From positions 1 to 51,138 of IMG/VR virus record IMGVR_UViG_3300028706_000010: a DNA stretch of 51,138 nucleotides, one strand, 5' to 3'. A program made the position numbers and the translations under genes. Positions within the stretch are counted from its first letter, which is position 1; every line of letters begins with the position of its first letter. Below, one piece after another: positions 1-51,138 of this stretch. Origin of the DNA: a virus. The notes beneath the pieces were generated by a model that was not told the DNA's origin, made no database searches, and was given only the letters and a program-made list of their open reading frames with translations.

Positions 1-2703
1 ATGTGCAGCATCGATAGATCCATCAACATAATGTTCACTGTCGATGGCATTGTCTGCTATCTTAGCTCCATTAATAGCATCATTAGCTATCTTAGCTTGT
101 GTGACTTGCAGGTCTCCAATATCAGCTGTCGCTATAGTACCAGTCAACTCAGAGAATGCATGAGAGTGATTGATGCCTGCAACTGTGGTATTTATATTAA
201 TACTACCTAAATTGGTCATTGTTGCAGAACCAGTTACATCACCAGATAGTGTAATAGTAGGATCGTTTACATCAAATGATAATTTATCATTTACATCAAC
301 TGAAACACTGATACCGGACTCAGTATTCGGAGATGTTACCATAGCAGTCACTTTATCAGCTACATCCTCATCAAAAGTATCTGTACTCCAGGCAGCAGTT
401 CCTGCAGAAGCATATTTTAAGTACTTACCTGCACCACCACCAGCTGGTATATGCTTATTACCAGCAGTTGTCGGGTGGCTGTATACTGTATCAGAAGAAG
501 ATATAGTCAGCTTATTGGCATTGGTTCTTGTTACTGTAACCGCCGTACCTCCAGCAATCTCAATATCACTATCAGTTCCGGCTGATGCATCCAATCTAAG
601 TTTAGTTGTTGATGATGGTATATGACTAATATAAGTAGTATCTGATGATGATATTGTAAATTTACTGGCATTGGTCCTTGCGACAGTCACCGCAGTTCCA
701 CCCACAAATTCAATATCGTCTGTACTTGAATCTGATCCAGATAATCTCAACTTAGTTGTTGATGATGGTATTGACGTTGTGTATGTTGTATGCAGGTCTG
801 AAGGTACCGCCCATGAGAATGACCCATCACCATCAGATCTAAGGAATTGTGCTGTGGTTCCGTTACCAGACACATTTAACTGGGTTGCCCCAACACCATT
901 ATTTGTTATCGATACTCCATTACTATCTGTTGTAATACCAACACCACCAGTAATGGCAAAGTCCAGTTTATTGGAACCATCATCAAACGTTACATCAATA
1001 CCAGACGCAGTGTTACCATTAACCATTGATCCTACTGTATCAGTAACGGATTCAGTCCAGTCAGTAATATTACTCGCTGTGTGGGTATGAGAGTTATTAT
1101 CAACACTGAATGATAATTTGCCAGTACTATCTGTATATGTTTTGGTCAGGTCTCCTGAACTATCAAACATACCAGCAACATTATCTTGAATAAATTCAAG
1201 GAATGAACTTGAGTTGGTTGCTACAGTTGAACCACCAAGTATAACGCTCTTACCAGCACTAGGTGATATAGTAATAGATCCGGTGAATGTATTATCACCA
1301 GCAATTGTGTTATTTGATGATTTAGCAACATACTTGGTCGACAGCGTTGTGCCATTCTCGTTGAACGATGTTGCTTTAACTACACCAGATACATCAACTT
1401 TATTAGATGTGGTTGGTGCTTTGCTGATACCTATATTACCGGTCGTTGGATTGATTCTAAGCCGTTGTGTATTAGTTGTACCTACAGTAGTATTCAATAC
1501 CAGTTCATTATTATCAGTTGCGGTAATGCCCTTCTCCGATAGCGATAAGTATTTACCAGCATCAAGAGGACTGGTACCATCTCTTTTAAGATATTCACCA
1601 TCTAGCGTTGATACTGACGAGGCATTATATAATGAATTGAGGGCATCTAGAATCCTAGCAGTACCACCACCAGCACCAACAGTATTACCATCATAATCGG
1701 TTAGCATGTCGCCACCAATTTCAAGTTGAGCATCTCTTGCAAGATTACCGACTTCAGTAATCGCACCAGAAACTGTTGTGGCTGTTGTACCCATACCAGC
1801 TGCGGTGATTGTGCCTAGTGTATTAGTTGATGTCTTTAGTTCATTAATCGCACCAGATAAATCAGCAGCAGAGGTTGTTAATGTTGCACTACCTTGCTTG
1901 GAGTCTAGTTCATTAATCGCACCAGATAAATCAGCAGCAGCAGTAGTTAATGTGCCGTTACCTTGCTTGGAGTCTAGTTCATTAATCGCACCAGATAAAT
2001 CAGTAGCAGTAGTAGTTAATGTGCCGTTGCCCTGTCTGGCATCCAGTTCATTAATCGCACCAGATAAATCAGTAGCAGCAGTAGTTAATGTGCCGTTACC
2101 TTGCTTGCTGGTGAGGGTTGATATATTAGATACCGCAGTATCCAAAGTAGCGTCTAGTTCATTAATCGCACCAGATAAATCAGTAGCAGTAGTAGTTAAT
2201 GCTGCACTACCTTGTTTATTATCTAGTTCATTAATCGCAGCCTTTGTGTCAGCGGCCGCAGTAGTTAACACCAAAGATGCTGAACCGAGCTCATCGCGCA
2301 TCAGATTAGATTCTGCTTGAAGGTTAGATGTACCAGTACCCGACAATGTCACCGTCGCGACGCCAGACGAACCGTCGATAGTAGCAACAGTAATTGTCAG
2401 ATCGTTAGTGGTTATTAACCCACCCAGATCTGACCCATATACGGTTATAACATCACCGACACTATAACCCAAACCAGCTGTTGTGATAGCATTGAGTGTA
2501 TACACACCAGCAACTGAATCTATAGAGAATATAGCAACTTGGGCACCCGCATATCCAGTTGGTGGTTGGCCCGTGATGCCAGTAAAACTGACAGTAGCAT
2601 TCTTATACAGTGAGGGATAATCACCAAGATTGGCACCCAATTCATTGGTTTTCTGTCTCCATGATTCAAATGTATCGGTTTTTGTAATCTTAACGTATGC
2701 CAT
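1..2703 (-). CDS. Tail-fibre-like structural protein, 3' part outside window
   Basis: The minus frame stays open from the ATG at 2703 to the window edge (901 codons), so the C-terminus is missing. The start (MAYVKITKTDTFESWR) is typical of long tail-fibre or accessory structural proteins of marine T4-like phages. Low-complexity beta-rich segments follow, for example GDVTGSATMTNLGSI and serial AKIANDAI/AKIADNAI heptad-like repeats near the left edge. A block of 23-residue repeats (about residues 150-288) lies near the N-terminus. It is the last gene of the baseplate operon seen here, 5 bp after a small coiled-coil gene, the usual place for distal tail proteins. It probably forms a trimeric fibre involved in host contact. 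Receptor specificity cannot be read from the sequence. Confidence 0.75.
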   Translation of the reverse strand, partial: MAYVKITKTDTFESWRQKTNELGANLGDYPSLYKNATVSFTGITGQPPTGYAGAQVAIFSIDSVAGVYTLNAITTAGLGYSVGDVITVYGSDLGGLITTNDLTITVATIDGSSGVATVTLSGTGTSNLQAESNLMRDELGSASLVLTTAAADTKAAINELDNKQGSAALTTTATDLSGAINELDATLDTAVSNISTLTSKQGNGTLTTAATDLSGAINELDARQGNGTLTTTATDLSGAINELDSKQGNGTLTTAAADLSGAINELDSKQGSATLTTSAADLSGAINELKTSTNTLGTITAAGMGTTATTVSGAITEVGNLARDAQLEIGGDMLTDYDGNTVGAGGGTARILDALNSLYNASSVSTLDGEYLKRDGTSPLDAGKYLSLSEKGITATDNNELVLNTTVGTTNTQRLRINPTTGNIGISKAPTTSNKVDVSGVVKATSFNENGTTLSTKYVAKSSNNTIAGDNTFTGSITISPSAGKSVILGGSTVATNSSSFLEFIQDNVAGMFDSSGDLTKTYTDSTGKLSFSVDNNSHTHTASNITDWTESVTDTVGSMVNGNTASGIDVTFDDGSNKLDFAITGGVGITTDSNGVSITNNGVGATQLNVSGNGTTAQFLRSDGDGSFSWAVPSDLHTTYTTSIPSSTTKLRLSGSDSSTDDIEFVGGTAVTVARTNASKFTISSSDTTYISHIPSSTTKLRLDASAGTDSDIEIAGGTAVTVTRTNANKLTISSSDTVYSHPTTAGNKHIPAGGGAGKYLKYASAGTAAWSTDTFDEDVADKVTAMVTSPNTESGISVSVDVNDKLSFDVNDPTITLSGDVTGSATMTNLGSININTTVAGINHSHAFSELTGTIATADIGDLQVTQAKIANDAINGAKIADNAIDSEHYVDGSIDAAH
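1841..2250 (-). repeat. 69-bp (23-aa) tandem repeats inside the fibre gene
   Basis: The + strand phrase tcattaatcgcaccagataa recurs at 1841, 1910, 1979, 2048 and 2159, with a diverged copy at 2228. The period is 69 bp, apart from one step of 111 bp (69+42). The repeats are in frame and encode GAINELD...LTT.ATDLSG modules, probably a triple-stranded shaft. Near-identity suggests recent expansion or gene conversion. Confidence 0.9.
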
Positions 2704-2708
2704 TTGTG

Positions 2709-2924
2709 TTATCTCTCTTTTAATAAACTTTTGAGTAAATCTTTAATCTCTTGCATGTCGGATTTAAGATCTTTAATATCTTGTTCTTGAGCTTTAACTC
2801 TCTCTCGTGCGCTTAATGATGCAGCTGCAGCGGATTCATTAGTATTTATAATAGCACCAGAAGAAGCATCTCTAAATAAATTAGAGTGCCCCTTAACTGG
2901 TATCATATTAGATTTATCGATCAT
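2709..2924 (-). CDS. Small coiled-coil virion-associated protein
   Basis: This 71-residue protein starts MIDKSNMIPVKGHSNLFRD and has a C-terminal charged heptad region (about residues 38-71, VKAQEQDIKDLKSDMQEIKD) that should form a coiled coil. Similar small proteins beginning with a 'GHSNLxRD..SGAI' phrase sit among structural genes of marine T4-like phages. Its start codon overlaps the stop of the 1729-aa gene by one base (TAATG), indicating coupled translation within the baseplate operon. The function is unknown; a connector or fibre-assembly role would fit its position between a large baseplate protein and the fibre. Confidence 0.7.
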   Translation of the reverse strand: MIDKSNMIPVKGHSNLFRDASSGAIINTNESAAAASLSARERVKAQEQDIKDLKSDMQEIKDLLKSLLKER

Positions 2925-5900
2925 TATGGCAATATTGCCACAATCCTAAGATCCTTACATGTCGGTATCTTAGAGCTGTCAGATGATCTCAATACAATCT
3001 TAACCTTAAATGCAGAGAATGTACCCGTTGGGTCTATAATATACTCAGACTCATTAAATGTATTGGAATCAGTATATGGGATAGGCTCCACAGGGCTTGA
3101 TAGAACCCACGAACTATTATCCAAATCATCTTCAGATGCTGACGTTTTATAATACACATCAATATGGGTCTGGGATGGTCTGTTTGTGTCTAGATATACA
3201 TGAATACCATCAGATGCACTTTTCAGTGTTACTGACTTAGTCACATATTTAGACTTAACGGATCCACCCGTGGATGCAGTTTCTGCTATGAAGTTTTCAA
3301 TTTTATTCTTCTTAGGGTCGGGATCGATTTCACCGATAGCTTCAGGATTGTCTATTCTGTTAGCAACTGTGATAACAGAACATCTCTCTAGATCTATAAC
3401 AGGAGAGATATTATCATTACTTGAAGATAATGTTCCCCGCACGATTATAGAATCTCCTGACTTATTATCAGATGAGGCGATAACCTTAGGTTTATCTACA
3501 GTGAAGTTCTGATTGACTATAATTGGTGAAAATGTAGTATCAACCACGTATGGAGTAGGTGTTGTTGTACCCAAACTCATACCTGATGCCATCTTAACAC
3601 CCCATGTAGAATTAGTCCCAGGAAAATTGATACTCTGGACATAAGGCATGAAGGTGTTGATCAGCTGGTTCTGGGTTGCAATGATATTACCACCACCACC
3701 AATTCCTGTACCTGTTGCATTAGATCCACCAAGATCGATCTTATATTGATCCATTTCAACATCATACACTGTATGTGTTCCATTTAAAGTAGTGAGACCA
3801 TTGAAGCTATCAGCTCCAGATATTGTCACTTCAGATGCAATAGAATCTGTAGTATTAAAGAAATGATGATTAGGATGTGATACAGTAATCACAGTAGATC
3901 CACTAGTTGAAGTGAATGCATGCTTGACCAATTTCCTAGTAGAAACTGTACCATTCGATAATCCCAACACCCCAGCAGCCGCTGTGTCAAACTGAGCACG
4001 ATTGATCTTAAACTTAATATCTTTATTTTGATCAGGCGACCATGTTGAGGCATTCTGAGATTTAAACAACACACCAGCATAAGGCTGCTTAGATATTCTC
4101 TTACCGGTCACATAGTTGTCATCACCAATTCCAGCATACCATACATTGTACTTATTGGAATTGGCCAAAATAACAAAGCAATATTCCTGATTTTCCTGTA
4201 AGTATATAGGAGAATCGAATAGGAAGTTAGTTGCAAGATCTGGGCTAGGATTATGTGTGTTTAAATCAACAACATTAACGTTAGATGGGTTCAATGTAAC
4301 TTCGGAGAACGGTAATATTACCTGAGTAGGTATACCATTTTTCATCTCACGGACCTGCAATGTCACAGATTCATTTGCATCTTTGGTGTGGAAGAATAGA
4401 TCTACTGATGTTATAAACGCACCGCCAGAAATATCAATCATAAAGGATTGTGCTAATGGATCTACCCACCTTACGGTATCTCTAGATGATCTGTCTGTCA
4501 ATATTCTACTATCACCAACCTCACTACGCTCAATGGTGGGGATGCGAGTTGATATTGTAATATTCTCTTTAGTCTCTATTAAGCCCTTCGCAGTATAATT
4601 CTCTTCTGATGATGTATCTGATTGGCCATTCGTAGAAGAATCTGTCAATTTGAATAATCTTGAACCAGATTTAAATGATCTTGTTGAGTTATTAGGAATG
4701 AAGAACGACCCAATAACTTCACCGTTAGCATCACTTGTTAATATAGTAGCACCATCAGGATGAGAAGTGTGAGAGTTGATCCCAGTGACTATCGAGTTAT
4801 CGTTATCAGAATACTGAATGTATGTGGATTCTTCTCTGACAAAATTAGCAACATCAACACCATCAAAGAATGCATATACTTGAGTATTGGGCTTCAGTCT
4901 GGTCGCTTTAAATGCAACTTTTCTAGATCTAATAAACGGAGCAAAGTTAACCTCTACTACTCTATCTCCGATATTTGTTGATAATGTGTCTGGAACAACT
5001 GATGTTGAGATTCCAGAACGGCTCTGACCTGAAGTGGTGATGGTTGTTGTGGTATCTGTAACTCTTCGTCCTACCCTAGATGTAGAGGTAGAACCAGTTG
5101 ATCCACTCCAGTTAGTCTGCCATTCATTCCACACAGTACCGAGCGCATTTGTAGAATCAATCATGCCCATCATAGCATCATATACACCCTCTTGGTCAAT
5201 AACCAAGGCTGGACGTTGAGTAGTATCTCTCCACTCGTCTGTTGATGGTGACATATCCATACTGCCCACCCAAGAGAATACATCGAATGGGTTGACATTC
5301 ATCCATGCTGATGCTTGGTCCTGATCAGCAAGTGAAATTTCAGTATATGGTAATGTGACCAGATCACCAGTCTTCTGAACCCCAGTAGATAATGAACTTG
5401 AATACTTCAACGATACATTATCAGAAGCAAACTGAGGACGTAATAGATGATTATCACGATCAATTGCAGATCTATATTCGGAGTTAGTAACATCACCCAC
5501 ACTATGTGTTGTGAAACTATCAACAATAAATCCACTCTTAACACGTTGAACGCCTGTACCAGAATCAATTATTTGTCGGCTATCGGCATCCTTTTCAAGC
5601 AGTGACAGAGATGTATAGTATTCGAGATTATTAACTCTCTTTTCAATACGCCCAATGTCCCTCATCGTATATCGTTTATTGTCAACCATTGTGGGCAATA
5701 CTTCAGAAGGGCCTTCGGTGTATGCTTTCATATATACATTATACAACACCATAGCATCTTTAGGATCTTCTGGTAATTCTGGTTCCGATGATGACACTCC
5801 CTCAACTACACCAAATTTACCATCTTTATCAATATAAACTTTATCAATGCGGTTCAAGTAATATTGAATATCTGTGGTAAATGTTGTTTGTGGTTCCGGG

Positions 5901-8113
5901 CATACTGTAAGATGATTACCCGTTCCAGTGAAGTTTTCGCCAGCATTAGATTCGCGAGGTCTGAAGTCAATAGCAGATCTCAACTCTATTGTCTTACCAA
6001 GGCTCTTAGAGTTAAATTTAGGGATATCTTCATATCTTACATCATTACCACTACTATCCACAAGACCGTCATATGAATCGACTGTAAAGAAGTCACCTGA
6101 TCCGGTATGCGTGAAATATTCAAATACAATTTTTAACTGGCCAGTAGGAACGAATGCAGTATTTGCTTTGAGCTTAATTCGTGATAATGCATAGAAGTTA
6201 TCTCTTTGGCCGTTATCAAAGTCATAATATTCAGCAACATCAGTATCAGATACAGCAGCCCCCGTGGCCATGTCTGCTGACATATGCACATTCAATAATC
6301 TATAACCATCTGCACGATCCAGTTGCATATCAGCAGTAGGTGTTGCAACATTATATTGACTGACGTTTGGTGCACCACCTGTGGTTAATGATTTTGTTTT
6401 CTGCCATATTGATCTCTTCACACCAGCTATCAACGTCATATTAGAGTTATTATGTGCGCCAAGGCCATGCACTGTCACTGATAGGCTATCGCCAGATATG
6501 GTGACAGATGGTATTGTAATAATTGTGCCGTCATCCTTGGTTAGGATCCAATTCTCATCATCAAAAGGTTCGAATTGTTCTGCAGTACCTACTGTACTGA
6601 ATATAGCATCACCTGAAGATACTGAATCAGTACCGACAATTCTATTGCAATAATACACATAGTTGAAATCATCCGGCTCGTTATCAGCAGATGAATCGCA
6701 GGTCTTAACCCGATTAAATGGGGTAGGAAATACCATTGTATTTCTGCCAGGATCTTTAACGATAGCCTTGCCTGAATCAAGTACTACTGTGGCATTGAAT
6801 GGGATTGTGCCTGCAGTATATAATGTCCTTACATCATCGAATATTTCAGAACTATTCATCTCGATATCAAATAAGTAGATATTATACTCACCAGAACCAT
6901 TATATACTATAGACCTCGCTCGCGCAAAACCAATTATAGCGGCACTAGAATTCTTCAGGCTGATTCGTTTAAAATCTGTAATGAATGGCAATCCAGTCAT
7001 AGTATCAACCACGACATAGTTACCTACCTGAGCAGGAACCGAAGCGGCTTCGAATAGTGATGATTCTCTGGCTTTATTTGTGGCTAGTTGAGTAGTTGAT
7101 AGTGTCTCAATTTCATAACCCCTAACATAAGCTTTAGAAGGTTCCATACCTAATGAGATTTTAGAAGAATCACCAGAAGCATGAACATCAGTATGCTCAT
7201 TAATATCCATTAAGAATGGTCTGACACTATAGTTACCAGATTCATCAAATGTTCTTCGTGCCATAGCCTCTTCAATTACAGCATATTCAGTTGCCCGAAC
7301 ATGTTGAGTTACCGAACCATCTTCGATACGTAGTAACAATAAGAAGTTGTCTGAAGCAACAACACCGACAGCCTGTTTAACTAGAGTCGTTGATATTTGA
7401 TATCTATGTGCACCAGGAGCAGCATAGTTAGGTGTTCCATTAGCATTATCATTCAATGATTCATCACCAGCGGAAGTCTGAATCGATTCCACAACCTCTA
7501 AACCGATATCGTACGTAGGAGATGCAACGTACTTATCTAAGATAATTGTATCAGACTTAACTACAACCATATGACCTTTAATGAAGTATATACCATCTTC
7601 AATTGAGGCAATTGAGCCAAATCCTGTAGGTGAAGTCGTTGATACGACACCAGTGAATGATGAAGCTGTGATAGAATCCGACGATGCGAAAATTGTCTTG
7701 CCAGCACTACCAGTGTTCATATACTTAACATATAGAGTAACTGGATCTAAACCAGATGCGGCTTCAGCATGTACAACTCTAGCCTTCAAACCAGATACGG
7801 CTTCAGTGAATTCAAGATCCTTCAATTGTGTCATATCGACAGAGTTAATTGAATCAAGCTTGACATAGGCTATAGACGGTTCTACTGTACTATGACCAGG
7901 AATGATCATACTACCTTCTTTAAACAAGTTATTAGAAACTTGCGTGACTTGGTTCTGCAGTATAGACTGCAGTTGAGTTAACTCACGGGCCTGGACCGCA
8001 TGACCGGGTCTAAAGAGAACCCTATTGTACTTCTCTTTAGGCGATAAACCGTCTACTGCAGTTGCAGTTTCAAAGTCATCGTAATATGGTTCTACATTAA
8101 ACTTAATTGTCAT
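2924..8113 (-). CDS. Very large baseplate/tail structural protein, DUF4815 type (1729 aa)
   Basis: The N-terminus (PYYDDFETATAVDGLSPKEK followed by RVLFRPGHAVQARELTQLQS) matches the DUF4815 family, large virion proteins found next to gp8/gp6 in cyanophages and other marine T4-likes. The remaining sequence is beta-rich, with many Ser/Thr/Gly stretches and no catalytic motif. At 1729 residues it is the largest gene here and lies between gp8 and the fibre gene, where T4 carries genes 9-12. It therefore probably replaces the T4 gp9/10/11/12 layer, linking baseplate wedge to fibre. That role is inferred from position. Start chosen at the ATG 12 bp after the gp8 stop. Confidence 0.8.
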   Translation of the reverse strand: MTIKFNVEPYYDDFETATAVDGLSPKEKYNRVLFRPGHAVQARELTQLQSILQNQVTQVSNNLFKEGSMIIPGHSTVEPSIAYVKLDSINSVDMTQLKDLEFTEAVSGLKARVVHAEAASGLDPVTLYVKYMNTGSAGKTIFASSDSITASSFTGVVSTTSPTGFGSIASIEDGIYFIKGHMVVVKSDTIILDKYVASPTYDIGLEVVESIQTSAGDESLNDNANGTPNYAAPGAHRYQISTTLVKQAVGVVASDNFLLLLRIEDGSVTQHVRATEYAVIEEAMARRTFDESGNYSVRPFLMDINEHTDVHASGDSSKISLGMEPSKAYVRGYEIETLSTTQLATNKARESSLFEAASVPAQVGNYVVVDTMTGLPFITDFKRISLKNSSAAIIGFARARSIVYNGSGEYNIYLFDIEMNSSEIFDDVRTLYTAGTIPFNATVVLDSGKAIVKDPGRNTMVFPTPFNRVKTCDSSADNEPDDFNYVYYCNRIVGTDSVSSGDAIFSTVGTAEQFEPFDDENWILTKDDGTIITIPSVTISGDSLSVTVHGLGAHNNSNMTLIAGVKRSIWQKTKSLTTGGAPNVSQYNVATPTADMQLDRADGYRLLNVHMSADMATGAAVSDTDVAEYYDFDNGQRDNFYALSRIKLKANTAFVPTGQLKIVFEYFTHTGSGDFFTVDSYDGLVDSSGNDVRYEDIPKFNSKSLGKTIELRSAIDFRPRESNAGENFTGTGNHLTVCPEPQTTFTTDIQYYLNRIDKVYIDKDGKFGVVEGVSSSEPELPEDPKDAMVLYNVYMKAYTEGPSEVLPTMVDNKRYTMRDIGRIEKRVNNLEYYTSLSLLEKDADSRQIIDSGTGVQRVKSGFIVDSFTTHSVGDVTNSEYRSAIDRDNHLLRPQFASDNVSLKYSSSLSTGVQKTGDLVTLPYTEISLADQDQASAWMNVNPFDVFSWVGSMDMSPSTDEWRDTTQRPALVIDQEGVYDAMMGMIDSTNALGTVWNEWQTNWSGSTGSTSTSRVGRRVTDTTTTITTSGQSRSGISTSVVPDTLSTNIGDRVVEVNFAPFIRSRKVAFKATRLKPNTQVYAFFDGVDVANFVREESTYIQYSDNDNSIVTGINSHTSHPDGATILTSDANGEVIGSFFIPNNSTRSFKSGSRLFKLTDSSTNGQSDTSSEENYTAKGLIETKENITISTRIPTIERSEVGDSRILTDRSSRDTVRWVDPLAQSFMIDISGGAFITSVDLFFHTKDANESVTLQVREMKNGIPTQVILPFSEVTLNPSNVNVVDLNTHNPSPDLATNFLFDSPIYLQENQEYCFVILANSNKYNVWYAGIGDDNYVTGKRISKQPYAGVLFKSQNASTWSPDQNKDIKFKINRAQFDTAAAGVLGLSNGTVSTRKLVKHAFTSTSGSTVITVSHPNHHFFNTTDSIASEVTISGADSFNGLTTLNGTHTVYDVEMDQYKIDLGGSNATGTGIGGGGNIIATQNQLINTFMPYVQSINFPGTNSTWGVKMASGMSLGTTTPTPYVVDTTFSPIIVNQNFTVDKPKVIASSDNKSGDSIIVRGTLSSSNDNISPVIDLERCSVITVANRIDNPEAIGEIDPDPKKNKIENFIAETASTGGSVKSKYVTKSVTLKSASDGIHVYLDTNRPSQTHIDVYYKTSASEDDLDNSSWVLSSPVEPIPYTDSNTFNESEYIIDPTGTFSAFKVKIVLRSSDSSKIPTCKDLRIVAILP

Positions 8114-8125
8114 CTCTAACTACCC

Positions 8126-9460
8126 TTAAAATTCTAGGACTAATTTTATTGTTTCGATTTGGTCCCCAGCACGATTAATCGGTGTGCGGTTTTCTAGGAA
8201 TATAACTTCACCCGAATATTGTTCCACTTCTGGGCTTGTCACCGCAGTCACATCCTGTCCTGCGCCAGAATCTCCATCTGGTCTGACATAATCAGACGCT
8301 GTGAAGTCTGTGAATCCTGTATCAGCAGTTTGGTGATATCTGATAATGCCATTAGTAGAATCGTATGAATCTACGACACCCTTAGCTCCAGATACTGTAC
8401 CCTCAAACACAGAATCATTAGCAAATGCACCACCCAACGCAATTGTTAATGACTTAGTGGCCTTTAAAGTGTCTGCTGTCGCAACTGTTGAAGTGCCATA
8501 ATTGGTTGGGTTTCTCACCAATCCAATTTGTCTGAAATCATTACCTACGATGAAATCATTACCATCAGCATATACTAACTTAACATTGATCGTAATATAA
8601 TGAGCACGCAATTCTTGTCTTGGGTCTGCTCCGAATCCGCCAGTTGGTGGCAGCACGGCATATGCCACAGCACCAGAGCCACCGCCACCTGATATCACAA
8701 CATTGGCTTGGTTGTAACCTGTACCCGGATTATCTACTGTTATGTCTGTTACAATACCACCAGAAACTGTAGCTGTGGCCATCGCACCCGTTCCATCCCC
8801 GACCACAGTGACAGTTGGTGTTGATGTATACCCAGTACCACCAGCTGATATTTTGATATTATAGAATGCACCAGGTATAGCTTCACTTTGTACATCCCAC
8901 TGATTTCTCAACGCGGCATCTGCACCAGCGCCGGGATCAGTAGCAATATAATCAACTGGTATAAATGCTGATGTTAAAAATTTACTAGCCGCATCAATTG
9001 ATAGTGAGAACATATATTTCCAGATATAGCCATCAACTGCTGTATAGTCGATAACGCCAGCTACTTGAACGCCTGTTAAATCTGGGCTCCTTGTGGATGC
9101 TCCAGGACCTGCCTTGAGGCACATATATACGTTGTTGTTGTCTGTTATGACATAATATTCTTTAGACTCCAATAGAGGATCTTTAGAATCATATTCAGCA
9201 TATACTGTTGACGTCCGCCATAACCTCAATGGTGTTGCATATCTTATGTCGGTAGAAAGAACCTTTTTCATGGCTGTCATATTCTGCCATGCATCAGTCT
9301 TCGTGAAAAATTCAGCATCAAGCGGAGTGTCTGGTACCGCATCATCAGCCCAACTCGTAGACCTACCAATAAAGAGGTAATATTTTGATGTATTTAGTAG
9401 ATCATTTACAAACTCTTTTGTTGAGTTTAATCTAAATTGATTGGTGATAATGGCAGTCAT
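8126..9460 (-). CDS. 8: Baseplate wedge protein gp8
   Basis: Both ends match T4 gp8: an N-terminal ITNQFR...YYLFIGRSTSWADD segment and a C-terminal YSGEVIFLENRTPINRAGDQ segment, equivalent to T4's SGEMIYMENRPPI. gp8 is a wedge subunit bridging gp7, gp10 and gp6. At 444 residues it exceeds T4 gp8 (334). The extra length is a Gly-rich insert around residues 200-275, with two GTGY-type beta motifs (GGTGYTSTPTVTV, then GTGYNQANVVISG) not present in T4. The gene sits in wedge order 6-7-8. Confidence 0.88.
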   Translation of the reverse strand: MTAIITNQFRLNSTKEFVNDLLNTSKYYLFIGRSTSWADDAVPDTPLDAEFFTKTDAWQNMTAMKKVLSTDIRYATPLRLWRTSTVYAEYDSKDPLLESKEYYVITDNNNVYMCLKAGPGASTRSPDLTGVQVAGVIDYTAVDGYIWKYMFSLSIDAASKFLTSAFIPVDYIATDPGAGADAALRNQWDVQSEAIPGAFYNIKISAGGTGYTSTPTVTVVGDGTGAMATATVSGGIVTDITVDNPGTGYNQANVVISGGGGSGAVAYAVLPPTGGFGADPRQELRAHYITINVKLVYADGNDFIVGNDFRQIGLVRNPTNYGTSTVATADTLKATKSLTIALGGAFANDSVFEGTVSGAKGVVDSYDSTNGIIRYHQTADTGFTDFTASDYVRPDGDSGAGQDVTAVTSPEVEQYSGEVIFLENRTPINRAGDQIETIKLVLEF

Positions 9461-9472
9461 TTATTGATGCTC

Positions 9473-10645
9473 CTAATTTGAAATTTCAATGACGGAATCC
9501 ATATTCACGTCTATAGTATTATTTATTGTATCTTCGAAGGTGTAACCCAAGAATCCACCGATGGGTGATGATAAGTTAAATTTAATATTCTCAAACCACT
9601 CTTCCGGCCCTTGTTTATTTATCTGATTCGTCGGACTATATTCTTTAATATATAAAGAAGCAAATTCGCCGTTTCTGGTCTTGACAAACGTGGGCTGCAT
9701 TCCAACAACAGGAATGATAATAGGTATAGGTAATCCACCGATCTGATAACCATGCTGTGACAGTGGTGCGGATTGACCAAGTGAATCTAAAGATAAAAGT
9801 ATCTCACCGAAGAATTTAAAGCCCGCAGGATGTATTAATCTATTAAATGCATTCTTCCACTTATCTGCATCCTGGCCCGTCCTTAATACATATGAAAACT
9901 TTTGGTAGAGGTATGAATCTTGTATGAATTTTTTGTACGACACAAACCCGTCGTCAGTAGAGTAAGACCCACTTGCTCTAATTTTCACCACATCAGTAGC
10001 GCTTAATGTTGATGTAAATACCAAAGAGTAGTCGAGCCTATTATTTACATTATCTACAGTGACGACAGGTTTATAATCAGTTCTATATACATCATTCACA
10101 AACACCAGTGCATTATCAAACTTCAATAAACTGCCATTATCATCATTGCCTGATATTGTAGTGGTGCCAGATGTTAATGTGTATGTATATATTGGAGAGT
10201 AGCTACTCGGGTTCGCAATAGTATCCGCTCTGAGGTTGTTCCATTTACCATCAGATGGCTTCAGTATATCATCCTGAGGAAAATATAATTCGACATTATC
10301 CTTGTATAATATATTAAAGAAATCATCAATTGATTGTGGTGTGCCTGAAGCTTTATAATATGTTGCTAATTGCTTATATAATAATTTAGGATCAGCTGAG
10401 AATTTACCAGGCACAGCTGCACCGATCTCAGCTTGTATGCTCGGCAACAAAGCCTGATCCATATGATCAACGTCACGTTGCATATCTAGATTATTTTGAT
10501 AATAACCAGCTTTATTTTCAAGTTCGAGGTAATCGACATACGCCTTCAGGAACTCAACCAGATCAGGGTTTTCTGCAACCACATGATCTGGCATTATTGA
10601 AGATATCGTACTCTTTAATCCTAGAGAAGTGCTTACATGACTCAT
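9473..10645 (-). CDS. 7: Baseplate wedge protein similar to the C-terminal part of T4 gp7
   Basis: This 390-residue protein aligns by eye with the last third of T4 gp7 (1032 aa). Shared points are the IMPDH...FLKAYVDYLE start (T4 TMMPDS...FCEAYIQYL), the YKASGTPQSIDDFFNILYKD segment (T4 STKGIEASYKFLFKVLYNE) and WKNAFNRLIHPAGFKFFGEI (T4 WKSDVIRFVHPVGFGFIAI). The N-terminal two thirds of T4 gp7 are absent, as expected for the shorter wedge proteins of distant T4 relatives. It lies between gp6 and gp8, as in T4. Confidence 0.78.
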   Translation of the reverse strand: MSHVSTSLGLKSTISSIMPDHVVAENPDLVEFLKAYVDYLELENKAGYYQNNLDMQRDVDHMDQALLPSIQAEIGAAVPGKFSADPKLLYKQLATYYKASGTPQSIDDFFNILYKDNVELYFPQDDILKPSDGKWNNLRADTIANPSSYSPIYTYTLTSGTTTISGNDDNGSLLKFDNALVFVNDVYRTDYKPVVTVDNVNNRLDYSLVFTSTLSATDVVKIRASGSYSTDDGFVSYKKFIQDSYLYQKFSYVLRTGQDADKWKNAFNRLIHPAGFKFFGEILLSLDSLGQSAPLSQHGYQIGGLPIPIIIPVVGMQPTFVKTRNGEFASLYIKEYSPTNQINKQGPEEWFENIKFNLSSPIGGFLGYTFEDTINNTIDVNMDSVIEISN

Positions 10646-10648
10646 GTT

Positions 10649-12499
10649 CTATTGTCTCGGTGTTGTTGTATAATTAACGCCCGCGCTTGTTCCACCCGTA
10701 GCCATCGTATCAACTTCGCCGACAATTGTGGTTGTTGATGATAGTATTGTCAACAATCCATTACGCTTTGGAGCTAGGTCGTTGGAATCTGGCTCAAGAG
10801 TCAGTTCAATATAATCACCAATAAAGCTCGTTGGGTTAAGAGCGTTTAATATAACTTTGCCTTCAGTCTCATTAATTACACCAATTCTATTAGCAATAAT
10901 TGCTTTGATATCAGAAGCCAGTGCTATATTGATATATCTAACATCATCTGTAGTATCTAAAACATCAGACAATACACATTGCTTATTCTTGTATGTAAAT
11001 ACTGACGATTTAAGAATGGGGTCTGCTGATGTCGATTTAAGTATGGGTGACGAGAATACTATAGTATAGCTATTTTCAACATTAACCGTAGGTGTAAATC
11101 TCTTCTTCATGAACACTCGACATGTGGAGTTCAATATAGCTACTGAAGCCTTGTCAATCTCCTTTAGTAATTGCGAATGCCTAAACACACCATCAAACCT
11201 CTTTAATTCATTATCATTGTACGTTGATATCTTATCACGAACAAGTGACTCGAGACTGTCTAATGATAAGTCAGAATGGTTTGGATTGTATTTGAAGAAC
11301 ACTTCAAGCTGGATATATGTGTATGTCGGATCAACTAATGTTGGAGTGATAGACACCACATTCTTGGGCTTGAGATATTTAGATACTATAGTCATTTTAT
11401 CAGCAGCAGATACTACTTCAGCATCTTTCGGCTTTATTGATATATAAACTTTACCATAGTCAGGCGGATCGTTATCCTCACCACCCCACACTGATATAGC
11501 ATCAATGTTAGCATATGAATTGACAATTATTGATTTATAATCATCTGGAGTAACTGCTCTATTCTGAGACACGAATCCAAGTGGTGCATTAAACCTCACC
11601 GAATCTATATCCTCTTTATCAGAACCACCTACAGCCTTTTGAATCAATGTAATAGTAACGTCTGAGTTACCTTGAATAGTATCAGCCAATGCAAAGGCCG
11701 ATGCACCGTTAGCGGCATCAGTATCATTGGTGATATAATTTAATTTGATAATGTTGCCATTAGTCAATTTCTTACCAAGCACACCATCACCAAATGATAT
11801 ATCATATAATCCATCGCGACCTTCACTTAGATAGTATATCTCTGATAGTGGGCCTATACCAGCAACGTCAGTAGATCTGATATAGTTTGTATATTCAGCA
11901 GATGATGATGATTCTTGTATTGTAACCGTGAGTGATGAAGTTACTGCTGTTGTATATGGCAGAACGAACTTCTCCGATGTATCTACATCATATGTATATA
12001 CAGTATCTCTATAGACGCCTTGTGAAACTTTAACGTTGGAGAATTTATAAACTCCATCAACTGGATCGATAGAGAGTGTCTCATCATTAACAAAATAGTA
12101 TGTGTGCCCATCAACACTCGTAGAGAATTGAGTACCCTTATCCATAGTCATTGGTAACAGTGTTTCATTTTCACCAGTCACACCTGTTGGGTTATTCACT
12201 AAGATATCGATATATGCCACAGATGAGTATGCTGACCTTGGAGTATATCCTAATAGCTTGGCGTGAGATACTACAGACTCTCTCAACTGGGCAGAATCAA
12301 TGAACGCTTCATTCAGCGCCATGTTAGCCGACAATGCATTATAATGTGTGACATATGCCAATACATCTATAACCGTGCCTAGAGCAGAACCCTCAAAATT
12401 GTAATCTTGAAATTTCTCCTGCGATGACATAAATGTTTTGATATCATCTTTAATGAAATCAAAATCTAAATTACTTACTTTTAAATTATTATTACTCAT
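10649..12499 (-). CDS. 6: Baseplate wedge protein gp6
   Basis: The opening segment (NLDFDFIKDDIKTFMSSQEK...YNFEGSALGTVIDVLAYVTH) is characteristic of gp6, which dimerises to form the inner ring of the baseplate and triggers sheath contraction. A central J-like domain (about residues 60-400) includes a baseplate-J-type stretch (EDIDSVRFNAPLGFVSQNRA, about 305) that is strongly conserved in gp6/gpJ proteins. Length 616 compares with 660 in T4. The start overlaps the gp25 stop by four bases, the usual coupling of these two genes. Confidence 0.92.
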   Translation of the reverse strand: MSNNNLKVSNLDFDFIKDDIKTFMSSQEKFQDYNFEGSALGTVIDVLAYVTHYNALSANMALNEAFIDSAQLRESVVSHAKLLGYTPRSAYSSVAYIDILVNNPTGVTGENETLLPMTMDKGTQFSTSVDGHTYYFVNDETLSIDPVDGVYKFSNVKVSQGVYRDTVYTYDVDTSEKFVLPYTTAVTSSLTVTIQESSSSAEYTNYIRSTDVAGIGPLSEIYYLSEGRDGLYDISFGDGVLGKKLTNGNIIKLNYITNDTDAANGASAFALADTIQGNSDVTITLIQKAVGGSDKEDIDSVRFNAPLGFVSQNRAVTPDDYKSIIVNSYANIDAISVWGGEDNDPPDYGKVYISIKPKDAEVVSAADKMTIVSKYLKPKNVVSITPTLVDPTYTYIQLEVFFKYNPNHSDLSLDSLESLVRDKISTYNDNELKRFDGVFRHSQLLKEIDKASVAILNSTCRVFMKKRFTPTVNVENSYTIVFSSPILKSTSADPILKSSVFTYKNKQCVLSDVLDTTDDVRYINIALASDIKAIIANRIGVINETEGKVILNALNPTSFIGDYIELTLEPDSNDLAPKRNGLLTILSSTTTIVGEVDTMATGGTSAGVNYTTTPRQ

Positions 12500-12912
12500 C
12501 GTAGTCTCTCAACAATAAACTCTATTTCTGTGGTATTTGCTTCTGGTGACTTGACCTGAAGATTCAACCGAATGCGCAGGGCATGCCTATGTTCCAACTC
12601 ATCTATATCTACCGAGAGAACTTTTACTCTAGGTTCATGGTTAACTAATGCAGTTTTTATTTCTGCCATCATCACAGTCTTAGTAATAGCATCAAAATGT
12701 TCAAACAAAAACGATTTGATATTAGACCCAAACTCAGGCGAAAACGGCCTCTCACCTTTACTGGTCATAATAATGTTAATTACTGATTGGCGTATCGCAG
12801 CAAGATCAGTCTTCATGTTAACATCGCCCGATCCAGGAACCATTTTAAATTTAAAATCAAGATCAGAATATACTTCTGTCCTTGCTCTCTTTGATACATT
12901 TGAAATTGCCAT
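12496..12912 (-). CDS. 25: Baseplate wedge protein gp25 (gpW/gp25 lysozyme-like fold)
   Basis: This 138-residue protein has the family signature GERPFSPEFGSNIKSFLFEH (about residues 54-73), the loop carrying the conserved acidic and Arg residues of gpW/gp25 proteins. gp25 joins the wedge to the first sheath ring. Length matches T4 gp25 (132). The gene sits between spike and gp6, the order seen in most contractile tails. No strong Shine-Dalgarno is visible directly upstream; a TATAAATA string at 12918-12925 is too close to the ATG to be an ordinary promoter. Confidence 0.9.
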   Translation of the reverse strand: MAISNVSKRARTEVYSDLDFKFKMVPGSGDVNMKTDLAAIRQSVINIIMTSKGERPFSPEFGSNIKSFLFEHFDAITKTVMMAEIKTALVNHEPRVKVLSVDIDELEHRHALRIRLNLQVKSPEANTTEIEFIVERLR

Positions 12913-12929
12913 ACTTCTATTTATACCTA

Positions 12930-13736
12930 TTATATTGGTGTGCTTGTAGATCCTGCACCTAATCCGGCGGAATCTGTATGTGTATGTGAATTGTGTGATA
13001 TACCAGCATCAGTCACAACATCATTACCAACACTGATGCCACCATCAACACGCAAGTCACCAGTCATAGTAACCATTGGGGATTCGATACGGACATCCGC
13101 TGCAATGATCTTTAAGTTGCCGGTGATAATACATTCTTCATCACCTGTAGTAATTTCCCATTTATTCTTATTCTTATGGACTATATCACCGTTGGGATGA
13201 ATCTCAACAGAAGTTCCTGACTTATGCACCACACGTAGTCTCTCTGCATTCGGTGTATCATCCATCTCAATGACATGACCCGACTCAGTCATAATGACTT
13301 TATTGTGAGGATACTTAGCGGCATACGGCGAAGCTGGGCCAGGACCATCTGTAATATTATTAGTGCCCCTCGCCAGTTCATTAACGTCTGGTGCATTTAA
13401 ATACTTTGGATATATACCATTCGGATCAGAAAACCCGACAGAAGTTGATATCTCCTGATCAGGCATACCTTGGATGGATCCTATAATAATCGGATCTTGC
13501 ATATATTCATCTAAGAATACTACTGCTACCCAAGAACCTTCTAATAAAGCAGATGTTGATCCAACACCTGAAACTGATGCTCCTGTCACTGGCATCATTA
13601 CAGTGGCCCATGGGAGCGTATCTCTTGGGATATCCACAAGTGATTGTGAGTGCCTGCCTATAACACGTACTCTATATCTGCCCATCATTTTTGGGTCATT
13701 TCTATCTTCAATAACACCAAATTCAATATTGCTCAT
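12930..13736 (-). CDS. 5: Central spike, gp5-like OB domain with beta-helix and HxH tip, no lysozyme
   Basis: Residues 1-95 form the gp5/VgrG-type OB domain (GVIEDRNDPKMMGRYRVRVI, EGSWVAVVFLDEYMQDPIII). A short beta-helix rich in alternating Val/Ile follows, ending in GISHNSHTHTDSAGL. The HxH at the tip resembles the iron-binding apex of P2 gpV and phi92 gp138 spikes. The lysozyme domain of T4 gp5 is absent, so this spike punctures without cutting peptidoglycan. I chose ATG 13736, preceded by AGGTGA at 8-nt spacing and one base after the upstream stop, over the GTG at 13748. It forms the hub together with the gp27-like neighbour. Confidence 0.88.
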   Translation of the reverse strand: MSNIEFGVIEDRNDPKMMGRYRVRVIGRHSQSLVDIPRDTLPWATVMMPVTGASVSGVGSTSALLEGSWVAVVFLDEYMQDPIIIGSIQGMPDQEISTSVGFSDPNGIYPKYLNAPDVNELARGTNNITDGPGPASPYAAKYPHNKVIMTESGHVIEMDDTPNAERLRVVHKSGTSVEIHPNGDIVHKNKNKWEITTGDEECIITGNLKIIAADVRIESPMVTMTGDLRVDGGISVGNDVVTDAGISHNSHTHTDSAGLGAGSTSTPI

Positions 13737-13737
13737 A

Positions 13738-14997
13738 TTAACTGTCACCTACATGCGATCGTACTAAGTTTAATGACATAGTATATTCACCTAATTTTAT
13801 ATAATGCCTCAAAGATGATATCAAATACTTACCTGAATTAATCTCATCTTTTGGAGTATCTTGATCAGTAACCATAGGAACGAATCTCTTATAATCTACT
13901 GTGATTGTTTTGCCAGCCGCGACTCCAGGAACTGAGTCCATCTGTATATTCATGTTGATGGTGTCTAAACGATTCAGTCTGGAATCCACAGATGGTCTTG
14001 CATAACTGTCCGAGCCGTATATATTACCTAAACTATCAAATGCTTTTGTATTGATATAGTTCACTGCATTATGCGCACCCGTATGCTCAGATAATAGTCT
14101 ATCATTTATTTTGAAATTTGCATGCATGTAATCATTATCTACGACTGCGTGCTTAGTATGATCAAATGTATAATTGCGTATACTCTTATTTGATATATCA
14201 ACAGTATCTATAGAGGTGGCATAAGACCCGGCAGCTATCTGTTCAAATACACTATATGCAGATGGTATTTCTATATGCTGTGCTTGACCAGTATATTCTA
14301 GGATATCTCTAGTCGACATTCCATCTTCAGCATTATTGAAATTCACCCTATTACTTATATGATGTACTGGCTCTTGCGTCATCATATTATGGAGTGATGT
14401 CAGCTGAGGGTTCTCATCATATACAGTATCAAATATAAACAATGGTGATTTATTAGTATCATATGCGGTCTGCTGAATCATATTTATTGCAGCAAATGGT
14501 TTGATGAAAGGCATTACAACACGCATAGATGACCCACCAGATGCTTTCACATCAAGCTTTGCAAATATACCAAACTTATCATCATATATCTCACGTATGA
14601 TATCCACACCAAGGCCTTTGTATGACTTAGAAGACTCGGATACAGTATTGAGTAATTTGGTCTTTGCCGTGAACAGTATAACATATGCACCAACAGATTC
14701 AAGGGGTGATGAGATATCCTCTACACCAGACACCACAAAATCCAAATCAACATCTTCACCCATTCGCGTGAACTGGATATTAATATTCTCTTGGCCTACA
14801 ATAGGCAGATCTGAGAAGATTGCTGAGTTGTCACCAATAACCAACTGGCCATGCATGTTGATTGCGTATATCGACTCGAATATAGACATTTCAATAACGT
14901 GTGGAGTTATATCTAATCTAGTACCATTAGGTGATTCTATGACAACCTTATATGATGATATCTGTCGTGGTGCAATTTGTTCGATAGGAGTGGCCAT
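13738..14997 (-). CDS. 27: Baseplate hub protein, gp27-like
   Basis: This 419-residue protein lies directly upstream of the spike gene, the place of the hub trimer that joins tail tube to spike. It has the two-barrel hub pattern: an early beta domain with DITPHVIEMSIFESIYAINM (about 29-48) and a later tube-like domain ending YLISSLRHYIKLGEYTMSLN. Sequence identity with T4 gp27 is not obvious, but many marine T4-likes carry such a protein here. The function rests on position and the hub-like arrangement. Confidence 0.75.
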   Translation of the reverse strand: MATPIEQIAPRQISSYKVVIESPNGTRLDITPHVIEMSIFESIYAINMHGQLVIGDNSAIFSDLPIVGQENINIQFTRMGEDVDLDFVVSGVEDISSPLESVGAYVILFTAKTKLLNTVSESSKSYKGLGVDIIREIYDDKFGIFAKLDVKASGGSSMRVVMPFIKPFAAINMIQQTAYDTNKSPLFIFDTVYDENPQLTSLHNMMTQEPVHHISNRVNFNNAEDGMSTRDILEYTGQAQHIEIPSAYSVFEQIAAGSYATSIDTVDISNKSIRNYTFDHTKHAVVDNDYMHANFKINDRLLSEHTGAHNAVNYINTKAFDSLGNIYGSDSYARPSVDSRLNRLDTINMNIQMDSVPGVAAGKTITVDYKRFVPMVTDQDTPKDEINSGKYLISSLRHYIKLGEYTMSLNLVRSHVGDS

Positions 14998-14999
14998 AT

Positions 15000-15722
15000 T
15001 TACTTAGCTCTCATCTCTTTATTAAACTCTCTTACAACTTCATTAATCAATTCTTTCTTTATGACTCGAATCTGACCCTTCTTTATATTGAGATCCGATT
15101 CATAATCATATCGTGTATATGGAGAAGTGCCTGCTAATCTTCTAGGAGTTCTATCTCCCGTAGAGTCATCAGTATAATACACAGGGCCATATACACTCTG
15201 CACTATAGCATCGCATGCGACAGAATCATCAGACGATATACCACTAACAGCTTCTCCTTCTACTCTAAACGTCCCCGATATAACTTTAATTGTGATATTA
15301 CCGTCTGTTACATTCTTGGATTCTATAGTACCAAGCGCACCAGATAATACACCCTGAACAACTTCACCAATATTAAACTTATTCACCAGAGAATCGTTGA
15401 AGTCTACTATACCAGTGACTGTGGGGTATTTGGATTGAATGTATTCCAATATTTCACCCGAACCTCTGGGCCAATCTGAGTATAGATTATTAAGGCCCGG
15501 ATTAACTAAAAACAACGACCAATATAGAGAAGCATCTCCATATAATTCATGGGCCACGTTATCCGGTCTATCTCCATCTTTTACGTTGTAATTGGAATAG
15601 AATGTGATATCATCTGCAAGCTTTGATTTGATGCTGGTGTATGTCGCTATATTAACCAGATTCCTGATGACTCCATCACCATTCACTTCATATGGGATCT
15701 TTTTGAATTTTGAAAAATACAT
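15000..15722 (-). CDS. 53: Baseplate wedge protein gp53
   Basis: The signature RPDNVAHELYGDASLYWSLF (about residues 52-71) matches T4 gp53 (RPEELANAIYGNPQLYWVLL). The C-terminal helix (IKKGQIRVIKKELINEVVRE) matches the T4 end. gp53 staples neighbouring wedges together. Its 240 residues compare with 196 in T4; the extra length is a beta segment around 120-190. It lies two bases after the gp48/54-like gene and two bases before the hub gene. Confidence 0.9.
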   Translation of the reverse strand: MYFSKFKKIPYEVNGDGVIRNLVNIATYTSIKSKLADDITFYSNYNVKDGDRPDNVAHELYGDASLYWSLFLVNPGLNNLYSDWPRGSGEILEYIQSKYPTVTGIVDFNDSLVNKFNIGEVVQGVLSGALGTIESKNVTDGNITIKVISGTFRVEGEAVSGISSDDSVACDAIVQSVYGPVYYTDDSTGDRTPRRLAGTSPYTRYDYESDLNIKKGQIRVIKKELINEVVREFNKEMRAK

Positions 15723-15723
15723 A

Positions 15724-16524
15724 TTAATAACCTTCCGATACTAATTTAGAAGTTATTGGTTTGAGCTCTTGGAACGTCAAAGATAATTGAATCTCTACCG
15801 GGCGGCCTTTTTCTATAAAATATGACATCGAATTTGGGTTATACACAACATTAGCAGAAGCCAAGGCAACTTCGGGTATTTTAATAATATCACTGTTAAC
15901 ATATTGAATAGTATATACATGAGGAAACTTATACGTCATGGTAGATGCATCAGTAGGGTACATGGCCTCTCTGAATGATTTTATAATATCTATCACATCA
16001 TCAGACTCTTTACGATCCTCTGGTATGAATGTGAAGTTATATGCAAATTGACGCATACCCGGAGCTTTGAATAGCGCAAACTCTCTCGGGTTTATAGTCA
16101 CCTGTGTATTCTTCTGGCTTTCGTTTATTATATCACCGACAGGCCCGCTGGATAGCGCGCCCACAATACCACCACCTACAGTATTCCCCAAAACTTTACC
16201 AGCAATAGAACCAGTAGCAGTCGCTATCGCCGCATGGTCCTTTGTCGCCCAAGCAATTAGGTCTGTCTTACTGTATGAATCGAAGTCATGATTCTCAACC
16301 AATGCACCGATCATGCCAGTAGCAGCATTCTCATATCTCATAGTATCACTCACGGCAATAGAGGAAGGCATGTACAATGCTATATGATCATCAGATGCCA
16401 TATCTATCTTTCTAACACTCGTATTATAATGAGCCTTATGGGATGAGAATACAACATAAGGGTCAGACGTATTCTTAAACCTTGATGGGTATCTGAGTAT
16501 CTTTTGTAGTTTCGGTGATGGCAT
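15724..16524 (-). CDS. Baseplate-tail tube junction protein (gp48/gp54-like)
   Basis: The C-terminal half (INPREFALFKAPGMRQFAYN, IIDIIKSFREAMYP-like helix, VEIQLSLTFQELKPIT) has the pattern of the gp48/gp54 proteins that cap the hub and nucleate the tail tube. A Gly/Ala-rich hydrophobic stretch (about residues 100-130, GSIAGKVLGNTVGGGIVGAL) separates it from the N-terminal part. It is the first gene of the minus late operon, 40 bp from a TATAAATA promoter. Whether it corresponds to gp48 or gp54 cannot be decided by eye. Confidence 0.75.
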   Translation of the reverse strand: MPSPKLQKILRYPSRFKNTSDPYVVFSSHKAHYNTSVRKIDMASDDHIALYMPSSIAVSDTMRYENAATGMIGALVENHDFDSYSKTDLIAWATKDHAAIATATGSIAGKVLGNTVGGGIVGALSSGPVGDIINESQKNTQVTINPREFALFKAPGMRQFAYNFTFIPEDRKESDDVIDIIKSFREAMYPTDASTMTYKFPHVYTIQYVNSDIIKIPEVALASANVVYNPNSMSYFIEKGRPVEIQLSLTFQELKPITSKLVSEGY

Positions 16525-16550
16525 TGAAGATATTCCTACTTATAAATATT

Positions 16551-16558
16551 CTTATTAT
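16551..16558 (+). promoter_or_regulatory. Late promoter TATAAATA driving gp4
   Basis: An exact T4-type late -10 box. Transcription would start around 16565, and the gp4 GTG start is at 16581. It overlaps the start region of the oppositely oriented late promoter at 16564-16571. Confidence 0.8.
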
Positions 16559-16563
16559 ATGTT

Positions 16564-16571
16564 TATTTATA
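16564..16571 (-). promoter_or_regulatory. Late promoter TATAAATA driving the minus baseplate operon
   Basis: The + strand reads tatttata, so the minus strand carries an exact late box. The expected start is near 16557, 33 nt upstream of the gp48/54-like gene. No other well-placed late box was seen inside the 16.5-kb operon. Confidence 0.8.
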
Positions 16572-16580
16572 AGGATTAGC

Positions 16581-17027
16581 GTGGCGTATAGCGGGAAATG
16601 GAAACCAAAAAACAAAAAAAAATACTCGGGTGATTATAATAAGATCACATATAGATCACTCTGGGAACGTAATGCATTTAGATGGATGGATGCAAATACC
16701 AATGTAGTTGCTTGGAATTCTGAAGAGGTTGTTATTCCATACATATGCGGTACTGATAAAAAGATGCATCGGTACTTTGTGGATATATGGTTTAAGGATG
16801 CTTCAGGGAAGGTATATTTGGTTGAGATTAAACCAAAGAAAGAAACAACGCCGCCAAAGAAACCTAAGAATAGAAGAACTAAAAGGTATATAAATGAATC
16901 ATTGACATACGTGAAGAATGCATCTAAATGGAAAGCTGCTGAGTCATATGCTGCCGATAGAGGTTGGGTTTTCCAAATATGGCATGAGGATCATTTAGAT
17001 GCTCTTGGTATAAAAATACTGAAGTAA
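16581..17027 (+). CDS. 4: Head completion protein gp4
   Basis: The sequence from GTG 16581 reads (M)AYSGKWKPKNKKKYSG, then ITYRSLWERNAFRWMD, WNSEEVVIPY and YFVDIWFKDASGKVYLVEIK. This is the T4 gp4 (gp50/65) head-completion family with a nuclease-like D...EIK core (YLVEIKPK, about residues 90-97). GTG is preferred because AAGGA lies five bases upstream and family members begin exactly here. The longer in-frame reading from 16515 adds an unrelated hydrophobic stretch across the promoters. Length is 148 residues, like T4 gp4 (150). gp4 acts on filled heads before tail joining. Confidence 0.92.
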   Translation: MAYSGKWKPKNKKKYSGDYNKITYRSLWERNAFRWMDANTNVVAWNSEEVVIPYICGTDKKMHRYFVDIWFKDASGKVYLVEIKPKKETTPPKKPKNRRTKRYINESLTYVKNASKWKAAESYAADRGWVFQIWHEDHLDALGIKILK

Positions 17028-17031
17028 TCGT

Positions 17032-17039
17032 TATAAATA
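17032..17039 (+). promoter_or_regulatory. Late promoter TATAAATA before the gp2-like gene
   Basis: An exact late box just after the gp4 stop (17027). The predicted start near 17046 leaves about 20 nt of leader with AAGGG before the ATG at 17067. Confidence 0.75.
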
Positions 17040-17066
17040 GATATAACAATATATAAGGGTAGTCCG

Positions 17067-17660
17067 ATGGCCAAAGAATCATTATTCCATAAACTAGAAG
17101 CTGAAGCATTCCGTAGAGGTTTACAGGCACGTTCCGATGACGCTAAGAAATGGTTTAGATCAAAGGCCAAAGAAATGTCTGGGATTAAACGCAGGGATCT
17201 CCTAAAGGATTCTGCACTAGACCGAAGCCGCAAAACACCAAGACCAGGTGACATGTATATGTTCTTCTATGACCCTAAGCATTATAAAACACTTCCGTAT
17301 TATGACAGCTTTCCATTGACAATAATGGTTGAGCCCACTAAAGACGGTTTCTATGGGTTGAACCTGCATTACCTATCACCGGCTGTTAGAGCTAAATTTT
17401 TAGACAAGCTGGTGGAGACTGCTAATAATAAATCATATGATGAAAACACTAGACTGAAACTTAACTATGAAATGCTGAAGAGTGTTAATAAGTTTAGTGA
17501 ATTTAAGCCATGCTTCAAGAGATATTTAACGTCGCATATAGAAGGCACTCCAGTGAGAGTCGAAGCACCCGAATGGGATATTGCTATATTCTTACCGACT
17601 GAACAGTTCCATGGTAAAAATAAGACCCACGTTTGGGGAGCCTCTAGGAGAATGATATGA
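17067..17660 (+). CDS. 2: Putative DNA end protector, gp2-like
   Basis: This 197-residue protein has a basic N-terminal helix region (about 1-45) and a conserved core RPGDMYMFFYDPKHYKTLPY...DGFYGLNLHYLSP seen in proteins annotated as gp2 in marine T4-likes. In T4, gp2 protects DNA ends from host RecBCD and is encoded next to gene 4 and 53, as here. The identification relies on synteny plus the remembered core motif. The start has AAGGG upstream; the stop overlaps the next gene by four bases. Confidence 0.6.
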   Translation: MAKESLFHKLEAEAFRRGLQARSDDAKKWFRSKAKEMSGIKRRDLLKDSALDRSRKTPRPGDMYMFFYDPKHYKTLPYYDSFPLTIMVEPTKDGFYGLNLHYLSPAVRAKFLDKLVETANNKSYDENTRLKLNYEMLKSVNKFSEFKPCFKRYLTSHIEGTPVRVEAPEWDIAIFLPTEQFHGKNKTHVWGASRRMI

Positions 17661-18181
17661 GAATTATAGATAATAGCGTCGATCGTATGAAATCTGCGAT
17701 ATCCGCCGGTGGTGGGTTATTGAGGTCTAATAGATTTAGAATAACTCTGCAGCGAGATGGCAAGGATTCTGATATTGAGGTATTGTGTGATTCTGTCAAC
17801 CTTCCGGGCAGACAAGTTGCGACCACTGAGCATTTTGTTGGTATGAAAGCATACAAGAAACCGTACGGTTATATCAACGATGATATAACTATGACATTCG
17901 TGCTAACTAATGACTATTCGGTGTGGCAATATTTTAATGATTGGACTAACCTAGTAGTAACACCAGATCATAAAGTTAATTGGAAGGGTTCGTACACACG
18001 AGATGTTAAAATAACAACGTTGGATGTGAACGGAAATGATACTAAAACAATCCAACTAATCCATGCATTTCCAGTAACAATGAATTCGGTTGAATTATCT
18101 TCTGCCAATGAAAATGACATTACCCAGTTAACTGTAATGTTGGCATACGATGATTGGCAAAATATAAACACCAGTTACTAA
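17657..18181 (+). CDS. Tail-tube-fold protein (gp19/gp54-like)
   Basis: This 174-residue protein shows the tube-protein pattern: a N-terminal RSNRFRITLQRDG strand, VLCDSVNLPGRQ (the CDSVNLP phrase is typical of tube proteins), a middle strand ITMTFVLTND, and a C-terminal ITQLTVMLAYDDWQ close to the T4 gp19 ending (VTLALDYWE). It may be the tail tube itself, or the tube initiator gp54 that shares its fold. The usual gp18-gp19 pair is not in this window, which favours an initiator or accessory ring. Confidence 0.7.
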   Translation: MRIIDNSVDRMKSAISAGGGLLRSNRFRITLQRDGKDSDIEVLCDSVNLPGRQVATTEHFVGMKAYKKPYGYINDDITMTFVLTNDYSVWQYFNDWTNLVVTPDHKVNWKGSYTRDVKITTLDVNGNDTKTIQLIHAFPVTMNSVELSSANENDITQLTVMLAYDDWQNINTSY

Positions 18182-18231
18182 ACCAACAAACATAACGATT
18201 TTAAAAATATATAATATTAAGGAAAAATATA

Positions 18232-18927
18232 ATGGCATTACCAACTCTCTCAAGCTCGAAATATGAATTGACAGTACCATCGAGCAAAACTAAAATTGAA
18301 TATAGACCGTATCTAGTTAAAGAAGAAAAGATACTTATGATAGCAGCTGAGTCAAATGACGAAAGTCAAATGATCAGGGCCATTAAAGATATTATCAGAT
18401 CATGTACATTTGATAAGTGTAATGCTGAAGCATTAACAATGTATGATTTAGAATATATCTTTACTTTATTGAGAAGTAAGTCTGTCGGTGAAGGCACAGA
18501 ACTTAGATTTAATTGTAAAGAGTGTGATGAATCAAATGACGTGTTGGTTGATCTTAATACTGTATCGGTATCTAGTGAACCCGATAAGCGCATAGCTTTA
18601 ACAGATTCAATTGGAATGCTTATGAAGTTCCCGTTGTTAAATGATGCGATAGACGATAGTAAGGGTGGTGATATTGATAAAGTGTTTAATATTATTATAT
18701 CTTGTATAGATTCGATTTATGAAGGTGATCAAATGTTTGATAGTGTAGATCAAACTAGAGAAGAATTGATGGCTTTTGTCGAAGGATTAAATTCGGAGCA
18801 ATTTCAAAAGGTAAACAATTTTGTAACTAATATGCCCCATGCATATATTGACGTTGAATTTAAATGCACTAAATGTGGTGAAGATAATGATATTAATGTT
18901 AAAGGATTAGCTAATTTTTTCAAATAG
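18232..18927 (+). CDS. 26: gp26-like baseplate/tail assembly protein with two CxxC pairs
   Basis: This 231-residue protein of the T4 gp26 (T4_baseplate) type has the start SKYELTVPSSKTKIEYRPYL and two putative zinc-binding pairs, C95-C98 (FNCKECDESND) and C212-C215 (FKCTKCGEDND). Each sits after a short beta strand, so they may form one zinc site. In T4, gp26 and gp51 are needed for hub assembly but are not in the virion. The gene ends in a heptamer T TTT TTC AAA TAG followed by a conserved reading in the -1 frame, so a longer product is likely. AAGGA precedes the start. Confidence 0.82.
   Translation: MALPTLSSSKYELTVPSSKTKIEYRPYLVKEEKILMIAAESNDESQMIRAIKDIIRSCTFDKCNAEALTMYDLEYIFTLLRSKSVGEGTELRFNCKECDESNDVLVDLNTVSVSSEPDKRIALTDSIGMLMKFPLLNDAIDDSKGGDIDKVFNIIISCIDSIYEGDQMFDSVDQTREELMAFVEGLNSEQFQKVNNFVTNMPHAYIDVEFKCTKCGEDNDINVKGLANFFK
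18915..18921 (+). other. Candidate -1 ribosomal frameshift site, T TTT TTC
   Basis: The heptamer TTTTTTC sits in the gp26 frame as T-TTT-TTC, matching the X XXY YYZ rule, two codons before the TAG stop (AAA TAG). Slipping back one base continues into the 57-codon gp51-like frame. The palindrome GGTTAACC at 18947-18954 could add a small downstream hairpin. Confidence 0.65.
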
Positions 18928-19094
18928 CCCTCTCGCATGATACGTTGGTTAACCATTATAGAGTCAATTTTTCAATGATGCAGCACCACAATTATTCATT
19001 GTCTGAACTCGAAAATATGGTACCATGGGAAAGGGAAATTTATTTAGCTATGTTGATTGATCATATAAAGACCGAAAACGAGAGAAATAAATAA
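18921..19094 (+). CDS. 51: gp51-like C-terminal extension read by -1 frameshift
   Basis: In the -1 frame from 18921 the translation reads QIALSHDTLVNHYRVNFSMM, then QHHNYSLSELENMVPWEREI and YLAMLIDHIKTENERNK. The PWEREIY...ML..HI pattern is what I recall for gp51-like peptides beside gp26 in marine T4-likes. The conserved-looking sequence begins well upstream of the first ATG (18975), and that ATG has no Shine-Dalgarno. Both points favour a fusion product (230 + 57 = 287 residues). The alternative is a free 39-residue peptide from 18975. A short chaperone plus a longer frameshifted form before the tape measure is the classic tail chaperone layout. Confidence 0.68.
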   Translation, partial: QIALSHDTLVNHYRVNFSMMQHHNYSLSELENMVPWEREIYLAMLIDHIKTENERNK

Positions 19095-19109
19095 TCTGCA
19101 GAGGGTAGT

Positions 19110-19409
19110 ATGTCGGAATCTGACACAACAATAACAAAAACAACTTCAGAATTGGATATAGATGGTGATGGCAAAGTGAGTGAAAAAGAATTAAGTTTAC
19201 ATGAGAGGCGCATCGACACGCAAAGAACCATGGCCATTACCGCTATGGTTGCAATGATCATTGCTCCTCTTATTTTATTCACACCGGCGATATCAGTAGA
19301 TAGAGTATCGGCATTGAGTGATCTTATAGGATTATTCTTTATCGCTATGGCTGGTATTGTTGGCACTTACATGGGCGCAAGCGCATGGATGTCAGCATCT
19401 AGGAAATAA
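19110..19409 (+). CDS. EF-hand membrane protein, holin-like
   Basis: This 99-residue protein has a canonical EF-hand/dockerin calcium loop (DIDGDGKVSEKE, about residues 16-27; D1, D3, D5, G6 and E12 all present), a charged helix, and two hydrophobic segments (about 41-60 and 72-92). Small proteins with this order occur next to the tape measure in marine T4-like phages. Two transmembrane helices and a charged N-terminus allow a holin role, but a tail-associated membrane role is equally possible from the position. GAGGGTAGT precedes the ATG. Confidence 0.65.
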   Translation: MSESDTTITKTTSELDIDGDGKVSEKELSLHERRIDTQRTMAITAMVAMIIAPLILFTPAISVDRVSALSDLIGLFFIAMAGIVGTYMGASAWMSASRK

Positions 19410-19414
19410 TTAAA

Positions 19415-21436
19415 ATGACAACATTATCATTCTCGAACGTAATAGATGAGATTAAAAGCGGTAACGAGCAGCAAGAGGGTAGACTTCATAAGATTGAAGA
19501 GCATACTAGAAATGCTAGGCGGCATCTCCTTGAGATGAAATCCCCACTTCTTAAAATGTTTAACAACATGTATAAGATTCCCACCTCTCCTATCTCTGTA
19601 CCTGATAATGAAGATACAGGACTTGCTGATAAAGAGTCGAAGCGTGAGATGATGAGTCTCATAGAAAAGATTTCTGATAACATTCAGCTACTAGTTGATG
19701 GCAACACTAAAATTGGAGTTAGTCCAAGTAGTGAAGATGAGAGACCTGGAGCATTGAATGTAGGTCCTGTTGCATTACTTGCGGCGGGTTTGGCTGGTAT
19801 TGGTACCGGACTCGTTACTGGTTATATTAAAGCAGTTAAGGTTATATTCGGTCAGTTGGCTAGCATATCGACTAAAGCTGTTAAGCTGTTTGCCGTGATT
19901 ATGAAGCCATTCAATGCAGTCTTCATGAAGCTTGGTACTATATTTGCTCCTATTGCTGAATTGTTTACATTTGTTAAAGCTAGTGCAACTTCTGCAATTG
20001 GTAAGGTCTTTGCTCCCCTAATAAGAGTAATTGACTCAATCAAGTCTATATTTAAACCTATGGCCGCTGTGTCCAGTCAGCTCGGGGTCGCGTTTGATGG
20101 TATTAAATCAGAGACATCAACTAAGTTATCAACGTTGTTCACTTCATTAAAGACTAGCATATCGACTAAAGCTGTTAAGCTGTTTGCCGTGATTATGAAG
20201 CCAATCAACGCCGTCTTCACTACGCTTGGTTCTGTATTCAAACCTCTTATAGGTGTATTTGCTCCTATTACTGAATTGTTCACATTTGTTAAAGCTAGTG
20301 CAACTTCTGCAGTTGGTAAGGTGTTTGCCCCTATAATGAAAGTAGTTAATACCATCAAGACTATATTTAAGCCTATTGCTGCAGTGTTTGGTATGGTATC
20401 AGGTGTTGTAAGTAAAATATTTGCGCCCCTATTCGTTATAATGACTGTATGGGATACTGTAAAGGGCGCAATGGCTGGTTATGAAGAAGGTGGTATTGTT
20501 GGTGCGATTAGTGGGGCAGCCAAAGCTTTGATAAACTCATTGATTACAGTACCACTTGATATGCTAAAGAAGGGTGTTGCGTGGATACTTACAAAGTTTG
20601 GATTTGATGAAGAGGCAGATGCGTTGAAATCGTTTAGCTTCACAGACGAATTCAATAAGATTATTGATGGACTTATGGGTAATATTACTGATATGTTTAA
20701 TTACGCTGTTGGTATATTTACTGGAGAGACTGACTTCTCTACAATTCTAACAGACGTTAAAAACTTAATCAAGGGAGTTGTTGCAGCTCCATATAAACTA
20801 GCCAGCCTTGCTGTTGAAAAATTGTTAGGCTTATTTGGATTTGATGAAGAGGCAGATGCCGTTAAATCATATGATATAGGCGGTAAGGTTGAAAACATAT
20901 TTACCTCTATGTTTAACATGGTGGGTAAGGCTGTAAATTGGATTATCGATTTATTCGACTTCTCTAAGACTGGCCAGATTTTATCTGATAAGTTTTCTTC
21001 ATTGAAGAATGCTGCCTCTGATATGTTAAAGAGTCTTGTTGCAGGAATACTTCCTAAGCGCGCTGAAGGTGATGGCATGATGTCGTGGATAACTAATCAA
21101 GTTATTGATAAAGCTATCCCTGCAGGAATATATGAATGGGCTGGAATAGATCAGCATGGTACTAAACTTCCACCACCTATAGAGGTAGCTAAGCCAAGCA
21201 TTGGTTCTGGTGTTGATTCAGGATTTAGATTAGCATTAGCTCAGACAGAAAAAACAGCAATTTCTACAGCCAAGGAAAGAAAGGGCTTTGGTTCAGTTGG
21301 ATCTAATATAGTAGACGCTAGCACTAAATCAAATGTCGTAAATAACAACGCAGTGGTAACAACAGCTCTGCCTGCTGCAGCAAAGACTGATACAGATCAA
21401 CTGGGTGCAACATTTAAACGCCGTAAAGGCAGATAA
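19415..21436 (+). CDS. Tail tape measure protein
   Basis: This 673-residue protein follows the gp26/gp51 chaperone and is rich in hydrophobic helices and Ala/Gly/Val/Lys. It starts with a coiled-coil region (residues 1-70, RLHKIEEHTRNARRHLLEMK) and has membrane-like stretches (about 118-145 and 320-375). At about 1.5 angstrom per residue it would measure a tail of roughly 100 nm, in the T4 range. Two modules are duplicated: the STKAVKLFAVIMKP(F/I)NAVF unit and the FGFDEEADA(L/V)KS unit. It is the last gene of the plus operon and a terminator follows. No sequence link with T4 gp29 is claimed. Confidence 0.8.
   Translation: MTTLSFSNVIDEIKSGNEQQEGRLHKIEEHTRNARRHLLEMKSPLLKMFNNMYKIPTSPISVPDNEDTGLADKESKREMMSLIEKISDNIQLLVDGNTKIGVSPSSEDERPGALNVGPVALLAAGLAGIGTGLVTGYIKAVKVIFGQLASISTKAVKLFAVIMKPFNAVFMKLGTIFAPIAELFTFVKASATSAIGKVFAPLIRVIDSIKSIFKPMAAVSSQLGVAFDGIKSETSTKLSTLFTSLKTSISTKAVKLFAVIMKPINAVFTTLGSVFKPLIGVFAPITELFTFVKASATSAVGKVFAPIMKVVNTIKTIFKPIAAVFGMVSGVVSKIFAPLFVIMTVWDTVKGAMAGYEEGGIVGAISGAAKALINSLITVPLDMLKKGVAWILTKFGFDEEADALKSFSFTDEFNKIIDGLMGNITDMFNYAVGIFTGETDFSTILTDVKNLIKGVVAAPYKLASLAVEKLLGLFGFDEEADAVKSYDIGGKVENIFTSMFNMVGKAVNWIIDLFDFSKTGQILSDKFSSLKNAASDMLKSLVAGILPKRAEGDGMMSWITNQVIDKAIPAGIYEWAGIDQHGTKLPPPIEVAKPSIGSGVDSGFRLALAQTEKTAISTAKERKGFGSVGSNIVDASTKSNVVNNNAVVTTALPAAAKTDTDQLGATFKRRKGR
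19860..19909 (+). repeat. 50-bp exact direct repeat in the tape measure, copy 1
   Basis: ctagcatatcgactaaagct and the following 30 bases recur exactly at 20154-20203, 294 bp (98 codons) downstream. A second similar block (about 19948-20018 versus 20260-20330) follows each copy, so the whole roughly 100-aa module is duplicated. Confidence 0.9.
20154..20203 (+). repeat. 50-bp exact direct repeat in the tape measure, copy 2
   Basis: Second copy of the 19860-19909 repeat. In-frame duplication lengthens the protein and, if it is the tape measure, the tail. Perfect identity at DNA level implies a recent event or ongoing conversion. Confidence 0.9.
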
Positions 21437-21440
21437 ACAA

Positions 21441-21466
21441 AAGGGGCAATTAAGCCCCTTTTTTTC
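21441..21466 (+). terminator. Intrinsic terminator after the tape measure
   Basis: The stem AAGGGGC/GCCCCTT with a short AATTAA loop is followed by a run of T (through 21465). The reverse strand carries only CCCCTTTTG, so it may also weakly terminate gp32 transcription, whose stop is at 21479. Confidence 0.9.
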
Positions 21467-21478
21467 TTCTACGTGTGA

Positions 21479-22387
21479 TTAATCATCAGCGGCTAATTTA
21501 TTAAAATAGCTTAGAGTATCATCGTCATCATCTACTGACGGCTTTGAAACTACAGCTGCCGGTTGTGGAGCTGATGATTTCATAGGAGCTGCTTCTAAAC
21601 TTTCGTCCAGAGATACATGCTCTGCCGTGGATAATACCATACCTTCCTCACCAAGTACCTGGTTAAGTTTGGTCTTTAGCTCTGCATAAGTCTTGTAGTT
21701 ACTTGCATCGTTATATTCGGCGAGTGAATGGATCTTACCATACAATTTCTCCAATACAGCATCATCATCTGACACAGAACGCATACGAGCAAACTCTGAC
21801 TTATCATAGTTCTGCCATCCTTCAACCTTACGAATCTTCAGCTTAAAGTCAGCACCTTCCCAAAAGTCAAATGGGTTCATTGGAGTTTCATCTGCAAACT
21901 CAGGTTGCATCGCATCCAACAACTTATCAAAGATCTTCTTACCGTATTGGTATAAGAATACCTTACCTTCATTCTGAGGATTCTTAGGATCCTCGACAAC
22001 CATGATATTAGAGACATAATGCAGACGACGCTTGCGCTTCCGTACAATACTCTTATTCTCGTCATCACCAGTTGCCCATAACGTTGAGTTTAACTCAGAC
22101 ACAGGATCCTGTTGACCTAGTGATGTTAATGACCGCTCGATATACCAACGACCAGTGGGTCCTTGAAAGCCATGATCCCAATACTGAATCCATGGATTAT
22201 CCTCACCTTCAGCTGCAGGTAAAAAACGAATAACAGCATATCCATTACCAGAACTATCCACAGATGGTTTCCATAGACGTTCGTCCTTATAAGACTTCGA
22301 ATCATTACCACCACCAGCATTCTTTGCTGATGATAGAAGTTTGCTCATTGCAGCTGCTCGCTGCTTTTTCATATTTGTAAAAGACAT
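21479..22387 (-). CDS. 32: Single-stranded DNA-binding protein gp32, lacking zinc ligands
   Basis: The order matches T4 gp32: a basic N-terminal LAST-like stretch (MKKQRAAAMSKLL), the core GNGYAVIRFLPA, GRWYIERSLTSLG, SNIMVVEDPKNPQNEGKVFL, YGKKIFDKL, FWEGADFKLKIRKVEGWQNY, and an acidic tail (DDDDDTLSYFNKLAADD) that recruits partners. T4's zinc cysteines (C77, C87, C90) are missing: RSLTSLGQQDPVSELNSTLW has none. The same loss is, as I recall, usual in cyanophage gp32. The order 32-59-33 is as in T4. AAAGGA is six bases before the ATG. The leader holds tandem repeats and a sigma70-like promoter. Confidence 0.93.
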   Translation of the reverse strand: MSFTNMKKQRAAAMSKLLSSAKNAGGGNDSKSYKDERLWKPSVDSSGNGYAVIRFLPAAEGEDNPWIQYWDHGFQGPTGRWYIERSLTSLGQQDPVSELNSTLWATGDDENKSIVRKRKRRLHYVSNIMVVEDPKNPQNEGKVFLYQYGKKIFDKLLDAMQPEFADETPMNPFDFWEGADFKLKIRKVEGWQNYDKSEFARMRSVSDDDAVLEKLYGKIHSLAEYNDASNYKTYAELKTKLNQVLGEEGMVLSTAEHVSLDESLEAAPMKSSAPQPAAVVSKPSVDDDDDTLSYFNKLAADD

Positions 22388-22400
22388 ATTGTTTCCTTTA

Positions 22401-22468
22401 TATTTACAGTGTATTTACAGTGTATATTCTAGTGTATATTCTAGTGTATATTCTAGTGTATATTCTAA
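22401..22468 (-). repeat. Tandem 11/12-bp repeats in the gp32 leader
   Basis: On the + strand, two copies of tatttacagtg are followed by three of tatattctagtg and a partial fourth. In the mRNA these are CACUGUAAAUA and CACUAGAAUAUA units, AU-rich and unlikely to fold, between the promoter and the ribosome-binding site. T4 gp32 represses its own mRNA by cooperative binding to an unstructured AU-rich leader, so this array may be the operator. Confidence 0.75.
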
Positions 22469-22473
22469 TTTAT

Positions 22474-22502
22474 ATTATAACATATTTTGATCAAGAAGTC
22501 CA
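22474..22502 (-). promoter_or_regulatory. Sigma70-like extended -10 promoter for gp32
   Basis: The minus strand reads TGGACT, 17 bases, TATAAT, with TG one base before the -10 (TGTTATAAT). The start would lie near 22467, so the whole repeat array falls in the leader. Confidence 0.75.
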
Positions 22503-23087
22503 CTCTTTTAAGGTAATTGTTTTAAATACCTTAGTTTGTATTTTCTGATCGATCATTAGCCCATACTTCAGAATTCGCTTCTTCAGGTCAGGCCATACCA
22601 TTGTCTCATTGATTTTCAGCCTTGGAATGAACCCAAGAACCTTATTCAATATAACTATGGTTTCTATACAGATGTCGCCCGAAAGCAATTTCACTACAAT
22701 AGGAGGATGAGGGCTATCGGTGATATCAAATAGATCATCAAAGCTCTCATACTCTTCATGTAGGTTGTATATATCATTCTTAAATGTGTACTGTAATGAC
22801 TGCAGTTTTTTCTGCTGGTCAGTCCATATACGTTCATCTTCAAGCATTGATCCCACCCACACAACGTCTGAGGAGAAATATGCATTGAAGTAATCTAAGA
22901 TTAATTCCCTATTCCAGTCTAGCTTAACCCCAACCCTATAGAAGAAATACCTATCTTTCCTCTTCCAGAATGTCTGTGGCTTGACATTAGTCTTAAACCT
23001 GTACTTGACTGCATCATACGTGTCACTTGAATAATGCAACTTCAGTGCCATGTACAAACAGTATATATCATATTCGTCAAATTTCAT
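22491..23087 (-). CDS. 59: Helicase loader gp59
   Basis: This 198-residue protein matches T4 gp59 (217 aa): DIYCLYMALKLHYSSDTYDA (T4 SVYKLYLMIKQHMNGKYDV), KRKDRYFFYRVG (T4 KRRDKYFFQKLS) and the C-terminal IVVKLLSGDICIETIVILNK (T4 YIFKLLQSNIISFETFILLD). gp59 binds fork DNA and gp32 and loads the gp41 helicase. It lies between 32 and 33, as in T4, and overlaps gp33 by four bases (ATGA). Confidence 0.9.
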   Translation of the reverse strand: MKFDEYDIYCLYMALKLHYSSDTYDAVKYRFKTNVKPQTFWKRKDRYFFYRVGVKLDWNRELILDYFNAYFSSDVVWVGSMLEDERIWTDQQKKLQSLQYTFKNDIYNLHEEYESFDDLFDITDSPHPPIVVKLLSGDICIETIVILNKVLGFIPRLKINETMVWPDLKKRILKYGLMIDQKIQTKVFKTITLKEWTS

Positions 23088-23329
23088 ACTGGTAGTGTAT
23101 TCAATGATGGTATTTTCAATAGACGAGCTCTCTGAGCCTCTGCAGTAACCTTTTCGATTAAAGGCTTAGACAATAACTTATTTACATCGGAGGGGTCGAT
23201 ACCACATCGATCCGCTATCTCAAGGATAGCATCGACATAGCTGATATCACCCCGCGACCTGACTAATAGATCCTCCACTAACTTGGAAAATCTGACACGA
23301 GTCATGATCTTCATCCCAGCAATGTCCAT
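23084..23329 (-). CDS. 33: Late transcription coactivator gp33
   Basis: This 81-residue protein shares the T4 gp33 core: DISYVDAILEIADRCGIDPS then NKLLSKPLIEKVTAEAQRAR (T4 MSYLEATTAFLEENSIPETQ, FIPSGIIEKIQSEA). gp33 bridges RNA polymerase and the gp45 clamp to activate TATAAATA promoters, several of which occur in this window. T4 gp33 ends in a hydrophobic clamp-binding motif (TLDFLL). Here the end is SLNTLPV, so clamp contact may differ. The start is one base after the upstream stop; AAGGG precedes it. MTRVRF (23305) is a possible later start. Confidence 0.82.
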   Translation of the reverse strand: MDIAGMKIMTRVRFSKLVEDLLVRSRGDISYVDAILEIADRCGIDPSDVNKLLSKPLIEKVTAEAQRARLLKIPSLNTLPV

Positions 23330-23330
23330 A

Positions 23331-24461
23331 CTAAATAACCCTTAATAATATATGATCTTTCACCAAACGTCCTGATGGTGCTGCTGCTGTCTTGGTGGTC
23401 AGTTTACCCCATTCCTTGCTGATCTGATTCTTAGTCTTTTTAAGAACGATCTTCATGAATGAGTTCGGATCTCTTAACTTAACGGTGATAGACTCTACAG
23501 GATCTATATGTAGAAGAGTTGATCCTTTGACCTCAAAGCCATCTATCCTTGTGGTGACAAACATAGTCAAGGTTCTCTTCTTCACATTAAATGCATATAG
23601 ATGATGAGCACCAATGATACTCACAGGGTTGATAGATGTTAGTTTATACTCAGTAGAGACCTTTTCATACTGAACCTTCTCAACTTGCTTATCTGCAGAC
23701 TTGGCACGCGTCTTACGAGGCTTACGTGTGGCTTTAGCAGACAGCTTTAACTGTTCAGCCTCGTCCATAATACCTCGTAGTATCCCAATACGCTTCTTTA
23801 TCTTAGCTGTAGTTAAATGGCTATAAGCTTCCTTGAACTGAGCATCTTCAGTCTTGTCAGACAAAGCACGTTCATATTCCCGGATGCGTTCCTCTGCCCA
23901 TGAATTGATATAAGGAGCAGCCTTTGCACCAGATATACCATGTGCCTGAACCAATGTGAATATATCAATACTAACCTTCTCATGACCAGTAATCCATTCA
24001 TCTTCGAGATCCACCAGATCATTCATGATCGTTGCGAATATCTTATCCTCTAATCGTTTCGCCGGATTTGGCTTATCAACCTTAGGTGCGTTCACAGTGG
24101 CCGCTGGAGCAACCTCACTCCCTATATTGATAATACGTTCAAAACCCGCAGTAATCTCATCCTGCTCTTTTTGACTATACTCCCAACCCCTCTTGCCTAT
24201 GCGAATCATAGTAGACAGAGCATTACTGAATCCATAATTAGGACATGCTGTAATTGCAGTTAACTGGGTTCCGGTGTAGACACCTTTAGCATACTCAACA
24301 CACACCTTTCTATGATCTACAAGCTTGAACTTATAGTTGTAGTAGTTCAGTGCATCGAGTAACACCATCTTACGGTTGGACCCGACATACTCCCCAGAGA
24401 ATACTGGTTCTGTGCCTAGATGCTGAGCATCGATTGATTTACCGCGTTTGACTTTAGCCAT
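23331..24461 (-). CDS. Conserved phage protein of unknown function (376 aa)
   Basis: Not recognised beyond its likely conservation next to 33-59-32 in marine T4-likes. The N-terminal part (residues 1-125) has KMVLLDALNYYNYKFKLVDH and GYTG-like hydrophobic strands. The middle (140-235) is helical and highly charged, and a basic linker (KATRKPRKTRAKSADK, about 242-257) suggests nucleic-acid contact. The C-terminal 110 residues are beta-rich (YKLTSINPVSIIGAHHLYAF). It is the first gene behind a consensus promoter, so it and 33-59 may be strongly expressed early. AAGGTG precedes the ATG. Confidence 0.7.
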   Translation of the reverse strand: MAKVKRGKSIDAQHLGTEPVFSGEYVGSNRKMVLLDALNYYNYKFKLVDHRKVCVEYAKGVYTGTQLTAITACPNYGFSNALSTMIRIGKRGWEYSQKEQDEITAGFERIINIGSEVAPAATVNAPKVDKPNPAKRLEDKIFATIMNDLVDLEDEWITGHEKVSIDIFTLVQAHGISGAKAAPYINSWAEERIREYERALSDKTEDAQFKEAYSHLTTAKIKKRIGILRGIMDEAEQLKLSAKATRKPRKTRAKSADKQVEKVQYEKVSTEYKLTSINPVSIIGAHHLYAFNVKKRTLTMFVTTRIDGFEVKGSTLLHIDPVESITVKLRDPNSFMKIVLKKTKNQISKEWGKLTTKTAAAPSGRLVKDHILLRVI

Positions 24462-24491
24462 GGTGTTACACCTTTTTCAGATTATATACAT

Positions 24492-24520
24492 ATTATAACA
24501 TACTTTTGCAGAAATGTCAA
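24492..24520 (-). promoter_or_regulatory. Perfect consensus sigma70 promoter (TTGACA-17-TATAAT)
   Basis: The minus strand reads TTGACA, TTTCTGCAAAAGTATGT, TATAAT: both hexamers perfect, optimal 17-bp spacer, extended -10 TG. The start would be near 24485, 24 nt before the ATG at 24461. Confidence 0.92.
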
Positions 24521-24765
24521 CTGATAATATTCAATGACTTCAATGAATCCCATCTAAATGCACGCCAAGCCTGTGCTTCAGTGTCCCATACAGGTTGGAC
24601 ATCAGGGTTCACTTTACGTTCGGGTTTGTCTGGGTTAACCACTGTAGTGGGTACAATACTATCCATCAGAGTGCATTGCATTACTCGCTCTGAACCATCA
24701 GCTTTAGTGAACACAACTTCACATTGGCTTTCTAGTAGTGCTTGTTTTAGTTTCGAAATTTTCAT
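24517..24765 (-). CDS. Small SH3-like WYL_2 (DUF2693) family protein
   Basis: This 82-residue protein has the pattern KLKQALLESQCEVVFTKADG, SERVMQCTL, then NPDVQPVWDTEAQAWRAFRW. This is the short beta-barrel 'KKDGTER.M.CTL ... VWDxExxxWRxFRW' family common in T4-like phages. The start at 24765 is chosen because the family begins there and GGGAT precedes it; a longer reading to 24894 runs over the upstream gene. Function unknown; a small nucleic-acid- or protein-binding barrel is likely. Confidence 0.75.
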   Translation of the reverse strand: MKISKLKQALLESQCEVVFTKADGSERVMQCTLMDSIVPTTVVNPDKPERKVNPDVQPVWDTEAQAWRAFRWDSLKSLNIIS

Positions 24766-24769
24766 ATTA

Positions 24770-25057
24770 TTAATCCCAATCATTATCAAATTTGGTAGTT
24801 TCACTATGAATATCACCATAGTGCTTTTTAGCATACGCAGCAGAATCAGTCCACTGATTATGGTTATCATCCATCTTACTGATGGCCCTATCATTATACT
24901 GACTATCCAATTCCTTCTTAGTCATACCTTCTTCAGACCATTTAACAGCTTTACGAAGACGTAATGCGATAGATGATTTGTTTCGGATCTTCTTACGGAA
25001 CGCTAACTTCTCAGCAGCTACTTTGATCATTTCATATCGTGCTTGTGAATCGAACAT
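24770..25057 (-). CDS. Small charged protein of unknown function (95 aa)
   Basis: The protein has a basic helical N-terminal half (YEMIKVAAEKLAFRKKIRNK, residues 8-27) and an acidic Asn/Asp-rich end (HSETTKFDNDWD). GGAG lies before the start, and a sigma70-like promoter lies at 25097-25125. It runs straight into the WYL_2 gene with four bases between. I do not recognise the family; the charge pattern suggests a small regulator. Confidence 0.65.
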   Translation of the reverse strand: MFDSQARYEMIKVAAEKLAFRKKIRNKSSIALRLRKAVKWSEEGMTKKELDSQYNDRAISKMDDNHNQWTDSAAYAKKHYGDIHSETTKFDNDWD

Positions 25058-25096
25058 ATATGTTACTCCATAATTAATTTTTCATTTCTCAGATAT

Positions 25097-25125
25097 ATTA
25101 TAACATAATACTGATAATATGGCAC
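25097..25125 (-). promoter_or_regulatory. Sigma70-like extended -10 promoter
   Basis: The minus strand reads GTGCCA, 17 bases, TATAAT with TG before it (ATGTTATAAT). It is placed 40 bp upstream of the gene starting at 25057. Confidence 0.7.
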
Positions 25126-25161
25126 CCAGTTTCTTATACTAATATGGACTGTACATACAAT

Positions 25162-25200
25162 AAAAAAGACTCGCGAGGGATTTGGCTCTTGAGTCTTTTT
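25162..25200 (-). terminator. Bidirectional intrinsic terminator
   Basis: A perfect stem AAAAAGACTC/GAGTCTTTTT (about 10 bp) encloses an 18-base loop, with U runs on either strand. It ends the minus transcript from PhoH through the 88-aa gene. A second hairpin at 25243-25270 (ACCCTG/CAGGGT) lies between it and that gene's stop. The 230-bp gap 25058-25287 otherwise holds only the next promoter. Confidence 0.85.
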
Positions 25201-25287
25201 CTATTATATTTTGTTTTGTCTCTATGGACTGACGCTCTATTGACCCTGCGTGCATATTTTGCAACAGGGTTTTGTTTTGGTTTCATA

Positions 25288-25554
25288 TTATCCCTCGTAT
25301 ATTTTATCTATATATGCTTCGAATGCATCTACCTTCTCCAAACGATCTGGCCAGTAGATATAGTCCTTCTCTGGGTTTACCCTTAAATTATTTAAGAGGG
25401 GTTGAATAGCCGCACGGAGTGCTTGCAATTCATCTGCATATTTCAATGCATTGGCGGATGCATTCTTCTGGCCAGCCTTGACCTCTTGAACCACTTCTAG
25501 TTCATCTTCGGTGACAATAGTAAAACCAAAGTCAAAAGCATATTCATCTTTCAT
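25288..25554 (-). CDS. Conserved small phage protein, YIYWPDR motif
   Basis: From ATG 25554 (MKDEYAFDFGFTIV) this 88-residue protein has the pattern DEYxFDFGF...EL..VQ, a helical middle, and PLLNNLRVNPEKDYIYWPDR near the C-terminus. This is a frequent small protein in marine T4-like phages, typically beside MGME1-like and PhoH genes. AGAGG lies seven bases before this ATG, which overlaps the upstream nuclease by 11 bases; the longer start at 25569 has no better signal. Function unknown. Confidence 0.72.
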   Translation of the reverse strand: MKDEYAFDFGFTIVTEDELEVVQEVKAGQKNASANALKYADELQALRAAIQPLLNNLRVNPEKDYIYWPDRLEKVDAFEAYIDKIYEG

Positions 25555-26215
25555 TGTAGTACCTCTCAATTGTTTTTATCAGGTCAGAAGCCCATGTATC
25601 TCTGTGTTCGATGAACACTTGAGGTTCAGTTAACTCGTCACATGCTATGATAGTAACCAACTGTGTTATAGGAGTACCTGTTCTCTCCTCCCACATAATA
25701 GCATAAGATGATTCTTGAATGAAGTAATTAGTTACCCACTCATGCTTCTTTTCCTTCTTAGAGGTCTTCCAATCTATGACTGATAGAACCCCATCCCATT
25801 CTGCAATCATATCCACCCTACCAGCAAGTTTTAGATGATCCGAATATAAGGCAACTTCTTGGGCATATACCGTCCCAAGACGCTCCTCAAGGATTGGTTT
25901 AATTTTATTCACAGCCATTGTAATATGTGGCATATAACCCTTTGCATAAGCGGGATCATTTGCCACATACCTTTCAAGGCAGTCATGAACATCGGTACCG
26001 CGATTAGATGCTTGGAATGATATAGCATTGGCTTTCTCTTCACCAACACGTTTGCGCCAAGCATCTATGCCATCAGATGATAATATAGACAATACAGTAG
26101 TCACTGATGGGTATTTAATACCCTTAGGCGTGGAATATGTCCTGCCAGATTTCAGTGTTACTGTATCTAAGTCTTTATATCCGAGGTCAATCTTCGTATG
26201 ATGAAAGTTGCTCAT
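25544..26215 (-). CDS. MGME1-like PD-(D/E)XK exonuclease
   Basis: This 223-residue RecB-type nuclease has the opening YPSVTTVLSILSSDGIDAWR with GEEKANAISFQASNRGTDVH, as in MGME1-like exonucleases. The catalytic core follows: E120 (YAQE), D135 (AGRVDMIAEW), D148-K150 (VIDWKTSKK) and H77. Such enzymes cut single-stranded DNA ends with a metal. In T4-like phages lacking gp46/47 neighbours they probably help replication or recombination. The start overlaps the 51-aa gene by 29 bases. Confidence 0.85.
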   Translation of the reverse strand: MSNFHHTKIDLGYKDLDTVTLKSGRTYSTPKGIKYPSVTTVLSILSSDGIDAWRKRVGEEKANAISFQASNRGTDVHDCLERYVANDPAYAKGYMPHITMAVNKIKPILEERLGTVYAQEVALYSDHLKLAGRVDMIAEWDGVLSVIDWKTSKKEKKHEWVTNYFIQESSYAIMWEERTGTPITQLVTIIACDELTEPQVFIEHRDTWASDLIKTIERYYNER

Positions 26216-26342
26216 AATCTATTTTTTTACTCTTATACTTATAATCTAATTTGGACATCTTCTTAAAGCTATCCTCACGCATTCCTGATTTGTATTTGTC
26301 CTTCTTTTTGTTAGACGCATCAAATCTTTTAAACTTTGCCAT
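26187..26342 (-). CDS. Short Lys-rich protein (51 aa)
   Basis: Reading from ATG 26342: MAKFKRFDASNKKKDKYKSG, a basic stretch with MREDSFKKMSKLDYKYKSKK, ending SSYED. It overlaps the PhoH stop by 14 bases and the nuclease start by 29, the packing expected of a real gene in this operon. No domain can be named. Its basic composition would allow RNA or DNA binding. Confidence 0.6.
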   Translation of the reverse strand: MAKFKRFDASNKKKDKYKSGMREDSFKKMSKLDYKYKSKKIDYEQLSSYED

Positions 26343-27027
26343 TTTTAATTCTCATTTCTTTTGTCATTATGTAATCACGAACAAGTCCTGATCTCACAAT
26401 ATCTGACCATCTAAATTCGATAACACTAAATTTCTTAAGCTCCCTAAGGATGTCTAGGAAATTTACAATACCATCTCTTTCTTCACCTTTCTTGAGGTCT
26501 GACTGATAATAGTCACCACACATAATAAATTTACAATCACGACCAACACGAGTGATAACTGAATCAAGTTCATGTCCGTTCATGTTCTGCATCTCATCAA
26601 CAACAATGATAGCATTATTTAGAGTAATACCTCGAATGAATGATGTTGATAGGAATTCGATTGTATGTTGCTCTGTCAATCTTTCCCACACATCACCTTG
26701 CTCAGGTAATAGCTCTTGGCATATAGACCGATATGGGCCTGTATATGCATCTTTCTTTTCTTCTTCATCACCCGGAAGAAATCCTATGTCCCTTGTTGGT
26801 ACTATAGAACGGATAACGATCACACGCTCATATGGAGTCTCTCTATCTAGAACATCTTCCAATGCAAGAGCCATAGCAATGAATGTCTTACCCGTTCCGG
26901 CGGATCCGTTTAATACTAGGTTAAATCCGTCATTATAATCTTTGAATACAACTCGCTGTGTATCAGTGGCTGGTTCTACTTTCGCGAGATGCTCTAACTT
27001 CAGTTTAGTTGCCTTTTTAATAGCCAT
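26329..27027 (-). CDS. phoH: PhoH-family P-loop ATPase
   Basis: Walker A GSAGTGKT at residues 41-48 and Walker B AIIVVDEMQN at about 138-147 identify the PhoH family (232 residues). RVIVIRSIVPTRDIGFLPGD is the characteristic segment between them. PhoH proteins are related to helicases and are very common in marine phages; the precise role is unsettled, with RNA metabolism most often proposed. The start overlaps the zinc-ribbon stop by one base (TAATG). Confidence 0.92.
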   Translation of the reverse strand: MAIKKATKLKLEHLAKVEPATDTQRVVFKDYNDGFNLVLNGSAGTGKTFIAMALALEDVLDRETPYERVIVIRSIVPTRDIGFLPGDEEEKKDAYTGPYRSICQELLPEQGDVWERLTEQHTIEFLSTSFIRGITLNNAIIVVDEMQNMNGHELDSVITRVGRDCKFIMCGDYYQSDLKKGEERDGIVNFLDILRELKKFSVIEFRWSDIVRSGLVRDYIMTKEMRIKNGKV

Positions 27028-27272
27028 TATATGTCAATGTTACCTAGTGGGTTATTTTTCTTGATAGTCTTCAAACGATCTTTCCAACCATCATCTGTTT
27101 TACTATGAATTGTGCCTGTCCCTGAATAGAGTATGGCTGGCATACTTAGTAATAAATTTACATTTTTATTACCACATTTCTCACAAGGACCAGGATTATT
27201 TCTTTCGCTAATTCGTTTCATTGCGGTGAATGTATGTTCACACTCACCGCAGCCATAATCATACAGCGGCAT
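27027..27272 (-). CDS. FmdB-like zinc ribbon protein
   Basis: This 81-residue protein begins MPLYDYGCGECEHTFTAMKR and has C8-C11 and C34-C37 (CGEC, CEKC) as two zinc knuckles. This is the FmdB/regulatory zinc-ribbon family, whose members start MP.Y.Y.C..C. The C-terminal half is a basic tail (WKDRLKTIKKNNPLG). It lies between a 55-aa gene and PhoH with overlaps on both sides. The role is unknown; zinc ribbons of this type often bind nucleic acid or nascent proteins. Confidence 0.82.
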   Translation of the reverse strand: MPLYDYGCGECEHTFTAMKRISERNNPGPCEKCGNKNVNLLLSMPAILYSGTGTIHSKTDDGWKDRLKTIKKNNPLGNIDI

Positions 27273-27426
27273 ATGATATAATATCCATAATCTTCGATTC
27301 TAAATATTCCCGTTTCTTCTTAATCTTATACATCAACATAGTATTACCTTTCTTTTCTAAATGCTTTTCATAATGACATAATTCTCGTGAATCTTTGCGT
27401 AAACGTTCAATTTGTGCTGGTGACAT
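27259..27426 (-). CDS. Short basic helical protein (55 aa)
   Basis: From ATG 27426: MSPAQIERLRKDSRELCHYE, then KHLEKKGNTMLMYKIKKKRE, ending SYAAV. A very strong AAAGGAGA lies before the start, and a late-type TATAAATA lies about 67 bp upstream. It overlaps the FmdB-like gene by 14 bases. It looks like one amphipathic charged helix pair; no family recognised. Confidence 0.68.
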   Translation of the reverse strand: MSPAQIERLRKDSRELCHYEKHLEKKGNTMLMYKIKKKREYLESKIMDIISYAAV

Positions 27427-27492
27427 TAGAGTCTCCTTTTTCGTTATGGGAAAAGTTTTAGAAGCCTCCGTATCAGTTATTGGTTATAATCG

Positions 27493-27500
27493 TATTTATA
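27493..27500 (-). promoter_or_regulatory. Late-type promoter TATAAATA before the 27426 gene
   Basis: Exact late box on the minus strand in the 76-bp gap downstream of RNase H. The start would be near 27486. Confidence 0.65.
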
Positions 27501-27502
27501 AA

Positions 27503-28348
27503 TTAATAATTATTATTAAAGTCAGACACGCATTCGATTAAATTGCGACATCTATTCTTGATGAGGTAATTCATCACTTTGGATCCATGTGCACGTTTCT
27601 TAGTATTCCAGGCATTAAGTATCTCAGCTTGGATATCATCGGGGGTTTCCCTAAGATCAATCAACTTCGAATTCCGTGCATAATTGCGTTTAGTATCATC
27701 AGGCATGATACTAAGATCACGCCATTGTTCAATCTTTTTCTTAGTCATTGGTGCTTGTCTAATACCTTCCACGAACGTATCATCACCTGATAAAATATTA
27801 GGCACACCATCAGAAGAATCTCCCTTACATATATGTTCATGTATGTCGAATTTATCCTTCTGTAGGAGAAGCTTCTTGGTCATGGTACTGAATTGCTGGA
27901 TATTTGTAGTACCTTCTTGCAGCTGTAGGAAATCCTTATCTGCAGATACAATCATAACATCTTCGTGTTGGCCAAACTCTTGAGTTGACAGGGCGATATG
28001 TGCTATAACATCATCAGCCTCACATGTGTCTACATTGACAACGTACCAAGGTAAGTTCTCTTTGATTTCTTCAGTTACGAGATTAATGATTCGAAACACC
28101 TCTGGCCAATCGATAGCAGATGCTTCTCTAGAGGTTTTGCGTTTATGCTTATATTGAGGGTAATATGTCTTGCGCCAGTTGCGCTTACCCTCTGTACATA
28201 TGACCATTGCACCATGACTATCACGGAATTTCTTATTATACATCCTAATAGAATTAAGTATAATATGTCGTACGATGTCTTCACTTATTTCAAGCTTCTG
28301 CATCACAATAGTACCAACAACAACACCGTTAAAGTCTAATAAAATCAT
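27503..28348 (-). CDS. rnh: RNase H / 5'-3' FEN-like exonuclease
   Basis: This 281-residue member of the T4 RNase H (flap endonuclease) family has an N-terminal MILLDFNGVVVGTIV with the first metal Asp, the arch region YYPQYKHKRKTSREASAIDW, the acidic site DTCEADDVIAHIAL (about 107-120), VSADKDFLQL (about 134-143), and the helix-three-turn KGDSSDGVPNILSGDD (about 174-189). It removes Okazaki primers. In T4 rnh also lies near 33-59-32. The start overlaps the upstream stop (ATGA). Confidence 0.92.
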   Translation of the reverse strand: MILLDFNGVVVGTIVMQKLEISEDIVRHIILNSIRMYNKKFRDSHGAMVICTEGKRNWRKTYYPQYKHKRKTSREASAIDWPEVFRIINLVTEEIKENLPWYVVNVDTCEADDVIAHIALSTQEFGQHEDVMIVSADKDFLQLQEGTTNIQQFSTMTKKLLLQKDKFDIHEHICKGDSSDGVPNILSGDDTFVEGIRQAPMTKKKIEQWRDLSIMPDDTKRNYARNSKLIDLRETPDDIQAEILNAWNTKKRAHGSKVMNYLIKNRCRNLIECVSDFNNNY

Positions 28349-28671
28349 TCATCCTCACCTTCATCATAACCACCTTCAAGTAATTTTCCAAGTTCTGCAT
28401 GCATAGTATCTAGTATATCATGCGTGAAGTGGGGAATCCCATCAACACGGCATAGAGCACCACAAAACATATTGATAGTGACTGTCAGGTCATTTATCAA
28501 GGCTTCATCATCGACATTATAACCATCGGAAATTATCTGCTCTATAATCACATCAGTCATATATTGCACATATTCTTCAATATCAACAATCCTAGCTTCC
28601 TGCTGATTTCTCTTAGCCAAGTGCTTATTTGCCTTGACTCCCGGGAACTTTACAATATTATCTTTACTCAT
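28345..28671 (-). CDS. Conserved small acidic protein (108 aa)
   Basis: It begins MSKDNIVKFPGVKANKHLAK, continues with a helical segment YVQYMTDVIIEQIISDGYNV (about 34-53), and ends with an acidic tail (EGGYDEGEDE). A sigma70-like -10 ends only six bases before the ATG, so the mRNA may start at or next to the initiation codon. Family not recognised; operon with rnh via ATGA overlap. Confidence 0.65.
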   Translation of the reverse strand: MSKDNIVKFPGVKANKHLAKRNQQEARIVDIEEYVQYMTDVIIEQIISDGYNVDDEALINDLTVTINMFCGALCRVDGIPHFTHDILDTMHAELGKLLEGGYDEGEDE

Positions 28672-28676
28672 AATAT

Positions 28677-28705
28677 ATTATACCACATCTTTGACTAAAT
28701 GTACA
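28677..28705 (-). promoter_or_regulatory. Sigma70-like extended -10 promoter, nearly leaderless
   Basis: The minus strand reads TGTACA, 17 bases, TATAAT with TG before it (TGGTATAAT). The expected start coincides with the ATG at 28671, so translation would be leaderless unless the start is further downstream. Confidence 0.6.
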
Positions 28706-28718
28706 CAATTATTTAAGT

Positions 28719-29180
28719 TCATTTCATATCATTTGCTGATAGATTTTTAACATGATTACGATGTATCTTACCACCAACAAATCCATTATAATATTCGTCT
28801 GGCTTTAGTAAAACATCACGTATGATCTGCTCTCTCATTTCCAGATAGCTCATCTCACCCTTAGTTGCACACAGGTGTAAGATCTCCCGATGGAATGATT
28901 CGCACCCGGAGCTTTCAACCAAGGCCTTGATGTCTTCTGAAGAACCGTAATACTTCATCCAATCAGATTCTGATATTTTAATACGCTTTCTCTTCTTACC
29001 CTTTAACGGTGGCAATCTCCGCTTAGACCATAGGATCTTCTTACCTATATACTTCTTACCATTATCTACGTTTGTTATAATATACACAAACCCAATATAC
29101 AATTCCAGCTCTTCTTTACTAGGGGCCCATTCCTCACCTTTATAAACCCACATCTTCATCGCTTTCTGTCGGCTGCTCAT
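28719..29180 (-). CDS. GIY-YIG-like endonuclease
   Basis: From ATG 29180 the protein has 153 residues: MSSRQKAMKMWVYKGEEWAP, then the GIY-YIG-type core FVYIITNVDNGKKYIGKK, a basic stretch RRLPPLKGKKRKRIKISESD, WMKYYGSS and SFHREILHLC...YLEMREQIIR. The conserved Glu may be the E of REIL or of YLEMREQ. Such proteins occur in cyanophages as putative DNA-cutting enzymes; it may be a free-standing homing-type or repair nuclease. A GTG start at 29192 and ATG 29159 are alternatives. It overlaps the zinc-ribbon gene by 41 bases. Confidence 0.72.
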   Translation of the reverse strand: MSSRQKAMKMWVYKGEEWAPSKEELELYIGFVYIITNVDNGKKYIGKKILWSKRRLPPLKGKKRKRIKISESDWMKYYGSSEDIKALVESSGCESFHREILHLCATKGEMSYLEMREQIIRDVLLKPDEYYNGFVGGKIHRNHVKNLSANDMK

Positions 29181-29286
29181 ATTTAATACCACAATATGGG
29201 CAGTAGCATGGCTCTAACTCTAAATCATCATCATCTATAATTTCATACTCAGTGTCGCAATCAGCACAAATGATATCATAGGTCAT
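29140..29286 (-). CDS. Small zinc-ribbon protein (48 aa)
   Basis: Reading from ATG 29286: MTYDIICADCDTEYEIIDDD, then DLELEPCYCPYCGIKYEQPT. Two CxxC pairs (C7-C10 and C29/C31-C34) form a minimal zinc ribbon with an acidic spacer. AAAGGAGAT precedes the ATG, which overlaps the glutaredoxin stop by 11 bases. Similar tiny zinc ribbons sit between glutaredoxin and nuclease genes of marine phages. Function unknown. Confidence 0.75.
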   Translation of the reverse strand: MTYDIICADCDTEYEIIDDDDLELEPCYCPYCGIKYEQPTESDEDVGL

Positions 29287-29536
29287 TAAAGCCCATCTCC
29301 TTTACCTGCTTTGCTGCAAGTGTGCTGAGTAGGTCATCAAACCCACCAACATACGCACCATCATCGGTTATCTGTGGAAATGTTCGAGCATCTGGGAACT
29401 TCTCAAATAGTTGCTCTCTCGTGAAATCAGTACCAAGTACATGCTTAGTATATTCAATGTTTTGTGCTTCACATAAATTAACTGCTGCAATACAGTGTGT
29501 GCACGGGGGATGTTCCCTTGCGTAAATTTCAATCAT
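29276..29536 (-). CDS. grx: Glutaredoxin
   Basis: This 86-residue thioredoxin-fold protein has the active site C12-T-H-C15 (PPCTHC), the cis-Pro segment FPQITDDGAYVGGFDDL (about 53-69) and a short C-terminal helix. It would reduce the phage ribonucleotide reductase encoded just upstream; its start overlaps the nrdB stop by four bases, so the three genes form one unit. Confidence 0.9.
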   Translation of the reverse strand: MIEIYAREHPPCTHCIAAVNLCEAQNIEYTKHVLGTDFTREQLFEKFPDARTFPQITDDGAYVGGFDDLLSTLAAKQVKEMGFNDL

Positions 29537-30621
29537 AGACTTAGTCCTTTTAGTGTGTCATCAGTGACATCTTGTTTTACTCCCCCAACAATATAAGAGG
29601 AAATTTCTACTTCTTGTGGTGCTACTTGAACTTGAGCTCCTGAGATCCACTTCTCCGTCCAAGGCAGCGGATTTGCCTGTGATACCTGGAACGGTGACAT
29701 ATATCCCAACGTCTTCATTCGTTTGGTTCCTATCCATTCAACATACTCTTTCAGTATAATGCCATTCAGACCAATCATTGATCCATCTTTGAATAGGAAA
29801 TCTACCCATTCTTTCTCTTGATTAATGGCATCTAAGAACATGGAAGTAACTTCATCAGTGCAATCTTTCTGGATCCGGACAAAATCTGGATCCTCTTTAA
29901 GAAGATTGCGGATGACTTGAGTGGATGCAGATAAGTGTAAATTCTCATCACGACAAATCAACTTAATGATCTTGGCATTACCTTCCATCTTCTTCAATTC
30001 TGCAAATGCCCAAGAGCATGCAAATGAAACATAAAAACGAATGCCTTCTAGTATGTATATAGAATGAAGACACAGCCATAATGCCTTTTTGTGTTCATAT
30101 GGAAAAACTACATTTCCTACAGATGCTTCATTATTCAATCTAATCAAGTCATCATAGTATTTTGATACATCATCTGCACAATCGAGAATTTCAGATATGC
30201 TATTGATTTCATCAAATACAATAGATGGATTAGGATAAATGTTACGAATGATATGTGTATATGAACGCGAATGAATAGTCTCAAAGAAAGCCCAAGTCTC
30301 AATCATCACTTCCAATTCAGGCAATGAACATATTGGTAACAAAGCCAAGTTGGGTGATCTACCCTGTACTGAGTCTAGTAATATCTGTCTCTTCAGATTT
30401 GAAGTAAATATATGTTGCTCATGCTCAGACAAATCACGAAATTCTGCTCTATCTTTAGTAACATCAATCTCGTCGGGGCGCCAGAACATACCCAGCATCT
30501 TGTCAGTTAACTTTTCATACCCCAAATACTTTACTTCATCATAACGCGCAATATCAACACTATCATCAAAAAACATATTTCGCTCAAGGTGAGACTTCTT
30601 TGCTACGGTATATACGCCCAT
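29533..30621 (-). CDS. nrdB: Class Ia ribonucleotide reductase, small subunit
   Basis: This 362-residue protein carries all di-iron ligands and the radical tyrosine at almost E. coli numbering: D83 (ILLDSVQGRS), E114 and H117 (AFFETIHSRS), Y121 (SYTH), with the second Glu/His set in LICRDENLHLSAS. It makes the tyrosyl radical for dNTP synthesis. Length matches the family (about 375). It lies 11 bp after nrdA. It is intact, with no intron. Confidence 0.97.
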   Translation of the reverse strand: MGVYTVAKKSHLERNMFFDDSVDIARYDEVKYLGYEKLTDKMLGMFWRPDEIDVTKDRAEFRDLSEHEQHIFTSNLKRQILLDSVQGRSPNLALLPICSLPELEVMIETWAFFETIHSRSYTHIIRNIYPNPSIVFDEINSISEILDCADDVSKYYDDLIRLNNEASVGNVVFPYEHKKALWLCLHSIYILEGIRFYVSFACSWAFAELKKMEGNAKIIKLICRDENLHLSASTQVIRNLLKEDPDFVRIQKDCTDEVTSMFLDAINQEKEWVDFLFKDGSMIGLNGIILKEYVEWIGTKRMKTLGYMSPFQVSQANPLPWTEKWISGAQVQVAPQEVEISSYIVGGVKQDVTDDTLKGLSL

Positions 30622-30632
30622 TCACTTCTCCA

Positions 30633-32894
30633 TTATATTTTGCATGAATCACAATCTTCTTCATTTTCATCATCTATATTATCACCAGCACCGTCATGGG
30701 TATTGAAATAATATAGATGTTTACCTCCATATTTATAAAAGTTGATGAGGTCTCTAATCATCTCAGACATTGGTACCTTACCTCCAGGATAATGGTCTGA
30801 GTTATATGATGTATTAACTGATATAGCTTGATCTATATATTTCTGCAATACAGCACAAACTTTAAGATATCCTGATGGCCCTTCCTGGTCCCATAATAGA
30901 TCATACTTATTTTTCAGATGATGATATCCAGGAACTACCTGAGCCATAACACCATCTTTTGATTGCTTATAAGATACAAGTGAACGTGGTGGTTCAATAC
31001 CATTAGTACTGTTACTCACCTGAGCACTTGTCTCGGCGGGCATTAATGCCATTAGTGTTGAGTTGCGGATACCATATTCATTCAGATCACTTCTCAATTC
31101 ACTCCATGGCATTCTTTCAGCGTCTTGTACTAATTCATCAACTTCTTTCTTATATGTATCTCTTGGGACTAGTCCAGATCCATACTTAGTCTCGTATGAA
31201 GCCGGGCATGAGCCTTTTTCTTTTGCGAGGCCATTAGATGCTTTGATTAGGTAATAACTCCAAGCTTCTGCATATTCATCAATCGTTGATAATGCATCAT
31301 TATTATATTTTAAACCTCGCTTGGCTAAAAAGTAAGCAAGGTTAATGATACCGATACCCAGTGGTCTGCGACGCTCAGTTCCAGCCATTGCTGCTGGGAC
31401 AGGGTAATCTTGGTAGTCAAGCAATTCGTCAAGTGATCGTACTGCCAAGTCACAGTACTTCTCAAACTCTCTAGGTTCATTAATGATGCCCCAATTTATT
31501 GCACTTAATGTACATAAGCTAATTTCTCCATTAGGATCATCTGCATGTTCCAGAGGTGTTGTCGGTAAAGCTATCTCTGCGCATAAATTACTCATTTTAA
31601 CAGGGGCCAGTTCAGGAATAAATGCGCCATGATCATTTGTATGATCCACATTCTGTAGGTAAATCCGACCAGTCTCTTTACGTTCAGTCAAGAACATTGA
31701 AAATACTTCTAATGCGGGGAGAGACTTTTTACGTACTGATCGACTTCTCTCATATTTTTCATAGAGTGATTTAAATTTATCCTGGTCATCATAAAACGCT
31801 TTATATAAATCGGGCACTTCATCAGGCGAAAAGAATGTAATATTGCCACCGGATAGTAATCGTTCATACATTAGTTTGTTGAACTGCACACCATAGTCCA
31901 ATTGCCTGATGCGGTTCTCTTCTGTACCTTTATTATTCTTCAATACAATAAGATCCCCAAACTCCCAATGCCATAATGGATAATATACAGTGGCAGCCCC
32001 ACCACGAACACCACCTTGACTACATGACTTAACTGCTGCCTGGAAATATTTTAAAAATGGTATAAGACCAGTATGAACAACAGAACCGTCTCCCACCCTA
32101 GCACCAATGCCGCGTATCCTACCTGCACTGATACCGATACCAGCTTTCTTAGATATATAGCGAACAATTGAAGTCGATGTCGCATTGATAGACCCAAGCG
32201 TGTCGCCGGATTCAATGAGGACACATGACGAGAATTGTCTAGTGCCAGTTCGAACCCCAGCCATAATTGGTGTAGGTAGTGATATGTAGAACTGCGACAC
32301 TGCATCATAAAAGTCTTTGACATATTTCATTCTCGTGTTTTTGGGGTAATTTTGAAACAGGGTTGCTGATATCATCATATACAGCACTTGTGGTGTTTCA
32401 TATAATGTTCTGGTCTTTCTATCTTGAACTAAGTACTTACCCCGAAACTGTTCCATACCAACATATGTGAATGTATTATCACGTTCATGTTTAATGAATG
32501 ATTCCATCTTATCAAATTCATCAGTAGTGTATACATCTGTGATAGTATGGTCATATACCTTACGTTCTATATTAGCAACTACAACTTCATGCAAAGTCTT
32601 GGGTTTAAAGCCACCATAGACCTCTTTACGGATCTTATAGTTAACTAAACGAGCTGCCACATATTGGTAATTTGGAGTGTTTTCTGATATGAGATCCGCA
32701 GATGATTTGATTAACAGTTCGTGAATTTCTGCACTTGGGATTGAGTTATACAACTGGATATTCGAACGCAGTTCTATCTCCGATATAGATACGCCGGATA
32801 TATCTTCACATGCCCACTCAAGTATCTTATGTATTTTTTCTAATTCGAACTCCTCTCTTTCACCGCTTCTTTTCGTGATTAGAATGTCATTCAT
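30633..32894 (-). CDS. nrdA: Class Ia ribonucleotide reductase, large subunit
   Basis: This 753-residue protein has catalytic C224 (FSSCVLIES), C438 and E440 (SNLCAEIALP), C461 (SLCTLSAIN), the radical-transfer tyrosines in KHLYYFNTHDGAG, and the C-terminal redox pair DCDSCKI. It reduces NDPs using the NrdB radical and is recharged by the nearby glutaredoxin. The ATP-cone (first about 90 residues) is present, so allosteric activity control is likely retained. The start overlaps the lipoprotein stop by four bases. Confidence 0.97.
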   Translation of the reverse strand: MNDILITKRSGEREEFELEKIHKILEWACEDISGVSISEIELRSNIQLYNSIPSAEIHELLIKSSADLISENTPNYQYVAARLVNYKIRKEVYGGFKPKTLHEVVVANIERKVYDHTITDVYTTDEFDKMESFIKHERDNTFTYVGMEQFRGKYLVQDRKTRTLYETPQVLYMMISATLFQNYPKNTRMKYVKDFYDAVSQFYISLPTPIMAGVRTGTRQFSSCVLIESGDTLGSINATSTSIVRYISKKAGIGISAGRIRGIGARVGDGSVVHTGLIPFLKYFQAAVKSCSQGGVRGGAATVYYPLWHWEFGDLIVLKNNKGTEENRIRQLDYGVQFNKLMYERLLSGGNITFFSPDEVPDLYKAFYDDQDKFKSLYEKYERSRSVRKKSLPALEVFSMFLTERKETGRIYLQNVDHTNDHGAFIPELAPVKMSNLCAEIALPTTPLEHADDPNGEISLCTLSAINWGIINEPREFEKYCDLAVRSLDELLDYQDYPVPAAMAGTERRRPLGIGIINLAYFLAKRGLKYNNDALSTIDEYAEAWSYYLIKASNGLAKEKGSCPASYETKYGSGLVPRDTYKKEVDELVQDAERMPWSELRSDLNEYGIRNSTLMALMPAETSAQVSNSTNGIEPPRSLVSYKQSKDGVMAQVVPGYHHLKNKYDLLWDQEGPSGYLKVCAVLQKYIDQAISVNTSYNSDHYPGGKVPMSEMIRDLINFYKYGGKHLYYFNTHDGAGDNIDDENEEDCDSCKI

Positions 32895-33250
32895 TTCTTT
32901 TCCTCAAAGTATTTCTTGTATGCTATAATAATATTATTTTGATCTTTTATATATCGCTTCAATTCAGCGAAGTTGAGTGACATAGATTCATACCCATTAT
33001 CAGTAACCGCAAAAAACACCCGCTGATCATCTTCAAGTTTATCAAACTCTTCGTCTGTAGTGTCCGGAGTGAGTATGATAATATTCATATCATTCCATTC
33101 AATAGGTGCGGGTTTTGGGATATCTAAAGTGGGATCTGTATAATCTGGGAGCGGTGTTTCAATAACCGTGATAGGTTCCAAGTCATTAGATGAGAATGTC
33201 GAGCAGCCTGAAACGATCAATAGTGTTGATAATATAATTGGCGTTTTCAT
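32891..33250 (-). CDS. Outer-membrane spanin subunit (lipoprotein)
   Basis: This 119-residue protein has a lipoprotein signal MKTPIILSTLLIVSGC with lipobox LIVSGC (Cys 16), then a Pro-rich linker (IPKPAPIEW, about 43-51) and a C-terminal segment NGYESMSLNFAELKRYIKDQ before a short helix. Together with the overlapping upstream membrane coiled-coil gene it makes a two-gene spanin set that fuses inner and outer membrane at lysis. This implies a Gram-negative host. Genes are adjacent with a four-base overlap rather than nested as in lambda. Confidence 0.8.
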   Translation of the reverse strand: MKTPIILSTLLIVSGCSTFSSNDLEPITVIETPLPDYTDPTLDIPKPAPIEWNDMNIIILTPDTTDEEFDKLEDDQRVFFAVTDNGYESMSLNFAELKRYIKDQNNIIIAYKKYFEEKK

Positions 33251-33666
33251 TGTGTGATTTCCTCAATTTCAGTACCAAGTGTATCAATTGCGTCATTGAC
33301 AATCTTCTGTATTAAAGCAGGTTTGGCTGCAGCAAGGAGACCAAGGTCCCTATCACCACCACCAGAATTTTTATTGAATTTATTTTTTAACTCAGACACT
33401 TCTTTAGCACTATCCCGCTGTTTTGCGACGAGCTCGTTTTGGATGTCTTGAATTAATTCAACATTATCGGTCATGTCGGTCAGGAGCTCTGACTGTTTAG
33501 ATATGAAGTTTTTCTGGATTTGAATGGCTGCGTCTGATTGAGCAGCACGATTTTGCAGATGTGTAATCTGCTCCTGTGATTTAGTATAATACCAGTAGCC
33601 TGCAGCGGCTACCGATATAAAACCACCAAGAGCTAACATCCGAATACTTGATGCTATTCCAAACAT
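33247..33666 (-). CDS. Inner-membrane spanin subunit
   Basis: This 139-residue protein has one N-terminal membrane helix (about 8-27, MLALGGFISVAAAGYWYYTK) and a long coiled coil (about 29-95, SQEQITHLQNRAAQSDAAIQ and ELVAKQRDSAKEVSELKNKF), the pattern of Rz-type i-spanins. A Gly-rich kink and helical tail end it. A sigma70-like promoter lies 26 bp upstream. Confidence 0.78.
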   Translation of the reverse strand: MFGIASSIRMLALGGFISVAAAGYWYYTKSQEQITHLQNRAAQSDAAIQIQKNFISKQSELLTDMTDNVELIQDIQNELVAKQRDSAKEVSELKNKFNKNSGGGDRDLGLLAAAKPALIQKIVNDAIDTLGTEIEEITQ

Positions 33667-33691
33667 AATTATACTCCTCTTTATATACTAT

Positions 33692-33720
33692 ATTATAGCA
33701 TATTTAGGGGACAATGGCAA
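33692..33720 (-). promoter_or_regulatory. Sigma70-like extended -10 promoter upstream of spanins and nrdAB
   Basis: The minus strand reads TTGCCA, 17 bases, TATAAT with TG one base before it (ATGCTATAAT): five of six -35 bases and a perfect -10. It would drive spanin, nrdA, nrdB, grx and the small genes. Confidence 0.82.
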
Positions 33721-33725
33721 CAGGT

Positions 33726-34097
33726 TTATCCTTTAATTTTAGCTGATGGTATTGCCTTAATCAATTTCGGGATATCCAACATTTTCTTGAGTAGCTTAGG
33801 TTCAGTTAATGACCCACCAGCAGCGATACGCAATCGGCCACCACTTGCATATAGGCCGATATTATATCCATCAAATGAAATTGACAATGTTTCTGTATAT
33901 TTAACTTTGTCGTCAATTTCTTCAAGGAAGTCCATAAGCTCATATTCAGAACGGCTATGATTATGCAAAGCCTTTAACATCGCCTTTTGTTCTTTCTCTG
34001 ATAATGCCACGAAGAAGCTACTACCATTCACATTACGGTTCATGAATATGGTGGCTTGGGTTACTACCTCGACCACAAATTGATTGTATGATTTCAT
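33726..34097 (-). CDS. Unknown protein with capsid-targeting-like N-terminus (123 aa)
   Basis: The N-terminus MKSYNQFVVEVVTQ resembles the T4 capsid-targeting sequence (MKTYQEFIAEA), with a possible gp21 cut after VVE (residue 10). The rest holds an alpha segment SEKEQKAMLKALHNHSRSEY and beta strands YTETLSISFDGYNIGLYASG. Downstream of overlapping early and late promoters. If packaged it would be a small internal head protein. Function unknown. Confidence 0.6.
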   Translation of the reverse strand: MKSYNQFVVEVVTQATIFMNRNVNGSSFFVALSEKEQKAMLKALHNHSRSEYELMDFLEEIDDKVKYTETLSISFDGYNIGLYASGGRLRIAAGGSLTEPKLLKKMLDIPKLIKAIPSAKIKG

Positions 34098-34121
34098 TCT
34101 GTTTAATCTCTTAGTTTTTCT

Positions 34122-34157
34122 TATTTATATTATAACATAAATTTGATGTTATTACAA
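34122..34157 (-). promoter_or_regulatory. Overlapping sigma70-like and late promoters
   Basis: The minus strand reads TTGTAA, 17 bases, TATAAT directly joined to TATAAATA (TATAATATAAATA). The late box is 34122-34129 and the sigma70 -10 is 34129-34134. The unit starting at 34097 could be read in both phases. Confidence 0.72.
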
Positions 34158-34460
34158 CCCGTTTGAGGATCTTTTTCTAATAGATCGCATAGCACCAGTG
34201 GTCGCGTCTGTTAGAATTATAGTATTCTTTGGATTCTTTTTGGCATAATCGTAAACTGCTTTCTGTGACCCATCTTCTAAATCTAGATATTTAGACCATC
34301 GTTCGAACTTATTACGACCAGTTTCAAACTTGCGGAATGTCTCTGGCGGTACTGAGAATTTCTTATATCTACGTATCACATCATAGGTCTTCTTTTTATT
34401 CTTGAGTGGCATGTCTTTCTTCGCCACTTGCGATGTATTATTGTTAGGTGCTTCGGACAT
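34152..34460 (-). CDS. Unknown basic protein (102 aa)
   Basis: It has a Lys-rich N-terminal third (VAKKDMPLKNKKKTYDVIRR), a short helical core (YKKFSVPPETFRKFETGRNK) and a basic C-terminus RKRSSNGL. No family recognised. It shares an operon with the next two genes, conserved together in marine T4-like phages as I recall. Charge suggests nucleic-acid or capsid contact. Confidence 0.65.
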   Translation of the reverse strand: MSEAPNNNTSQVAKKDMPLKNKKKTYDVIRRYKKFSVPPETFRKFETGRNKFERWSKYLDLEDGSQKAVYDYAKKNPKNTIILTDATTGAMRSIRKRSSNGL

Positions 34461-34462
34461 AC

Positions 34463-35044
34463 CTACCTCGTTATATCACCAGATGATACAAATATCATCT
34501 GCTTGGTTGCCTGATGCTGAACTGAATATATGTTGTAATTAAACACACATCCTTCTAATATCTCATTACCATGGGCTATGACTTTATCACCGGGATTGGC
34601 TATGGTTTCACCTGTTGTGGGTGATAATATACTATTAGTTAGTTTATATACACCAGGTAATAGTTCATTATGCATGCCGACAACAAAGTTCTCATTGATA
34701 TCAGATGCTGATATATCAATATAATCTTCCAATATCGAATGCAGTGCATGATCATCTAAACCTGTTTCTTCTTTGATCAACCAAAGAGCAGCAACATATG
34801 ACCCTATACGGGATTTGCCACCAGGAACTTTGGCCATCAGCCTTTTGAATTTGAACACCAAACGATGGAACATTGTATATACATCTCGCTGTTCCGAAGT
34901 CATATCCTTAATCTTGAGTTGTGGGGCCCCGTCCTTATCGATAACACCAACTTTAAATGCAGGCATTTCATTCCATGGAGTTACCAAAATCTTCAGAAAC
35001 CTGAATGTATATACTGTATCTGCTGCTGTTGTTAAAATACCCAT
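34463..35044 (-). CDS. Conserved T4-like phage protein starting MGILTTAADTVYTFRF (193 aa)
   Basis: The N-terminal phrase MGILTTAADTVYTFRFLKIL and VPGGKSRIGSYVAALWLIKE (about 75-94) are strongly conserved in cyanophage and other marine T4-like genomes, where the protein has no assigned function. It is always seen, as I recall, with the MSLFDSL protein downstream in coordinates. The start is supported by that phrase; stop and start with neighbours overlap or abut. Confidence 0.75.
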   Translation of the reverse strand: MGILTTAADTVYTFRFLKILVTPWNEMPAFKVGVIDKDGAPQLKIKDMTSEQRDVYTMFHRLVFKFKRLMAKVPGGKSRIGSYVAALWLIKEETGLDDHALHSILEDYIDISASDINENFVVGMHNELLPGVYKLTNSILSPTTGETIANPGDKVIAHGNEILEGCVFNYNIYSVQHQATKQMIFVSSGDITR

Positions 35045-35406
35045 TAGATCTTTTCCAATTCTGCTTTTATAAATTCATCAGACACTAGGTCCATCTCCTT
35101 TGGCATATAATTCAAAAACTTTAGTATTGAAACTAACGCCGGCCAATTATATGAAGGTACCTTATGGAATAATAATGCAGTCGCTGCATCCATCTCAAAT
35201 ATATTATAAATTACAATAATATGATTTAAGATGAGCCTTATCTGCAGGTCGTTATTATTATGATATCTGGTTAGAAGCTTCTTGAGGTATTTAAACCTCA
35301 GAAGATCCTCTTTAAACTCATCAGTACTTGTGCACTGAGGATTATTATAATATTTAGCTGCAAATAAAGTAAAATTCGCAGCATTCAACGAATCAAATAA
35401 TGACAT
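35044..35406 (-). CDS. Conserved T4-like phage protein of DUF7207 type (120 aa)
   Basis: The pattern FAAKYYNNPQCTSTDEFKED, RFKYLKKLLTRYHNNNDLQI and LILNHIIVIYNIFEMDAATA is that of a small all-alpha protein common in marine T4-likes, which I recall as DUF7207. It shares a TAATG junction with the neighbouring 193-aa gene. Function unknown; its constant company suggests a joint role. Confidence 0.72.
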   Translation of the reverse strand: MSLFDSLNAANFTLFAAKYYNNPQCTSTDEFKEDLLRFKYLKKLLTRYHNNNDLQIRLILNHIIVIYNIFEMDAATALLFHKVPSYNWPALVSILKFLNYMPKEMDLVSDEFIKAELEKI

Positions 35407-35409
35407 TAA

Positions 35410-35607
35410 TTATCCCAATATCTTATTGATGATACCTTTTTTCTTTACTGGCTTGGATGACTTCTCACTTACCGCAACTCCATTAAATTCATCACATTCT
35501 GCTTTAGTGAACTTACCACATGTAAGCAACTCACCACTTATTTTGTCTACAAAACCACCAGTGGTTAATTTTGAATTGATTGGTGCTCTTTTAAATTTAG
35601 GATTCAT
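35410..35607 (-). CDS. Small unknown protein (65 aa)
   Basis: MNPKFKRAPINSKLTTGGFV with two Cys (LLTCGKFTKAEC) and a basic tail KSSKPVKKKGIINKILG. No family recognised. It is packed between neighbours with gaps of 3 and 10 bp, which supports it being a gene. Confidence 0.6.
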   Translation of the reverse strand: MNPKFKRAPINSKLTTGGFVDKISGELLTCGKFTKAECDEFNGVAVSEKSSKPVKKKGIINKILG

Positions 35608-35617
35608 TTTACTTTCC

Positions 35618-36106
35618 TTATTTCTTCTTAACGTCTAAAATTCCAGAATGCTTCCAAGCATCGGCGTCGCCTAGCTTCTTAGCAGCCTTCTTTAATGCTT
35701 CTGTTGTATTACGGGCAACAACTTCCACAGATGCTTTCTTCTTGAGTGCATTGAATGCCTTCTTTACAGTAACAACCCAAGTTGCTTGTGCTGCTTCAGA
35801 CACATCTGTGCACTTGCAAGTTTCGTCGCAATTTTCATGAAGATCGTGATCTTCGCACGTGCATGCACCTTCTTTCCTAGAAGCGGATTCTACTTTCTCG
35901 TCATCAGCTTCCCAGTTAGCATCTACGTAATCATAGAATTTCTTCTTAGCATCACCTTTAAGCCCAGACGGATCAGACACACCGAATTTCTTCAATGCAC
36001 CCGCGAAGAACTTCTTGTATGCATCTCCGTCACCTTTAGTATCTTTATCCGCGCCTTCAAGGACGTTTCGAACTGCATCGAGTTCCTTTTGTGTAATATC
36101 AAGCAT
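35618..36106 (-). CDS. Unknown protein with a Cys/His-rich insert (162 aa)
   Basis: The N-terminal half has the phage phrase KKFFAGALKKFGVSDPSGL and KKKFYDYVDANWEADDE, common in T4-like head-associated small proteins. A central cluster EGACTCEDHDLHENCDETCK plus CKC (about residues 85-106) puts five Cys and two His within some 20 residues, a probable metal site. The C-terminal half is Ala/Lys-rich helix (AFNALKKKASVEVVARNTTE). Function unknown. Confidence 0.65.
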   Translation of the reverse strand: MLDITQKELDAVRNVLEGADKDTKGDGDAYKKFFAGALKKFGVSDPSGLKGDAKKKFYDYVDANWEADDEKVESASRKEGACTCEDHDLHENCDETCKCTDVSEAAQATWVVTVKKAFNALKKKASVEVVARNTTEALKKAAKKLGDADAWKHSGILDVKKK

Positions 36107-36108
36107 GT

Positions 36109-36366
36109 TTACGCTCCCGCTAAAACTTTAGTTAAATCTTTAATGTTTAAACCGACAAGGTCAGCCACTTTCTTTATTGCCAAATTCTTAGATACATTAC
36201 GAGATTTATCTTTAGTTATATCTCTATATAGATCAGCGGCTTTAATGTATTTATCCTTATTAACAGACTTCTTTATTACATTCATCAATGCGGTAGGCAC
36301 AAACGTCGAAAGGAATTCTAAACCAGAACCTTCTTCCATTTCTGAATATTCTTTAAATGTCATCAT
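36109..36366 (-). CDS. Small helical protein with weak capsid-targeting-like start (85 aa)
   Basis: The N-terminus MMTFKEYSEMEEGSGLEFLS recalls the T4 capsid-targeting sequence (MKTYQEFIAEA), though the presumed cut site (EME|E) is a poor gp21 match. The rest is basic helices (VIKKSVNKDKYIKAADLYRD, KVADLVGLNIKDLTKVLAGA). It lies in the late unit read from 38472. Function unknown. Confidence 0.6.
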   Translation of the reverse strand: MMTFKEYSEMEEGSGLEFLSTFVPTALMNVIKKSVNKDKYIKAADLYRDITKDKSRNVSKNLAIKKVADLVGLNIKDLTKVLAGA

Positions 36367-36368
36367 TC

Positions 36369-36683
36369 TCAGTTAACCCCATGATAGCCTAATGTGCCGA
36401 CAACTACTGATATGATAACTGCCCAAAATACACGAGATATTAATGACACCTTAACCTCTGTTTGATCTAGGCGCGAATCAACTCGATCTGCCTTCTCATC
36501 AGCTATTTCCATTCTCCGGAGTATACATTTAATCTCCTCAGAATCCGCAGCCTGTTTTTCTTCCACACGGGCAATTGCGATCATAAAATCGGTCAATTTA
36601 TCGATCTTAGCTTCTATACGATCTAGACGTTTATGTGCTGCATTACCCACAGCTACCGCTCTATCTCCAACAGAATTATCCAT
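36369..36683 (-). CDS. Coiled-coil tail-anchored membrane protein, XhlA/holin-like
   Basis: This 104-residue protein has a long coiled coil (about 17-78, HKRLDRIEAKIDKLTDFMIA onward) and one C-terminal membrane helix (ISRVFWAVIISVVVGTLGYH). That is the XhlA-type plan, a small hemolysin-like protein that assists phage lysis. A structural anchoring role is the alternative. The start overlaps the nucleotidyltransferase stop by eight bases. Confidence 0.65.
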   Translation of the reverse strand: MDNSVGDRAVAVGNAAHKRLDRIEAKIDKLTDFMIAIARVEEKQAADSEEIKCILRRMEIADEKADRVDSRLDQTEVKVSLISRVFWAVIISVVVGTLGYHGVN

Positions 36684-37503
36684 CTATCTTCTCCACACTG
36701 TCTATCCATTTACGCAGCGATTTTCCGTCTGCAGTTATAACTATGAGGTAGTTAGCACCCAAATGGGTCACTGTAGCAACCTCATCAGATTCCTTCACAA
36801 CAACCATATCACCCGGACTGAACATGCCTCCAGATACATAATCCTCTCTTGTCTCAGAAACACTCTCTAGTTGGATATGTTTCCTGTATGTATAAGATTC
36901 CTTCAACCCCATACCAGAGCGCACAGCATTGAATAGCTTCTGGCCACCACGATATGATTTGGGTTGGCCCTTCTTAAACATCTCGAAGTCATTAGATGCC
37001 GCGGCGGCTCTCATCTTAGAGGCAGACATGCCAGATACACCTTCAGAGTCAGGATCACGTTCACCGGCGGAAATGATGTTGACACCACCTTCGAAGTTAT
37101 AGAATCCATGACGGGCCTTCATACCATTATATTTATTGGCCAATGCTGTAAATTCATTTACTCTATCAGACCCAACCACCATCGAAACTCTGCTAAAGCC
37201 GTCATCATAGAGCTTCACCAGAACATCTAATGCAGTTTTAATGGATGTGTCATATATGATGTTTCTGCCATGTTTATGGAACATCTTACGCATGAATTTA
37301 ATTTTATCATCATAGGCTAGAGGATTCTTCTTAACGTCAGATGACTGGGATGCGTATATGCGATATGCATCATCACCCTTGGCAGACTTGGCCACCACAT
37401 CTAGAAGCTTTTCATGGCCCACTGTGGGTGGGTTAAAGCGACCAAATGTAAACACCACACCAGAGGCTTCCTCTGTGATATATTCTCCGAACGACTTAAA
37501 CAT
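36676..37503 (-). CDS. Nucleotidyltransferase with capsid-targeting-like N-terminus
   Basis: After MFKSFGEYITE|EASG, a possible gp21 site, the sequence has the cytidylyltransferase-type signature VVFTFGRFNPPTVGHEKLLD (the TxGH form of HxGH at 27-30) and, near 155-175, the second motif GVSGMSASKMRAAA (family (I/S)SST.(I/V)R). About 185 residues of Rossmann-like domain are followed by a C-terminal beta segment (SPGDMVVVKESDEVATVTHL). Such enzymes join a nucleotide to a phosphate (NMN, pantetheine or glycerol phosphate). The substrate is not readable. Confidence 0.8.
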   Translation of the reverse strand: MFKSFGEYITEEASGVVFTFGRFNPPTVGHEKLLDVVAKSAKGDDAYRIYASQSSDVKKNPLAYDDKIKFMRKMFHKHGRNIIYDTSIKTALDVLVKLYDDGFSRVSMVVGSDRVNEFTALANKYNGMKARHGFYNFEGGVNIISAGERDPDSEGVSGMSASKMRAAAASNDFEMFKKGQPKSYRGGQKLFNAVRSGMGLKESYTYRKHIQLESVSETREDYVSGGMFSPGDMVVVKESDEVATVTHLGANYLIVITADGKSLRKWIDSVEKIDG

Positions 37504-37508
37504 GAATA

Positions 37509-38432
37509 TTAGTCCTTTTTATCCTTTTTAAGCTTATCCTTATCAGCCTGTCTAAGTTTAGGTAGTAATTTCTTAGCGATGCGATCAATAGCACCTTTCT
37601 TTTTATCTACCTGCTTTTCAATATTCTGGCGCTGGGCAAATGATAGTTCACCTTTATCCTTACCTTTAGTCAGCTTCTTGACTAAAAGATTGCGTGCATG
37701 TTTGCGGGCTCTCTTCATGAGAGTATCCTTGTCGGCCAACCTGCGTGATGCCTTCTTACGACCAAGCGCAATCTTTGCTTTATTCTTACGGAATGCCTGT
37801 TTCATCTTTAATCGTTGTGCCACTGTCTTGGCTTCATCAAGAGACTCTGCACCTTCACCTAGCTCTTTAGCATGATGCTGTGATAATGCAAATTGAACCT
37901 TACCTGGATTAGGTAGGCGCTCAATCTTATAGTTATCATACCATCCTGAGATGTGCTTAGATATATCAATCTTCTTACCAACTCCACCCTTAATAAGAGC
38001 AGCAACCACTTTCTTTCTATTAGCGGCTGGTAGTTCATATATATCCGCTGCCACAGCAAAGGCCATCTTACCAGCTAGGCCACCCTTAACGTGAATGGTT
38101 ATGAATGGATTATCCTTAGTAATAATACCACGACTGGCAGCTTTGGTTATGAATGGATTATCCTTAGTAATAATACCACGACTGGCAGCTTCATCAAGAG
38201 ACTCTGTCCCCTCACTTAATGCAGCTTTTGCATAATCAAGTTTAGTCTGCATTGCAGCCAACTCTTTAGCCACATCTTTCTTGGCTTTTGCATTCGGTTG
38301 AATAAGAGCCTTTTTCTTCAAATCATCAACCTGATCAGTAAATGCCTTGATATATTTCTTAAGTTTGCGTTCGTCGAATTTGGCATATGGATTCATACCA
38401 CCTTCAATAATATACTCGTTAAATGTTTGCAT
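37509..38432 (-). CDS. Basic protein with capsid-targeting-like start and tandem duplication (307 aa)
   Basis: From ATG 38432 it begins MQTFNEYIIEGGMNPYAKFD, with a possible gp21 cut after IIE. Two further L-D-E|A sites (ESLDEA) occur inside, each before a new segment. Residues about 95-125 contain AASRGIITKDNPFIT twice. The last third is extremely basic (KMKQAFRKNKAKIALGRKKA, then RARKHARNLLVKKLTKGKDK), suited to contact packaged DNA; the same motif ends other marine T4-like proteins. The longer start (38450) has no Shine-Dalgarno. Confidence 0.65.
   Translation of the reverse strand: MQTFNEYIIEGGMNPYAKFDERKLKKYIKAFTDQVDDLKKKALIQPNAKAKKDVAKELAAMQTKLDYAKAALSEGTESLDEAASRGIITKDNPFITKAASRGIITKDNPFITIHVKGGLAGKMAFAVAADIYELPAANRKKVVAALIKGGVGKKIDISKHISGWYDNYKIERLPNPGKVQFALSQHHAKELGEGAESLDEAKTVAQRLKMKQAFRKNKAKIALGRKKASRRLADKDTLMKRARKHARNLLVKKLTKGKDKGELSFAQRQNIEKQVDKKKGAIDRIAKKLLPKLRQADKDKLKKDKKD
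38097..38190 (-). repeat. 46-bp perfect tandem duplication (period 48 bp)
   Basis: ggttatgaatggattatcct and the following 26 bases occur at 38097-38142 and again at 38145-38190. In frame this duplicates the 16-residue AASRGIITKDNPFIT(K/I) unit, so the reading frame is kept. Confidence 0.92.
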
Positions 38433-38471
38433 GTGAGTAATTAATCCCATTTAATTTATGTTGTTATTAGT

Positions 38472-38479
38472 TATTTATA
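38472..38479 (-). promoter_or_regulatory. Late promoter TATAAATA before the basic CTS-like protein
   Basis: Exact late box in the 30-bp gap after the ligase-like gene. It would drive the unit from 38432 to about 34.2 kb, including the nucleotidyltransferase and membrane protein. Confidence 0.75.
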
Positions 38480-38480
38480 C

Positions 38481-39722
38481 TTATCCACGATTAGCGGATT
38501 CCCAGCCTTTGATGACCGATGGATCGAAATTATTCTTTGAAAATTCCATTCTATCAACTAACTTTACAGCAGAACCTGATAGATGATCTATGGCAACGAA
38601 ACCTTCTGGTGATGTTACTTTGAAACCATCTGCAGTTTGTACAAATGTTGATATACCACCAACCTGAGCCAATTTCTTAATAAGCATATGCTTAGCTTCT
38701 ACAATATGATTCTGTAGATCGAAGACTAACTTGAGGTTAGCTTTGTTCTGAGGTGAGAAGAATGCTAGGATATCATCACGCTTCTTGGACTGTGATGCTT
38801 TGCCCTTCTCTGATTTGCGCTTATCTATCTCTTTCTGATAACGGGCATTAACCCAATCTATAAGCTCATTGACGTGTTTAGTTGTGTTGGTGATACGCTG
38901 TCCTGATCGGACTTTGGTGTTATTGAATGTGTTGAGTATGAGATTGAGCTCTTTATTACCCTCAATTTCCTTTAAGGTGCTTGATGCTATCTTTTGAAAT
39001 ACCTTTCCTGCTAATGATAAATGCTTGGTGACTACCGCAGTTTCCTTTGCGGTGAATGTGGCCATCCCAGACATGTCTGGCAAATCTGCTGATATGGACC
39101 ACACCGAAGGTACTGTCTTCATTTTCGAAGTATCGACGCCAAACGACGCTGACATGTGTTCTAATGAAGAGCCTGTATACTCAGTATGCCACACGACACC
39201 GATATTTGCTTTAAGGAGAGTCTTTGCTAATTTAGAACCTGCTGGTACTGCATAGGCGATTGTATTAGGATGCATTGTAATATACTTCTCACCGTCTATC
39301 ACATTTTTCTTCAGGTCACCCTTAGTGTACATTATATCACCTTGAATGATGCCTTTAATGCCCAGCTTGGGAAATTCTTTCAATGCAACTTTCAACTTCT
39401 CGGCAAGACCACCACCATGATTTTCATCAACGTCTGCTGCTGTATAGTTGAGCTTGGGGTTCTTGTTGAATATGGACTTAGAGCCAACAAAGAACTTACC
39501 ATTCTCTGGATTGATACCAGCAAATACAGCAGGAGCTCCATCCCACTTAACTGTGACATCAGTCTTACCTTTTGTGTGGCCAGCCAACATATCACGTAAT
39601 GAACGTAGGGCAAGAATTGCTTCTCTTGCTCCTTTAACACCACCATCAAGAACCAAATCTTCGATGTGTGTCATGTGTGTATTCTTAGCTTCGTTAAGTG
39701 TATAGTTGTTAAAATCCAGCAT
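38481..39722 (-). CDS. Ligase-like nucleotidyltransferase (DUF6267 type)
   Basis: This 413-residue protein has after MLDFNNYTLNEAKN (a possible gp21 cut at LNE|A) the conserved block HMTHIEDLVLDGGVKGAREA, then VTVKWDGAPAVFAGINPENG, where K59-x-D61-G62 fits motif I (KxDG) of ATP-dependent ligases. KGIIQGDIMYT and IGVVWHTEY may be later motifs. The C-terminal part ends AVKLVDRMEFSKNNFDP. I recall this family as DUF6267, widespread in marine T4-likes, often starting MKTFKQFLTE. Whether it joins nucleic acids is unknown. Confidence 0.72.
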   Translation of the reverse strand: MLDFNNYTLNEAKNTHMTHIEDLVLDGGVKGAREAILALRSLRDMLAGHTKGKTDVTVKWDGAPAVFAGINPENGKFFVGSKSIFNKNPKLNYTAADVDENHGGGLAEKLKVALKEFPKLGIKGIIQGDIMYTKGDLKKNVIDGEKYITMHPNTIAYAVPAGSKLAKTLLKANIGVVWHTEYTGSSLEHMSASFGVDTSKMKTVPSVWSISADLPDMSGMATFTAKETAVVTKHLSLAGKVFQKIASSTLKEIEGNKELNLILNTFNNTKVRSGQRITNTTKHVNELIDWVNARYQKEIDKRKSEKGKASQSKKRDDILAFFSPQNKANLKLVFDLQNHIVEAKHMLIKKLAQVGGISTFVQTADGFKVTSPEGFVAIDHLSGSAVKLVDRMEFSKNNFDPSVIKGWESANRG

Positions 39723-40408
39723 TAGTTATCCTTTAGTATCATATCAAATATAGCGCCCGCACCAGTAGATGCGCCAGCTTTTACTTGAATCTCTACATCA
39801 GTTTTTTCAGTAAACTTTAATGGTACTGGGTAGTCATATGTAACAGGCGAACCAAATGATCCAAATTGACCTTTGTTATTGAACGAACTACCAAATGGAC
39901 GAGCCATGATCCTGAATGTAACTTCCTTCTGCTTCTCAATTGATCCTTGAATTTTAATCAAGTATCCAGTCTTACCCGCAGGGATTGTATATATTGCCAT
40001 TAAGGTCTGCCCAGCAGCGGCTTTAATAATAGCCAGTGTAGATCCGTTAATATTAACGTTAACATTACCAACGTTAGTTGTGCCAGTGGTAGAAGTTATA
40101 ACCGTTGCTCTGAATATACGTAAGAATGTTACTGTACTTGGGGCGCCACCAATAGTTAATATTTCAGTCTGTAGATCGAAGTTTTGATCAAGACCCTGAA
40201 TTTCTACTATACCGCCATCATCGGATGCGGGCGCGCTAGATACTACAGTTGCAACCAATGGAGATGTAGCATATGGATATGGTGAAGTGCCGTCCCAAAT
40301 AGTAGCAAAGGTTGTGGTGGCAGCAGATAAGTATCCAAATTTGTTAATGTGTGATGTATGTTTTTGGCCACCACTGGCTATGTGTATACCTTGATATATG
40401 TCTGTCAT
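39722..40408 (-). CDS. Beta-rich virion-type protein (228 aa)
   Basis: This 228-residue protein begins with a short MTDIYQGIHIASGGQKHTSH and then alternates small residues and strands (TVVSSAPASDDGGIVEIQGL, IYTIPAGKTGYLIKIQGSIE). The make-up resembles decoration or fibre-type virion proteins. It lacks Cys and catalytic motifs. It overlaps the ligase-like gene by one base at its 3' end. Expression in the late unit from 41426 supports a structural role. Confidence 0.62.
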   Translation of the reverse strand: MTDIYQGIHIASGGQKHTSHINKFGYLSAATTTFATIWDGTSPYPYATSPLVATVVSSAPASDDGGIVEIQGLDQNFDLQTEILTIGGAPSTVTFLRIFRATVITSTTGTTNVGNVNVNINGSTLAIIKAAAGQTLMAIYTIPAGKTGYLIKIQGSIEKQKEVTFRIMARPFGSSFNNKGQFGSFGSPVTYDYPVPLKFTEKTDVEIQVKAGASTGAGAIFDMILKDN

Positions 40409-40430
40409 TTTACTGCCCTCTTAATTATTC

Positions 40431-41393
40431 TTAAATATCAATAGTACTTTTTCGTCTAAGTGCTACAGGAGCTATCATAAACCGTGAATTCTTAATGCCG
40501 AAGTTATTTCTATCAGCCTTTCTAGCAAAGAATGCTGCCTTATAATCTTGAGTAGGCAGATCTCCATTATAGGATGTATGGTTTGACTTCATTATATATC
40601 CTTTAGATGATTTAGTCAACTTAATAGGACCTTGTAATAGTATATCAACGTTCTGGCGGCCTGCTGCTTTTCCGTATCCAACACCATATACAGCCACATT
40701 GATTAATTTCTTATCTTTAATTAATCTTCTGTATGACTTAACACCATCAAGTTCTCCATTTGAATCTGTACGCACAGCGTCTATGAAACTCTCAATTTCT
40801 TTATGATTAGGGTATGCTTTGTTTAACTCTGTTACACCACCCCACTGCTGAAAGTCTTTAGCAGAATTTCCATCTTTATGGGAAATCCAAACGCACTCTT
40901 CACCATCCGTATTGATTAGATGAAAGTCTGATTTAGGAGTACCAGGAGTTGTTTGAACATCAATTACTTTATGTTGATTCTTACCAACAATCATGTTAAC
41001 GTAAGGCATTCCTGTATCATTCATAACTTTCCTTAGAGAGTTACGTAAAGCAGATAAGGCAACATCTTCTGCAGAAGTTCCTGATCCAGCACCACGTCCA
41101 CCGAACTCTGGTGTCTTATAAAAATCCTTGGGGTAGTTTATTACAATACTTTTATTAGTGTCTGTTTTACCTTTAAACTTTTGACTATATCCCTTGCTAT
41201 CCATATCGATACGGAGCTGGTCTATGTCGCTAACTATAAGTTGAACAGCACCTTTAACCGTAGAAAAATATTCATTATCTTTAATCTTGTTAACAAACAC
41301 GTCAATTCGCCCACCACCTCTACGAGCAAGGTCATTATGAGTCAATGGATTATATATAGACTTTTCAAATAGATGTTGTAATAAGCTTTTCAT
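40431..41393 (-). CDS. PD-(D/E)XK-like nuclease with capsid-targeting-like start
   Basis: This 320-residue protein begins MKSLLQHLFEKSIY (possible gp21 cut LFE|K). It has a nuclease-like core: E110 (SAEDVALSAL), D156 (GTPKSDFHLI) and, 17 residues later, K173 (CVWISHKDGN), followed by AKDFQQWGGVTEL. The PKxDF...WISxKxG...FQQWGG phrase occurs in phage restriction-endonuclease-like proteins. If carried in the capsid, it could enter the cell with the DNA. It is the first gene after a late promoter. Confidence 0.68.
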   Translation of the reverse strand: MKSLLQHLFEKSIYNPLTHNDLARRGGGRIDVFVNKIKDNEYFSTVKGAVQLIVSDIDQLRIDMDSKGYSQKFKGKTDTNKSIVINYPKDFYKTPEFGGRGAGSGTSAEDVALSALRNSLRKVMNDTGMPYVNMIVGKNQHKVIDVQTTPGTPKSDFHLINTDGEECVWISHKDGNSAKDFQQWGGVTELNKAYPNHKEIESFIDAVRTDSNGELDGVKSYRRLIKDKKLINVAVYGVGYGKAAGRQNVDILLQGPIKLTKSSKGYIMKSNHTSYNGDLPTQDYKAAFFARKADRNNFGIKNSRFMIAPVALRRKSTIDI

Positions 41394-41425
41394 ATGTTAA
41401 TTAACCATATTTAATTTGTTTATTC

Positions 41426-41433
41426 TATTTATA
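41426..41433 (-). promoter_or_regulatory. Late promoter TATAAATA before the nuclease-like gene
   Basis: Exact late box 33 bp upstream of the ATG at 41393, immediately after a terminator. It would drive the nuclease-like, beta-rich and ligase-like genes. Confidence 0.78.
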
Positions 41434-41451
41434 TAAATTCTATACGCACAT

Positions 41452-41475
41452 AAAAAAAGGCCCGAAGGCCCTTTA
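41452..41475 (-). terminator. Intrinsic terminator with C(UUCG)G loop after MazG
   Basis: The minus strand reads AAAGGGCC TTCG GGCCTTTTTTT, a stable stem with a UUCG tetraloop followed by a U run. It closes the queC-mazG unit just before the late promoter. Confidence 0.95.
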
Positions 41476-41481
41476 CTTATT

Positions 41482-41832
41482 TTATAACTTACAATTAGTG
41501 AAGTCTGCACTGTACCAATTGGCTTGTGCCTCTGGTGACTTATCCTTCTGCCATTTCTTAGTCTCCTCAGAGTAAGATCCGACACGAGATGAAATCTCCT
41601 TAATGACCTCTCCCATGACCTTATCACCATCATAGCCATACTTGGCAATCTCACCGTACGCAAATACAATGATATCAGCCATGGCATCGATACGACCATC
41701 GATATTATCCCCAGCCTCTAGGAACTCACCGAGCTCCTCCACAATCATAGAGATGAATCCATTACGATCGGGTTCTTGTTGGGTGATAAGACGTTCATCT
41801 GACCACTCTTTAATATCAGTGAAATTGCTCAT
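41482..41832 (-). CDS. mazG: MazG-like nucleotide pyrophosphohydrolase
   Basis: This 116-residue all-alpha protein has the MazG metal motif E32-E33-x-x-E36 (VEELGEFLEAGDN) and D49/D53 (DAMADIIVF). MazG enzymes hydrolyse NTPs or (p)ppGpp; in phages they are thought to tune host nucleotide or alarmone pools. Its gene overlaps queC by four bases, so here it may act on modified or canonical dGTP pools, a link inferred only from context. Confidence 0.85.
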   Translation of the reverse strand: MSNFTDIKEWSDERLITQQEPDRNGFISMIVEELGEFLEAGDNIDGRIDAMADIIVFAYGEIAKYGYDGDKVMGEVIKEISSRVGSYSEETKKWQKDKSPEAQANWYSADFTNCKL

Positions 41833-42638
41833 GCTGAATGATCCATAAGCACATCATGTGCATGAGTAATAGCTACGCTATAATCCACAGGTCCTGTCTC
41901 GTCTGCATATGAAACCGGATCTTCACGACCTAATTTAATAAATGCTTCCAGTCGTTCAACGGAAGAAGAGCTCTTATAATCAGAATACCATTTACCGTTA
42001 TGCATCATGGGCTTGTATGACGTGTTGGTTCTGCTGTAGACCTCGTCGAAATCCAACTCAAGAACCTTACATAGTTGTAGTCCATCAACAAGGATATCAT
42101 ACTTATCGACTTGAAGATAAGGAGTATAGTATCCAACAAGTTCATGATCCCAGTTACCAGCACGGAATGCAGCATCGTCCGCATCACGAAACTCTTGTCG
42201 ACAATCTGGGTATACTGCATGATCACCAGCATGGATTCCCATAGCGATATTAGTGGCTTCACCAGTCTTACTTACAACTGATAACGCAACTGACTGGATG
42301 ATAGATGCAAAGATTTTATTACGATTAGGGACTACAGTATCCTTCATATTCTCTTCTGCATAATGTCCTTCAGGCACCTCAGCACCACCAGTAACTAATG
42401 CAGAGTCCAATAGAGGCGCCAATCCATCTAAATTGATCTGTTGATACGACACAGGAAGGCCTAAGTCAGCAAGATAGTCAATCAGCTGTTGTGCGCGTTC
42501 TAACTCACATACATGCTTTTGCCCATAATTAAATGACATGGCTGTCACGTTCTCAGCTCCGACTTCGGCGATAGACTTCAACAATAGCGTTGAAGAATCC
42601 ATACCTCCGGATAAAGAAATTACAATATTTTTCATCAT
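41829..42638 (-). CDS. queC: QueC, preQ0 synthase without the zinc cysteines
   Basis: This 269-residue protein has the PP-loop motif SLSGGMDSSTLL (residues 8-19), FNYGQKHVCELERA and VVPNRNKIFASI, all specific to QueC, which turns 7-carboxy-7-deazaguanine into preQ0 with ATP and ammonia. The C-terminal zinc site is normally TWSCY...HCGxCxxCxxR. Here it reads TNTSYKP...WYSDYKSSSSVERLEAF: every Cys is Ser or Tyr. The fold otherwise appears complete, so the enzyme may be zinc-free or altered. The start overlaps the DUF3310 gene. Confidence 0.88.
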   Translation of the reverse strand: MMKNIVISLSGGMDSSTLLLKSIAEVGAENVTAMSFNYGQKHVCELERAQQLIDYLADLGLPVSYQQINLDGLAPLLDSALVTGGAEVPEGHYAEENMKDTVVPNRNKIFASIIQSVALSVVSKTGEATNIAMGIHAGDHAVYPDCRQEFRDADDAAFRAGNWDHELVGYYTPYLQVDKYDILVDGLQLCKVLELDFDEVYSRTNTSYKPMMHNGKWYSDYKSSSSVERLEAFIKLGREDPVSYADETGPVDYSVAITHAHDVLMDHSA

Positions 42639-42874
42639 TCACATCCTTCATTTTTAAGTTTATCAATCGAGCGCTGTAAATACCAACCGGCCTTAGTGAG
42701 GTCTTCAATCTCCTTCTGGATATTATCATACCCCTCTTCAGTTTTCTCACCAGCTCTTAGTAGATACTTCGCAACATTACCCCTAGAGAAATCAAGATCC
42801 CAATGTTCAATAACATCAATGACCTGTAACTTATCTGAGGCTTTATAATGATCTGGGTTAATTTTATCAGTCAC
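42635..42874 (-). CDS. DUF3310 (SaV-like) protein
   Basis: This 79-residue protein has the family pattern NPDHYKASDKLQVIDVIEHW, FSRGNVAKYLLRAGEK and DLTKAGWYLQRSI. DUF3310 proteins are common phage proteins of unknown function, often near nucleotide metabolism genes. A strong sigma70-like promoter inside the end of the upstream gene precedes it. Confidence 0.88.
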   Translation of the reverse strand: MTDKINPDHYKASDKLQVIDVIEHWDLDFSRGNVAKYLLRAGEKTEEGYDNIQKEIEDLTKAGWYLQRSIDKLKNEGCE

Positions 42875-43646
42875 GTTTCACCATTCTTTTAAATTCATCT
42901 ATATTATACATTATAACATCTAATTGCTCGGATGTCACGTCTGATGACACAAATTCATCAAACTTTATTTTGGGCTTATCGGATACACCGAATCCCGGTT
43001 CATATTTAGTGAGCTCCATACCAGCAGCAACCGGATTGGATGTATCAACTGAGTAGACCCAATCATAATTGTGGTATTCTACAAACTCTGCAGCATGCCA
43101 AGTGCCCAGTAAATGATGCTTCATAGAGCGCTCAATAACGCGTTCTAATGAGTTTAAAAGCTTAACTCGACACATAGCATGCTCTTGTGGTGTAGCACCG
43201 GCTTTGAATGCCCAGTTGAAACAGAACGGAATTCCGATCATTGCCAATCCGGGTACATTAACAAACTTCCTATAACATGAAATGAATTCTGGGATACTAT
43301 TACCCTGAATCACACCCATAGCATATTCAGCAAGTTCTGGATACTCGTCTAAGAATTCAAGTGACCTAGTTAAGGTAGCTTCCTTATCACCCAGAGTGTC
43401 TGGTAATACAAACACATCGGGTTTAATTATATGGAAGTATTCAAAGATTAATTTATTAGATACAGCAGAGCCCAACTCAAAGCAACTGTTGTCCATAATC
43501 TTAAACCCATCATAGTCATCGACAATGCGTTGGTATATAGGGTCTTCGATGTACCGATGCAAGAGAATGAACATATAGTCATTATATCGATCATTATCCA
43601 CCGCCAATACATGAGGCAATTCATGCGATACTAGAGGCAATCTCAT
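42867..43646 (-). CDS. dpdA: TGT/DpdA-like DNA 7-deazaguanine transglycosylase
   Basis: This 259-residue protein has the layout of a small tRNA-guanine transglycosylase: YDGFKIMDNSCFELGSAVSN (at the TGT 'DSGGF' position), DVFVLPDTLGD, a MGVIQGNS strand (TGT VQGG), GLAMIGIPF, and HLLGTWHAAEFVEYHNYDWV followed by SVDTSNP, where the Asp may be the nucleophile. Its place directly after folE (four-base overlap) and near queC, queE and queD points to DpdA, the phage enzyme that swaps guanine in DNA for preQ0. DpdA is too diverse to confirm by eye. Confidence 0.75.
   Translation of the reverse strand: MRLPLVSHELPHVLAVDNDRYNDYMFILLHRYIEDPIYQRIVDDYDGFKIMDNSCFELGSAVSNKLIFEYFHIIKPDVFVLPDTLGDKEATLTRSLEFLDEYPELAEYAMGVIQGNSIPEFISCYRKFVNVPGLAMIGIPFCFNWAFKAGATPQEHAMCRVKLLNSLERVIERSMKHHLLGTWHAAEFVEYHNYDWVYSVDTSNPVAAGMELTKYEPGFGVSDKPKIKFDEFVSSDVTSEQLDVIMYNIDEFKRMVKRD
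42910..42938 (-). promoter_or_regulatory. Sigma70-like extended -10 promoter for DUF3310-queC-mazG
   Basis: The minus strand reads GTGACA, 17 bases, TATAAT with TG before it (TGTTATAAT). It lies inside the last codons of the DpdA-like gene, so the downstream unit can be read separately from folE-dpdA. Confidence 0.8.
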
Positions 43647-44311
43647 GACCGAGTTGCACTCGAAACTTCTTTACGCAGAGGTGAATCATGTTCACCGAAC
43701 ACACCAAGACAGCATGCAGTAGATGTTGTTGAGTTTGTGTCCATAACACCACGTTGTGATACGCAAGTATGACCAGCGTCGATGATTACCATAACATCAG
43801 GCGATTCAGTGATGAATGAAATTGCATGAGCGATCTGTTGATTCAATCGTTCTTGAACTTGTGGCCGCCTAGCGAAATACTGTACAATCCGATTCAATTT
43901 AGATAAACCCAATACCTTCTTACCTGGAATGTATGCAACATGAGCAACACCGATAATAGGTCGTAAATGATGTTCACAATCAGAATACATAGTAATATTC
44001 TTCTCTAAAACAAATTCATCACCATGACAAAATTTATTATCTACTGTTGTACATTTGGGAAAATGATCAGGAACAAGCCCAGAGAAGATTTCATCGACAT
44101 ACATCTTAGCGACACGGATAGGTGTCTCTTCCAATGAATCGTCAGTTAGATCCAATCCTAGAGTTTCTAGCATTTCTTTAGTTAGTGCTGCGATTTTATC
44201 TACTTTAGAATCACGAGACTCATTGAGTAGATCAGTTGTTGGTGTGTTAACGCCTAACTTGGTTAGATGGGCATTTACCATTGTGCCTAAAGCACGGTTT
44301 GACTTCGACAT
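43643..44311 (-). CDS. folE: GTP cyclohydrolase I
   Basis: This 222-residue protein has zinc ligands C112 and H115 (YSDCEHHLRPIIGVAHVAYI) and C183 (DAGHTCVSQRGVM), plus LGLSKLNRIVQYFARRPQVQ, all FolE-specific and near E. coli numbering. It converts GTP to dihydroneopterin triphosphate, the first step toward preQ0 and folate. The leader (44312-44427) contains a pseudoknot covering its Shine-Dalgarno AAAAGGA. It shares a four-base overlap with the DpdA-like gene. Confidence 0.96.
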   Translation of the reverse strand: MSKSNRALGTMVNAHLTKLGVNTPTTDLLNESRDSKVDKIAALTKEMLETLGLDLTDDSLEETPIRVAKMYVDEIFSGLVPDHFPKCTTVDNKFCHGDEFVLEKNITMYSDCEHHLRPIIGVAHVAYIPGKKVLGLSKLNRIVQYFARRPQVQERLNQQIAHAISFITESPDVMVIIDAGHTCVSQRGVMDTNSTTSTACCLGVFGEHDSPLRKEVSSATRS

Positions 44312-44318
44312 TAATATA

Positions 44319-44407
44319 TCCTTTTCGGGTTAGTTTTATGTCTGTAGAAAAGGGGCAGGACAGACGGCTCCGGCCGGGTAAAAACCACATAGTGGTGCAA
44401 CACCCGG
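44319..44407 (-). promoter_or_regulatory. Structured folE leader: hairpin plus RBS-sequestering pseudoknot
   Basis: In transcript order: a hairpin CCGGGT/ACCCGG (44407-44402 with 44379-44374) with an inner ACCAC/GTGGT stem, then stem 1 GUCUGU (44365-44360) with ACAGAC (44345-44340). The 14-base loop of stem 1 contains CCUUUUC (44353-44347), which can pair with GAAAAGG (44326-44320), the core of the folE Shine-Dalgarno. The link (AUAAAACUAACCC, 13 nt) is A-rich, as in H-type pseudoknots including preQ1 riboswitches. The ligand, if any, is unknown; pairing was found by hand. Confidence 0.6.
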
Positions 44408-44427
44408 AAGACCTTGTTGCTTTGGTA

Positions 44428-44541
44428 TTACTTCTTTTTATTGCGCAGGGCCAAATGCGCAGCATCAATAAAGTTCTGGGCCTTATCCAAATCACCAGCA
44501 AGAAGATGCTTACGGGCAGCAGTATATGATCCAGATGACAT
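44428..44541 (-). CDS. Small conserved peptide MSSGSYTAARKHLLAGDLDK (37 aa)
   Basis: The 37-residue reading from ATG 44541 ends AHLALRNKKK. Short peptides with the 'MSSG.Y..AR..LLAGD..KA' phrase are common in cyanophage genomes. A late box at 44564-44571 sits at the right distance. The longer reading (to 44703) runs over the upstream gene. Function unknown. Confidence 0.65.
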   Translation of the reverse strand: MSSGSYTAARKHLLAGDLDKAQNFIDAAHLALRNKKK

Positions 44542-44563
44542 ATGAGGCTTATATTTCAATAGA

Positions 44564-44571
44564 TATTTATA
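44564..44571 (-). promoter_or_regulatory. Late-type promoter TATAAATA before the 37-aa peptide and folE
   Basis: Exact late box overlapping the last codons of the GIY-YIG gene. The start near 44557 would give a short leader and would read on through the folE pseudoknot. Confidence 0.62.
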
Positions 44572-44941
44572 TAATACTATATTTATCCTTATACTCACCC
44601 ATAAGGTAGAAGATGTGCTGCACTTCTTCATAATTCCATTTACGAGTTTCAGTAACACCAGAGAATTGTGTGGGCTCATACCAATTATGAAACCGCCTCT
44701 CATCTGACTGAATGGTCTTCATAATATTACTCTCGATATATTCAGCAGTCTCCTTATCCTTAACAACAATAGAATTCATGACTTTGATGTCCGGGAATGT
44801 CTTATTGATGGGATTGGGTTCATCAGCACCAGAATAATTCAATCTGGTCATAGCATCACGTGATCCAGTAATGCCTACCTTATATACACACTTAGGGAAA
44901 GCATCAGTTCTTTTTAGTTTGGCGAGATATACCTTATACAT
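44567..44941 (-). CDS. GIY-YIG-like protein (T5orf172/Mug113 type)
   Basis: This 124-residue protein has the opening MYKVYLAKLKRTD, then VYKVGITGSRDAMTRLNYSG, FPDIKVMNSIVVKDKETAEY and IESNIMKTIQSD. This matches the GIY-YIG subfamily seen in T5orf172 and Mug113 proteins, with the conserved Arg in SRDAMTRL and Glu in YIESNI. The start has AAGGA upstream and a perfect promoter before it. It lies between the queE and folE genes; the role is unknown. Confidence 0.75.
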   Translation of the reverse strand: MYKVYLAKLKRTDAFPKCVYKVGITGSRDAMTRLNYSGADEPNPINKTFPDIKVMNSIVVKDKETAEYIESNIMKTIQSDERRFHNWYEPTQFSGVTETRKWNYEEVQHIFYLMGEYKDKYSII

Positions 44942-44974
44942 TTTATAATTCCTTCCTCATTTGATATAGATTAT

Positions 44975-45003
44975 ATTATATCATAGAATGGGGAGTTTGT
45001 CAA
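44975..45003 (-). promoter_or_regulatory. Perfect consensus sigma70 promoter for GIY-YIG/folE/dpdA
   Basis: The minus strand reads TTGACA, 17 bases, TATAAT, with TG before the -10 (TGATATAAT). All twelve hexamer bases match. It lies seven bases past the queE stop. Confidence 0.9.
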
Positions 45004-45009
45004 CGGTTT

Positions 45010-45885
45010 TTATGCGAAACTTGCAAATAAATGCAATTGCATTTGGAAAATATAACCATGCTGTAGTGCATACCTAGCAGCGTGTTCATGATTAAGTTGA
45101 TTGGCATCCATATCAAACAATCCACCTTCCCACCAAGAGACTACCTCGTCATGAGTAGATCGTTCTTCGAGATCCAGCTTATGTGCCCCAGACCTAATAT
45201 CCTTGGCCTTCTGCGGTTCTTTATTATAGATGTTCATCGGAGAAATGTAAATATCTCTGCCGGTTTCTTTAGACCACTCATGGGCCCAATCAGGCACTGT
45301 TTGATACGGTGAATCAAATTCACGCTGATCTTCTACGATAAATTTGAGACAATCAGCCCTCGCGAGTGATTGCTTATTGGGCGACATATACTTAGTAGGT
45401 ATGTATCGCTTGAATCCAAGAGATGTATCAACCTTCTCATTACACTTAGGTGAGATCACAACAGTAGTTGAATCCGGGACATTAGGTGTTATAACACCAT
45501 TAGATTCAATCTGAGTATGACCATACTGTCCAGAGGCTGCATCTAATAGATTCCAGATCTTCTGAAGTGAGGGTTCACCACCAGTTACAATAAAGACAAT
45601 CTTATCGCCGTTGGATGCCCATTCGGGGATATCACCTTCGAAATAATTACTGATCTCTTCTTTGCATCGAGTAAGCACTTCTTCAGTGGTCATCCAATCC
45701 CCATCATCAAAGAACGCATCACACCACGAGCAACCCAAATTACACTTAGCCAATCTAACAAAAATTGCAGGAAGGCCCCTATAAGGACCCTCCCCTTGCA
45801 TTGTAAAGAATATGCTAGTGACGAATAATTTATCATCGGCATTAGAGAAGAACTTCTTTCCTACAATTTCATTTAAGCCGAACAT
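45010..45885 (-). CDS. queE: QueE, 7-carboxy-7-deazaguanine synthase
   Basis: This 291-residue radical-SAM protein has the 4Fe-4S motif C48-x3-C52-x2-C55 (KCNLGCSWCDAFFD), FFTMQGEGPYRGLPAIFVRL, and IVTGGEPSLQ (about 99-108), as in QueE. It rearranges 6-carboxytetrahydropterin. An insert of about 60 residues in the middle and a C-terminal QYALQHGYIFQMQLH-like end are normal for the large QueE type. It is directly after queD. Confidence 0.93.
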   Translation of the reverse strand: MFGLNEIVGKKFFSNADDKLFVTSIFFTMQGEGPYRGLPAIFVRLAKCNLGCSWCDAFFDDGDWMTTEEVLTRCKEEISNYFEGDIPEWASNGDKIVFIVTGGEPSLQKIWNLLDAASGQYGHTQIESNGVITPNVPDSTTVVISPKCNEKVDTSLGFKRYIPTKYMSPNKQSLARADCLKFIVEDQREFDSPYQTVPDWAHEWSKETGRDIYISPMNIYNKEPQKAKDIRSGAHKLDLEERSTHDEVVSWWEGGLFDMDANQLNHEHAARYALQHGYIFQMQLHLFASFA

Positions 45886-46455
45886 TTATAGAAACTCCCC
45901 ATCCTCACGATGTCCCTGACGGTATGCCATATTATTATCTGTCTCACGAACTTCTACACGCGAACACCAGATACGATTCGCTTCTTCTGCACCACATGAT
46001 GGCAAAAATATCGTATTCACATATTCATATAAGAAGTCAGATAATCCCTCACAACCAGTCTTTTCAACTTCGGTGATCTTAGCAAGGCCCAATTCACCAA
46101 GTCGTTTGATATCATCATAGTGTGGGTCATCGAGAGCCAATAGCAATGTATGGTCAAACCACTCTTCGAGTAATTCCTTCAGTGGACGCAAGCCACCATA
46201 ATCAAATGCCCAGTTACGTGAATCTAATTCATCAGTCTCAAATTCAAATTTGAAGCTAAATGCATATCCATGAATCTGATTGCAATGTGAATCTGCCCGC
46301 CACTGACGATATGCGCAAGGTGCAATTTGGTTATATGTTTTGGTTGAAGTGTATTTCTTTGATCTCATTCTATTCCTCAATTCATCAAATTCTTTCGCCA
46401 CACCAGCATTACGATTGACATGATTATTACCATATTCTTCGGGTGTTTTTTTCAT
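45886..46455 (-). CDS. queD: QueD, 6-carboxytetrahydropterin synthase
   Basis: From ATG 46455 (AGGAG six bases upstream) the protein has 189 residues. It contains the family His cluster (RADSHCNQIHGYAFSFKFEF), NWAFDYGGLRPLKELLEEWF, FDHTLLL, and the late Glu motif VEVRETDNNMA. It converts dihydroneopterin triphosphate to 6-carboxytetrahydropterin. The longer reading to 46677 overlaps the hydrolase gene and is not used. Stop and next start (queE) abut. Confidence 0.9.
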   Translation of the reverse strand: MKKTPEEYGNNHVNRNAGVAKEFDELRNRMRSKKYTSTKTYNQIAPCAYRQWRADSHCNQIHGYAFSFKFEFETDELDSRNWAFDYGGLRPLKELLEEWFDHTLLLALDDPHYDDIKRLGELGLAKITEVEKTGCEGLSDFLYEYVNTIFLPSCGAEEANRIWCSRVEVRETDNNMAYRQGHREDGEFL

Positions 46456-46474
46456 TATATACTCCTGCAATAAT

Positions 46475-46957
46475 TTACTTATAAAACTTATGATCATCGA
46501 TCCTAACGACAAACTGATAGCTATCAGCCCACCATGGATATACTGACGTTGAATGGTAGTGCGTAGATCCTTCTGTAAAATCTGCATCTGCTGCAAATAA
46601 TCGAACAGCATTTCTTGCCATGAGAACTGAATCTTCCCAGTCAGAAATGACTCGTATTGTATCAGACAAACCATCACAGTACCATGAGAACTGGCATTTA
46701 TTACGGATGATATGAGACCCGTTCATTTTAGCCTGATGAACAACCCCACAGACTGTATCAGGCCAACGCTTGTCTCTCACCCTGTTAAGAGTAACTAGGC
46801 CCACAGCGATTCTACCGGCGATTGACTGGTTTCTCGACTCAAAGTATATGTTGGTGGACAGGCAACGCAAATCATCGTTAGACAGCTCGTATGAAGCTCC
46901 AAATGCGCTGTATGATGATACTGCTAGAAGGGTTGATAATATAATACGCTTGATCAT
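46475..46957 (-). CDS. SleB/CwlJ-like cell wall hydrolase with signal peptide
   Basis: This 160-residue protein has a Sec-type signal MIKRIILSTLLAVSSYSAFG, then CLSTNIYFESRNQSIAGRIA, VGLVTLNRVRDKRWPDTVCG and CQFSWYCDG. This is the Hydrolase_2 family, whose members cut peptidoglycan. The E in FESRNQS is the probable catalytic residue. It is a likely endolysin exported by Sec, so it may not need a holin pore. The start overlaps the zincin stop by four bases. Confidence 0.85.
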   Translation of the reverse strand: MIKRIILSTLLAVSSYSAFGASYELSNDDLRCLSTNIYFESRNQSIAGRIAVGLVTLNRVRDKRWPDTVCGVVHQAKMNGSHIIRNKCQFSWYCDGLSDTIRVISDWEDSVLMARNAVRLFAADADFTEGSTHYHSTSVYPWWADSYQFVVRIDDHKFYK

Positions 46958-47289
46958 GATGTACCCATTACTTGTTCTAATAAAATGGCCTCATATTCAT
47001 AGGCCTCAGTTTCTTCAAGAGTTTGCTTATTAGCAAACTGATATACATGAATCAATTCATGGGATAGTGCGATTAGTTGATCATGCAGATCCAACGATTC
47101 ATTTATAAACACATCAGCTTTATCATGATCATCTTCATCAACCTCACAATATCCATGCCAGCCATTTTCGATATGACAAACTTCTATAAGGATATCCATA
47201 TGATCCAGCTTCAGTAAATCCACAATACTAACTGCAGGTTCTGATATAGAATCATACATGCTTAAATCATCAGCAAAAATAGTAACCAT
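46954..47289 (-). CDS. Small HExxH putative metallopeptidase
   Basis: This 111-residue protein has HELIH at 77-81 (LSHELIHVYQ) with the downstream Glu-rich EETEAYEYE that may provide the third zinc ligand. The N-terminal half is mostly beta. Compact HELIH proteins of this size are found in phages. Activity and target are unknown. A promoter lies 26 bp upstream, making it first in a unit with the hydrolase, queD and queE. Confidence 0.72.
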   Translation of the reverse strand: MVTIFADDLSMYDSISEPAVSIVDLLKLDHMDILIEVCHIENGWHGYCEVDEDDHDKADVFINESLDLHDQLIALSHELIHVYQFANKQTLEETEAYEYEAILLEQVMGTS

Positions 47290-47315
47290 TTGTATCTACT
47301 CCATGTATTAAATTT

Positions 47316-47344
47316 ATTATAACACATAACGAGATTTTTATCAA
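47316..47344 (-). promoter_or_regulatory. Sigma70-like extended -10 promoter for zincin-hydrolase-queD-queE
   Basis: The minus strand reads TTGATA, 17 bases, TATAAT with TG before it (TGTTATAAT): five of six -35 bases and a perfect -10. Confidence 0.82.
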
Positions 47345-47350
47345 CAGATT

Positions 47351-47809
47351 TTACTTATTTTTTCTATGCTTGTTCCATGCCATCCAACCAAATGCTCTTA
47401 GGGCGTAATATGCTATATGATTAATAACAACAAAACCATTGATCTCAATTGCAAGATCCCTGAACATGATATCACAATCCTTCTGCGAGAGCGTTTTTGT
47501 TTGTGTTCCATCAGAGCACTTTAGGTACTGATATTTATAAACCCAGTCGTGGATTAATCCAGGCATTAAGAGCACACCAACTGGTGATAAGTAATTCCAA
47601 AAGTATTTCGGAATAGATGCACCATCGAATATAAATCCCTTGGTTATAACATAAGAACTACCATGGATCTTGAAATGCCAATCTTCTGAAATCTGCCACT
47701 GCCGAGATGCCCACAACCAAATCCAGATAGCTTGGAAGAACCCCTTACCTTTGGTTGCAATAGGTATAGGTTCCATTCGCGGCATGTTATCGTATTCAAC
47801 TATATTCAT
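47351..47809 (-). CDS. DUF1353 family protein
   Basis: This 152-residue protein has the pattern GFIFDGASIPKYFWNYLSPV and LMPGLIHDWVYKYQ (about 57-94), the DUF1353 core. These phage proteins have unknown function. AGGGAG precedes the ATG; the end is basic (MAWNKHRKNK). Confidence 0.85.
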   Translation of the reverse strand: MNIVEYDNMPRMEPIPIATKGKGFFQAIWIWLWASRQWQISEDWHFKIHGSSYVITKGFIFDGASIPKYFWNYLSPVGVLLMPGLIHDWVYKYQYLKCSDGTQTKTLSQKDCDIMFRDLAIEINGFVVINHIAYYALRAFGWMAWNKHRKNK

Positions 47810-47820
47810 GAAGACTCCCT

Positions 47821-48504
47821 CTAATCATTATGGGTATAATCCTTTATATTGGGGAAGATAGCAAGTATTGCATCTGAGCAAGCACGAGCTAATTCCATAT
47901 GTTCTTTCTGTGTTCCATTGGAAGAACGGAGATCAATATAATGGACCCAACTGCGGATAGTACCGTTAACATACATCCGGGAGATTGTAAGGCCTTCAGA
48001 TAGAACAGCACGAGCCTGTTCCTTTGCAATACCATGGGAGATTGCCCATTGATATGTATCGTCTACTTTTGATATTAATTCTAGCTGCTTTTCAGTCCAT
48101 GCAATCTCCAAACCAACATCTTCATTTTCAATAGAATTCTGTCTATTGATAGGATCCTGCATACGGGCTTCTCGAGTAACAAACTCCAAATCCTTAGTAG
48201 GATCGGCATAGCGCTGAGAGTATTCTTGAAATGAAAATGATCGATGTCTTAGAAATTGACGAGCTATATCCCGTGTAGTTTCGACTTCAAGACATGCACT
48301 AACCATCTCTAGTGGGCTCCAGTGCTTATGTTTAATGAGATAGTTGATTAATCGTTGACCCGATTCATAATCATCTTGGTTGTCTGGGGCGGATACCCTA
48401 GCACAGAATGAAATCAGATTAGTGAGGATGACGGAGTCGCCAGAATCTAGTGGGAGTGCCTTGGAGGTTGGTGGTTGGGAGTATGATATCAGTTTAACTT
48501 TCAC
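47821..48504 (-). CDS. thyX: Flavin-dependent thymidylate synthase
   Basis: This 227-residue protein has the ThyX motif RHRSFSFQEYSQRY at residues 86-99 (RHRxxSxxxxSxR) and SRMYVNGTIRSWVHYIDLRS near the C-terminus. It methylates dUMP using FAD and methylenetetrahydrofolate and supplies dTTP alongside NrdAB. The start overlaps a 50-aa gene by 11 bases. Confidence 0.96.
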   Translation of the reverse strand: MKVKLISYSQPPTSKALPLDSGDSVILTNLISFCARVSAPDNQDDYESGQRLINYLIKHKHWSPLEMVSACLEVETTRDIARQFLRHRSFSFQEYSQRYADPTKDLEFVTREARMQDPINRQNSIENEDVGLEIAWTEKQLELISKVDDTYQWAISHGIAKEQARAVLSEGLTISRMYVNGTIRSWVHYIDLRSSNGTQKEHMELARACSDAILAIFPNIKDYTHND

Positions 48505-48646
48505 TTAGGTGTTTCCTTGTTCTTTCATTATAATATTCTTTTTTATACTCATGCCAATCGGATTTAATGTCCTTTAAGAGGATTTTCATCTCCTGGAGAA
48601 TCGCTAACGCCTCTGACAATTCAACGGAACATCGTTCAGTGCTCAT
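48494..48646 (-). CDS. Small helical protein (50 aa)
   Basis: Reading from ATG 48646: MSTERCSVELSEALAILQEM, then KILLKDIKSDWHEYKKEYYN, ending HLSES. One or two charged amphipathic helices. The start overlaps the upstream stop (ATGA) and the end overlaps thyX by 11 bases, as expected of a real operon gene. Function unknown. Confidence 0.65.
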   Translation of the reverse strand: MSTERCSVELSEALAILQEMKILLKDIKSDWHEYKKEYYNERTRKHLSES

Positions 48647-48870
48647 TTGATCACAGCTTTTTTAATTGATTCTGGCCGGATTATAATATCATTAATGGTA
48701 TATGATTCAGCCAATTTCTCACTTTTGCCACTAGTGCTCATAAACGCCTTAAACTCAGTCCATTCATACTGGTCTAATGTAATGATATCGATCCGCTTCT
48801 TGTCTTTAGCGGCCGCCACAACTTGGTCTGAGATTTCATCCATAATATGCTTCTTGAACGTTATTTGCAT
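48643..48870 (-). CDS. Small unknown protein (75 aa)
   Basis: MQITFKKHIMDEISDQVVAA followed by KKRIDIITLDQYEWTEFKAF and YTINDIIIRPESIKKAVIK: an alpha-beta mix without known motif. A late-type box at 48895-48902 lies upstream. Unit with the 50-aa gene and thyX. Confidence 0.68.
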   Translation of the reverse strand: MQITFKKHIMDEISDQVVAAAKDKKRIDIITLDQYEWTEFKAFMSTSGKSEKLAESYTINDIIIRPESIKKAVIK

Positions 48871-48894
48871 GATAGTGTACCTTTATCTTTAACT

Positions 48895-48902
48895 TATTTA
48901 TA
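48895..48902 (-). promoter_or_regulatory. Late-type promoter TATAAATA before the 48870 gene
   Basis: Exact late box, expected start near 48888, 18 nt before the ATG at 48870. It overlaps the end of a 16-codon mini-ORF. Confidence 0.65.
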
Positions 48903-48948
48903 CAGATGGAGAATTTGCATTGAGCACAGTACTTATGGCTTTATTCAT
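48898..48948 (-). CDS. Possible 16-codon peptide
   Basis: AAAGGAG precedes ATG 48948, and the reading MNKAISTVLNANSPSV ends at TAA inside the late box. The strong Shine-Dalgarno is the only evidence. It could be a leader peptide or chance. Confidence 0.25.
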   Translation of the reverse strand: MNKAISTVLNANSPSV

Positions 48949-48970
48949 AATGACCTACTCCTTTATAAAA

Positions 48971-49046
48971 TGGTGGGCCTGGATGAATTCGAATCATCAA
49001 TCAACGAATTATGAGTTCGGTGCATTAACCGTTATGCTACAGGCCC
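48971..49046 (-). tRNA. tRNA with CAT anticodon (Met or lysidine-type Ile)
   Basis: Folds as acceptor GGGCCTG/CAGGCCC, D-arm GCAT/ATGC, anticodon stem with loop CTCATAA (anticodon CAT), and T-arm GATGA-TTCGAAT-TCATC; CCA is encoded. The first pair is G-C, so it is not an initiator tRNA. A tRNA-Ile read via lysidine cannot be told from elongator Met by eye. 76 nt. Confidence 0.9.
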
Positions 49047-49055
49047 CAAACTGAT

Positions 49056-49298
49056 TTAATTAAATTTTATCTTATCGACGATACGGGTCTTAGGGCCACA
49101 TCCATATGAATTCAAAAAATCAATATGGGATAGAGCATCTTGGGCATTGCCATATACTCTAATTGTGTATGCATCGCTATTATATTCGATCACATTCCAC
49201 CAAAATCCAAAGCGCTTATATTGCACGCCATACTCATACTCAGTACTACCGGAATCATATTCAATGACCCGGTAGAGTTTGGGTTTAAACCAAGACAT
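49056..49298 (-). CDS. Small aromatic-rich protein (80 aa)
   Basis: From ATG 49298, preceded by AAGGAG: MSWFKPKLYRVIEYDSGSTE, YEYGVQYKRFGFWWNVIEYN and a helix QDALSHIDFLNSY. Aromatic and mostly beta; no family recognised. The longer reading to 49484 overlaps the upstream gene and lacks a ribosome site. It ends ten bases before the tRNA. Confidence 0.7.
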   Translation of the reverse strand: MSWFKPKLYRVIEYDSGSTEYEYGVQYKRFGFWWNVIEYNSDAYTIRVYGNAQDALSHIDFLNSYGCGPKTRIVDKIKFN

Positions 49299-49308
49299 TA
49301 ATGTCTCC

Positions 49309-49620
49309 TTAAAAATTATAATCGTAGAACTTACGAGGTTCATCCGATAGGATATATCTCTGGCCGTGCTTATCCTGCCATCCTTTATTTTTTGAACGAC
49401 GAATCCGAATAACTGGATTGTTTTCATTCGAAGTGATATCCCAACGCTGCGAATACTGGTTAGAACAATGTCCCGAGAAACCACCAGGATGCCATTCAGG
49501 CTTCCATGTAGGATCTCTCTCGGCGTCCATTTCGCGGATCTCTAAAGTCTTCTCAGAGATAGTCTTAACGATCTCACATGGGTTAACGTCAGTCCAGCCA
49601 ATTCGATTTGCGTAATTCAT
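49309..49620 (-). CDS. Conserved phage protein starting MNYANRIGWTDVNPCEI (103 aa)
   Basis: The pattern GWTDVNPCEIVKTISEKTLE, IREMDAERDPTWKPEWHPGG, FSGHCSNQYSQRWDITSNEN and a final DEPRKFYDYNF is highly conserved in many phages, though without known function. The sequence runs beta-strand by beta-strand, ending in the fixed KFYDYNF phrase. A sigma70-like promoter lies upstream. Confidence 0.82.
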   Translation of the reverse strand: MNYANRIGWTDVNPCEIVKTISEKTLEIREMDAERDPTWKPEWHPGGFSGHCSNQYSQRWDITSNENNPVIRIRRSKNKGWQDKHGQRYILSDEPRKFYDYNF

Positions 49621-49661
49621 AATATATATTCTCTTCGTTTGTGATCTGATTCAATATATAT

Positions 49662-49690
49662 ATTATAACATAATTCGAGCTCAACGTCCA
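49662..49690 (-). promoter_or_regulatory. Sigma70-like extended -10 promoter
   Basis: The minus strand reads TGGACG, 17 bases, TATAAT with TG before it (TGTTATAAT). It serves the 49620 gene. The gap 49691-49789 holds only a short palindrome (ccttata/tataagg, 49697-49719). Confidence 0.7.
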
Positions 49691-49789
49691 CCTATTCCTT
49701 ATACTATTTTGTTATAAGGATATATCTTTTTTTTCCGATTTGTACTGATGCTTTAGAAACATCATATTACGTCTAATGGGACTAAAAAT

Positions 49790-50128
49790 TTATGCTCTTT
49801 TAATAAAGCCAGTGATATCTACTTTATTAACAGGTAATGGTTTATTTTTTAGATATACGCTATCAGGGGTTACAGTTACCGTTTTGCTAGCCTTGCTGCC
49901 TAACTTAGTTATAGTACCTTGCGCCATTTTTTGAGAAGCTTTAGTATCAAAGAAAACTATAACATCGCCTTCTTTATAGTCATTAGCTTTAAGAGCCTTC
50001 ACTGCTGCTTGTCTATTCTTAATTTCAATTTTAGCCCAATATAGAACACGGTTAAGATACTCTAAGTCTTCTCTTGGGAATAAAGTGCTGCCTTGATTGG
50101 CCTCAACTATGGTCTTGAATGATTTCAT
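49790..50128 (-). CDS. Unknown protein with capsid-targeting-like N-terminus (112 aa)
   Basis: It begins MKSFKTIVEANQGSTLFPRE, with a gp21-type cut possible after IVE (residue 9, IVE|A). A helical middle (YLNRVLYWAKIEIKNRQAAV) and a beta-rich end with KEGDVIVFFDTKASQK and TITKLGSKASKTVTVTPDSV follow. AGGAAG precedes it, and a 7/8 late box lies 35 bp upstream. It could be an internal head protein. Confidence 0.65.
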   Translation of the reverse strand: MKSFKTIVEANQGSTLFPREDLEYLNRVLYWAKIEIKNRQAAVKALKANDYKEGDVIVFFDTKASQKMAQGTITKLGSKASKTVTVTPDSVYLKNKPLPVNKVDITGFIKRA

Positions 50129-50162
50129 GTTTTTAACTTCCTAATTTATTTTAATAACGTAT

Positions 50163-50170
50163 ATATTTAT
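50163..50170 (-). promoter_or_regulatory. Late-like promoter GATAAATA
   Basis: Seven of eight bases match the late box. The expected start at about 50156 leaves 28 nt before the ATG at 50128. It lies just past the 3' end of the tRNA-Arg(ACG). Confidence 0.5.
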
Positions 50171-50176
50171 CATAAT

Positions 50177-50249
50177 TTGGTACTCTCGGAAGGAATCGAA
50201 CCTTCGCAACTCGGCTTCGTAGACCAGGTACCAGCTCCACTGGCAAGAG
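50177..50249 (-). tRNA. tRNA-Arg(ACG)-like, imperfect D-arm
   Basis: Acceptor ACTCTTG/CGAGAGT (7 bp) and T-arm GAAGG-TTCGATT-CCTTC are intact, and CCA is encoded. The loop CTACGAA gives anticodon ACG (Arg). D and anticodon stems are weak, and the length is 73 nt, three below normal, so it may be a degenerate or unusual tRNA. Confidence 0.6.
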
Positions 50250-50439
50250 TTTAAAACTGTTATCTAATCTTTTAAAGATTTAACTTTATCATAGGCTGCA
50301 ATAGCAATCTGTGCTGGCATATAGAACAATGAATAACCTAAGATTCCAGATACCATTACGTAAATTGTTATATGCATTAACGAGGCGTGTAGTTCAATAG
50401 TCATATGTTTCTCTCTTAATTTCTCAATTTCTTAACTAT

Positions 50440-50468
50440 ATTATAACATAAAACTGAAAAGAAGCCCA
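50440..50468 (-). promoter_or_regulatory. Extended -10 promoter with weak -35
   Basis: The minus strand has TGTTATAAT and a poor -35 (TGGGCT) at 17 bases. It is placed 36 bp before the small membrane protein, and reads on into the tRNA-Arg. Confidence 0.55.
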
Positions 50469-50481
50469 CAGGTTTATTAGA

Positions 50482-50649
50482 CTACTTCGGACTATACGTA
50501 CACCAACCAGGGACTCTATTTACTGGGCTATTTATAATAATATATCGGACCTCATTTGATTTTGTCCAAAGTTCCTTCTGGCATCCGTGAGGCAGAGTAT
50601 CAACGTATGTGCTGCAGAATGGACATAACAATGGTTTAAATGCATTCAT
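50482..50649 (-). CDS. Small Cys-containing protein (55 aa)
   Basis: From ATG 50649, with CGGAG six bases upstream: MNAFKPLLCPFCSTYVDTLP, HGCQKELW and VRYIIINSPVNRVPGWCTYS. CPFC plus HGC suggests a zinc knuckle. It begins just after the tRNA-Arg(TCT) 3' end. Longer starts overlap that tRNA. Function unknown. Confidence 0.6.
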   Translation of the reverse strand: MNAFKPLLCPFCSTYVDTLPHGCQKELWTKSNEVRYIIINSPVNRVPGWCTYSPK

Positions 50650-50672
50650 TACATGCTCCGACATTCTTAAAT

Positions 50673-50747
50673 TGGTGCCCTCACCAGGAGTCGAACCCGG
50701 ACCGATGGAGTAGAAATCCACTGCACTATCCATTATGCTATGAGGGC
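50673..50747 (-). tRNA. tRNA-Arg(TCT)
   Basis: Complete cloverleaf: acceptor GCCCTCA/TGAGGGC, D-arm GCAT/GTGC, anticodon stem GTGGA/TCCAT with loop TTTCTAC (anticodon TCT), T-arm CCGGG-TTCGACT-CCTGG, encoded CCA. It reads AGA, a codon used often here (many aga codons in this AT-rich genome). Confidence 0.95.
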
Positions 50748-50753
50748 TAAAAT

Positions 50754-50782
50754 TGGCAGAAGATATAGGATTCGAACCTATA
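50754..50782 (-). pseudogene. tRNA 3'-half remnant (T-arm, acceptor, CCA)
   Basis: The minus strand reads TATAGGTTCGAATCCTATA followed by TCTTCTGCCA: a perfect T-stem/loop with encoded CCA. The matching 5' acceptor (AGAAGAT) and anticodon arm are absent upstream; instead the end of an 87-aa gene runs into it, with its TAG stop inside the T-stem. This could be a deletion scar or attachment-site core. Confidence 0.75.
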
Positions 50783-51041
50783 CTTTATTTTGCACTTCTC
50801 TCTTAGCTGCAGCTGCTGTCTTAAATTCCCAGCGATACCACTTACGCAATGGGTCTTGACTATCACTGATCTTCCATACGATTGCACGATTACCTTTACC
50901 TTCTTTGCGAAAACGTTTATTTAATCTACGCTTAACTTTCTTCAACATACCTGGTCGATTGTTGTTACTCAAGTTTGTGCGGAAGTATTTAGACACACAA
51001 TCATACTCGTCACCATCTTTTAATGTTTGCTTCATATTCAT
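50778..51041 (-). CDS. Small basic conserved phage protein (87 aa)
   Basis: It begins MNMKQTLKDGDEYDCVSKYF and has the pattern KDGDEYD...KKVKRRLNKRFRKEGK (about residues 9-49) seen in small phage proteins of unknown function. The C-terminal 35 residues (AIVWKISDSQDPLRKWYRWE onward) appear to be an extra segment. The stop lies in the tRNA remnant. ATG 51035 is an alternative start. Confidence 0.7.
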   Translation of the reverse strand: MNMKQTLKDGDEYDCVSKYFRTNLSNNNRPGMLKKVKRRLNKRFRKEGKGNRAIVWKISDSQDPLRKWYRWEFKTAAAAKREVQNKV

Positions 51042-51044
51042 TCT

Positions 51045-51137
51045 CTAGTATGTAGTATAAACTGTTTTACCCACAAGCTTATGGGCCTGCAGCACTTGGT
51101 TTCGGTTGAGAGCCTCATTCACATATGAACAATGGAT
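51045..51137 (-). CDS. Partial gene, C-terminal end only
   Basis: The minus frame is open from the right edge to TAG at 51045-51047 and reads IHCSYVNEALNRNQVLQAHK then LVGKTVYTTY. The 5' part is outside the window. It ends three bases before the next ATG, so it likely belongs to the same unit. No family recognised. Confidence 0.55.
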   Translation of the reverse strand: MHCSYVNEALNRNQVLQAHKLVGKTVYTTY

Positions 51138-51138
51138 C

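Follow-up and report, generated by a model that had tools for sequence, protein, structure and literature searches.

The window, a stretch of viral DNA of 51,138 nucleotides, resembles a fragment of a T4-like phage, with tail/baseplate-type genes (judged by eye), a ribonucleotide reductase and tRNAs. Its minus strand carries genes for 7-deazaguanine synthesis, and an earlier note folded the leader of one of them, folE, by hand into a pseudoknot that hides the ribosome-binding site. This locus raises the question of whether the fold is a genuine regulatory RNA and, if so, whether it belongs to a known riboswitch class. Our comparison of phage folE leaders indicates that the element is real, is kept by selection and is apparently undescribed.

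The leader lies within a 7-deazaguanine operon

Along the minus strand the gene order is queD, queE, the genes for a 124-aa and a 91-aa protein, the leader, folE, the gene for a 259-aa protein, DUF3310, queC and a MazG-like protein. The main features are as follows.

45886..46677, minus strand: queD (PTPS domain), upstream of the leader; PF01242, E 1e-14
45010..45885, minus strand: queE, upstream of the leader; phrog_2076, E 6.5e-46; TIGR04322, E 3e-20, below the curated cut-off
44567-44941, minus strand: 124-aa protein, encoded between queE and folE; unmatched in Pfam and PHROG
44320..44422, minus strand: conserved leader RNA, whole (alignments A1/A2, model R1), from the conserved AA before stem A to the P2 3' strand
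43643..44311, minus strand: folE, GTP cyclohydrolase I; PF01227, E 6e-57; NF006824 above cut-off
42867..43646, minus strand: TGT/DpdA-fold protein, 259 aa, directly after folE; AlphaFold2 pLDDT 90.9
41829..42638, minus strand: queC; PF06508, E 2e-34
48974-49046 and 50676-50747, minus strand: two tRNA genes

preQ0 is the product of FolE, QueD, QueE and QueC, and insertion of the base is the task of DpdA (PMC6884629, in which riboswitches are not mentioned). The 259-aa protein belongs to PHROG 19058 (function unknown) and has no Pfam or NCBIfam match, while the best Foldseek PDB matches of its predicted structure are TGT 2nso and DpdA 7ui4, a DNA preQ0 insertase; on this modelled fold it is taken as a putative DpdA-type enzyme. 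The reading of the locus as a 7-deazaguanine operon is therefore borne out, FolE, QueD, QueE, QueC and a DpdA/TGT-fold protein all being present. Homologues of the 124-aa protein adjoin folE or dpdA in loci L003, L050, L051, L053 and L128.

The folE leader comprises two consecutive pseudoknots

The leader, read from its 5' end, is built from the following parts.

44416..44420, minus strand: stem A 5' strand GCAAC; pairs with 44397-44401 and crosses stem B
44408..44415, minus strand: joining segment AAGGUCUU, unpaired and conserved; consensus AAGGUNUU
44402..44407, minus strand: stem B 5' strand CCGGGU; 44 compensatory events; doubles as the candidate partner of L3 (helix E)
44397..44401, minus strand: stem A 3' strand GUUGC; takes part in the stem A compensatory events
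44384..44396, minus strand: hairpin C, ACCACUAUGUGGU, between the A 3' and B 3' strands
44380..44384, minus strand: conserved U tract (26-27 of 30 sequences); first base common with hairpin C
44374..44379, minus strand: stem B 3' strand ACCCGG; covaries with its partner
44368..44373, minus strand: probable stem D 5' strand, CCGGAG; CAAGG or CCAGG in relatives
44360..44365, minus strand: P1 5' strand GUCUGU; 33 compensatory events
44354..44359, minus strand: CCUGCC, probable stem D 3' strand, after the P1 5' strand; near-invariant CCU
44347..44353, minus strand: P2 5' strand CCUUUUC, the anti-Shine-Dalgarno (anti-SD); 93.4% paired on A2; 27 events
44340..44345, minus strand: P1 3' strand ACAGAC; takes part in the P1 compensatory events
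44327..44339, minus strand: L3 linker AUAAAACUAACCC, 13 nt; A132 and A133 of A2 invariant
44320..44326, minus strand: P2 3' strand GAAAAGG with the folE SD, which lies 8 nt 5' of the AUG at 44311

Every pairing listed in the earlier note (P1, P2 with its 13-nt link, and CCGGGU/ACCCGG) is present on the minus strand. The last of these had been described as a plain upstream hairpin; its pairing stands, but it is stem B of a further pseudoknot, crossed by GCAAC/GUUGC. The leader is thus best described, from the aligned sequences, as a 5' A/B pseudoknot enclosing hairpin C, followed by an H-type P1/P2 pseudoknot that stem D (44368-44373 with 44354-44359) probably joins. Hairpin C occurs in most members, where it varies in length and covaries. 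The possibility that hairpin C and the U tract form a terminator was rejected, as they lie inside stem B and the hairpin is short and mostly weak.

Conservation extends to bases outside the helices. In alignment A2, the unpaired C90, A132 and A133 are invariant, C106, C107 and U108 (the CCU) are kept in 31-32 of 32 sequences, and G18, U19 and U22 of the joining segment are kept in 25-29 of 30. The constancy of C90, A132, A133 and the CCU suggests that the RNA forms a specific tertiary structure or pocket.

Of 30 leaders, 18 have a late promoter box of the T4 type, TATAAATA (at least 7/8), ahead of stem A at a distance of 3-17 nt, mostly 5-11, so that the RNA of these phages would begin almost exactly with stem A. 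Such a start would fit an RNA that folds during its synthesis. No late promoter box above background was found in the window and its nearest relatives.

Compensatory changes support both pseudoknots

Taken by itself, the window sequence makes a case for the pseudoknot that is suggestive only. When the 116-nt leader was shuffled 3000 times with its dinucleotides kept, 9 shuffles (0.3%) could form an H-type knot whose Watson-Crick stems were at least 6 and 7 bp long and 450 could form one with stems of 5 and 5, while the folding energy of the leader is unremarkable (z -0.8 to -2.0). Because single-sequence folding is not special, the case for the pseudoknot rests on relatives, and there the comparative evidence for the predicted fold is decisive.

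Alignment A1 contains 26 leaders, and the covariance model R1 covers only the nested stems B, C and P1. Across 33 pairs in 7 helices of A1, 90% of cells are paired, compared to 39-50% when the partners are slid, and 133 cells carry double changes against a shuffled mean of 48. Alignment A2 was fitted only to B, C and P1, leaving the crossing stems untouched; nevertheless stem A is 95.6% and P2 93.4% paired in this alignment. On the FolE tree we counted 6 compensatory events for A, 44 for B, 33 for P1 and 27 for P2, where the counts for B and P1 lean upward because A2 was fitted to these stems and those for A and P2 are unaffected. Slid-partner controls gave 0-12 events per helix, with larger values for P2 because its strand is repetitive. 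The 32 distinct leaders thus show covariation in four stems (A, B, P1 and P2). The letters of P2 vary while the pairing with the SD is retained, as in CCUUUUC/GAAAAGG, CCUCUC/GAGAAGG and CCUUC/GAAGG. Covariation in homologous phage leaders was the check proposed for the earlier hand-drawn fold, and it indicates that the H-type pseudoknot burying the folE SD in its second stem is kept by selection.

The picture is more mixed for two further helices. The register-free pairing score of stem D was exceeded by only 25 of 2000 re-pairings, and long forms occur as CAAAGG/CCUUUG in L051, CAAGA/UCUUG in L044 and CAAGG/CCUUG in both L027 and D479, but when scored in rigid columns the stem is 68-77% paired with 1 compensatory event, no better than its slid versions. 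The candidate helix E would form between the B 5' strand and the end of L3, whose CCC and the following G supply the 3' strand. It is 73.6% paired, against 18-37% when slid, and shows 6 compensatory events, against 0-2, with the reservation that the changes at column 142/143 are also linked to lineage. Comparative support for the proposed competition between L3 and the upstream helix is therefore modest, and helix E may mark a two-state switch.

The leader is confined to phage folE genes

Searching viral contigs for FolE yielded 80 loci, and over half of the folE upstream sequences inspected among them share the leader. R1 recognised 38 leaders among 75 sources (window included), all immediately before folE and 37 of them at E<=1.4e-7. 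A second search with divergent FolE added L096, L097 and L129, and a diverged copy in Vibrio phage D479 (E 0.001) was the sole match among seven further named-phage folE loci. Overall, the element stands directly 5' of folE in 42 phage loci, comprising about 35 distinct sequences. When 18 whole records (17-223 kb) were searched, 12 had one strong match each (E<=4e-9), in every case at folE, and the remaining 6 had weak R1 scores or none. A gene-blind DNA pattern scan of the viral collection returned 12 matches, of which 10 are the element, all before folE; the other two, L085 and L090, were dismissed as chance. No second gene family carrying the element was found in these searches, and the ligand therefore cannot be triangulated from gene context.

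Outside phages, a DNA pattern search of GTDB genomes returned 9 candidates, none of which scored as the element with R1 at E<0.05 (the best, L180, scored 0.058), and R1 had no match in 398 Pseudomonadota genomes, a search with strict filters and no positive control genome in the set. Among cultured phages, blastn with the leaders found no carrier besides Ahp1 itself. The leader is absent where folE directly follows another gene (e.g. L026, L030 and L031). As several of the leaderless folE genes encode proteins of 74-77% identity, the leader is dispensable for pathway function. In a further group of loci (L098, L100, L104, L101, L039, L044 and L240) the downstream knot is recognisable and the 5' domain is replaced or reduced, so that either half of the leader could be the aptamer; in L101, P1 and P2 are long and the SD falls just beyond them.

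The gene content of the carriers was compared in 11 records, 8 of them recognised by R1 and 3 (L098, L100 and L102) outliers recognised by eye. All 11 contain queD, queE and a DpdA-like gene, while queC was detected in 3 (L042, L044 and D479), which amounts to 3 of the 8 recognised by R1. It was not found in the long records of Ahp1 (218 kb, complete), G008 (223 kb), G009 (202 kb) and G002 (141 kb), with the caveat that a divergent queC could escape detection and that hosts can supply enzymes. Even so, the pathway up to 7-carboxy-7-deazaguanine (CDG), not to preQ0, still appears to be the common denominator of the carriers. The records of L001 (Ahp1), L098, L100 and L015 encode FolE, QueD, QueE and a DpdA-like enzyme with no detectable QueC, suggesting that the DNA of such phages may carry CDG, or a derivative of it, instead of preQ0.

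The leader resembles known riboswitches and is assigned to none of their classes

The leader would work like riboswitches that sequester the SD, and is filed in no known class. Searches at Rfam gathering thresholds gave no match, and a search of the window leader and seven other members against 4227 Rfam covariance models at E<=10 returned only chance snoRNA matches (E 0.8-6), with no match to RF02680, RF00522 or RF01054. This is in keeping with the earlier remark that the leader lies outside the known preQ1 and THF consensus.

THF-II (the folE motif) likewise precedes folE and hides the ribosome-binding site, but it is a simple rod of two helices with a conserved internal bulge and no pseudoknot (PMC9881143), whereas the pseudoknots of the phage leader are supported by covariation and the leader has no Rfam match. 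The preQ1-I type III riboswitch (RF00522) is similar in being an H-type pseudoknot with an A-rich L3, in which a pyrimidine-rich loop pairs with an AAGG SD. However, the phage P2 is 6-7 bp long and a whole second pseudoknot lies upstream. In preQ1-I, the P1 5' strand is followed by UU (types I and III) and the P1 3' strand is preceded by UC or AC (PMC11625349), where the phage leaders have (U/C)CCU and UA, CA or UG, respectively. As these bases define the class, an A-rich link is not enough to place the phage leader in preQ1-I. In the case of preQ1-II (RF01054), the likeness is to the 5' domain of the phage leader, with an HLout-like order and a hairpin in the third loop; the preQ1-II knot holds the SD in its second stem (P3), while the phage SD lies in a separate downstream H-type knot.

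The closest resemblance in layout is to preQ1-III (RF02680), which is also about 100 nt long, consists of an HLout-type pseudoknot with an inner hairpin followed by a hairpin loop that pairs with the SD, and is linked to 7-deazaguanines. Its helices are ordered P1, P2, P3, P4 with the anti-SD loop, and P5 with the SD (PMC11625349), and the phage order (A5'-B5'-A3'-C-B3'-P1 hairpin-SD) agrees with this description. A highly diverged preQ1-III riboswitch, sharing the P1-P2-P3 HLout knot, the SD-pairing P4 loop and the pathway, might account for such agreement. The pocket argues otherwise: preQ1-III has C7-U8 after the P1 5' strand, U16-U17-A18 before P1 3' and A84-A85 at P2 3', while at the corresponding joints, as mapped by description with no preQ1-III sequence aligned, the phage leader has AAGGUNUU, a 0-1 nt link and the U tract. 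There is also no Rfam match at E<=10, and QueC is missing from most carriers examined. Furthermore, P2, which pairs the phage SD, shows strong covariation and is part of a compact H-type knot to which stem D is probably added, and the phage leader precedes folE whereas preQ1-III precedes queT in Ruminococcaceae. We therefore regard a highly diverged preQ1-III riboswitch as improbable; the leader has the preQ1-III helix order without the preQ1-III pocket.

A predicted translational switch controlling folE

The leader combines a conserved aptamer-like fold with a position from which it could control expression, as the SD lies within P2. On the basis of these comparisons, it is probably a cis-acting translational control RNA that sequesters the SD, most likely a riboswitch of an undescribed class. 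The preQ1 and THF riboswitches likewise hold the SD in an aptamer stem (PMC11625349, PMC9881143). In the mechanism we propose, a 7-deazaguanine or a pterin made in abundance by the FolE-QueD-QueE(-QueC) pathway would stabilise the knot, holding the SD in P2 so that folE translation falls (an OFF switch). When ligand is lacking, the knot would open and FolE would be made, feeding DNA modification of the DpdA type. The partial complementarity between L3 and the B 5' strand (helix E) could provide an alternative state.

Other explanations for the same conservation have to be weighed against this proposal. That the fold arose by chance in a leader conserved for other reasons would agree with the weak energy z-scores of the single sequence, but 32 distinct sequences carry compensatory changes in A, B, P1 and P2, which refute it for these four stems, and we regard it as very improbable. 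A more serious contender is that a protein (FolE itself, or another from phage or host) binds the leader as a translational operator, or that the pseudoknot is fixed and sets folE translation at a low or timed rate with no small molecule being sensed, since a regulatory protein or a constitutive translation-setting fold would be expected to leave the same sequence record. T4-like phages are known for protein-bound mRNA pseudoknots such as the gene 32 operator. An operator would also accord with the position of the element at the start of apparent late transcripts, given the TATAAATA-like box in 18 of 30 leaders, although no late promoter rises above background in the window and its nearest relatives, and with its restriction to folE, as expected of an autoregulatory operator. 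On the other hand, two linked pseudoknots and many conserved unpaired bases exceed what an operator or fixed block needs. We consider these protein-bound or fixed forms somewhat unlikely, and lean, to about the same degree as for the undescribed riboswitch class, towards a sensor of a small molecule.

For such a sensor, the candidate ligands are CDG, CPH4 and dihydroneopterin triphosphate, together with preQ0 in phages that have QueC. A preference for preQ0 is weakened by the detection of QueC in only 3 of 11 leader-bearing phage records; for the same reason neither preQ0 nor preQ1 is an obvious ligand for all carriers, and CDG or an earlier intermediate appears just as likely. A more specific proposal, which we advance tentatively and hold with less confidence than the general one, is that the leader represents a new, apparently phage-specific riboswitch class in which a double pseudoknot senses a 7-deazaguanine other than preQ1 (e.g. 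CDG) and exerts feedback control over modified-base synthesis. If confirmed, this would be a riboswitch class found so far exclusively in phages, where it would control how much hypermodified base is available to hide their DNA from restriction; one would then want to know which 7-deazaguanine it detects and why a phage should meter the pathway. The element can be tested now, because the sequenced Aeromonas phage Ahp1_CNU-2021 carries the leader.

To our knowledge, riboswitches have rarely been described in phages. In the literature searched we found no description of a folE leader in phages, and Riboswitch Scanner detected no riboswitches in pelagimyophages (PMC7029224).

A second folE leader in another phage group

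An unrelated conserved folE leader occurs in another group of phages (L151, L154, L155, L157-L159, L162, L163, L165, L166, L169, L170, L172, L174 and L175), about 80 nt before folE. It has no Rfam match and contains a 5-bp hairpin with the loop ACAACG or ACAAAG. Two pairs of this hairpin covary, and it is followed by UUCAAAA and the SD, which could be closed by AACC/GGUU or AUCC/GGAU pairing.
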